From positions 1 through 29,293 of the IMG/VR virus record IMGVR_UViG_3300042389_000326: a stretch of 29,293 bases of DNA. The stretch is one strand, 5' to 3'. Origin of the DNA: a virus. Every line of letters begins with the position of its first letter. The first letter of the stretch is position 1. The translations under genes and the position numbers were made by a program. The notes below the pieces were generated by a model, which was not told the origin of the DNA, did not search any database, and worked only from the letters and a program-made list of their open reading frames with translations. Shown here piece by piece: positions 1 through 29,293 of this stretch.

Positions 1-127
1 AAGTTTGAAACTCAGGATCACTAACAAACTTATCAATCATGTTCTGAATGATAGGGATAACTTCTTCAAAAGCTGGAAGCAAAGAAGCACCAATAGTTTC
101 TTTAAGATTTCCAAAAATAACGTCTAA
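1..127. repeat. Terminal direct repeat, left copy (assembly overlap of a circular genome)
   Basis: Bases 1-127 are identical to bases 29167-29293. The repeat lies inside the tape-measure coding sequence, and joining the ends gives one uninterrupted reading frame. A length of 127 equals a common maximum assembler k-mer, so it is best read as the overlap of a circular or circularly permuted contig rather than a biological terminal repeat. Unique genome length is therefore 29,166 bp. Confidence 0.95.
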
Positions 128-796
128 ACGGTCAAACGGGTTAGCTGCAGCCTCAGCAGCACCTTCATACTTTTTACCCAGTTCTTCAACAAGATAACCT
201 TGTGCAGCCATCTCGCCATTAGTTTCAAGAATAGAATCAAAAGTTGCCTTCTGCTCATCCGTAAAAACAATACCTGCACGAGTCAACTTAGAAAATGCAG
301 ACTCAGTATCACCAGCTACACGCTGAAACGCTAAACCAATAGCTTGAACATCTTTGCCTGTACCGGCAGCAGTATCAGCAGTAACCTCAGCAAGTTTGTT
401 CAAACCCTCAGTACCCAAAGCAGCCAAGGAAGGAACAGCAAGCCAGCCAGTTTTAATCTGGTTAATAATCTCGTCATCAATACCAGACATTTCACCCAAA
501 GCTTTAGAGTGTGCATCTAACGCATCAGTAGCCGTAGAAATACCGGCAGCCCTATCACCAAACACGCCAGCGTTCTTGGCCGCATTCTCAAGCCCACGAG
601 TAACAGCCTCAGCCTCAGCAGCCGCCTTCAAAGACTCCACACCAAAAGCAATAGCAGCACCGGCAGCAACAGCCATACCAGCCGCAACAGCAATACCAGC
701 CTTCTCAGCAAAACCGCCAAGCTTATTTAAACCAGACTCAGCCTGATTAACACCCTTATCATCAAACTTAGAAACAATGGGTAATGAAATAGCCAT
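1..796 (-). CDS. Tape measure protein, N-terminal part (continues at 29166)
   Basis: First 265 codons of the tail tape measure protein, which sets tail length and carries the membrane-active segment for DNA entry. The start ATG (796-794) overlaps the preceding gene's stop as TAATG. An Ala/Gly-rich hydrophobic segment lies near residues 20-42, followed by helical, Ala/Lys/Glu-rich sequence typical of tape measures. The frame runs off position 1 and continues without a break at 29166 down to 28463, giving a whole protein of 499 residues. At roughly 0.15 nm per residue (known rule for siphophages) this predicts a short tail near 75 nm. Identification rests on size, composition, position after gpG/gpGT and the C-terminal motif in the other part. 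Confidence 0.88.
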   Translation of the reverse strand, partial: MAISLPIVSKFDDKGVNQAESGLNKLGGFAEKAGIAVAAGMAVAAGAAIAFGVESLKAAAEAEAVTRGLENAAKNAGVFGDRAAGISTATDALDAHSKALGEMSGIDDEIINQIKTGWLAVPSLAALGTEGLNKLAEVTADTAAGTGKDVQAIGLAFQRVAGDTESAFSKLTRAGIVFTDEQKATFDSILETNGEMAAQGYLVEELGKKYEGAAEAAANPFDRLDVIFGNLKETIGASLLPAFEEVIPIIQNMIDKFVSDPEFQT

Positions 797-1311
797 TAAT
801 TCAACTCCTCACTTACCTTCACAGACCAACGGTTAATAATCGTTTCAGCATGACCTTGAATATTTGTTGCAGCAGCCTTAAAGGGTTTATAGAAAATACG
901 CCCACCATTAGGCCATGCAGGAAACTGCTCATTGATAGCACGATATAAAGCCTTACCCTGAGGGCTAATGCCAGGATTCTTACGCCCAATCATATCTAAC
1001 ACAAAAGGTGTAGCAGTCTTATAGTTCATAGACAAAGACACAAGGTTATTTCTACCTGCACCTTTACGAGTTTTACCAGGCGTAACCTTCACAGTGCCAG
1101 TAACACGATCCCAACCCCAACGCCCATAAGCTTGTCCAAAACCAGATAATGTAGGCTGACTAGGATACTTAGCAGCAATAGCCTTAGCCAAAGGTTTCAG
1201 CTCAGACTGCAACTCTTGGCGCAACTCTTTAACAAGATTAGGGTCAACGTTTCTCAGGATACGAAAAGTGCGTGCAACATCATCTTTGTTGACACTAACT
1301 TGAACATCCAT
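796..1311 (-). CDS. Putative neck/tail-completion protein (HK97 gp10-like)
   Basis: A 171-aa soluble protein encoded between the gpGT chaperone and the tape measure. The ATG at 1311 has a strong late-type ribosome-binding site (AAGGAGTT, 6 nt upstream). The N-terminal third is an amphipathic helix (residues about 10-45, with DPNLVKELRQELQSELKPLA) followed by a Gly/Trp segment and a beta-rich half. This resembles the HK97 gp10/neck family seen in actinophages. That family usually lies before the major tail protein, so the position after gpGT is shifted, but no other gp10 candidate exists in the head-tail region. The stop overlaps the tape-measure start (TAATG). The structural role is inferred from fold pattern and context. 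Confidence 0.55.
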   Translation of the reverse strand: MDVQVSVNKDDVARTFRILRNVDPNLVKELRQELQSELKPLAKAIAAKYPSQPTLSGFGQAYGRWGWDRVTGTVKVTPGKTRKGAGRNNLVSLSMNYKTATPFVLDMIGRKNPGISPQGKALYRAINEQFPAWPNGGRIFYKPFKAAATNIQGHAETIINRWSVKVSEELN

Positions 1312-1331
1312 GAGAACTCCTTGATACTATT

Positions 1332-1738
1332 CTACCGCTTGTTTTGCGCGTTCACACGAGCAACAAGATACCGCTGTAAAGTCCACAACATCCGTGGCTC
1401 AAGCTCAAGAAGTTCCTTAGGGGAAATCTTATATTCAAAAGCTAGTTGTGCAATAGCCCAATGTGTAGAACTATCACCTAGCCCCTTTATGCTTTTGGGT
1501 CAGACTCCCCAACCATGCTCACAGTCTCAGACCAATCCTCAAACTCAAGCTCAGTCTTACCAGTGCGCTTAGAAGCAGACCACGCAAGAAAGAACATATA
1601 AGTTAGGCGAACGTCATTACCGAGAGCAGCAATAGACTTATCAAAATGTGTTTCAAACTTTATATAGTCAGCAGCCGTTGTAGAAACATCTTCAGTCTTG
1701 CCATCAATGAACTGTATTTGTAGGTTAAGTGGTTGCAT
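1332..1738 (-). CDS. Tail assembly chaperone gpGT, -1 frameshift product
   Basis: Longer chaperone form made by a programmed -1 ribosomal frameshift. Ribosomes read gpG to codon 82 (AAA), slip back one base on CCCAAAA (1499-1493) and continue for 53 codons from AGC at 1493 to TAG at 1334-1332, giving 135 residues. The T part (WAIAQLAFEYKISPKELLEL, then ending in a basic helix) is typical of siphophage gpT domains, which recruit the tape measure and major tail protein. No start codon or ribosome-binding site exists for T alone. Position between major tail protein and tape measure matches lambda and HK97 organisation. The slip is inferred from the heptamer and open frame; it is not measured. 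Confidence 0.85.
1487..1738 (-). CDS. Tail assembly chaperone gpG
   Basis: Zero-frame tail assembly chaperone of 83 aa, expressed in excess over the frameshifted gpGT and absent from the mature virion in known systems. The protein is small, acidic and helical, ending DPKA. Its last codons GAC CCA AAA GCA TAA contain the slippery heptamer. It starts at ATG 1738, directly after the major tail protein stop at 1741, so the two are probably co-translated. Call is based on size, position before the tape measure and the slip site. Confidence 0.85.
   Translation of the reverse strand: MQPLNLQIQFIDGKTEDVSTTAADYIKFETHFDKSIAALGNDVRLTYMFFLAWSASKRTGKTELEFEDWSETVSMVGESDPKA
1493..1499 (-). promoter_or_regulatory. 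Programmed -1 ribosomal frameshift site CCCAAAA
   Basis: On the minus strand the heptamer reads C CCA AAA in the gpG frame, fitting the X XXY YYZ rule: both P-site CCA to CCC and A-site AAA to AAA re-pair after a -1 slip. It sits two codons before the gpG stop, and the -1 frame is open for 53 further codons that look like gpT. Confidence 0.85.
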
Positions 1739-1740
1739 GA

Positions 1741-2151
1741 TTATGCAGTACCCCGTGAAACAGTTCCAGCAGAAGGCCAGCTAACAGACAACGTAGCCAA
1801 GTCACCAACAGAAGAAGCAACAGGGCTGTACTGAACAACACTGAAAGTTCCCGTGAATGAAGGGTTAGTTGCTGAAACTGAACCGCTAGTTGGTGTAACA
1901 ACTACGGTAGCGATAGAACCAAACAGGGGTGAAAGAGTAGCATCAACCGAACCTGCACCAAAGTCCTGGTGGAAGTCAATAGAAATTGAAGCATCTTTCA
2001 GGCCGCCACCAATACGCTGACGCCATTCAGTACCAAAAGCAGTAGTCTCAATTTCATCTGAGGTCTGCTCAAGAGAAACCTGGGCAATGTGATCACTCAG
2101 GTTAAGTCCGTTAATGAGAACCTTTACATCTGTTGCAACAAACTTTGCCAC
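1741..2151 (-). CDS. Major tail protein
   Basis: A 136-aa beta-rich protein that should form the tail-tube rings. The start is GTG at 2151 with late-type AGGAGTT 4 nt upstream. The sequence begins MAKFVATDVKVLINGLNLSD and contains alternating beta strands (QVSLEQTSDEIETTAFGTEW, then ISIDFHQDFGAG and a TATLSVSWPS-like end), as in the short major tail proteins of actinophage siphoviruses. It is directly upstream of gpG/gpGT, the usual place. It is shorter than lambda-type tube proteins and has no appended Ig-like domain. A 70-nt spacer upstream carries a recurrent TAGAATA motif that may be a promoter. Confidence 0.8.
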   Translation of the reverse strand: MAKFVATDVKVLINGLNLSDHIAQVSLEQTSDEIETTAFGTEWRQRIGGGLKDASISIDFHQDFGAGSVDATLSPLFGSIATVVVTPTSGSVSATNPSFTGTFSVVQYSPVASSVGDLATLSVSWPSAGTVSRGTA

Positions 2152-2198
2152 AGTAACTCCTAAAAAAATATGAACAATAAAGCAGTAAGCTCTATAAG

Positions 2199-2207
2199 TT
2201 ATTCTAC
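2199..2207 (-). promoter_or_regulatory. Recurrent TAGAATA -10-like motif before major tail protein
   Basis: The minus strand reads GTAGAATAA in the gap between the tail terminator and major tail protein genes, about 50 nt before the start codon. The same GTAGAATA core recurs at 27233-27241, 5634-5642, 1327-1335 and 11071-11079, with a GTACAATAG variant at 3253-3261. It fits the TANNNT -10 rule, but no convincing -35 is visible. Confidence 0.4.
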
Positions 2208-2221
2208 ACTACCCAACAGCG

Positions 2222-2623
2222 TTATCTAGCGTAAACCTGAACAGCAAAATCACACGCCAAATAAGTTGCATCACCCAACTGCACAGCACCAACGTTAGTC
2301 ATCTCAGAAACACGCACATCATACGCTGCACCATCAAGAGACTTCTCAGACTCAATAGCGTGCTTAATCGAACCCTCATCGGTAGAAATAAAAGTATCTA
2401 ACCGGCGTTGTGCTTCACGTTCAGCCACACGGCCAACAATCACAGACACAGTAAAGTTATAGATTGTTAGACCGCCATCAAACGCGCCATCATAGGTAAC
2501 GTTCCCTAACGCTATAACGGCGATAGGAGGCGAAGGATTATCGGGAATAGTCTCAGCTACCCTAAGCCCACGAATAGTGCCTAGATTCGTTCCTAAGCCC
2601 TTACGGATAAGGCTGATGCTCAC
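2222..2623 (-). CDS. Putative tail terminator / head-tail joining protein
   Basis: A 133-aa alpha/beta protein between the head-tail connector and the major tail protein, the normal slot for the tail terminator (lambda gpU / HK97 gp9-10 class). The GTG start at 2623 overlaps the upstream stop (GTGA), implying translational coupling. Features include an N-terminal helix, IAVIALGNVTYDGAFDGGLT, a beta hairpin (FTVSVIVGRV), then a long helix (REAQRRLDTFIS) and a terminal strand. The arrangement matches tail-terminator folds, but sequence alone does not separate it from a gp10-type neck protein. Confidence 0.6.
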   Translation of the reverse strand: MSISLIRKGLGTNLGTIRGLRVAETIPDNPSPPIAVIALGNVTYDGAFDGGLTIYNFTVSVIVGRVAEREAQRRLDTFISTDEGSIKHAIESEKSLDGAAYDVRVSEMTNVGAVQLGDATYLACDFAVQVYAR

Positions 2624-3228
2624 GAGGAAACCGTCTTCATAAACGGTGCAAGAAGTGCCTGAACATCTGGATCAGTACGACCTACACGGATAGCACCAAT
2701 GTCACCAAACCCTGCAACACCCAACGGGGAATCATATCTTTTGAACTGACGCATAGCTAAAAGAATCGTAGCCTGTTTCACAGCAGTAGGAACAGCAGAC
2801 CAACCAAACACACCCTGAACCTCAACAGAAGCCTTATTACCGTAAGTACCCGTCACAGACCACACAGGAAACAGATAGTCACCAATAGCGCGAATACGGG
2901 TAAACGGTTGCACAAGCCCACCAGCAACACCATTCAACGGCTCAAGCTGATAATCAGCCGTAGTCCAAGTAGTGTCATACAACACACCGTCATCAGAAGT
3001 TCTTAACCTAGTAATAGAAATGATGTCATCAGTGTTAGTCATAAAAGAATCAACGTTCTGATACACACGAGTGCCAGTAGTGGAATAAAAGACACGGTTG
3101 CAGTGGCCGTCAATCTCCCGTGAAGCAGCCTCAATAGACAACTCAATTAGTGAATCATCAACAGAATCCGTTATACGCAAAGCAGCCTTAACATCAGCTA
3201 GTGTCGCGTAACCATTTGTGATAGCCAA
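2620..3228 (-). CDS. Head-tail connector (gp6/YqbG adaptor family)
   Basis: A 202-aa adaptor that should bind the portal as a dodecameric ring. The N-terminus (YATLADVKAALRITDSVDDS, then LIELSIEAASREIDGHCNR) is the classic helical signature of phage gp6-like head-tail connectors. A beta-rich insert follows, then a C-terminal helix with AVKQATILLAMRQFKRYDSP typical of the family. The start is TTG at 3228 with AGGAGTT 6 nt upstream. It is separated from the capsid gene by the glycosyltransferase/methyltransferase cluster, which breaks the usual capsid-connector neighbourhood. Confidence 0.85.
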   Translation of the reverse strand: MAITNGYATLADVKAALRITDSVDDSLIELSIEAASREIDGHCNRVFYSTTGTRVYQNVDSFMTNTDDIISITRLRTSDDGVLYDTTWTTADYQLEPLNGVAGGLVQPFTRIRAIGDYLFPVWSVTGTYGNKASVEVQGVFGWSAVPTAVKQATILLAMRQFKRYDSPLGVAGFGDIGAIRVGRTDPDVQALLAPFMKTVSS

Positions 3229-3252
3229 AATAAACTCCTAAAAACCCTATAC

Positions 3253-3780
3253 CTATTGTACCGGCAAAACACCAACAAAGTAGAGGTCACAAGAATCAGA
3301 ATTATAAACAAACCTATAAAAATCAAAAACACTAAAATCATAGTTTTCTAAAAAGTCACTCTCATCAAGATTCCGGTAATAATCCCACTCAACCGTAAAC
3401 GGCGAATCAGCCGGTGTAGTCCTACTCGTGCCATGTTCAGCCCTACCCGTAGAAGCACAAGTAAACACAACAAACTTACGCGACATCCTCACCATGTTGT
3501 CAAACGTTTCCAACCAGTACGGGTTATGTTCAAAACACTCAGCAGACACAGCCACATCAAAACTGTTATCTGCATACTCCAGCTCTTGACCCTGACCTAC
3601 AACATCAACACCAGGGCCTTCACCAACATCAACACCAACATATTTAGTGGCATCAAAAAAGTCTCTGACTGTGCCGTTAATGTTTAGTGATCCAATCTCC
3701 AACACTGATACGTCAAAAAACATTTCAGGAAACTCATCTTGCAGTTCTGTAAAAAACTCTCGCTGTTCAGGATGCGCCAT
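3253..3780 (-). CDS. Class I SAM-dependent methyltransferase
   Basis: A 175-aa methyltransferase. Motif I (VLEIGSLNINGT, residues about 26-37) and the acidic end of strand 2 (YVGVDVGEGPGVDVV, about 47-61) form the SAM pocket. A YADNSFDVAVSAECFEHN segment matches motifs III-IV of small-molecule or sugar methyltransferases. It probably methylates a sugar added by the two glycosyltransferases upstream, though protein targets are possible. The ATG at 3780 lies two bases after the preceding stop; an in-frame TTG 12 nt upstream is less likely. The last codons form GGTACAATAG, a variant of the recurrent TAGAATAG motif. Confidence 0.75.
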   Translation of the reverse strand: MAHPEQREFFTELQDEFPEMFFDVSVLEIGSLNINGTVRDFFDATKYVGVDVGEGPGVDVVGQGQELEYADNSFDVAVSAECFEHNPYWLETFDNMVRMSRKFVVFTCASTGRAEHGTSRTTPADSPFTVEWDYYRNLDESDFLENYDFSVFDFYRFVYNSDSCDLYFVGVLPVQ

Positions 3781-3782
3781 AA

Positions 3783-4430
3783 TCAATCCCAACTATTCAA
3801 ACGCCTACGCGCCAACATCCATGAGCCGTCAGACAAATCCTGTTCACGCTTCTTCATATTAAAATACGATTCATTCAAAACATAAGTGCCACGATTCTTA
3901 GACACAAACTCAGGATGAAAAACTGTGCCCTGCCCGTCATGATGATGCTCAACATCTGCACGATCAACCGGATAACCTAACATTTCACAACGCCACTCAT
4001 ACTCATCATCTTCAAAGTTAGCTGGATGTATAGCTTCATCAAACAAACCCACATTACCGATAAGTTCTTCACCGATAACAAAGAACTGCCAGAACGGGTC
4101 TTTATCTGACGTTACTAGCCGGTAAGGGTGTGAAACGTTATGCCAGTCTTCTAACGCGCCACGCCCAAAGATAGTGTCATCTGATGCGATAAACCAGCGG
4201 TCATCAAATGGGAAAGACTTTATTCCTAGATTCCATGACGATGCCACACCAAGATTAGAAGGCATATTCAGAACAGTTGTTTGTTGTACAACATCCGGTA
4301 CAACCAACCCTTCTAGACTGCCACCATTATCTATAACAAGTAAATGTTTTATCGGATAATCGAAATTGTTTACTAGCCGTTGCAACAAGTCATAACGGTT
4401 CAATGTGGGAATGATTAGGTTAGGGAGCAT
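3783..4430 (-). CDS. GT2-family glycosyltransferase (GT-A fold)
   Basis: A 215-aa nucleotide-sugar transferase. It begins LPNLIIPTLNRYDLLQRLV, the usual first strand and helix of GT2 enzymes. It continues with LLVIDNGGS, NMPSNLGVASSWNLGI (nucleotide and acceptor region), WFIASDDTIF (DxD-like metal site) and EDDEYEWRCEMLGY (catalytic acidic region). The ATG at 4430 lies inside the end of the upstream GT4 gene (11-nt overlap), indicating co-translation. The longer open frame upstream overlaps GT4 and lacks GT2-like sequence, so it was not used. Likely role: sugar transfer onto a virion protein, perhaps extending a sugar placed by the GT4 enzyme. Confidence 0.78.
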   Translation of the reverse strand: MLPNLIIPTLNRYDLLQRLVNNFDYPIKHLLVIDNGGSLEGLVVPDVVQQTTVLNMPSNLGVASSWNLGIKSFPFDDRWFIASDDTIFGRGALEDWHNVSHPYRLVTSDKDPFWQFFVIGEELIGNVGLFDEAIHPANFEDDEYEWRCEMLGYPVDRADVEHHHDGQGTVFHPEFVSKNRGTYVLNESYFNMKKREQDLSDGSWMLARRRLNSWD

Positions 4431-5610
4431 TAAAGTATTCTCTGAGCAGTGGCATCCAATACCAGTTCCACACAGTCTCAACATCAAACTGACGGGCGAA
4501 ATCAATAGAAGCCTGGCTCTTACCTCGTGGTGCTTCATAGGCAAGCTCTAGGGCGTTCACGATAGAACCAATGTTGGGGATGTTGTAGAACGCCTGTTGA
4601 GGTTCATCCCAGAACGGTTGACCATCTACAAGCCATGAGTCATCACCGGCAAGGTCTTGAGTGGCCGCCCAGTTAGAAGTAATAACCGAGGTGCCACACG
4701 CCTGAGCCTCAACCACAGGCACACCGAACCCTTCACCATAGCTAACCTGCAACATCACATCAGAAGCCGTATACACACCGGCAAGAAACTCATCAGGATA
4801 ACCAGTACGATTCACATCAGTATTTAGAATGCGCACAAACTCATCATTCAACCCACACGCCTTCAAAAGATTAGGGATATTGAAACCGCCAAAAGCATTA
4901 GAAGGCTCAGAATGAATATACAAATAAGCGTCAGGATGAGACTGCCTAAAAATACTAAACGCCATAAACTGTTCAGCCAAAGCCTTACGATGCACCAACC
5001 CGTTAGCCTTATTAGCAGACACCATAGACACCAAGAAAGCATCCTCAGGCACATCAAGATATTGCCTAGTAGGAACACCAAACACTTCAGCAGTAGGCTT
5101 CATAACCTTAGTATCAATAGCGTGAGGAATATAAACCGATTCAACACCAGCAGCCTCAAGCTGTCTCTGACCGTGAGGACTCATAGTAATAGGCGTCACG
5201 TTAGGCTTCAAAAGAAACTTCAACACCTTAGGTGGCAACGTCACATGATCGAGCGGAGTCCACGCAAAAATCTGACCGTCAAACTGCATATCATTGTAAA
5301 CCCACTGGTCATACAAAGTAACAACAGCATCCTTAATATCAGGATGTTTAGCCTTATGATCACCATGCCACACAGGAATAACATCATCACTATAAGGTTT
5401 AAAGCCCTTAGGGTAATGTGTAATCTTTCCGTAAGGTGTTTTAATCTCATTAATACGGCCCTCAAGCCCATAGTTAGACAAGTTAGCAACCTTCAAACCA
5501 TGCTTCACCATACGGTCAATCAGAAGCTTAGTCTGCACCCCGTAACCCGTAGGTGCATCATAAGAATTAGATGCTACCGATACGACACCGCGCAATTTCT
5601 CAACAGCCAT
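4420..5610 (-). CDS. GT4-family glycosyltransferase (GT-B fold)
   Basis: A 396-aa retaining glycosyltransferase. The N-terminal acceptor domain has the Gly-rich APTGYGVQTKLLID loop (residues 19-32). The linker has IPHAIDT (161-167, the common IPHGVD motif). The donor domain has EGFGVPVVEAQACG (293-306) with the E-x7-E pair E293/E301 intact. The ATG at 5610 has an early-type site (AAAGGGAAA) although the gene lies in the structural block, a hint that the sugar cluster has a different origin or timing. Upstream are a terminator, a hairpin and a possible promoter with an inverted repeat. It probably starts sugar decoration of a virion or host target. Confidence 0.85.
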   Translation of the reverse strand: MAVEKLRGVVSVASNSYDAPTGYGVQTKLLIDRMVKHGLKVANLSNYGLEGRINEIKTPYGKITHYPKGFKPYSDDVIPVWHGDHKAKHPDIKDAVVTLYDQWVYNDMQFDGQIFAWTPLDHVTLPPKVLKFLLKPNVTPITMSPHGQRQLEAAGVESVYIPHAIDTKVMKPTAEVFGVPTRQYLDVPEDAFLVSMVSANKANGLVHRKALAEQFMAFSIFRQSHPDAYLYIHSEPSNAFGGFNIPNLLKACGLNDEFVRILNTDVNRTGYPDEFLAGVYTASDVMLQVSYGEGFGVPVVEAQACGTSVITSNWAATQDLAGDDSWLVDGQPFWDEPQQAFYNIPNIGSIVNALELAYEAPRGKSQASIDFARQFDVETVWNWYWMPLLREYFNAP

Positions 5611-5633
5611 TATTTCCCTTTCATAGGTTGCTA

Positions 5634-5661
5634 CTATTCTACAACTAATGCTAAATTAGTT
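5634..5661 (-). promoter_or_regulatory. Possible promoter and inverted repeat before the sugar cluster
   Basis: The minus strand has GTAGAATAG (5642-5634) about 25 nt before the GT4 start. Directly upstream is a 7-bp inverted repeat, AACTAAT-GCTAA-ATTAGTT (5643-5661). A -35-like TGTGAA lies about 18 nt from TAGAAT. The inverted repeat could be an operator. The -35 is weak, so this is a candidate only. Confidence 0.35.
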
Positions 5662-5702
5662 CACACTTGCTTCATTATCCGGATGGGGCAGACGAAACCA
5701 CA

Positions 5703-5735
5703 GCCCCTGAGTATAGTCGAGTTATATTCAGGGGC
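5703..5735. terminator. Hairpin between capsid gene and sugar cluster
   Basis: GCCCCTGA (5703-5710) pairs with TCAGGGGC (5728-5735), and the inner bases can extend the stem with two G-U pairs when read on the plus strand. It has only short T-rich flanks on either side. It lies 3' of the stronger capsid terminator and may be a back-up terminator or RNA-stability hairpin. Confidence 0.45.
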
Positions 5736-5748
5736 ATTTCGTTTAACT

Positions 5749-5785
5749 AGAACAACCCCCCTAGTGAACCTACACACTAGAGGGG
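5749..5785 (-). terminator. Terminator after major capsid gene
   Basis: On the minus strand CCCC-T-CTAGTG pairs with CACTAG-GGGG around an 8-nt loop, with one bulged base, and is followed by TTGTTCT. It lies about 20 nt after the capsid stop. It would limit capsid-level transcription from running into the glycosyltransferase genes. Confidence 0.65.
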
Positions 5786-5805
5786 CTGAATCTATATAAA
5801 CGTTA

Positions 5806-6924
5806 TTAGGCGTTTACGAGGTACTTAACGTGTGCTGCGTGGGTTAGACCAGAAGCGAAACGGTAAGTGAAACGGTAACCAGTTACATCGTTAGCAAAGT
5901 ATGCGTCAGATGAAACAGCAACCTCAAGGCCAGTGGTTACGATCTTGTTAGAGCGCAAGTCACCGAACAGAACAGACTTCTTGCCAGAAGCAATAGAGTC
6001 CATAGCTGGGTTCTCGTATACAGCGAAACCAGCGAAGGTGTCAGGCTGACCTACTCCTACGTTGTAGAGGTAGTTACCAGCAGTGTCCTTGAGCTTACGG
6101 ATTGCACCAATGGTGGAACCGTTAGCCATGTAACCTACACCTGGAAGACGGCGAGCAGCACCATCAACAGAGTAAGCAAGGTCAATCAGTTGGTCAGCAG
6201 AGATGGTGGTTGTTCCACCAACAACACCAGAACCAGCAGCAGCAACCAAAGTTGCAGTAGCAGTACCGTTAACAGCAAAACCGATAGCGTTACCAGCTTG
6301 TTCAGCGATAACAGCCTCAATGTCGAATCCTGCATCAGTCAACAGCTCGTTAGCAACAGGAACAATGAAAGCCTGTTTTGCTGGCTGAAGAAGGAGAGAA
6401 TCAAAAGTGGGGTTACTTTCGTTGATTGCAGAACCAGCAGAAGTCTGGGTTGCAGTGCTGAATGCGGTGTAGATAGGGATGCGGATGTCGTTACCTGAAG
6501 TACGAGTGATAACTTCAGAAACGTCAAGCATAGGCCCTACGAGACGAGCCAAACCGTATACACGGTCAAGGAACGAAACAGGAACAGTTGCAGTTGCAGG
6601 AACGAGGGTTGCACGCTTCTCAAAGTTGTGAGAGCGAACTTCTCCACGAGCCATTGCACGGAAGATGTCAGCGTCGCTACGTTCTTCCATTGCAGGAACG
6701 AAACCAGCAGCAGCAATAGCAGCTTCAGATTTGCGTTCTTCGTTACGGGTTGCAATCGCAAGGGCATCGTCAATACGACGAATGTCTACCTCAATGCGAT
6801 CAATCTTTTCAACTTCTTCAGCAACAAGGCCACGAGATTCAGCTTCAGCAGCGTCAATAACGCTACGAACCTGCTCAACAAGGTTAGCCTTGGTTTCTTG
6901 CTGAGACTTGATGAACTCAGACAT
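5806..6924 (-). CDS. Major capsid protein (HK97 fold)
   Basis: A 372-aa HK97-type capsid protein. Residues 1 to about 70 (KSQQETKANLVEQVRSVIDA, then alternating charged helix) are the coiled-coil delta domain that serves as scaffold and is removed by the upstream protease. From about residue 95 comes the mature shell: RATLVPATATVPVSFLDRVY is a typical start, LARLVGPMLDVSEVI leads into the E-loop/P-domain region, and LPGVGYMANGSTIGAIRKLK lies in the A-domain. The ATG at 6924 has GGAG 5 nt upstream. A longer open frame to 6999 begins in the leader and was rejected. The gene is isolated by a terminator and promoter before it and a terminator after it. Confidence 0.93.
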   Translation of the reverse strand: MSEFIKSQQETKANLVEQVRSVIDAAEAESRGLVAEEVEKIDRIEVDIRRIDDALAIATRNEERKSEAAIAAAGFVPAMEERSDADIFRAMARGEVRSHNFEKRATLVPATATVPVSFLDRVYGLARLVGPMLDVSEVITRTSGNDIRIPIYTAFSTATQTSAGSAINESNPTFDSLLLQPAKQAFIVPVANELLTDAGFDIEAVIAEQAGNAIGFAVNGTATATLVAAAGSGVVGGTTTISADQLIDLAYSVDGAARRLPGVGYMANGSTIGAIRKLKDTAGNYLYNVGVGQPDTFAGFAVYENPAMDSIASGKKSVLFGDLRSNKIVTTGLEVAVSSDAYFANDVTGYRFTYRFASGLTHAAHVKYLVNA

Positions 6925-7011
6925 GATACTCCAATTAGGATTTGTGGACTGGTGGATAACACGCAAGCACACGATGAATAAAAATGGCGGTGCTAACACT
7001 CAGCCATAAAT

Positions 7012-7041
7012 AGTATACCAAAAATATATATACATAGTGAA
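7012..7041 (-). promoter_or_regulatory. Candidate capsid-gene promoter
   Basis: The minus strand has TTCACT (7041-7036), an 18-nt AT-rich spacer, and TATACT (7017-7012), about 90 nt before the capsid ATG. It lies just beyond the terminator that closes the protease gene, so it would restart transcription for the most abundant virion protein. Confidence 0.5.
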
Positions 7042-7056
7042 TGTTTACGTTTAGGC

Positions 7057-7086
7057 AAAAGGAAACCCCTGAGTCATCGTCAGGGG
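7057..7086 (-). terminator. Terminator after protease gene
   Basis: The minus strand forms CCCCTGA-CGATGAC-TCAGGGG (7 bp perfect stem, 7-nt loop) followed by TTTCCTTTT. It begins about 25 nt after the protease stop and precedes the capsid promoter. Confidence 0.75.
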
Positions 7087-7110
7087 AATCCAAGCCGCAC
7101 ACCAGCGGAA

Positions 7111-8625
7111 TTACAAGTCTAGCAGTTCCAGCTTCTTCTTCTTCAAAGCCAACAAACCTAAATCACCAACAACAGTCGAATCCTGTTCAGGGTCAAACGT
7201 TACTGAAGGTGACACCTTGTTAATAACATTGTTCAGTAGATCGCGTGAAGCCTCATCTAAATCTTGACCAGACTCAAGCTTAATCAGCGCGGCCTCAAGT
7301 TCAGCCATATCCACCTCAGCACGTTTAGCCAACTTCTCAACGCTACGCACATTAGTTGTCCCGGCAGTAGAACTGTAAGCAGGGAACGCCACAATAGAAA
7401 CTTCAAACAGGCGTACAGAGTGCAGGGTGCGCTCATTGCCCTCAGCATTCCAGCTATCCTTAATCACGTTGAAACCGAAAGACATAGAGTCAATAATTCC
7501 GGTACGAATAAGTTCAGCAGTGTCACGCCCTAAAGAAGTGTTAGGCAAAGTTGCAGAAACTTTTAAACCACGACTATCTTCAACAAGGCTCATAGTCTTA
7601 GCACGAGTAGAACCAAGAACCTGACCGGCATCATGATTCCACAAAAGCTTCACATCATTACGAGACTTCAATGAACGAGTAAAAGCACCAGGGGCAACAA
7701 ACTCAGTAAAGCCACCCAGGTTTTCTGACCGGCTGTTAAACACTGAAGCGTAACCCTCAAAGAGCATACCGTCAGCAGTCTCACGAATCTCAAAGTTAGT
7801 TACATTCAGACGGGTCTCGAACTTGTTGTGTGAACGTGAAGACATATCTTCCTCATCCATTTCAGGTTCAGGCAAACCGTCAAGCTTCTCCAACACTGCA
7901 ACATCAACAACAGCAGTCAGCTCAGTGGGATACCAAACGCCATCTTCCTCATCCCAAACAACAACCTCAACAGTTGTGTCAGACACAGAAGCAACCTGAC
8001 CAAACTTTACGTCATCGCCAACAATCCAACGCACAATGTCATCAACTGCAAGCTCACCAATTTCAGCACGAGTATCCATAACACTATTATCTAACATATT
8101 TGCCTCATTTTCATTTTTGATACGTAAAACAATTCTTGTAGCGTAAGCCAACGCACGATTAGCAGCCTCTTTAGAAGGGCCTGAACCCCACAACAAATGC
8201 GCCACAACACCAGCAGAAGGATAGTCATCACTTTCAGGATCAGCGGCAGGTGAATCCAAATCACCAAGATGGCGCGAAATCCACGCGGCAATGCGCACCC
8301 ACTTATCTTCGGACACCTCACCGGCAGCCATAGAACGCGCCTCGCGCACCGTTCTATCAGTCAAACCATCACCAGCTAAACCCTCTTGGTAATAACGCAA
8401 ACCTTGCCTAGCGGCTTCACGCATAAACTCAGGCGGAGACAAATCAATCTGACGAAACTCACCCTCATAAGTGCCACCAGGCACAATATCCTCAGCAACA
8501 CTAATAGCAACCATCTGATCAATAGCATCCTGCTCAGAACCGTGACAAGCCACAAGTTCGCCACCCTCTTTCACGGTAGCCCACGCTGGACAGTCAGGGT
8601 GCTGGTCAGTAACAAAATACGGCAT
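7111..8625 (-). CDS. Head maturation protease (S78/HK97 type) with long N-terminal extension
   Basis: A 504-aa protein that should cleave the capsid delta domain during head maturation. The protease is at residues about 268-420: FEGYASVFNSRSENLGG, LLWNHD (H331) and GIIDSMSFGF (S380), then SVRLFEVSIVAFPAY. Before it are three other parts. Residues 10-45 are a small CPAWATVKEGGELVACHG domain. Residues about 64-166 are helical, with YPSAGVVAHLLWGSGPS. Residues about 186-250 are a beta-rich SH3/Tudor-like segment. A charged tail (430-504) ends in a Lys-rich run. HK97-type proteases are often near 200-250 aa, so this is about double. The start overlaps the upstream stop (TAATG). Confidence 0.88.
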   Translation of the reverse strand: MPYFVTDQHPDCPAWATVKEGGELVACHGSEQDAIDQMVAISVAEDIVPGGTYEGEFRQIDLSPPEFMREAARQGLRYYQEGLAGDGLTDRTVREARSMAAGEVSEDKWVRIAAWISRHLGDLDSPAADPESDDYPSAGVVAHLLWGSGPSKEAANRALAYATRIVLRIKNENEANMLDNSVMDTRAEIGELAVDDIVRWIVGDDVKFGQVASVSDTTVEVVVWDEEDGVWYPTELTAVVDVAVLEKLDGLPEPEMDEEDMSSRSHNKFETRLNVTNFEIRETADGMLFEGYASVFNSRSENLGGFTEFVAPGAFTRSLKSRNDVKLLWNHDAGQVLGSTRAKTMSLVEDSRGLKVSATLPNTSLGRDTAELIRTGIIDSMSFGFNVIKDSWNAEGNERTLHSVRLFEVSIVAFPAYSSTAGTTNVRSVEKLAKRAEVDMAELEAALIKLESGQDLDEASRDLLNNVINKVSPSVTFDPEQDSTVVGDLGLLALKKKKLELLDL

Positions 8626-9197
8626 TAGGCAACCTGCACAATAGTAATAATCACGCTAGGCGATAAAGGCATTTCAGGTGACGTTACAGCAGGAACAGCA
8701 TTAACGGTACATTCAGAATTACCTGTCTGCCACCACAACGATAAAGTATCGTTTACATCGTAACGTTCAAGAAAGTTCACAGCAGTAATAGCACCGCCAT
8801 TAGTTTGCCCATGCTTACCAGGAACAGAAGTATAAGAAGAAGTATTAGGCACAACCTGATTATTCTTTTTCAAAAAAACGTTAGTGCCAACAAAGTTAGA
8901 AGAAGCATTTTGCCATTGAATAGAAAAAATAATACTGTATAAACCTTTTTGCAGAAACGTGAAAGTGTCACCCTGAAAATTGATTAAATACTGTGAATCA
9001 ACAGTATTGGCGCGAATCTTATAAACCGCGCTAGGGCTACCATCAAACTGATCAGTAGTGTCATGCACACTAATGTAAGCAAAATCTGGAGGATTCACTA
9101 CGATAGTGTCTTGCCCAGCCTGAACATCAACAGTCGCATTTGTTGGTGTAGCAACGGTCACAGTACCCGTTGACTGAGTGTAGACAATTTCTGTCAT
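8625..9197 (-). CDS. C1q/TNF-like jelly-roll virion protein
   Basis: A 190-aa protein with no enzyme motif. Residues about 75-190 follow the C1q-like pattern seen in fibre or decoration proteins of aquatic phages: FTFLQKGLYSIIFSIQWQN, NVFLKKNNQVVPNTSSYTSV, FLERYDVNDTLSLWW, and a closing PLSPSVIITIVQV strand. The N-terminal 60 residues are Thr/Val-rich beta sequence. It is encoded between portal and protease rather than with the tail fibres, suggesting a head decoration or adhesin trimer. ATG 9197 overlaps the upstream stop as ATGA. The domain call is by pattern recognition; virion placement is inferred. Confidence 0.6.
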   Translation of the reverse strand: MTEIVYTQSTGTVTVATPTNATVDVQAGQDTIVVNPPDFAYISVHDTTDQFDGSPSAVYKIRANTVDSQYLINFQGDTFTFLQKGLYSIIFSIQWQNASSNFVGTNVFLKKNNQVVPNTSSYTSVPGKHGQTNGGAITAVNFLERYDVNDTLSLWWQTGNSECTVNAVPAVTSPEMPLSPSVIITIVQVA

Positions 9198-9550
9198 CGT
9201 GTAACCTCAGGGTAAACGGTAAAGCGGCCTTCAACAAGACGGGTAACGTATCCTGCACCACTCTGTAACTCCAAGTCGTAAACGTATTGTTTGTTTGGTG
9301 TACCGTCAAGCGCGGCAGTCGCTGTTGCCGTTAGAGCTAAACCGATAGTGCCAGCAGTACCGCCCAAAGTAATGCCTGTACCTGAAGTGATATTTACAAC
9401 AGCAGTACCGGCATCATAGGTTTCACGAACCTGCATACGGGCTGAATAGCCTGTGAGGTTTACGGGTACACCGGCAGACTTCCACGTTAGCGTGTAGTCA
9501 AAGTTTGCACCCTGATAACAGTTCAAATCTAGGTAGCCAGGTTCTTGCAT
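9194..9550 (-). CDS. Beta-rich phage structural protein of unknown role
   Basis: A 118-aa protein with the pattern YQGANFDYTLTWKSAGVPVN, LTGYSARMQVR, ITLGGTAGTIGLALT and YVYDLELQSG, ending in a VEGRFTV strand. This all-beta arrangement is common in small phage proteins next to portal or fibre genes and resembles an Ig-like or baseplate accessory fold. I do not recognise a precise function. It is translationally coupled to portal upstream (TAATG) and to the C1q-like gene downstream (ATGA). The pair may form one head-surface structure. Confidence 0.6.
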   Translation of the reverse strand: MQEPGYLDLNCYQGANFDYTLTWKSAGVPVNLTGYSARMQVRETYDAGTAVVNITSGTGITLGGTAGTIGLALTATATAALDGTPNKQYVYDLELQSGAGYVTRLVEGRFTVYPEVTR

Positions 9551-10905
9551 TACTGCACCTCATAAACGCTTGTAGGGTCTTCAGGGTCAATCTGTGCCAC
9601 AGCCTGCAACTGTGTAGAAGCAAGGCCAGTATGTTCAATAGCAGGCAAGCCCAAAGCAGACAAAGTTTGTGCAGGATCAAAACCAGACAAGATAAGTTTC
9701 TGAGCCATAGCAACACGCTCAGAATCGGCAGACAATTCAGCGGCCTCAATGTTTACGTTAGCCAAAGGCACACGAACAGTATCCGCAGAAACGTCATCAA
9801 TCGGGCGTAGGTCTTCGATACGGCGCACATCGTTGATGGTTAGGAATCCAGACTGTAAGCCTGTGGAATATGCGCTCATACGGGCTTGAATGTTAGCGCG
9901 TAACAAACCATCAAGATTGAACTTCAAGAAGGCGTTCTCACCACCAGGGGTGCGCATCATGAGCGGTGACATTGCACCCTCAATCTTCGACACTAACGGC
10001 GTGATACTTGTGGACAACCAAGCACGGTTAGATTCCTCAACCGAAGCATAAGAGTTAGTTCCTGGAATACCCAACAAGTGATTAGGAATATTGAACGCAC
10101 GAGCCACATCAGCAACAGCCATATTACGAGACTCAACCAGAGTGGACTTGTCAGGGTCAATCTGTGTAGATTTCCACGTTGCACCACCTGAAAGAACACC
10201 AGTCTTGTGACCGCGCTGCCAACCCTGATGCGCCTTATCAAAACCATTACGCAACTGATCAGACTGTTCCTGAGTCAAATTCCCAGGGAACTCAATAACA
10301 CCAGCAAGATTAGTACCCTGCCCAAAGAACGTGGCAGAAAACTTTTCCATAGCTAGAGCCAAGCCCCAGTTCTCTTTCAAAGCCTCAATACGAGAAACAC
10401 CGCGCACAGTACCAGGGCGCAACACGTCAGGAATGAAAACAATCTCCTCAGACGATAACGCTTTCTTCTCACCCTTGACCGTAAACATTAGACGGCCCAA
10501 ACCGTTACGCTTCACCTCAACAGTTGTAGGATTCAACACAACAAGGTTCACAACCTCGCCACGCTCATTAGAGAACACGCGAATAAAAGCGTTACCCTCA
10601 AGCAACAACGACACTACAACACTTGAATAAAACGCTTCACGAGGTAAATCAACGTCAGGATTCTGCACCCAAGCAGGTGCAGGGCGGAACGGATAACGCG
10701 CACCATCACGGCGCACAAAAACATCAAGCGGCAACGTAGAGATAGTGTCAGCGATAAGACTAATTGCACTATAAATGGCGTTAACTTGAAACGCACTCTC
10801 AGACGTAATGTTTGTACCAGATAGCTGACCAAACTCTATATTGTCACCCGATGCCCACACAGACTGGTAAGAGACTGCGCGAGATTCAAAAAACTTTTCA
10901 AACAT
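9550..10905 (-). CDS. Portal protein (HK97 family)
   Basis: A 451-aa portal forming the dodecameric DNA gate at one capsid vertex. Signatures include AFQVNAIYSAISLIADTIST near residue 40, LLLEGNAFIRVF in the clip/stem region, FGQGTNLAGVIEFPG, VADVARAFNIPNHLLG and NRAWLSTSITPLVSKIE in the C-terminal half, all typical of HK97-type portals. The length is normal. ATG 10905 overlaps the stop of a small membrane-protein gene (TAATG), and the stop overlaps the next gene, so four genes from 11033 down to 8625 are tightly coupled. Confidence 0.92.
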   Translation of the reverse strand: MFEKFFESRAVSYQSVWASGDNIEFGQLSGTNITSESAFQVNAIYSAISLIADTISTLPLDVFVRRDGARYPFRPAPAWVQNPDVDLPREAFYSSVVVSLLLEGNAFIRVFSNERGEVVNLVVLNPTTVEVKRNGLGRLMFTVKGEKKALSSEEIVFIPDVLRPGTVRGVSRIEALKENWGLALAMEKFSATFFGQGTNLAGVIEFPGNLTQEQSDQLRNGFDKAHQGWQRGHKTGVLSGGATWKSTQIDPDKSTLVESRNMAVADVARAFNIPNHLLGIPGTNSYASVEESNRAWLSTSITPLVSKIEGAMSPLMMRTPGGENAFLKFNLDGLLRANIQARMSAYSTGLQSGFLTINDVRRIEDLRPIDDVSADTVRVPLANVNIEAAELSADSERVAMAQKLILSGFDPAQTLSALGLPAIEHTGLASTQLQAVAQIDPEDPTSVYEVQ

Positions 10906-11033
10906 TATTTAGTAACCGCCAAACCGATAAGAATAAGAAACGCGCCACCAACAATCAGCCCAGCAATAGGGCTTAGAAGGAACGCACCGGCAGTAATGGC
11001 TACCGCACCTGCAAGTTGAATAACTGTTGACAT
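10905..11033 (-). CDS. Small hydrophobic membrane protein, 42 aa
   Basis: Nearly all of this 42-aa protein is hydrophobic. Two membrane segments (about residues 4-20 and 22-40) are joined at a Ser-Pro turn (LLSPIAGLIVGG), ending in TK. The ATG at 11033 follows the large-terminase stop by 8 nt, with a weak AGG upstream, and the stop overlaps the portal ATG (TAATG). Small membrane genes at this position occur in other actinophages, but the role is unknown. The tight coupling argues that it is real despite its size. Confidence 0.65.
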   Translation of the reverse strand: MSTVIQLAGAVAITAGAFLLSPIAGLIVGGAFLILIGLAVTK

Positions 11034-11041
11034 ATTAAAAC

Positions 11042-12568
11042 CTAAAAAAAGAATTGTGGTACAACTTCTTCTATTCTACCCGATAAAGCACGGTCAACCG
11101 CCATAATAGATGATACAGCGGCGTCAATCTTTCTAGGCGAGTTACGCGCATCCTTTTTAATGTGTGGCCCAGCCGGAGTCATCTTCAACACTGCATTATC
11201 TAAATGGCGTGCAAGTGTAGGGTTACCGTCATGAATAAGGTTATGTTCCTGCACTGCATCAAAGAACTTAGCGCAAGCCTTAATCATACGGCTAGGAGAT
11301 TGAGGAAACTCCACCACAGGGAAACCCTGATCCTCTAAAACCTGCATAGTTCGCGCCCACCGGAATGGGTCAAACACAATCTCTTTAACGTTAGGGTGTT
11401 TAGTTACAAACTCAACAATGGTAGCTTCCACATCAGCAATATCTACACGCCAATCATCACCATCATTATCAAGGTCTTTCTCCCACGCCTTCACCAAAGA
11501 CACCTTCACCGGCTCATCATCCGTATCAGGAATAACCGCCGCAACAATAACGGTAGAGTCACCACTAAATGAACCATCAACCGCTAACACAATGTTGTTA
11601 TCAGATGTGATAACAAACTCATCCTCACAGGCAGCCCACGCGCCAGCAGGTAGCCACGCCTCAGCAGAAGACACCCACTGATTCAACCGCTTAGTACGAA
11701 ACTCAGCCTCAGGCGTTCTACGCACAGCAGACTCAAAATCTTGTTTAGAAACAATATCCTCAAAGCCAGGATTAGCAATCTGCCACGCTTCAGGGTTCTT
11801 GTGATCCATGTTCTCAGGTGCTTCCCACCACGCCATAAAGAATGACGGGTCATCTATTTCACCACTGGCAACCTTCTTACCGTACTGGTACAAGGTATAA
11901 GCAATAGAGTCTTTACCTGTCATGTCAGACTTCACACCGGCAGTAGTAATCGCTACGAGTTGCCCAATCTTGCCGCGGTTACCCATAGCCAAAGAAAACA
12001 CATCAAACAAATCACGGTTCTTGTGCGCGTGCAACTCATCCATAATTACGCGGCTAGGGTTCAAACCTTCTTTAGAATAAGCCTCAGCAGAAACCACACG
12101 AAACACAGAATTAGTTTCAGGAACAAACAACGAATCTTTATAGATAGTCACCATGTCTGCAAGCTCACTAGATTCAATCATCCGTTTAGCTTCACCAAAC
12201 ACAATACGCGCCTGTTCTTTTTCAGCAGCAACCGCAATAACCTCACCACCTTGAATGCCCTCACCAATCAGCGAATACAAACCAATAGCAGCAGAAGACA
12301 AAGCAGACTTACCGTTTTTGCGAGGCATACCGATAAGGGCAGTCTGGGCAATAAGCCCATCATTTTCATCACGCGCATAAAGTCTCAGCAGTAACTCTTT
12401 CTGCCAGTCGCGCAACCTCAGCCTGTCACCAGCCTTACCAGCAATACCATCCTTACCAATAGAACCAAACGCCTCAGCAAAAGCAGAAGCAAACTCACCA
12501 TCACCCTGAGCAATAGCAACATCACTAACAGGGGTCAAAATAGCCGGCGGCCAACTAGACAACGCCAT
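11042..12568 (-). CDS. terL: Terminase large subunit
   Basis: A 508-aa DNA-packaging motor with ATPase and nuclease domains. Walker A is GMPRKNGKS (80-88), Walker B is RVIMDEL (173-179, D177/E178), and the coupling motif is ITTAG (208-211). The RNase-H-like nuclease has AVDGSFSGDST (D331), IVFDPFRWA (D400) and KIDAAVSSIMAVDRA (D482). The length is normal for HK97-like terminases. The ATG overlaps the end of the small-subunit gene by 14 nt. A copy of the recurrent TAGAATAG motif lies in its last codons (11071-11079), upstream of portal. Confidence 0.95.
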   Translation of the reverse strand: MALSSWPPAILTPVSDVAIAQGDGEFASAFAEAFGSIGKDGIAGKAGDRLRLRDWQKELLLRLYARDENDGLIAQTALIGMPRKNGKSALSSAAIGLYSLIGEGIQGGEVIAVAAEKEQARIVFGEAKRMIESSELADMVTIYKDSLFVPETNSVFRVVSAEAYSKEGLNPSRVIMDELHAHKNRDLFDVFSLAMGNRGKIGQLVAITTAGVKSDMTGKDSIAYTLYQYGKKVASGEIDDPSFFMAWWEAPENMDHKNPEAWQIANPGFEDIVSKQDFESAVRRTPEAEFRTKRLNQWVSSAEAWLPAGAWAACEDEFVITSDNNIVLAVDGSFSGDSTVIVAAVIPDTDDEPVKVSLVKAWEKDLDNDGDDWRVDIADVEATIVEFVTKHPNVKEIVFDPFRWARTMQVLEDQGFPVVEFPQSPSRMIKACAKFFDAVQEHNLIHDGNPTLARHLDNAVLKMTPAGPHIKKDARNSPRKIDAAVSSIMAVDRALSGRIEEVVPQFFF

Positions 12569-13007
12569 CCTTCTTAGCCTGTTTAGCTTCCATCAGCTCC
12601 TGCAACTTAGATTTAGTTTTCGCGCTAACCAAACCAAGACGAGTACGGTCAGCAGGACTAAAGCCTAACAAAGACAAACCACTAATAATAGCCTTCTCAG
12701 TTTCCAACAAACTCATGTTCACCTTGCGGTCAACGGGATCAGCCTTAAACGCCTCACGCAAAAACTCGCGCCTATCCATCAACTCACAAACCAACTGCAC
12801 AAGTTGCAAGTCAGTACGGATAGAAATCCACAATTCACCAGCACCAAAAATAGAATCCCAAAACTGACGACCAACAGGGCCAAGCTCACGCAAAGGCTCA
12901 ACATAGCCATACTCCAAAGGCACAAGCGCATCATCAGTAGCAATCTTGCGCTTACCAGGATTGCCCTGCAACAACTTCAACTCAGCAGGTTTAACAGGAT
13001 TACCCAA
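12555..13007 (-). CDS. terS: Terminase small subunit (P27-like)
   Basis: A 150-aa DNA-recognition subunit. The N-terminus GNPVKPAELKLLQGNPGKRK is the P27-family signature, followed by helices (VGRQFWDSIFG, LQLVQLVCELMDRREFLREA) and a basic C-terminus. No ATG fits. I chose TTG 13007 because AAAGGTGG lies 7 nt upstream and the protein then begins at the conserved GNP motif. An in-frame TTG at 13025 would add six residues but has no ribosome-binding site. This is the first gene after the early-region terminator, so it probably heads the late operon. Confidence 0.85.
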   Translation of the reverse strand: MGNPVKPAELKLLQGNPGKRKIATDDALVPLEYGYVEPLRELGPVGRQFWDSIFGAGELWISIRTDLQLVQLVCELMDRREFLREAFKADPVDRKVNMSLLETEKAIISGLSLLGFSPADRTRLGLVSAKTKSKLQELMEAKQAKKDGVV

Positions 13008-13037
13008 AACCAAACCACCTTTCAAAAGTTCAGTTCA

Positions 13038-13063
13038 AGCCTACCACTACATGTTGTTGTCAA
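13038..13063 (-). promoter_or_regulatory. Possible late promoter before terminase genes
   Basis: A perfect -35 hexamer TTGACA (13063-13058) is followed by TAGGCT (13043-13038) at only 14 nt. At standard 17-18 nt spacing the -10 is poor. A weak promoter needing a phage activator such as WhiB is possible. It lies between the early terminator and the small terminase. Confidence 0.35.
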
Positions 13064-13128
13064 ACCGTTTCAAATGCGGATATACACAGAAGGCTAGGCT
13101 GGGGGGTGAGGAGTGGCGTATCTATCAC

Positions 13129-13169
13129 AAAAAAACCCACCCCCGTTAATGACGTATAGGGGGGATGGG
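13129..13169 (-). terminator. Strong intrinsic terminator ending the early operon
   Basis: The minus strand forms CCCA-T-CCCCC / GGGGG-TGGG (one bulged T) around a 14-nt loop, followed by seven T residues. It lies 45 nt after the HNH gene and separates the early block from terminase. The 188-nt gap 13026-13213 also holds a G-run (13101-13106), two TTCGAA palindromes 12 nt apart (start to start, about 13193-13210) and the possible late promoter. It is a reasonable place for a packaging site, though none is proven. Confidence 0.85.
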
Positions 13170-13213
13170 ATGTGTGTGTTTATGTAACGTTGTTCGAAGA
13201 TATGTTCGAATGG

Positions 13214-13549
13214 TTACTTCAGTGGTGTGTTCCCTCTGCTTCTGTTACAACTTGCGTGAGTTGCAGCTAGTGGGGAGTAGGGGTCACTAGGTATCAGGTG
13301 ATCAGCATCAATCTTGTCTGTTGGTGTGAATGCTTTACCGCATATGTAACAGACTGTTGCGTTAGCTACTAGTTCACGTCTAGCCTTCTGGTGTGCATAC
13401 CCGTATAGGGTAGCTTTCTTAGCCTTGTAGATGGGATCAGAGTTTCTTGCGGCCTCTTTGCGTTGGGTTACTTCTTTCTCATGTGTTTCACATCTTGTAG
13501 CGCGTGAGAGTGTTCCACATACTATGCAAGGCTTCATAAAGTTACGCAC
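13214..13549 (-). CDS. HNH endonuclease next to terminase
   Basis: A 111-aa HNH nuclease with two zinc-binding pairs. The first is CIVCG near residue 8. The HNH core is VCYICGKAFTPTDKIDADHL, with IPSDPYSPLAATHASCNRSRG supplying the final Cys and Asn. HNH proteins beside terminase assist DNA cleavage at packaging in HK97-type phages. The open frame begins at GTG 13549; ATG 13537, 4 nt after the glycosyltransferase stop, is a plausible alternative. It precedes the strong terminator, so it is transcribed with the early block. Confidence 0.85.
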   Translation of the reverse strand: MRNFMKPCIVCGTLSRATRCETHEKEVTQRKEAARNSDPIYKAKKATLYGYAHQKARRELVANATVCYICGKAFTPTDKIDADHLIPSDPYSPLAATHASCNRSRGNTPLK

Positions 13550-14603
13550 TGTGAATTACCTTGTTGAATCGTTGGCTGATGGTATCCCATGTGAGTGTTA
13601 GTGCTTCCTCATAAGCTAGGTCTGAATGGTGTTGCCAGTTTTTGCGCAATGCTTGCAACATATCTGGGAGATAGCCTGGATGTGTTACGAGTGGGCTTGT
13701 GTATCCTCTACCGCCCAACACAGTAGTGATTACTGGTAGACCGTAGGCTAAAGCTCTACCAACCTTGAGTGATGTGCCTGAGCCTTGCCCCATAAGGTTC
13801 ACGAAGGCAAACGATGTTCTCAGATAGTAGTCGAGTTGTTTGTCTGTTATCTGCCCTAACAGTTCAACGTTTTCATACTCTGTATCTAACATTGTGCATA
13901 CGCTTCCTGCTATGCGTATCTTGTATTCAGGTAACAAGGGTGCAAGTGTTATTAGTGTTTTTGCGGCCTGAAGGTTAGGGCCATACAGTGAGCCTACAAA
14001 GATGAGGTTTAGTTCCTCACCTGTTGCACGCTGTGCAGGAATGTCTACACCGTTAGGGATGTGTGTCACTGGTGTAGTGAATGGGTACAGTTTGCGCATC
14101 TGCTTCAGGTCTTCAGTGCTGGTGTAGGTCATGTGTTCTGCCTGTTGTGTAGCCCTTCGCTCTAAATTTAATACTAAATCTAGGTCTAGGCTGTGTGCGC
14201 GTTGCTGTGCAGTAGATACTGTTTCACAGTTGTGACTATCGTAAACATAGGGTCTGTCTTCTATAAGGTCTAACAGCCACGGATGTTCAAGAATAATAAG
14301 GTCAGGGTCATAGTTATCTATCTCCCTACGAATCGTTACAAGGTTTTCTTTAGTCAACATAGGGATAGGGTCAAAGGTTTGCACACCAGACTGCATAAGT
14401 TTCTTAGCCTGATCGCGTGCCTTATCATCAGCTGCAATCACTTTAAGGTTAGTGTCACCTACACGTTCTTGACGGCTTTCACCTACCCAGTCAATTGAAT
14501 ATACGGTGTTGTCTGGTATACGGCTTAGTAGATTCCAGCAGCGTTCTTGACCGCCAGACATTGCAGGATATATCGGCCACGGTGTTAGGGATAGTATGCG
14601 CAT
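13542..14603 (-). CDS. GT4-like glycosyltransferase with altered donor-site motif
   Basis: A 353-aa GT-B protein at the end of the early operon. The N-terminus MRILSLTPWPIYPAMSGGQE carries the Gly-rich acceptor loop. ILEHPWLLDLIEDRPYVYD follows in the N-domain, THIPNGVD (180-187) lies at the linker and IFVGSLYGPNLQAAKTLI begins the C-domain. In the donor motif GQGSGTSLKVGRALAYGLPV the usual second Glu (LEA or VEA) is Arg283, so either another residue orients the sugar or the enzyme is unusual. The start overlaps the upstream stop (TAATG). Substrate unknown; it may work with the capsid-adjacent sugar cluster. Confidence 0.8.
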   Translation of the reverse strand: MRILSLTPWPIYPAMSGGQERCWNLLSRIPDNTVYSIDWVGESRQERVGDTNLKVIAADDKARDQAKKLMQSGVQTFDPIPMLTKENLVTIRREIDNYDPDLIILEHPWLLDLIEDRPYVYDSHNCETVSTAQQRAHSLDLDLVLNLERRATQQAEHMTYTSTEDLKQMRKLYPFTTPVTHIPNGVDIPAQRATGEELNLIFVGSLYGPNLQAAKTLITLAPLLPEYKIRIAGSVCTMLDTEYENVELLGQITDKQLDYYLRTSFAFVNLMGQGSGTSLKVGRALAYGLPVITTVLGGRGYTSPLVTHPGYLPDMLQALRKNWQHHSDLAYEEALTLTWDTISQRFNKVIHSA

Positions 14604-14725
14604 TACTTCACCTGTGTTTCAACAACATAAACAGGCTCATTAGTGCATTCATCAGCATCCTCACCATCAAGCAACATATCCCTAAACTTGGGGCAACAAA
14701 ACTGTGCGTTATGAATCGAATACAT
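14603..14725 (-). CDS. Small Cys-containing protein, 40 aa
   Basis: This ORF of 40 codons starts at ATG 14725 overlapping the zinc-ribbon stop (TAATG), with AGCAGGGAAA about 8 nt upstream, and ends overlapping the glycosyltransferase start. It has FCCPKFRDMLLDG and a later Cys (ECTNEPVYVVE), so metal binding by C10, C11 and C27 is conceivable. I do not recognise a family. Coupling on both sides and the ribosome-binding site support a real gene. Confidence 0.6.
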   Translation of the reverse strand: MYSIHNAQFCCPKFRDMLLDGEDADECTNEPVYVVETQVK

Positions 14726-14898
14726 TATCTGGTTTCCCTGCTCGCCCAGCCATCACCCTTAAAGTTCACTGCTGCCCTCTGAGGTTTACGCACTAAAGGA
14801 ATCTCACAGTAAGAACACATAATCTGAATCTCACTATGAATGCTGTGTGTGACTTCTTCACGGTAGCCACAATCACATTGATAAACATATTTTGGCAT
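14725..14898 (-). CDS. FmdB-like zinc-ribbon protein, 57 aa
   Basis: The 57-aa protein begins MPKYVYQCDCGYREEV with CxC (8, 10), has CSYC (28-31), and ends AVNFKGDGWASRET. The last segment matches the V-x-FKGSGW ending of FmdB-family zinc ribbons. Four cysteines should bind one zinc. FmdB proteins are small predicted regulators. ATG 14898 has AGAAAGGGAAAC directly upstream, the early-style site. The stop overlaps the next gene (TAATG). Function in phages is unknown. Confidence 0.75.
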   Translation of the reverse strand: MPKYVYQCDCGYREEVTHSIHSEIQIMCSYCEIPLVRKPQRAAVNFKGDGWASRETR

Positions 14899-14917
14899 TG
14901 TTTCCCTTTCTAATTAC

Positions 14918-16069
14918 TTACAGTTTATATACTGTGCCAGTAAATTCAACACCCTGCTCAAGCACCATAGTAACAAGTCCAGGGATAGAGTCCTCACCAG
15001 AACGTAGCTTGTACCAGCCTGAACCGTTATCTAATGTTGACGCCATCACAATGAAGCGTGAGTTGCCACGATCATTAGAACCTAATTCCGTAACACGTAA
15101 ATGGTGGAAGTGGCCGTGAGCCAGAATTGTTGCACCAGCTACCGGCTGCTTACCGAAAGCCTGTTTACGCCACCAGTCAGCCATCATGTCAGGGCGGTTC
15201 ACCTGATGACCATGAGCTAACCCTAAAATGTGGAAACCGTCATCAAAGACATCTAAAGCTAGAGTCTCATCATGTGGCTGTGGTTCGATAAACGTTATAG
15301 GCAGTTCAGTCTCATGCGCGAGGCGTGCCAAAGTTCGCCCAATGTGTACGCCCCAGTCATCAGTAGCTTTACCGACAGTCTGACCGCCTACACGCCACTG
15401 ACAGTGATTAGAACCGATAGAAGCATAAGTAACATCAGGCACAAGGGCAACAAGCTGTTTGAGTGTCTGCCAGGCAAACGTTGTAGCCAAATCAACCTGC
15501 TCCATAATGCTGAGATCGTTACCCTGCAACTGAGCCATGCTAGCCGCGTTGCTAAAGTTCTCAATAGTGTCGCCAGTGTCACAGAAAATAATCTTCTTAG
15601 GCTTCTGTTCCTTCACCAGCTTTACAAGGCGTTGCTGCATCAGTGCAACACGCTCAACTAACGTGTGACTGTTGCCACGATAGTCAACCTTGCCCACTTG
15701 CAAATCAGACCACAACACTACAAGAGCCTTATCAGCAGTATCTTTCAACGGTTTCAGCTTCACATTTTTAAACGCTTGAGACATGAGAACAGGCAAATCA
15801 AGCCCAACCTCACCCTTACGCCTGAAATGGAAACGGTACGAAACCAGCCATTCGCCATCATAACGCTGCCAGCGGCTCGTGCGAACAGGTGGTATCACTT
15901 CGATACCAGTAGGGTCAATACCAGCCTCAATCAAAAACTCATCAAAGTTGTTAGGCTCAGACTTATATCCAGGCGTAGTAGCTACACCTTCCACCCCATC
16001 GAACTCTAAGCCAGGTCGAAACCCACTAGGGGCATCAACCTTAGCAGCCGGTTTTAGATTATCCAGCAT
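14918..16069 (-). CDS. Metallophosphoesterase (calcineurin-like)
   Basis: A 383-aa phosphoesterase. Metal-binding motifs appear in order: LVVLWSDLQVGK (D-x-Q in place of D-x-H), IIFCDTGDTIENF (GD), YASIGSNHCQW (GNH-like), HILGLAHGHQVNR and ILAHGHFHHLRV (GHxH). The first 110 residues are a Pro/Gly-rich lead-in not typical of the family. Related phage proteins are called DNA-repair exonuclease or phosphatase; which one fits cannot be told here. The ATG overlaps the upstream gene by 11 nt. It belongs to the replication operon. Confidence 0.8.
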   Translation of the reverse strand: MLDNLKPAAKVDAPSGFRPGLEFDGVEGVATTPGYKSEPNNFDEFLIEAGIDPTGIEVIPPVRTSRWQRYDGEWLVSYRFHFRRKGEVGLDLPVLMSQAFKNVKLKPLKDTADKALVVLWSDLQVGKVDYRGNSHTLVERVALMQQRLVKLVKEQKPKKIIFCDTGDTIENFSNAASMAQLQGNDLSIMEQVDLATTFAWQTLKQLVALVPDVTYASIGSNHCQWRVGGQTVGKATDDWGVHIGRTLARLAHETELPITFIEPQPHDETLALDVFDDGFHILGLAHGHQVNRPDMMADWWRKQAFGKQPVAGATILAHGHFHHLRVTELGSNDRGNSRFIVMASTLDNGSGWYKLRSGEDSIPGLVTMVLEQGVEFTGTVYKL

Positions 16070-16295
16070 CTAAAAACCTGCAAGTGCAATGATTTAGGCG
16101 ATGACGCTGAATCGCTTTAGGATCAACACCAAGACCACGAGTAGCCAACGCCTTAGCAAGAGTATGACTAGTCCAATTCTCAGTGTCATTAACATATTCC
16201 ATAAACAGAACAGCGTCAGTCTTGCTCAGTTCATCACGGATAGTGCGAATCCTGCAAGAACGAACCGGAACCTCTTTCACCAAATTTTCTAACAT
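16059..16295 (-). CDS. Small HTH DNA-binding protein, 78 aa
   Basis: Residues about 25-70 resemble a helix-turn-helix: LSKTDAVLFMEYVNDTENW, then SHTLAKALATRGLGVDPKA and IQRHRLNHCTCRF. The last part matches phage HTH proteins that end with a basic RHR-x3-C-x-C stretch. It starts at ATG 16295 overlapping the membrane-protein stop (TAATG), with AAAGGATAAC upstream, and overlaps the metallophosphoesterase. Likely DNA-binding, with unknown target. Confidence 0.6.
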   Translation of the reverse strand: MLENLVKEVPVRSCRIRTIRDELSKTDAVLFMEYVNDTENWTSHTLAKALATRGLGVDPKAIQRHRLNHCTCRFLDAG

Positions 16296-16453
16296 TAGTT
16301 ATCCTTTCTAAACAGTTGTACAAGTAAAGCAATACTGAGCAACGCCGCGTAGACGTAACCTGCAACCGCTGTCACAGGTTCAGCCTGACCTGAAAGCAAC
16401 ACCAAAGTTACAATCAGGCCAAGCACCAACACGTTAGCTATACGCTGATTCAT
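16295..16453 (-). CDS. Two-helix membrane protein, 52 aa
   Basis: Membrane segments at about residues 6-21 (ANVLVLGLIVTLVLLS) and 28-47 (AVAGYVYAALLSIALLVQLF) are joined by a short GQAEP loop, with a basic tail RKDN. ATG 16453 overlaps the SSB stop (TAATG), and the stop overlaps the HTH start. No clear ribosome-binding site is visible, so translation depends on coupling. Role unknown. Confidence 0.65.
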   Translation of the reverse strand: MNQRIANVLVLGLIVTLVLLSGQAEPVTAVAGYVYAALLSIALLVQLFRKDN

Positions 16454-16842
16454 TAGAATGGCGCACCATCATCAACTTCAACCCAATCGCTTGGGATGGT
16501 TTCTTTAGTTCCAGGCTGGCGTGCATCATGCTGACCAGACTGCACCTGAGACACTTCAGAAGCCTTAACGATAAGAGCTTTACCCTTACGCCCGTTAGAC
16601 TCCCAATCCTCAGAAGTAAGCGTGCCAGTAACTTCTACACGATCACCTTGACGATACTGGCTAAAGTCAATCTCTACACCATACGCAGCTTTTACTGTGT
16701 AATTTGTTGAGCCAACTTTAACCCACTTTTCCCCATCCTTTTTAGAATGTGGTTCACTGATTTTCATAGCCCATTTAGGGTTAGGTTCAGTGGTTTGGTA
16801 TTTCCAATCAGACACAAATCCGATTACTGTTATCTTCGCCAT
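16453..16842 (-). CDS. ssb: Single-stranded DNA-binding protein
   Basis: A 129-aa OB-fold protein: ITVIGFVSDW, WAMKISEP, QGDRVEVTGTLTSEDWESNG and ALIVKASEVS form the expected strands. A linker (about 100-117) leads to an acidic tail EVDDGAPF, close to the bacterial SSB tip D-D-D-x-P-F that recruits repair and replication proteins. It is shorter than typical host SSB. AAGGAA lies upstream of ATG 16842. Its neighbours (helicase, initiator, annealing protein, exonuclease) fit a replication-recombination role. Confidence 0.85.
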   Translation of the reverse strand: MAKITVIGFVSDWKYQTTEPNPKWAMKISEPHSKKDGEKWVKVGSTNYTVKAAYGVEIDFSQYRQGDRVEVTGTLTSEDWESNGRKGKALIVKASEVSQVQSGQHDARQPGTKETIPSDWVEVDDGAPF

Positions 16843-16854
16843 AGTATGACTTCC

Positions 16855-17001
16855 TTATTTTCTTCCAAGAACAATGTCAGTGATTTCTGCCATTGCCACC
16901 TCAGGGCTAATATCGCCTTGAGAAGATTGACTTGTTATAAACACTATCTTGTTGAGCATGATAAGAAGTGCCTCTATCTTTTCTGCTTCCTCGCTAGTCA
17001 T
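16855..17001 (-). CDS. Small acidic helical protein, 48 aa
   Basis: ATG 17001 has AGAAAGGGAAAC immediately upstream and overlaps the preceding stop (ATGA). The protein has one helical stretch (EEAEKIEALLIMLNKIVFI) followed by a second (PEVAMAEITDIVLG). It ends 12 nt before SSB. No family is recognised; possibly a partner of SSB or helicase. Confidence 0.6.
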   Translation of the reverse strand: MTSEEAEKIEALLIMLNKIVFITSQSSQGDISPEVAMAEITDIVLGRK

Positions 17002-17204
17002 GGTTTCCCTTTCTGTAACGCCTGAACTGCTATCTGTATTTGACGTTCTGTAAAGTCTATATCAGGTGTTGAGACTTTTCTAGTATTGATTTTCTTGAGT
17101 GTTTTACGTTTCGCCTTCTGTGGTGTCAGCGTAAACCGTTCAGCCTCAAGCCGCTTCAACTGATGCTTATTGCGTTTACGGTTAAAAAACTTTTCAGCAT
17201 CCAT
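16998..17204 (-). CDS. Small basic protein, 68 aa
   Basis: A Lys/Arg-rich protein (FFNRKRNKHQLKRLEAERF, KAKRKTLKKINTRK) with a C-terminal helix (FTERQIQIAVQALQKG). ATG 17204 comes 5 nt after the helicase stop; a TTG at 17237 inside the helicase gene was not used. The basic half suggests nucleic-acid binding. No family recognised. Confidence 0.6.
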   Translation of the reverse strand: MDAEKFFNRKRNKHQLKRLEAERFTLTPQKAKRKTLKKINTRKVSTPDIDFTERQIQIAVQALQKGKP

Positions 17205-17209
17205 CAGGT

Positions 17210-18382
17210 TTACAATTCTGTTGGAGTCCACGGCCAATCACCACCCCTACGCATAAACCGAGGCCAAGCACGCTGATCCCTGTCACCACGCCAACGCACA
17301 ACATCAAACGATGTAGGGTCAAGCTTAGACTGCCTAATCCCCATACCAAACTCTGGCCACCCCATCAATGCGGCAGAACCTCTAGGGCGCATTTCGCGTT
17401 CACCACCGCTACCTAGCGCGTGACCGGCGTGAGCTTCCATCACAAGAGCAACACCCCTATCACGCAAAGTATCAAGAGCAGACAACAAAGGTGCAGCATC
17501 ATCATCATTGTTTATAGCTCGAGGCGTCAACCGATACAACGGGCCAACAAACAGTACGTCAGGGTTATGTTCATCAATCAGCCTATGCACCTGCCCAAGA
17601 TGAGCGTCACGAGTCAAATCAATACGTGGCGAACACGCTAGGCGCACTGTAAGCCGTGGATCAACAGTGCCAACCCGTGAAGCTTTATCAGCCATAGACC
17701 TTGTAGCTCTCCGCCACTGCTGTTCAGTATTCTCAGCATCAACAATCAAACACTTCACCGGCTCAATCTTTTCAAACGTTGTCGGATGTATACCGGCAGC
17801 AGACAACACGGCAAGCTGACGTACAAACGTAGATTTACCTGCACCCTCAGTACCCGTCAACACGAAACGGTCTTTACGTTCCAGAAGTCCAGGAATACAC
17901 CAATCGTAATCGTCTACACCCTCAAGGATTTCAATCAGTGCTTTAGCCTGTAAATCTTTACCAGTAGCACCACGCTGAACCTCACGCAAACTGTTGATAG
18001 TATTTGCGATTACCTCACCAGGCTGTTCACCACTAGTAGCACCGTCAAGAATGTTCCTGCCTGCATCAACAAGGGCGCGGCGCAAAGAATCATCACGCAC
18101 CTGCTTGGCATATGAAGCTACTGAATGTGCGTGAGGCACGGTGTCAATCATCTTCCACAAGTCAGCCGCCGTAAGACGTTTCACACCCCACGCCGTCATG
18201 TTACCTGACACGGTTAATGGGTCAATAGGTTCACCTGTGGTGCGCATACGAATCATGCCCTGCCACAAAACCTCAAGTTCAGGGTCAAGAAAATCGTTAG
18301 ACGATATTTCCGCCATCGCAAAAGGCAACACAGACGAATCAAGCAACACTGAACCGATAACGGCCTTCTCTACATCGCTCAT
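17210..18382 (-). CDS. DnaB-like replicative helicase / RecA-fold ATPase
   Basis: A 390-aa helicase. Residues 1 to about 105 are a DnaB N-terminal domain (MSDVEKAVIGSVLLDSSVLP at the start). The RecA-like motor has Walker A GTEGAGKST (177-185), CLIVDAENTE (211-220), Walker B PDVLFVGPLYRL (274-285), VMEAHAG (314-320) and a RGSAALMGWPEFGMGIR segment typical of RepA/DnaB-type phage ATPases. ATG 18382 overlaps the initiator stop (ATGA). It is shorter than host DnaB (about 450 aa) and more like RepA-type ATPases, so translocation along DNA is inferred. Partner: the initiator/loader directly upstream. Confidence 0.85.
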   Translation of the reverse strand: MSDVEKAVIGSVLLDSSVLPFAMAEISSNDFLDPELEVLWQGMIRMRTTGEPIDPLTVSGNMTAWGVKRLTAADLWKMIDTVPHAHSVASYAKQVRDDSLRRALVDAGRNILDGATSGEQPGEVIANTINSLREVQRGATGKDLQAKALIEILEGVDDYDWCIPGLLERKDRFVLTGTEGAGKSTFVRQLAVLSAAGIHPTTFEKIEPVKCLIVDAENTEQQWRRATRSMADKASRVGTVDPRLTVRLACSPRIDLTRDAHLGQVHRLIDEHNPDVLFVGPLYRLTPRAINNDDDAAPLLSALDTLRDRGVALVMEAHAGHALGSGGEREMRPRGSAALMGWPEFGMGIRQSKLDPTSFDVVRWRGDRDQRAWPRFMRRGGDWPWTPTEL

Positions 18383-19122
18383 ACTGAAACGCTTTCCTGT
18401 GGATACATCCACCAATCAGGATCAATATCCGGTTTAGCCGGTACAAGGTCATCAAGCCAACGTTCACCATTAAGCCAAGTAGCAGCATGAGGCACAAACT
18501 TTACATCAGGTCTAGCAGGGCTGGACACATAAGCCCTAACCTTTTCCAACAATTCAGGTTCACTAATCTGCTTCAAAGCCTTCTCATAAGCCTTTACAGC
18601 ATTAGCCTTACCCTCTTTGCGTGGCCAAATACCCCAAAATTCATCAAAAGCCATCGCCTTTGGTGATGAAGTGTTTTTATGGGGTTCGGGTTCGGGTTCG
18701 GGGTTCGGGTTTTGTTCAGATTCTGTTCGATTCTGTTCAACAGGTGTTCGATTCTGTTCAGACTTTGCTCGTCTAGCCTCACCAGATTTGATACCAGCAG
18801 CAACCTTTTTAGCGTGCTTTTCAGCATTTCTAGCTTCTAACTGTTCCCTAGTTGGCTGATAGTCAGACCAATCATGAAAATGAATTCCATCGCGTTCTTC
18901 ATCGTGATCCCATAAACCATTAGCAACAAGTTCGCCTACAACCTCAGCATCAAAATCCCATAAATCCATTACTGCATATGGAACAAAACCATCAGTCATT
19001 TTGTCTGCTGACCAAGTTCCTGCAAGTAACCAAGCACCAGCAGCCTGAACCTGATAATGGCGAGGAATCATTAAAAACTTTGTTGACGTATAAAAACCGT
19101 CATCTACTTTAAACCATGCCAT
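18379..19122 (-). CDS. Replication initiator / helicase loader
   Basis: A 247-aa protein with two folded parts. Residues 1-100 (MAWFKVDDGFYTSTKFLMI, then AAGAWLLAGTWSADKMTDG) match the N-terminus of actinophage replication initiators. Residues about 158-230 (FDEFWGIWPRKEGKANAVKA, then FVPHAATWLNGERW) match phage replisome-organiser C-termini. Between them is a low-complexity linker rich in QNRTxxEQNRT and PEPEPEP, encoded by short tandem DNA repeats (18681-18762) that may form the origin. It is coupled to its neighbours (TAATG before, ATGA after). Confidence 0.8.
   Translation of the reverse strand: MAWFKVDDGFYTSTKFLMIPRHYQVQAAGAWLLAGTWSADKMTDGFVPYAVMDLWDFDAEVVGELVANGLWDHDEERDGIHFHDWSDYQPTREQLEARNAEKHAKKVAAGIKSGEARRAKSEQNRTPVEQNRTESEQNPNPEPEPEPHKNTSSPKAMAFDEFWGIWPRKEGKANAVKAYEKALKQISEPELLEKVRAYVSSPARPDVKFVPHAATWLNGERWLDDLVPAKPDIDPDWWMYPQESVSV
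18681..18762. repeat. Iteron-like tandem repeats inside the initiator gene (candidate origin)
   Basis: On the minus strand CAGAATCGAACA occurs twice, with a related GAACAGAATCTGAACA next to it, followed by four CGAACC-type units. They encode the QNRT and PEPE linker. Phage origins commonly lie as repeats within the initiator gene (as in lambda O), so this is a candidate origin. Simple protein low complexity is the alternative. Confidence 0.5.
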
Positions 19123-19364
19123 TAGCGTTGTACCTGCTTCATGAGCCGGTTAAAACGCTGCCGTGAATAACCCAAAGCAAACATCATCTCAGACTCAGAA
19201 CACCCATACTCAAGGGCAAGGTCAAGATAATGGTGCATGGTTTTTAGTTCGCGTAGAGAGGCATCATAGTCGTTTTGTGCTTCCGCAAACTTACGGGCAG
19301 AAATCCCCAGATATTGTAGCGCAATGTCGCGCTTTTCCCTAGATGTTGGTATTGTAGTATTCAT
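19122..19364 (-). CDS. Putative HTH protein, 80 aa
   Basis: An N-terminal helix (REKRDIALQYLGISARKFAE) and long middle helix lead to a C-terminal HTH-like segment: LALEYGCSESEMMFALGYSR then QRFNRLMKQVQR. Charged and soluble. ATG 19364 lies just after a GATG-loop-CATC hairpin, and the stop overlaps the initiator start (TAATG). Likely binds DNA; could assist the initiator or regulate the unit. No named family. Confidence 0.6.
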   Translation of the reverse strand: MNTTIPTSREKRDIALQYLGISARKFAEAQNDYDASLRELKTMHHYLDLALEYGCSESEMMFALGYSRQRFNRLMKQVQR

Positions 19365-19398
19365 GGCATTGCCTTCCTGTTTAAGGTAATTTGCTTAG

Positions 19399-19430
19399 GC
19401 CCTTGTGGATGTGTTGAGCATCCCAGGGGC
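19399..19430. other. RNA/DNA hairpin in leader of HTH gene
   Basis: GGATG (19407-19411) pairs with CATCC (19419-19423) around the loop TGTTGAG, with outer GCCC (19399-19402)/GGGC (19427-19430). A similar hairpin lies at 20949-20978. A T-rich run follows only on the plus strand, where no gene precedes it, so an ordinary terminator for minus-strand transcripts is doubtful. Confidence 0.45.
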
Positions 19431-19450
19431 TGTTTTATTTATTGTAGCAC

Positions 19451-19882
19451 TCAATCGAGTAAATCCCCGTAAACGTCTTCAAGAATCGCCTGAGCCGTAT
19501 TCTCACTAATAGGCACACGGTCAACATCCGTTAGTAAAAACCAGCCATCACAATACTTCACAGGTATACGGGATAGTTTGTGGCGATCAGCAACCCAGCG
19601 TGGCACAGCCCAACCCAGTTCCACACATCGTTTAGCAAAATCAGCATCAGCAGTCTGCAACACATTGTGCCCACTACACATGGTGACAAGGGCTTCAGGG
19701 GCATCACCCAAAGCTGAACCGCCCATACCCTTAGTGCGCCGATGCTGCACAGTCAGACCGCCCACACACGGCCATTTGACAGCCTCAAACAAACCATCAG
19801 CCACACACAAGTGACCATCACGTTTAAACACTTCAGGGCGCGACTTATCTACTTGACGGCGTGACCGCTTACCAATACTCAT
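19451..19882 (-). CDS. HNH-type nuclease, 143 aa
   Basis: The core EVFKRDGHLCV, PCVGGLTVQHRRTKGMGGSA and EALVTMCSGHNVLQ matches the actinophage HNH variant in which H-R-x2-G-M-G-G replaces the classic DH. ATG 19882 overlaps the RHH gene stop (ATGA). The C-terminal third (WVADRHKLSRIPVKYCDGWF) resembles proteins that couple HNH with a wing-like extension. It probably nicks DNA in replication or recombination. It is embedded in the coupled operon, unlike the free-standing HNH at 20333. Confidence 0.75.
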   Translation of the reverse strand: MSIGKRSRRQVDKSRPEVFKRDGHLCVADGLFEAVKWPCVGGLTVQHRRTKGMGGSALGDAPEALVTMCSGHNVLQTADADFAKRCVELGWAVPRWVADRHKLSRIPVKYCDGWFLLTDVDRVPISENTAQAILEDVYGDLLD

Positions 19883-20016
19883 GACTCGTTCACAAACTCT
19901 ATAAGAGCTGTAACAATAACAGCAGTCAACGGGATACCCTCAGCCTCAGCCTTGAGTAAAGCCGGTTGCCAAATCTCATCAGCAACACGCACAGAACGCA
20001 ACGGTGTATTAGCCAT
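19879..20016 (-). CDS. Ribbon-helix-helix regulator, 45 aa
   Basis: The 45-aa protein reads as an RHH (Arc/CopG-like) domain: strand PLRSVRVADEIW, helix QPALLKAEAEGI, then PLTAVIVTALIEFVN. RHH dimers bind short inverted repeats. ATG 20016 overlaps the preceding stop (TAATG), and its stop overlaps the HNH gene. It is the second gene after the promoter at 20303-20330, which carries TGTA-TG-TACA, making it a candidate autoregulator. Confidence 0.7.
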   Translation of the reverse strand: MANTPLRSVRVADEIWQPALLKAEAEGIPLTAVIVTALIEFVNES

Positions 20017-20258
20017 TATGCTGCCACCTCAACCCAATGCCAATCAAAAGCACCACGAAACTCATCATTCACACGCAACCACTGCAAATGAGGATACTCG
20101 TTAATACTGTGAACAATGTACTGCAACATAGTGGGCGAAAGCTTCACCCCTGCAAGTTGTGTATCAATCACCAGGTCAAACAGATCGTCAGCATTGTCAA
20201 AGTCAACTTCTGCATCTAGTTCTTCTAGTTCAATAGCGATAGTTTTCATGATTCCCAT
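20016..20258 (-). CDS. Acidic hypothetical protein, 80 aa
   Basis: First gene of the second early unit. ATG 20258 has AGAAAGGGAAAC 4 nt upstream; a second ATG nine bases later is possible. Strongly acidic N-terminus (ELEELDAEVDFDNADDLFDL), then a helical and Trp-rich C-terminus (PHLQWLRVNDEFRGAFDWHW). No family recognised. It is coupled to the RHH gene (TAATG). An acidic partner next to a small basic-type regulator could be an inhibitor or a DNA mimic, but this is speculation. Confidence 0.65.
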   Translation of the reverse strand: MGIMKTIAIELEELDAEVDFDNADDLFDLVIDTQLAGVKLSPTMLQYIVHSINEYPHLQWLRVNDEFRGAFDWHWVEVAA

Positions 20259-20302
20259 GATGTTTCCCTTTCTTTGTGAGGTTCCCCTCTTGGTTTATAA
20301 CC

Positions 20303-20330
20303 AATATACACCTGTACATACACAAGTCAA
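20303..20330 (-). promoter_or_regulatory. Promoter with inverted repeat, second early unit (copy 2)
   Basis: Minus strand: TTGACT (20330-20325), 16-nt spacer, TATATT (20308-20303). The spacer contains TGTA-TG-TACA (20322-20313). It matches the plus-strand promoter at 23240-23267 at 22 of 28 positions, including 17 of the first 19. Transcription would start about 40 nt before ATG 20258. Confidence 0.7.
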
Positions 20331-20332
20331 GT

Positions 20333-20926
20333 TTATTTAGAAACTTTTTTTAAATAGATTCTAAACTCAATCCAAAGTTTATTGTTCTTAGAATAATTAC
20401 AAGTAGCACATAAAGGCTGAAGATTACCCTCACTGTTATTGCCACCCCTAGAAATAGGAACAACATGATCAATGTGAATATTTTTAGTAGAACCACAAGC
20501 ATTACAAGGCTGACTCTTTAACTTGCGCAAATACTTTTCAGTAATAACAAAATCTTGAGTACCTGCAAGCCAAACACGTCTACGCATGTTATATTCAGCT
20601 ATTTTTAACGGATTAGTTTTTTGCCAATTCTTTTGATAATTCTTTTTATAATCCGGATTTTTAAGCTGCCATCTTTTGCTGTTGACTCTTACCTTGTCAG
20701 GATTATTCTTTTGCCACTTTTGTTTTTCAGCTGCAATATATTCAGGATTAGCCAAACGCCAATTTTTATTTCTTTTTAAAATTACGTCTTTATTGTTGTC
20801 ATAATTTTTTTTATTAACAGCAGCCTGACAACTCCGGCACTCTGATCTATAACCATCTTTCATAGATGTTTTTACGTTAAACAAATCAAATGGTTTTAGC
20901 TCTTTACATTTGCTACACTGTTTCAC
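20333..20926 (-). CDS. Free-standing HNH homing-type endonuclease with WxxNP repeats
   Basis: A 197-aa protein. A zinc ribbon (C4, C7, C30, C33) is followed by a basic repeat region (about 45-115) with units such as NWRLANPEYIAAEKQKW and KRWQLKNPDYKKNYQKNW. The HNH core has C141/C144, DH at 153-154 (IHIDHVVPISRGG), and C173/C176. The repeats resemble DNA-reading arms of phage homing endonucleases. It is visibly AT-richer and more Lys/Asn-rich than its neighbours, starts at GTG with its own AGGAG site, and ends 2 nt before a promoter. All this suggests later insertion as a mobile gene. Confidence 0.85.
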   Translation of the reverse strand: MKQCSKCKELKPFDLFNVKTSMKDGYRSECRSCQAAVNKKNYDNNKDVILKRNKNWRLANPEYIAAEKQKWQKNNPDKVRVNSKRWQLKNPDYKKNYQKNWQKTNPLKIAEYNMRRRVWLAGTQDFVITEKYLRKLKSQPCNACGSTKNIHIDHVVPISRGGNNSEGNLQPLCATCNYSKNNKLWIEFRIYLKKVSK

Positions 20927-20948
20927 ATCGGACTCCTATTCCGGTCAT

Positions 20949-20978
20949 GCCCCAGGATGTTGATAGCATCGCTGGGGT
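20949..20978. other. Hairpin between WhiB and HNH genes
   Basis: CCCCAG-GATG (20950-20959) pairs with CATC-G-CTGGGG (20967-20977, one bulge) around loop TTGATAG. It resembles the hairpin at 19399-19430 (GATG...CATC, similar loop). No T-run follows on the minus strand. It could be a processing site or attenuator marking the edge of the inserted HNH gene. Confidence 0.5.
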
Positions 20979-20987
20979 ACTTCCATT

Positions 20988-21221
20988 TTAGCGTCTTTTT
21001 GCTTTACGTTTCAGGAGCTTTCTTTCAGAGCTGGTCAATCCACCCCATATGCCTAAATCTTCGTTATTAGCCAACGCATACGCCAAACACTCATCAATCA
21101 CAGGGCACTTCTTACAAATCCGGCGAGCCTCAGCGTTCACCTCATGCAACGAGCCTTCAGGAAACCACAGGTCAGGTGACGATTGCGCACACAGGGCTTC
21201 ACGCATCCACAACCTATCCAT
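20988..21221 (-). CDS. whiB: WhiB-family iron-sulfur transcription factor
   Basis: A 77-aa WhiB protein. Four cluster cysteines are present: C11, and C36-KK-C39-PVIDE-C45. The GIWGG turn is at 57-61, followed by the basic DNA-binding tail (RKLLKRKAKRR). WhiB proteins bind host sigma factor and DNA; phage versions can block host regulators or alter promoter choice. It may switch early to late transcription, which would fit the weak -10 boxes before late genes. ATG 21221 overlaps the upstream stop (TAATG). This is the clearest host indicator: WhiB is restricted to Actinobacteria and their phages. Confidence 0.93.
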   Translation of the reverse strand: MDRLWMREALCAQSSPDLWFPEGSLHEVNAEARRICKKCPVIDECLAYALANNEDLGIWGGLTSSERKLLKRKAKRR

Positions 21222-21544
21222 TACGCACCCTCAAGCTGAATGCTTTTCAGTGTCGCCATCAGGCGCATCTGCTGCAACTCCAAACCCTTAGCCTTAGCCC
21301 TAGCCCTGTTATAAGAAGCACGAGCAATCACAGCACCGTCACGCGCCTCAATCGCACGCTCACGAGCAATAGCCTTACGATCTTCGATATTCCCTTCAGC
21401 CGTCAGGTATGCCTTATCCATTACAGACTGTGCTTGCAGTTCAGCACGTTCAGCCTCAACCTCAAGAGTCTGAATGGCATCGGCAGCCTTGTAAAGCTCA
21501 CGCCCAACCTGAGTCAGCTCAAACCGTATTTCTTCAGGTGTCAT
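21221..21544 (-). CDS. Helical coiled-coil protein, 107 aa
   Basis: Almost wholly alpha-helical, Ala/Glu/Arg/Gln-rich (AADAIQTLEVEAERAELQAQ and ARERAIEARDGAVIARASY), so a long coiled-coil is likely. ATG 21544 overlaps the annealing-protein stop (ATGA), with AAAGGTGAGC upstream, and the stop overlaps WhiB. No family recognised. Context suggests a partner in recombination. Confidence 0.65.
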   Translation of the reverse strand: MTPEEIRFELTQVGRELYKAADAIQTLEVEAERAELQAQSVMDKAYLTAEGNIEDRKAIARERAIEARDGAVIARASYNRARAKAKGLELQQMRLMATLKSIQLEGA

Positions 21545-22053
21545 GCCAGCTCACCTTTACGCTTAGTCACAACATCCTGCACAGTCTTAGAGTATCCACC
21601 AGCAACAGCATCAGCCCAGAGTGACTTTAGTTCATCAAGGGTAGTAGCAGACTCCACAAGGGCAACGAAATCATCCGGTACAGGCACAGCAGCCTTCTGA
21701 GGTGACTTACCCCGCGCCACCTTCTCCATCTCCTCACGAGAAGGGCCAACACCACCCAAAGCCCACCTAAGCGCACGACCCAACGCTGACGTATTAGCAT
21801 TCTCTAAAGCACTGGTCTTATTAGCCATACCAACACCATCAACCTCAAACGCCCACTCAGTAGCCTTAGGCAAACTTAAAGCCTGATCACCAGCATTCAA
21901 ATACACACGAGCCTCAACCACCCAAGTAGCCTGAGCGCGGTCATTCTCTGTAGTGTGATTAATAATCTCACAACGTAAATCAGGATACTGCTCTAAAGCC
22001 CTAGCGTGACGTTGCTCAACAGTCTCATAATTTTCTAAATTGAAATTTGCCAT
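21541..22053 (-). CDS. Putative single-strand annealing protein (ERF/Sak-like)
   Basis: A 170-aa protein. The segment TSALENANTSALGRALRWAL (80-99) resembles the E-T-S-A-x-G-R-A-L motif of ERF/Rad52-like phage recombinases, preceded by strands with WVVEARVYL and a Gly-rich turn. A helical C-terminal domain (SATTLDELKSLWADAVAGG) is common in these proteins. Together with the exonuclease two genes upstream it forms a Red-like pair for annealing and end repair. ATG 22053 has AGAAAGGGAAAC upstream, inside the preceding small gene. The exact recombinase family cannot be set by eye. Confidence 0.65.
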   Translation of the reverse strand: MANFNLENYETVEQRHARALEQYPDLRCEIINHTTENDRAQATWVVEARVYLNAGDQALSLPKATEWAFEVDGVGMANKTSALENANTSALGRALRWALGGVGPSREEMEKVARGKSPQKAAVPVPDDFVALVESATTLDELKSLWADAVAGGYSKTVQDVVTKRKGELA

Positions 22054-22136
22054 TAGTTGTTTCCCTTTCTTCTGTTTGCTTTACGATTCTTACGGCGCAC
22101 AGCCGCCTTCGCCTTATGTGTAGGCCATATAACCAT
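22053..22136 (-). CDS. 27-aa basic peptide
   Basis: ATG 22136 overlaps the exonuclease stop (TAATG) and has GAAAGGGAAC 4 nt upstream. The peptide is strongly basic (KAKAAVRRKNRKANRRKGNN) and ends by overlapping the annealing-protein ATG (TAATG). It may bind nucleic acid, or it may mainly be a coupling leader that carries the next ribosome-binding site. Small size limits certainty. Confidence 0.5.
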   Translation of the reverse strand: MVIWPTHKAKAAVRRKNRKANRRKGNN

Positions 22137-22738
22137 TACTGTTCCCTTTCATTCTTAGAACGCTCAAAATATATTGCGTGTTCCTGTACCTTCTCAGCCG
22201 TCTTAATCAGCTCAGAAATTATTTCCTCATCACGTTCCACAACCTGACATTCAACATCAAAGCCTGGAACGAAACCTTCAGGGCCTTCCAGTCTCAGCTC
22301 ATACGCAAACACACACTGTTTAGCACCAGTAACATAAAGTTGCCACTGCACCTGTCGCATATAGTTAGCCGGAATACGGTCTAAATTTTTACCGCTAGTC
22401 TTGTACTCCCCAATCATGGTGTGATCTAGCGACAAACCGTCAGGGGTAGCCATCTGCCACTCATTACCTGCACCATCAGCACACAGCAACCAGTCATTAG
22501 GTAATATCCCGTAACGCTCTTTCACAACGTGCGCAATATACGCCTCACGCTCAACACCCCAATCCATAAACCCGTTAGGTTCAACAGGCGTAGGATTCTC
22601 AATCTGAGCCAGAACCTCTTTCATGCCAGCAGGGGTAGAAGCCTTAGCAACCTGTGTAGCAGTCACGCCACGGTCACGCGCTGCAAGCCACAAATCTTTA
22701 GTCTGGCTAGAAACAATAAAGCGTTCAACATCAATCAC
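22136..22738 (-). CDS. YqaJ/lambda-exonuclease family recombination nuclease
   Basis: A 200-aa PD-(D/E)XK exonuclease. Key features: RGVTATQVAKA near residue 23, GVEREAYIA (61-69), ATPDGL with D100, GEYKT with E111/K113, and QVQWQLYVTGAK (129-140), the full YqaJ signature. It should resect DNA ends to feed the annealing protein. The start is GTG 22738, overlapping the upstream stop. Length is typical for the family. Confidence 0.88.
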   Translation of the reverse strand: MIDVERFIVSSQTKDLWLAARDRGVTATQVAKASTPAGMKEVLAQIENPTPVEPNGFMDWGVEREAYIAHVVKERYGILPNDWLLCADGAGNEWQMATPDGLSLDHTMIGEYKTSGKNLDRIPANYMRQVQWQLYVTGAKQCVFAYELRLEGPEGFVPGFDVECQVVERDEEIISELIKTAEKVQEHAIYFERSKNEREQ

Positions 22739-23157
22739 AGCTCAAACACTTCCTTAGCAGAATCAACATGACGGGTATTAGGCGAACCACCCTGCAACAA
22801 CACCGTGAAAGTCTCCAACGTCATAGTCACATACTGTTCAGCACCCTTATTAGAACCATGCTTCTTATGCACCACAACACCAGCCACAGTCGCACCCGTA
22901 ACTTCATCATCGTTTTGACGTTCAACCTCAGCCTCACGAATCCATTGAGGCAGATTATCTCGTGCAGTGTTTTTGCATTCCACAACAACACAACCACCAG
23001 CCACAGTGCGAACGTTAGCAATATCACCCCGATCCTTCTTACCCATCCTAGGCATACGGGCAATACGAATATCTGCCAGTTTCATTGCAAGATATTCTGC
23101 AACGAGTGTTTCAAAGCTTGTACCAGCCTTTTTAGCTGATGCGCGATTACGTGTCAT
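22735..23157 (-). CDS. PD-(D/E)XK nuclease (Holliday-junction-resolvase-like)
   Basis: The 140-aa first gene of the early operon. Active-site pattern E16 (TSFETLVAEYL), D45 (KKDRGDIANV) and E60-C-K62 (VVVECKN) matches RecB/Hjc-type nucleases, which in actinophages are often called Holliday junction resolvases. ATG 23157 has AAAGGGAAAA about 6 nt upstream and lies about 18 nt after the predicted transcription start. A longer open frame to 23190 overlaps the promoter and was rejected. Product specificity is inferred. Confidence 0.75.
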   Translation of the reverse strand: MTRNRASAKKAGTSFETLVAEYLAMKLADIRIARMPRMGKKDRGDIANVRTVAGGCVVVECKNTARDNLPQWIREAEVERQNDDEVTGATVAGVVVHKKHGSNKGAEQYVTMTLETFTVLLQGGSPNTRHVDSAKEVFEL

Positions 23158-23181
23158 TAGTTTTCCCTTTCGACATCTAAC

Positions 23182-23210
23182 ACTATACATAGGGGTTATG
23201 ACATTGCCAA
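23182..23210 (-). promoter_or_regulatory. Main early promoter
   Basis: Minus strand: TTGGCA (23210-23205), 17-nt spacer, TATAGT (23187-23182). Both boxes are one base from the sigma-70 consensus or nearly so, the best in the window. It faces the early operon, with a short leader and the AAAGGGAAA site before ATG 23157. Confidence 0.75.
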
Positions 23211-23239
23211 AACTTTTTTTAATTATTTTGCAAATAAAC

Positions 23240-23267
23240 TTGACTTCTGTATTTACAGCAGTAAACT
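23240..23267 (+). promoter_or_regulatory. Promoter with inverted repeat, plus-strand cassette (copy 1)
   Basis: TTGACT (23240-23245), 16-nt spacer, TAAACT (23262-23267). The spacer holds CTGTA-TT-TACAG (23247-23258), followed directly by CAGT-AA-ACTG (23259-23268). It is a near copy of the promoter at 20303-20330 (22 of 28 positions). The inverted repeats lie where a repressor would block polymerase. Confidence 0.7.
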
Positions 23268-23313
23268 GAATACATAAGCAAGGGCAACCGCCCGAAGAAA
23301 AGGAGAAACCAAA

Positions 23314-23514
23314 ATGGAAACTGCAAACACCACCTACACAATCGGAACTTCACGCGCTGGAACAATCCACCGTTCAGCTAAGTCAGCCCCATACCAGGCA
23401 GAATGCATGTTTGGTTCTTATGGCCGAGGCAAAATCGCAACACTACGCACAGTAGAAAGTGGCACAAACCCAACCGGACTTCTTTGCCAGAAGTGCTTTG
23501 GAAAGGAAAACTAA
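23314..23514 (+). CDS. Small Cys-containing protein, 66 aa
   Basis: First of three plus-strand genes. ATG 23314 has AAGGAG 9 nt upstream, about 40 nt after the promoter. Thr/Ser-rich N-terminus (TANTTYTIGTSRAGTIHRSA), then PYQAECMFGSYGRGK and a C-terminal LLCQKCFGKEN. C31, C58 and C61 with a nearby His could hold a zinc ion. No family recognised. The stop overlaps the next ATG (TAATG). Confidence 0.7.
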   Translation: METANTTYTIGTSRAGTIHRSAKSAPYQAECMFGSYGRGKIATLRTVESGTNPTGLLCQKCFGKEN

Positions 23515-23675
23515 TGGAAAACGAACTAGAACAACCTAAAGCATGGAACGAATACAAGCAGGTTTACGGAACAACCAAACCACGCCTCTCAGATAACTCA
23601 CTAGCGATGGGCGGCATAGTACTTGCCGTAATCGTAACCTTCCTCACCGTCTTAGCGTTGGTGGTGTCACTATGA
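23514..23675 (+). CDS. Small single-pass membrane protein, 53 aa
   Basis: An acidic/polar N-terminus (ENELEQPKAWNEYKQVYGTT) precedes one membrane helix (about 33-53, GGIVLAVIVTFLTVLALVVS). ATG 23514 has GGAAAGGAAAA upstream and overlaps the upstream stop. A longer open frame starting at 23403 overlaps the first gene and was rejected. Topology suggests a cytoplasmic N-terminus. Possible exclusion or membrane-takeover protein; inference only. Confidence 0.7.
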   Translation: MENELEQPKAWNEYKQVYGTTKPRLSDNSLAMGGIVLAVIVTFLTVLALVVSL

Positions 23676-23803
23676 GCGCACTATTCATCACCCTATGCCT
23701 CACAACAGCCACACAATCAATCCTGTGGGCTTTTAACGGCATCACCCTACTGCTAGTAATCGCCACTGCTATAACCGGCTGGAAAGCATACAAGCAAGCC
23801 TGA
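23672..23803 (+). CDS. Small membrane protein, 43 aa
   Basis: ATG 23672 overlaps the preceding stop (ATGA). Two hydrophobic stretches (SALFITLCLTTATQSILW and GITLLLVIATAITGW) and a short basic tail (KAYKQA). It completes the plus-strand cassette and is followed 9 nt later by a GC-rich hairpin. No family recognised. Confidence 0.65.
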   Translation: MSALFITLCLTTATQSILWAFNGITLLLVIATAITGWKAYKQA

Positions 23804-23812
23804 ACGTGAGAA

Positions 23813-23848
23813 GCCCCACCAGGGAAACCAATAAACACCTGGCGGGGC
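23813..23848 (+). terminator. Hairpin after plus-strand cassette
   Basis: GCCCC-A-CCAGG (23813-23823) pairs with CCTGG-C-GGGGC (23838-23848) with one mismatch and a 14-nt loop. No T-run follows, so it may pause or stabilise the transcript rather than terminate by itself. The stronger terminator at 23937 lies downstream. Confidence 0.5.
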
Positions 23849-23902
23849 ATGGCCACTTAGAAAGGGGAAGAAGTGACTCCTCTAGTATATAGGAACTTCA
23901 GA

Positions 23903-23933
23903 TATGTATAGTTTTTGCGATTATTTATACATA
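23903..23933. repeat. 8-bp inverted repeat TATGTATA...TATACATA
   Basis: Perfect 8-bp arms (23903-23910 and 23926-23933) flank a T-rich 15-nt centre in the convergent gap. The TATGTATAGT arm is also present at the -10 of the main early promoter. It could be a binding site or part of the termination region. Confidence 0.45.
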
Positions 23934-23936
23934 AGA

Positions 23937-23965
23937 AAACCCCTCACAGCAATAATGAGGGGTTT
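23937..23965. terminator. Bidirectional terminator between convergent units
   Basis: AAACCCCTCA (23937-23946) pairs perfectly with TGAGGGGTTT (23956-23965) around a 9-nt loop. On the minus strand it is followed by TTTTCTTAT, on the plus strand by TTTAACTT. It closes the late operon and the plus-strand cassette. A second hairpin (ACCCTAG/CTAGGGT, 23975-24008) lies just before it for the late transcript. Confidence 0.85.
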
Positions 23966-24020
23966 AACTTCATAACCCTAGTGGCTTACATCAGAGGTCA
24001 GCTAGGGTCTTACAACCAGT

Positions 24021-24101
24021 TTACTGGCAACTATCGCACTGAAGGGCTTCCATAGGATCAACAGGGCAAGCATAGCCGCCAATCAAATCAACATTATCCA
24101 T
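24021..24101 (-). CDS. 26-aa cysteine microprotein with very strong ribosome-binding site
   Basis: ATG 24101 is preceded by AAGGAGATATAT, almost the same as the T7 gene 10 leader. The peptide DNVDLIGGYACPVDPMEALQ ends CDSCQ, with C12, C22 and C25 and an ACPVDP motif that looks constrained. It is the last gene of the late operon, 65 nt after the previous stop. No function is known to me. The leader strength and Cys pattern argue that it is expressed. Confidence 0.65.
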   Translation of the reverse strand: MDNVDLIGGYACPVDPMEALQCDSCQ

Positions 24102-24165
24102 ATATATCTCCTTCAGTAAATGAGCGCACAAATAAACCCTATACAGGGCAATTTAACACCGCGCC

Positions 24166-24435
24166 CTAAGGTGTCAAATTAGAAATATATAAACGATCAG
24201 CAACGGCCAAAACAAAGCCAAGAGAAGCAACAATAGCCACAACCCAAGTAACCCAATGAACACGAGGGCCTTGCCTTTGCTCAAGGAGCGCAAGTTTAGT
24301 TTCAATATCATTGATACGTTTCCAATGCTGGTCAGAAGTCTTTGAAAGGTCATCTAACTGTTTCATCATTGCGTCTTGCTTTGCCTCAAGTCTCGCTATC
24401 GCGATTAGAACATCATTAAGTGTGGGTTCAGCCAT
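24166..24435 (-). CDS. Coiled-coil membrane protein beside holin
   Basis: An 89-aa protein. Residues 1-55 are a coiled-coil (NDVLIAIARLEAKQDAMMKQ, LSKTSDQHWKRINDIETKLA), followed by one membrane helix (about 60-80, VTWVVAIVASLGFVLAVADR). This layout is common in phage lysis cassettes as a second holin or holin regulator. ATG 24435 is 4 nt after the holin stop. Confidence 0.7.
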   Translation of the reverse strand: MAEPTLNDVLIAIARLEAKQDAMMKQLDDLSKTSDQHWKRINDIETKLALLEQRQGPRVHWVTWVVAIVASLGFVLAVADRLYISNLTP

Positions 24436-24439
24436 GACA

Positions 24440-24646
24440 CTACTCTGACACGTTAGAACCGTGAGAAGTGATAGAAGTCAACACAGACACCACACCAGCC
24501 ATCACAGCAACAGAAACAACACCCTGCCAATCAACAGCAAGAATACCAACAGCACCAGTACCAATTACCGCAAGTGCAGCCTGAGCAACAGTCTTAATTG
24601 CACGCTCACCAGCGTAGCCCCAAAAAGATTTAGTGAAAATAAACAT
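24440..24646 (-). CDS. Holin (r1t-like)
   Basis: A 68-aa holin. FWGYAGERAIKTVAQAALAV begins the r1t-type signature, followed by VDWQGVVSVAVMAGVVSVLTS as the second membrane helix. Short charged tail. It releases lysin through the membrane at the end of infection. ATG 24646 has GAGGAG upstream, and it directly follows the lysin gene. Confidence 0.83.
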   Translation of the reverse strand: MFIFTKSFWGYAGERAIKTVAQAALAVIGTGAVGILAVDWQGVVSVAVMAGVVSVLTSITSHGSNVSE

Positions 24647-24674
24647 GATGCTCCTCAGCAGTAACTTGTACTAA

Positions 24675-25343
24675 TTATACCTTGTTCAGAATGTCTATCT
24701 GACGACTCCACGTTTTACCTGGAACAAGATTCTTACCAGTGTTACGCGGAATACCCATAGAGTCACAAAACACATCAAAACCAAACTGGTCAAAAGTGAG
24801 CGCATTCTGTGGGCCACCCATCAAAGCAGTGCATACGATAGCTGCACGGGTAGCATCCTGCTCATGCTTAATATATTGATTACCAACCGTAAAAGTTTGG
24901 TTAGTGGCAGAATTTCTTACAACAAACATTTCTTTATTCTTTCTTATAGTGGGAGTAGATGATTCAGTTGCAACCTGTAAAGTGTTTATGTCTAAAGACC
25001 AGCCAACATATTTACTGTTAAACACAGTTTCAACTTCGCTAATACTATTCAACCATTGTTGACCGTTCCCTGTGGCTGGGGATGATAGGAAGCCTTTAGA
25101 GGGTATCCAAGCTACAACGTGACCGTACTGACCTTTAACACCGTTATATGTTCCCCAATGGTCAAACCATACCGGCACACTCACAGGCGGTAAAGTACCT
25201 TCACGTTTCATTGTGGTAGCTTCCCACGCATCCCAAGCCGTAGGGTACATGACGGGCGCGTTATACACTTTCTGTGCGAAAGCAAGACATGATCCTGCTG
25301 GTGATGTCGCGTTAAGGTTAGGTTCAACAAGTTGAGTAAACAT
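24675..25343 (-). CDS. Endolysin with CHAP-like cysteine peptidase domain
   Basis: A 222-aa lysin. The N-terminal 100 residues have the CHAP-like order of catalytic Cys19 (PAGSCLAFAQKVYNA) and His75 (VKGQYGHVVAWIPSKG), with WDAWEATTMK between. It should cut peptide bonds in host peptidoglycan. The C-terminal 100 residues (FTVGNQYIKHEQDATRAAIV, then FGFDVFCDSMGIP) have no motif I know and probably bind cell wall. ATG overlaps the upstream fibre stop (TAATG). Next to holin, as usual. Confidence 0.82.
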   Translation of the reverse strand: MFTQLVEPNLNATSPAGSCLAFAQKVYNAPVMYPTAWDAWEATTMKREGTLPPVSVPVWFDHWGTYNGVKGQYGHVVAWIPSKGFLSSPATGNGQQWLNSISEVETVFNSKYVGWSLDINTLQVATESSTPTIRKNKEMFVVRNSATNQTFTVGNQYIKHEQDATRAAIVCTALMGGPQNALTFDQFGFDVFCDSMGIPRNTGKNLVPGKTWSRQIDILNKV

Positions 25344-26320
25344 TACAGTTCAGCATTAAATTCTATAAAAGCGTTAGCATTATTGTTAGACCGTATAATC
25401 ATTGCCTGACCAGCAGTGAAAGTACCTGTAACTGTTACAGCACCCATGTTTGTGTTAGTGCCGTCGGAAGCTAATGCGATACCTGTAATAGCGGTAAATG
25501 CAGTATTAATTAAAATAAATGTGGATGCGGCAGAAGAACCAAAATCAGGGTTTCTTCGCAAAGTTGTTGGGAATGGCACAACAAAAGCACCGTTACCAGT
25601 AGTATGCGTTAGCCCTGAACCGAAATAAGCATAAGTATTACCTGCTGTTAGACGGTAATAGTATCTCTGACAGGCTGCCAGTTCACCGGCAATAGAATTA
25701 GCGTTACTGCTAAAGGGTGTAGCAGTAGAACCCTCCTCCAACTGAGCATTACCAACATACAAAGTAGCACCAACACCCAGCGACGCAACACGAACACGAA
25801 CACGCAAACTCTTAGCATTAGAAGGAACATTAACAGACAAAGAACCACGAATCCAAGAACCACCAACAGTAAAATCAGCAGTACCCAACTGAGTCATAGT
25901 AGCCCCAGGGCCATCATCAGTAGCCGTAGAAGAATCAACAAACAAAGAAACAGTTGTTGAAGTAGAAGCATACAAATAAACACTAAAAGTTGCAGTTTGC
26001 CCAGCAAGACGAACAGCATTAATAGTCTCAATAGACTGCCTAATTTGAGCAGGACCAGCAGTAGTAGCCTTAGTAATAGTTAAAGAATATAAAGACTCAG
26101 GAGGAACAATAGAAGTAGAACGAGAAATAGTGTTATTTGTAATGTCTCCTGTTGCAGTCCACCAACGGTCAGCGAGATAACCACCCGTTGTAGTAAAACT
26201 TGTTCCACGCTGCCAAACATCAAAACCGCCATTAATAAGAACATTCCTTGAAGAAGTCAAATACTCATTAACGTCAGCAGCCCGTAAAACCTCACCAGGC
26301 ACAAAACTTTTCTTAGCCAT
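25343..26320 (-). CDS. Tail fibre / receptor-binding protein with carbohydrate-binding-like domain
   Basis: A 325-aa fibre. The N-terminus AKKSFVPGEVLRAADVNEYL resembles the anchor of the upstream S74 fibre. NVLINGGFDVWQRGTSF and YLADRWW begin a CBM4/9-like jelly roll typical of phage fibres, ending near LYVGNAQLEEGSTATPF. The last 110 residues are Thr/Ala-rich beta sequence, probably the trimer tip. ATG 26320 overlaps the S74 gene stop. Likely binds host surface sugar. Confidence 0.75.
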   Translation of the reverse strand: MAKKSFVPGEVLRAADVNEYLTSSRNVLINGGFDVWQRGTSFTTTGGYLADRWWTATGDITNNTISRSTSIVPPESLYSLTITKATTAGPAQIRQSIETINAVRLAGQTATFSVYLYASTSTTVSLFVDSSTATDDGPGATMTQLGTADFTVGGSWIRGSLSVNVPSNAKSLRVRVRVASLGVGATLYVGNAQLEEGSTATPFSSNANSIAGELAACQRYYYRLTAGNTYAYFGSGLTHTTGNGAFVVPFPTTLRRNPDFGSSAASTFILINTAFTAITGIALASDGTNTNMGAVTVTGTFTAGQAMIIRSNNNANAFIEFNAEL

Positions 26321-27207
26321 CACTTCTCCAGCTTATTCAAACGATCAACAACAGAATCAATCTGAGACTGTTGTTTTTTCAACACAGGAATCAAAGCCAA
26401 AGCCAACTTTTCATAAGCAACACCATCAGGCACACCGTCAGCATCATAGTAAATAAAATCAGTCAAACCTAAAGCTTCAAGCTCCTCAGCAATCACACCA
26501 ATATCTTCAGGCTGATTCTCATCAAAAGACTTCTTATAATTAAATTTACGCACACGAATATCAAGCACAGAAGCAGTGTCAATATCAGCGTCAACAATGT
26601 TTTCTTTAAACCGTTCAGACGATGCACCAATACCAAACAAACCATTAGAAGCAATAAAAACTGCACGCCCAGTATTAGTTTGATTATATGTTGCAGGCCC
26701 AAACAATCCCGTAGTGGCAGTTACAGTTGATGAAGCGTTAAAGTCTGTGCAAAAGATTGAGCCAGAAACGTTAACAGGTCTAGTTATAGTTCCTGAAGTA
26801 ATTTTAGAAGCATCCAAGTTAGGTATACGACCAGCATCAAGGGTAGGAATACGAGCCAAATCAAAAGTGCCGCTAGTAACCTTAGAAGCATCCAGCGAAG
26901 GAATATCAGAAGCAGCCAACGTAGTACCAGAAGTCACACGACCCTTGAAATCAGTCGTCACCTTAGTATAAGTACCAGGCGTACCCACATCCGGCGCAAC
27001 CTCAACCCACGAACTACCATCAAATACATACAACAAATTAGTGTTCTTAAGGTAACTCACCATCCCCTCAGTGGGAGCAAGAATGCCAGAAGAACGAGCA
27101 GAAACATCATTATAAACAAAAACAACCTGATCCTGAATATACTCCTGCAAATCATCAGCAGCAAGAATCTCATCAGCCGCCCAAACCTTACGACCCAAAC
27201 CAGCCAT
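26320..27207 (-). CDS. Tail fibre with S74 intramolecular chaperone
   Basis: A 295-aa fibre. The N-terminus (GRKVWAADEILAADDLQEYI) anchors it. The middle has repeats DASKVTSGTFDLARIPTLDA, RIPNLDASKITSGT. The C-terminal S74 peptidase begins SSERFKENI (S196-K201 catalytic pair) and continues VLDIRVRKFNYK, DIGVIAEELEALGL and VAYEKLALALIPVLKKQQSQ. S74 domains trimerise the fibre, then cut themselves off, here removing about 100 residues. ATG 27207 has AAGGAGTT 4 nt upstream and follows a TAGAATAG motif. Confidence 0.9.
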   Translation of the reverse strand: MAGLGRKVWAADEILAADDLQEYIQDQVVFVYNDVSARSSGILAPTEGMVSYLKNTNLLYVFDGSSWVEVAPDVGTPGTYTKVTTDFKGRVTSGTTLAASDIPSLDASKVTSGTFDLARIPTLDAGRIPNLDASKITSGTITRPVNVSGSIFCTDFNASSTVTATTGLFGPATYNQTNTGRAVFIASNGLFGIGASSERFKENIVDADIDTASVLDIRVRKFNYKKSFDENQPEDIGVIAEELEALGLTDFIYYDADGVPDGVAYEKLALALIPVLKKQQSQIDSVVDRLNKLEK

Positions 27208-27232
27208 ACTAACTCCTTAAAAACCTTTAAGC

Positions 27233-27241
27233 CTATTCTAC
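27233..27241 (-). promoter_or_regulatory. Recurrent TAGAATAG motif before fibre gene
   Basis: Minus strand GTAGAATAG in the gap after the minor tail gene, 29 nt before the fibre ATG. A CTTTAG-CATT-CTAAAG inverted repeat lies directly upstream. One of six copies of this -10-like motif; see the finding on late promoters. Confidence 0.4.
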
Positions 27242-27244
27242 CCT

Positions 27245-28459
27245 TTAGAATGCTAAAGCGTTGACGTCAAGAATACCAAAAGCCTCATCATCCAAAACAA
27301 GGAAAGCAAACTGCAAAGAACCCAAACTATAAGTAATAGTATGCCGGTCAACACCCACAGTATGTTGAATACCAATAATCTGCCCATAACGTTCAATAGG
27401 GTCACCCACACGGTTAGGAGTAAACTCCACCTGAATAATGTCACCCAACTCAAACTGTAAAACTTCCTCCTTCTGCAACCCCTCCAAACCGTCAAGAGAA
27501 ACAGTCAAAGCATCAAACCTATACTCAGGCTCACCATACTTAGAAACCCAAAACTGTGCCAAGTTAGAAGCATCAGAACCCGTAGCCAACAATGTTGAAA
27601 TATCAGTAGTAGTAATACCGTAAGCCTCTTGAGACTCTAAATTGTTTGCAATCGCTGTACCGGCAGGATACTCAACCTGAACATTATTAAACAACAACTC
27701 AGTACCATACGACACCTCAGCACCCACATACGGAATACCATTACCGGCATCACTAAACAAAGGCGTAACACCAGAAGACGTAGGCGTAACACCACCATTA
27801 ATAAACCTAATATTGCCGTCACGAGTAATAAAAAACTGACCCTGCTCAGAAGTCTCAACCTGCTGCAAATATGTTAAAACATTATCCGTAGACTGCCAAA
27901 CGTCAGCACCCAAACTATTCAAACCCTCATCAATAACCCTGTTACCCAGAGGCCACGCCACAGAAGGCATAGAAAGAATAGCTTCAACACGTTCACCAGT
28001 AGTTTCAGGTGTAGCAGTACCAGCGGTCAAAGTTTGTTGAGCCAACAGGCTAAACCCGTCAGCAGCCGCAATCTGTGCAGTAGAAACACCTGACACATCA
28101 TAATCAAAATTCCAGTCCTCAACCACACCAAAAAACTGATCATACCCACCAGACCTTACACGAATCTGACGGCGCGGAATAATATTCCCAAACAGAACAG
28201 AATCAGTATTCAACGGGTCAAACAGCCGGTCTTGATTATTTAAAGAAACTGTTGCACGCCCAGCATTGTAACGCTCCAACTGACGGTTCTTACCGCGTGA
28301 AACGTTTACTGCTGTTACACGGTCAGTAATGTCATAAAAGATAGGGCCAGCAAGACGGTAATCAGGATTATCCAGCTTGCCCTTCACAGGGTCATTCAAA
28401 CGAAAATATGGCGCATCCGCTGTATTAAGAAACACACCAATCTCTACTGTGGTTGCCAT
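27245..28459 (-). CDS. Minor tail protein (distal tail / hub)
   Basis: A 404-aa protein directly after the tape measure. Beta-rich, with VTAVNVSRGKNRQLERYNAG near residue 50 and IIPRRQIRVRS, SLLAQQTLTA and LGDIIQVEFTPNRVGDPIE later. This matches the actinophage minor-tail proteins that combine distal-tail and hub-like domains. It probably joins the tube to the fibres. ATG 28459 has AAGGTG upstream, 3 nt after the tape-measure stop. Confidence 0.78.
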   Translation of the reverse strand: MATTVEIGVFLNTADAPYFRLNDPVKGKLDNPDYRLAGPIFYDITDRVTAVNVSRGKNRQLERYNAGRATVSLNNQDRLFDPLNTDSVLFGNIIPRRQIRVRSGGYDQFFGVVEDWNFDYDVSGVSTAQIAAADGFSLLAQQTLTAGTATPETTGERVEAILSMPSVAWPLGNRVIDEGLNSLGADVWQSTDNVLTYLQQVETSEQGQFFITRDGNIRFINGGVTPTSSGVTPLFSDAGNGIPYVGAEVSYGTELLFNNVQVEYPAGTAIANNLESQEAYGITTTDISTLLATGSDASNLAQFWVSKYGEPEYRFDALTVSLDGLEGLQKEEVLQFELGDIIQVEFTPNRVGDPIERYGQIIGIQHTVGVDRHTITYSLGSLQFAFLVLDDEAFGILDVNALAF

Positions 28460-28462
28460 AGT

Positions 28463-29293
28463 TTACACCTTAGCGAATACTGCACCAGAAGTGCGCTCAT
28501 AACGGCGAATAGCGTTCACAATCTGCTCACCTACCCCAGCACCGTCAGTACCCATACCAGCATTCACAACAATGTTTACAGTAGCACCGCCACGCTTACC
28601 CACAACATCATCAAAACGGTCAAGAGGAATAATAGCCTCAGGGCCAGCCTCACCAACAAGAGCAGGAGTAGGGCCAGTAACAATACCACCCTTAGCAAAC
28701 GGTGTAAGAACGTTACCATCACGGTTTATAGAACCATCACGGTTATATGTAAGACCAGAAGGTTTAATACTTGTACCGTTAATCCAACGAATCAAATCAG
28801 CAACAGCCTGTAAACCAGAAGTCAACGGGCTTAAAGCCCTACCAATAGCCCCCAAAATAGATGTTACAACAGCACCAAACGGCCCCATTTCTTTTTCAAT
28901 AGTTTCCATAAAACCATTAAAACCCTCAAGAAGTTTATTAATACCGCCAACAATAACTGCAATATCTTTCCAACTAGAATATAAATCTTCACTTTCAGAA
29001 TTAATATCAGGCAGAGTTAAAGAAATAGTTTCAAGCAAACCGCCCATAATATCTAAAAGCGGATTCAAGCCAGGTAACAAATCAATCATCAACCTATTAA
29101 AGTTTGTTATAACAGGTTCAAGGCGTGGCAACATGTTAGACAAAGTGTCAGACATAGTAGCCAAGAAAGTTTGAAACTCAGGATCACTAACAAACTTATC
29201 AATCATGTTCTGAATGATAGGGATAACTTCTTCAAAAGCTGGAAGCAAAGAAGCACCAATAGTTTCTTTAAGATTTCCAAAAATAACGTCTAA
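28463..29293 (-). CDS. Tape measure protein, C-terminal part
   Basis: Remainder of the 499-aa tape measure protein, in frame with the segment ending at position 1 (29167-29293 duplicates 1-127). It is helical and has a hydrophobic central stretch. Near the C-terminus it carries GGIVTGPTPALVGEAGPEAI, a motif widely conserved at the end of phage tape measures, followed by a Gly/Val-rich stretch and a basic helix. The stop is 3 nt before the next gene's ATG. An apparent internal start at 29248 is only an in-frame Met, because the reading frame is open upstream across the circular join. Confidence 0.9.
   Translation of the reverse strand, partial: LDVIFGNLKETIGASLLPAFEEVIPIIQNMIDKFVSDPEFQTFLATMSDTLSNMLPRLEPVITNFNRLMIDLLPGLNPLLDIMGGLLETISLTLPDINSESEDLYSSWKDIAVIVGGINKLLEGFNGFMETIEKEMGPFGAVVTSILGAIGRALSPLTSGLQAVADLIRWINGTSIKPSGLTYNRDGSINRDGNVLTPFAKGGIVTGPTPALVGEAGPEAIIPLDRFDDVVGKRGGATVNIVVNAGMGTDGAGVGEQIVNAIRRYERTSGAVFAKV
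29167..29293. repeat. Terminal direct repeat, right copy
   Basis: Exact second copy of bases 1-127. Position 29167 is the same genomic base as position 1. It should be removed once when the genome is closed. Confidence 0.95.

Follow-up and report, generated by a model that had tools for sequence, protein, structure and literature searches.

The Arc repressor of phage P22 is a ribbon-helix-helix (RHH) protein of 53 residues whose 21-bp operator offers two half-sites to two dimers within one regulatory region. CopG and omega are minimal RHH repressors of their own promoters; they serve in plasmid copy-number and maintenance control and use other operator sequences. Many actinophages encode a protein family whose annotation goes no further than "Arc-like repressor"; here we propose a concrete DNA target for it and, with that, what it does. 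This proposal rests on the co-occurrence of gene and site, not on annotation.

Two promoter-like elements and their palindrome

The window, by which we mean the whole stretch of 29,293 bases that was analyzed, is probably a complete genome, because a 127-base direct repeat forms its termini (1-127 and 29167-29293). Its terminase is most similar to the one encoded by Pontimonas phage phiPsal1 (57% identity), and the minus strand holds the majority of the genes. In the early region, a RusA-like resolvase (23157 or 23190) comes first, then a RecE/YqaJ-type exonuclease, WhiB, an HNH gene and g80; these are followed by the 45-aa RHH gene, another HNH gene, and the genes of a replication initiation protein and a DnaB-like helicase. 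Elsewhere, positions 3253-5610, between the capsid and the neck/tail genes, hold glycosyltransferase- and methyltransferase-like genes, and the phiPsal1 annotation has such genes in the corresponding position. The features of the early region and of the plus-strand cassette are as follows.

19879-20016, minus strand: RHH gene (45 aa), the proposed repressor, second gene after the minus-strand promoter copy
20016-20258, minus strand: g80, which opens the RHH operon and accompanies RHH in the window's phage family
20303-20330, minus strand: promoter-like element of the g80-RHH operon, TTGACT-16-TATATT, sequence TTGACTTGTGTATGTACAGGTGTATATT
20313-20322, read on the minus strand: putative operator TGTA-TG-TACA, between -35 and -10 of the g80-RHH promoter
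20331-20338, minus strand: AAATAAAC block, identical upstream of both promoters, containing the HNH stop codon
20333-20926: HNH endonuclease gene immediately ahead of the RHH promoter, its stop codon within the shared AAATAAAC block
23240-23267, plus strand: promoter-like element of the cassette, TTGACT-16-TAAACT, sequence TTGACTTCTGTATTTACAGCAGTAAACT
23248-23257: putative operator TGTA-TT-TACA, between -35 and -10 of the cassette promoter
23314-23514, plus strand: cassette gene 1 (66 aa)
23514-23675, plus strand: cassette gene 2 (53 aa), a probable small membrane protein kept in relatives
23672-23803, plus strand: cassette gene 3 (43 aa), a probable small membrane protein kept in relatives
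23937-23965: terminator-like hairpin behind the cassette, assigned by the scan to the minus strand, i.e., serving genes from the opposite side

The sequence-only reading had described two near-identical promoters of equal spacing, each with a TGTA-NN-TACA inverted repeat between -35 and -10, and both parts of this description proved correct: the two sequences agree at 22 of their 28 positions, both have the 16-nt spacing, and the repeat is present in each. The 28-mer match alone is moderately unusual, as 22 or more matches were reached in 1 of 60 dinucleotide shuffles. The identity runs 8 bases further upstream, however, through AAATAAAC, giving 30 of 36 positions, whereas the best 36-mer pair in the 60 shuffles reached 25. 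When up to 3 mismatches were allowed, the core 19-mer TTGACTTSTGTATKTACAG matched the window at these two places only (0.05 expected), and a third copy was not found. The palindrome TGTANNTACA by itself was seen twice versus 0.72 expected; its count is thus not significant, and we rejected it as evidence on its own. The combination TTGAC-N0-8-TGTANNTACA was seen twice versus 0.017 expected.

The likeness of the two promoters takes in their flanks, and one may derive from the other, so we do not treat them as two independent observations. That one was copied onto the other is suggested by the window RHH promoter, which is closer to the cassette promoter of a relative (L005) than to the RHH promoters of two others (L009 and L047). 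The HNH gene at 20333-20926 looks mobile, because related HNH genes lie elsewhere in L008 and L047. An alternative reading is that a single constitutive phage promoter module was duplicated here, the palindrome in it being accidental and read by no phage protein. The extension of the likeness to the upstream AAATAAAC, the -35 and start-site elements common to related promoters, and the nonsignificant palindrome count all fit such a module; the comparative data below make it quite unlikely.

We note three further elements close to these promoters. The resolvase-exonuclease operon has a promoter-like TTGGCA-17-TATAGT (23210-23182, minus strand), near the cassette promoter and without the palindrome. 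The cassette leader (23271-23313) contains, ahead of the ribosome site, ATACATAAGCAAGGGC-N-GCCCGAAG, which can fold into a small hairpin; L005 and L047 have a similar leader. ATACAT also lies 3′ of the promoter in the unrelated L016 and is perhaps a second half-site.

The 45-residue RHH protein

The second gene after the minus-strand promoter copy (20016-19879) had been read as a 45-aa RHH protein, and the profile searches agreed, placing it with Arc-like proteins. It matched PHROG 6506, "Arc-like repressor," with an E-value of 1.9e-9, and had no Pfam match; PDB profiles gave weak matches to AvtR, omega and Arc, the last of these marginal. In an AlphaFold model (mean pLDDT of 88), helices at residues 13-26 and 30-44 take up the RHH arrangement. 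The N-terminal strand was unassigned in this monomer model, from which its dimer partner is absent. The top Foldseek match was the Arc-operator complex (1par; TM score, 0.67), with the weak E-value that follows from so short a chain. A P-L-R-x-x-R stretch, conserved in our first alignment, would sit where the DNA-contacting strand is expected, a placement that we presume from comparison with known RHH proteins. A fold of ~45 residues, the profile match and a short palindromic site in the gene's own promoter are together what is found for RHH proteins of the Arc/MetJ type. We also considered a CI/Cro-type immunity repressor and rejected it, as that class has a helix-turn-helix and both family and fold here are RHH.

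RHH proteins also serve as antitoxins, and the protein could in principle be one, with its neighbor as the toxin and the palindrome as the usual antitoxin operator. Although the overlapping two-gene layout, autoregulation and the presence of RHH antitoxins among the weaker structural matches suit this reading, the protein stops at residue 45, right after helix 2, and has no room for a toxin-binding tail. In addition, a conserved toxin partner was not found, the neighboring genes being mostly unrelated across phage groups, and a second promoter appears to be coregulated. We regard an antitoxin role as very unlikely.

Occurrence of the site with RHH genes in other phages

The queries used to find relatives were the exonuclease, cassette gene 2, an alignment of two RHH sequences and DNA motifs; a search for relatives with the single protein HNH143 found none. 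Phages and contigs are given below by our L numbers. The sequence-only reading had named co-conservation of repeat and RHH gene in related phages as a check, and it held in L006, L009, L047 and L051, with mycobacteriophage Philonius as a partial exception. In each of the four, the RHH gene is kept and TGTANNTACA or a one-base variant of it is found at both the cassette promoter and the RHH-side promoter. In L047, TGTATATACA is present both in the promoter of the cassette (4099) and in the one preceding the g80-RHH genes (7680); L009 combines TGTATTTACA at its cassette with TGTATATACA before the RHH-bearing operon; and L006 has an exact TGTATATACA at the cassette and the variant TGTCATTACA on the RHH side. 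L051 carries TGTTATTACA at three promoters, two on the RHH side and, with the site in the opposite orientation, one at the cassette, and its RHH protein deviates in the strand (PIRSFRI). At their cassettes, L005 and L008 have TGTATGTACA and TGTCATTACA, and both contigs end before the RHH gene. In Philonius (L024: 1501-1662), the RHH gene lacks the site, the front genes and promoter of the operon are missing, and the gene overlaps the end of a methyltransferase gene; it is apparently a remnant.

The position of the site relative to the promoter shifts among these phages, from the spacer in the window, L005 and L008 to the region over -10/+1 in L006, L009 and L047, yet the site is kept, as expected of an operator conserved for its own sake. 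In L006, L009 and L047, the site overlaps a common -10/start-site module, TANTGT-NN-ATACATAAGC, which adds likeness for promoter reasons. Seven exact sites occur in 77.7 kb of RHH-positive members, all in promoters, versus 3 in 452 kb of RHH-negative relatives and none in 31 kb of phiPsal1. L049, L050, L052, L053 and L056 have the same early genes and are WhiB positive and RHH negative; we found no promoter sites in them, and the single exact match in L053 falls within an apparent coding stretch. Thus, promoters of RHH-negative relatives lack the palindrome and those of RHH-positive relatives keep it while it shifts against -35 and -10, both of which argue against an accidental passenger of a constitutive promoter module.

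The nearby WhiB gene raises the question of whether the phage WhiB protein, or else a host factor, reads the palindrome. We rejected WhiB as the reader, given that the WhiB-positive, RHH-negative L049, L052, L053 and L056 have no promoter sites. The site moreover follows RHH across several host genera, and another reader of either kind is exceedingly improbable.

The pairing extends to distant RHH homologues, for which a GTATATAC-type site was found at the promoter of their own operon in several mycobacteriophage groups, M. abscessus prophages, an Arthrobacter phage and unrelated metagenomic phages. In mycobacteriophages of several genera and the M. abscessus prophages, two GTATRTAC sites, 12 bp apart, lie on the core promoter of the RHH operon. 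Whole-genome scans of Majeke, prophi104-2, prophiT46-2, DotProduct, Madiba, Kenuha5 and Babsiella showed this tandem pair to be their only GTATATAC/GTATGTAC sites. Arthrobacter phage MrSmee has one site (TTGACTACAGTGTATATACACC), heading an operon with RHH as its final gene, and a prophage-like locus of Mycobacteroides franklinii has GGTATATACC twice. An exact TTGACTTNTGTATNTACAG was present in one IMG/VR contig only, a 42-kb phage that is unrelated apart from an RHH homologue (44% identity) located 435 nt downstream of the site. The site varies in its outer base (T, G or C), and by eye we saw no simple link between it and the RHH strand sequence. This site was absent at the distant RHH proteins of L036, L037 and Getalong. 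Separately, a metagenomic viral contig (L343) encodes three RHH paralogues of this family (3952, 7665 and 12169) and has the motif close upstream of one only.

We also ran the search in reverse, scanning by DNA motif and blind to RHH; each scan covered at least 120 loci, so that the counts are samples. Among the matches listed for the single-site motif TTGACNNNTGTATATACA, 9 of 12 RHH genes were on the same strand and no more than 1.2 kb downstream (~1.0 expected; 9 distinct clusters by sequence). For the tandem motif, all 18 of the 18 RHH genes among the matches listed were so placed (~1.6 expected; 5 clusters). The return of RHH genes by motif-first scans and the marking of RHH operons by the palindrome in phages with unrelated promoters and hosts are likewise at odds with a constitutive module.

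The genes around the pair vary. Operon partners change between phages while RHH and site persist, and g80 is absent from the pairing in the mycobacteriophages and L016. In the cassette, the position of gene 1 is a variable slot, with unrelated proteins in L005, L006 and L008, and genes 2 and 3 are conserved. Given this variation in the operon partner and in cassette gene 1, the constant part would be the repressor together with the site that it reads, whereas the genes under its control would be exchangeable.

Proposed regulation and comparison with known repressors

Taken together, these data suggest that the RHH protein, with its 45 residues, works as a minimal repressor of the Arc-like type, acting through the palindrome on its own operon and on the cassette, which we consider the best explanation and a highly probable one. 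The small circuit proposed earlier, in which the protein represses its own unit and the three-gene plus-strand cassette, thus gains comparative support from a site that tracks the RHH gene. An RHH dimer would bind TGTA-NN-TACA, and with this site within the g80-RHH promoter the protein would limit its own synthesis. From the gene order, it would probably also limit part of the transcription into the downstream replication genes. The cassette promoter has its site in the corresponding position, so the cassette would be turned down as RHH accumulates. Repression is likely at both promoters because RNA polymerase would be kept out by a dimer sitting over -10 or in the spacer between -35 and -10; that the effect is repression rather than activation, and its timing during infection, we infer.

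Some RHH proteins can activate, and the protein, once bound to the site, might raise transcription or form a timing switch with g80 instead of simply repressing. In the window family g80 is always found with RHH, and the two might for that reason form a joint complex there. Sites that would block polymerase, and the pairing of RHH and site in mycobacteriophages and L016 without g80, speak against this alternative, which we judge quite unlikely.

If repression by RHH is right, it shows a way in which a phage couples an accessory cassette of variable content to the operon that precedes the replication genes. More tentatively, tail-less RHH repressors of 45 to 50 aa may move between actinophages with a near-identical operator, controlling exchangeable cargo, and might then act on the promoters of another phage or prophage in one cell; we think this possible but rather doubtful. 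As the target is short and conserved, one type of gel shift would serve many phages at once.

In literature searches on RHH repressors of mycobacteriophages and actinophages, we found no account of this operator or of its use at two promoters, and papers screened for ribbon proteins named none. The kind of system, Arc/CopG-like, is already known; the operator family and the two-promoter arrangement are without description in the literature searched. CopG and omega resemble the window protein by structural or profile matches. Arc, the top structural match, is likewise a small phage RHH protein, but sequence similarity to it is marginal (profile E-value of 0.2), and the 10-bp palindrome of the window recurs at two separate promoters. 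Closest is the mycobacteriophage family PHROG 6506, into which the profile places the window protein and with which it shares the GTATATAC core at the operon promoter; the mycobacteriophages have tandem pairs of sites at one operon, whereas in the window family each of two promoters carries a single site.
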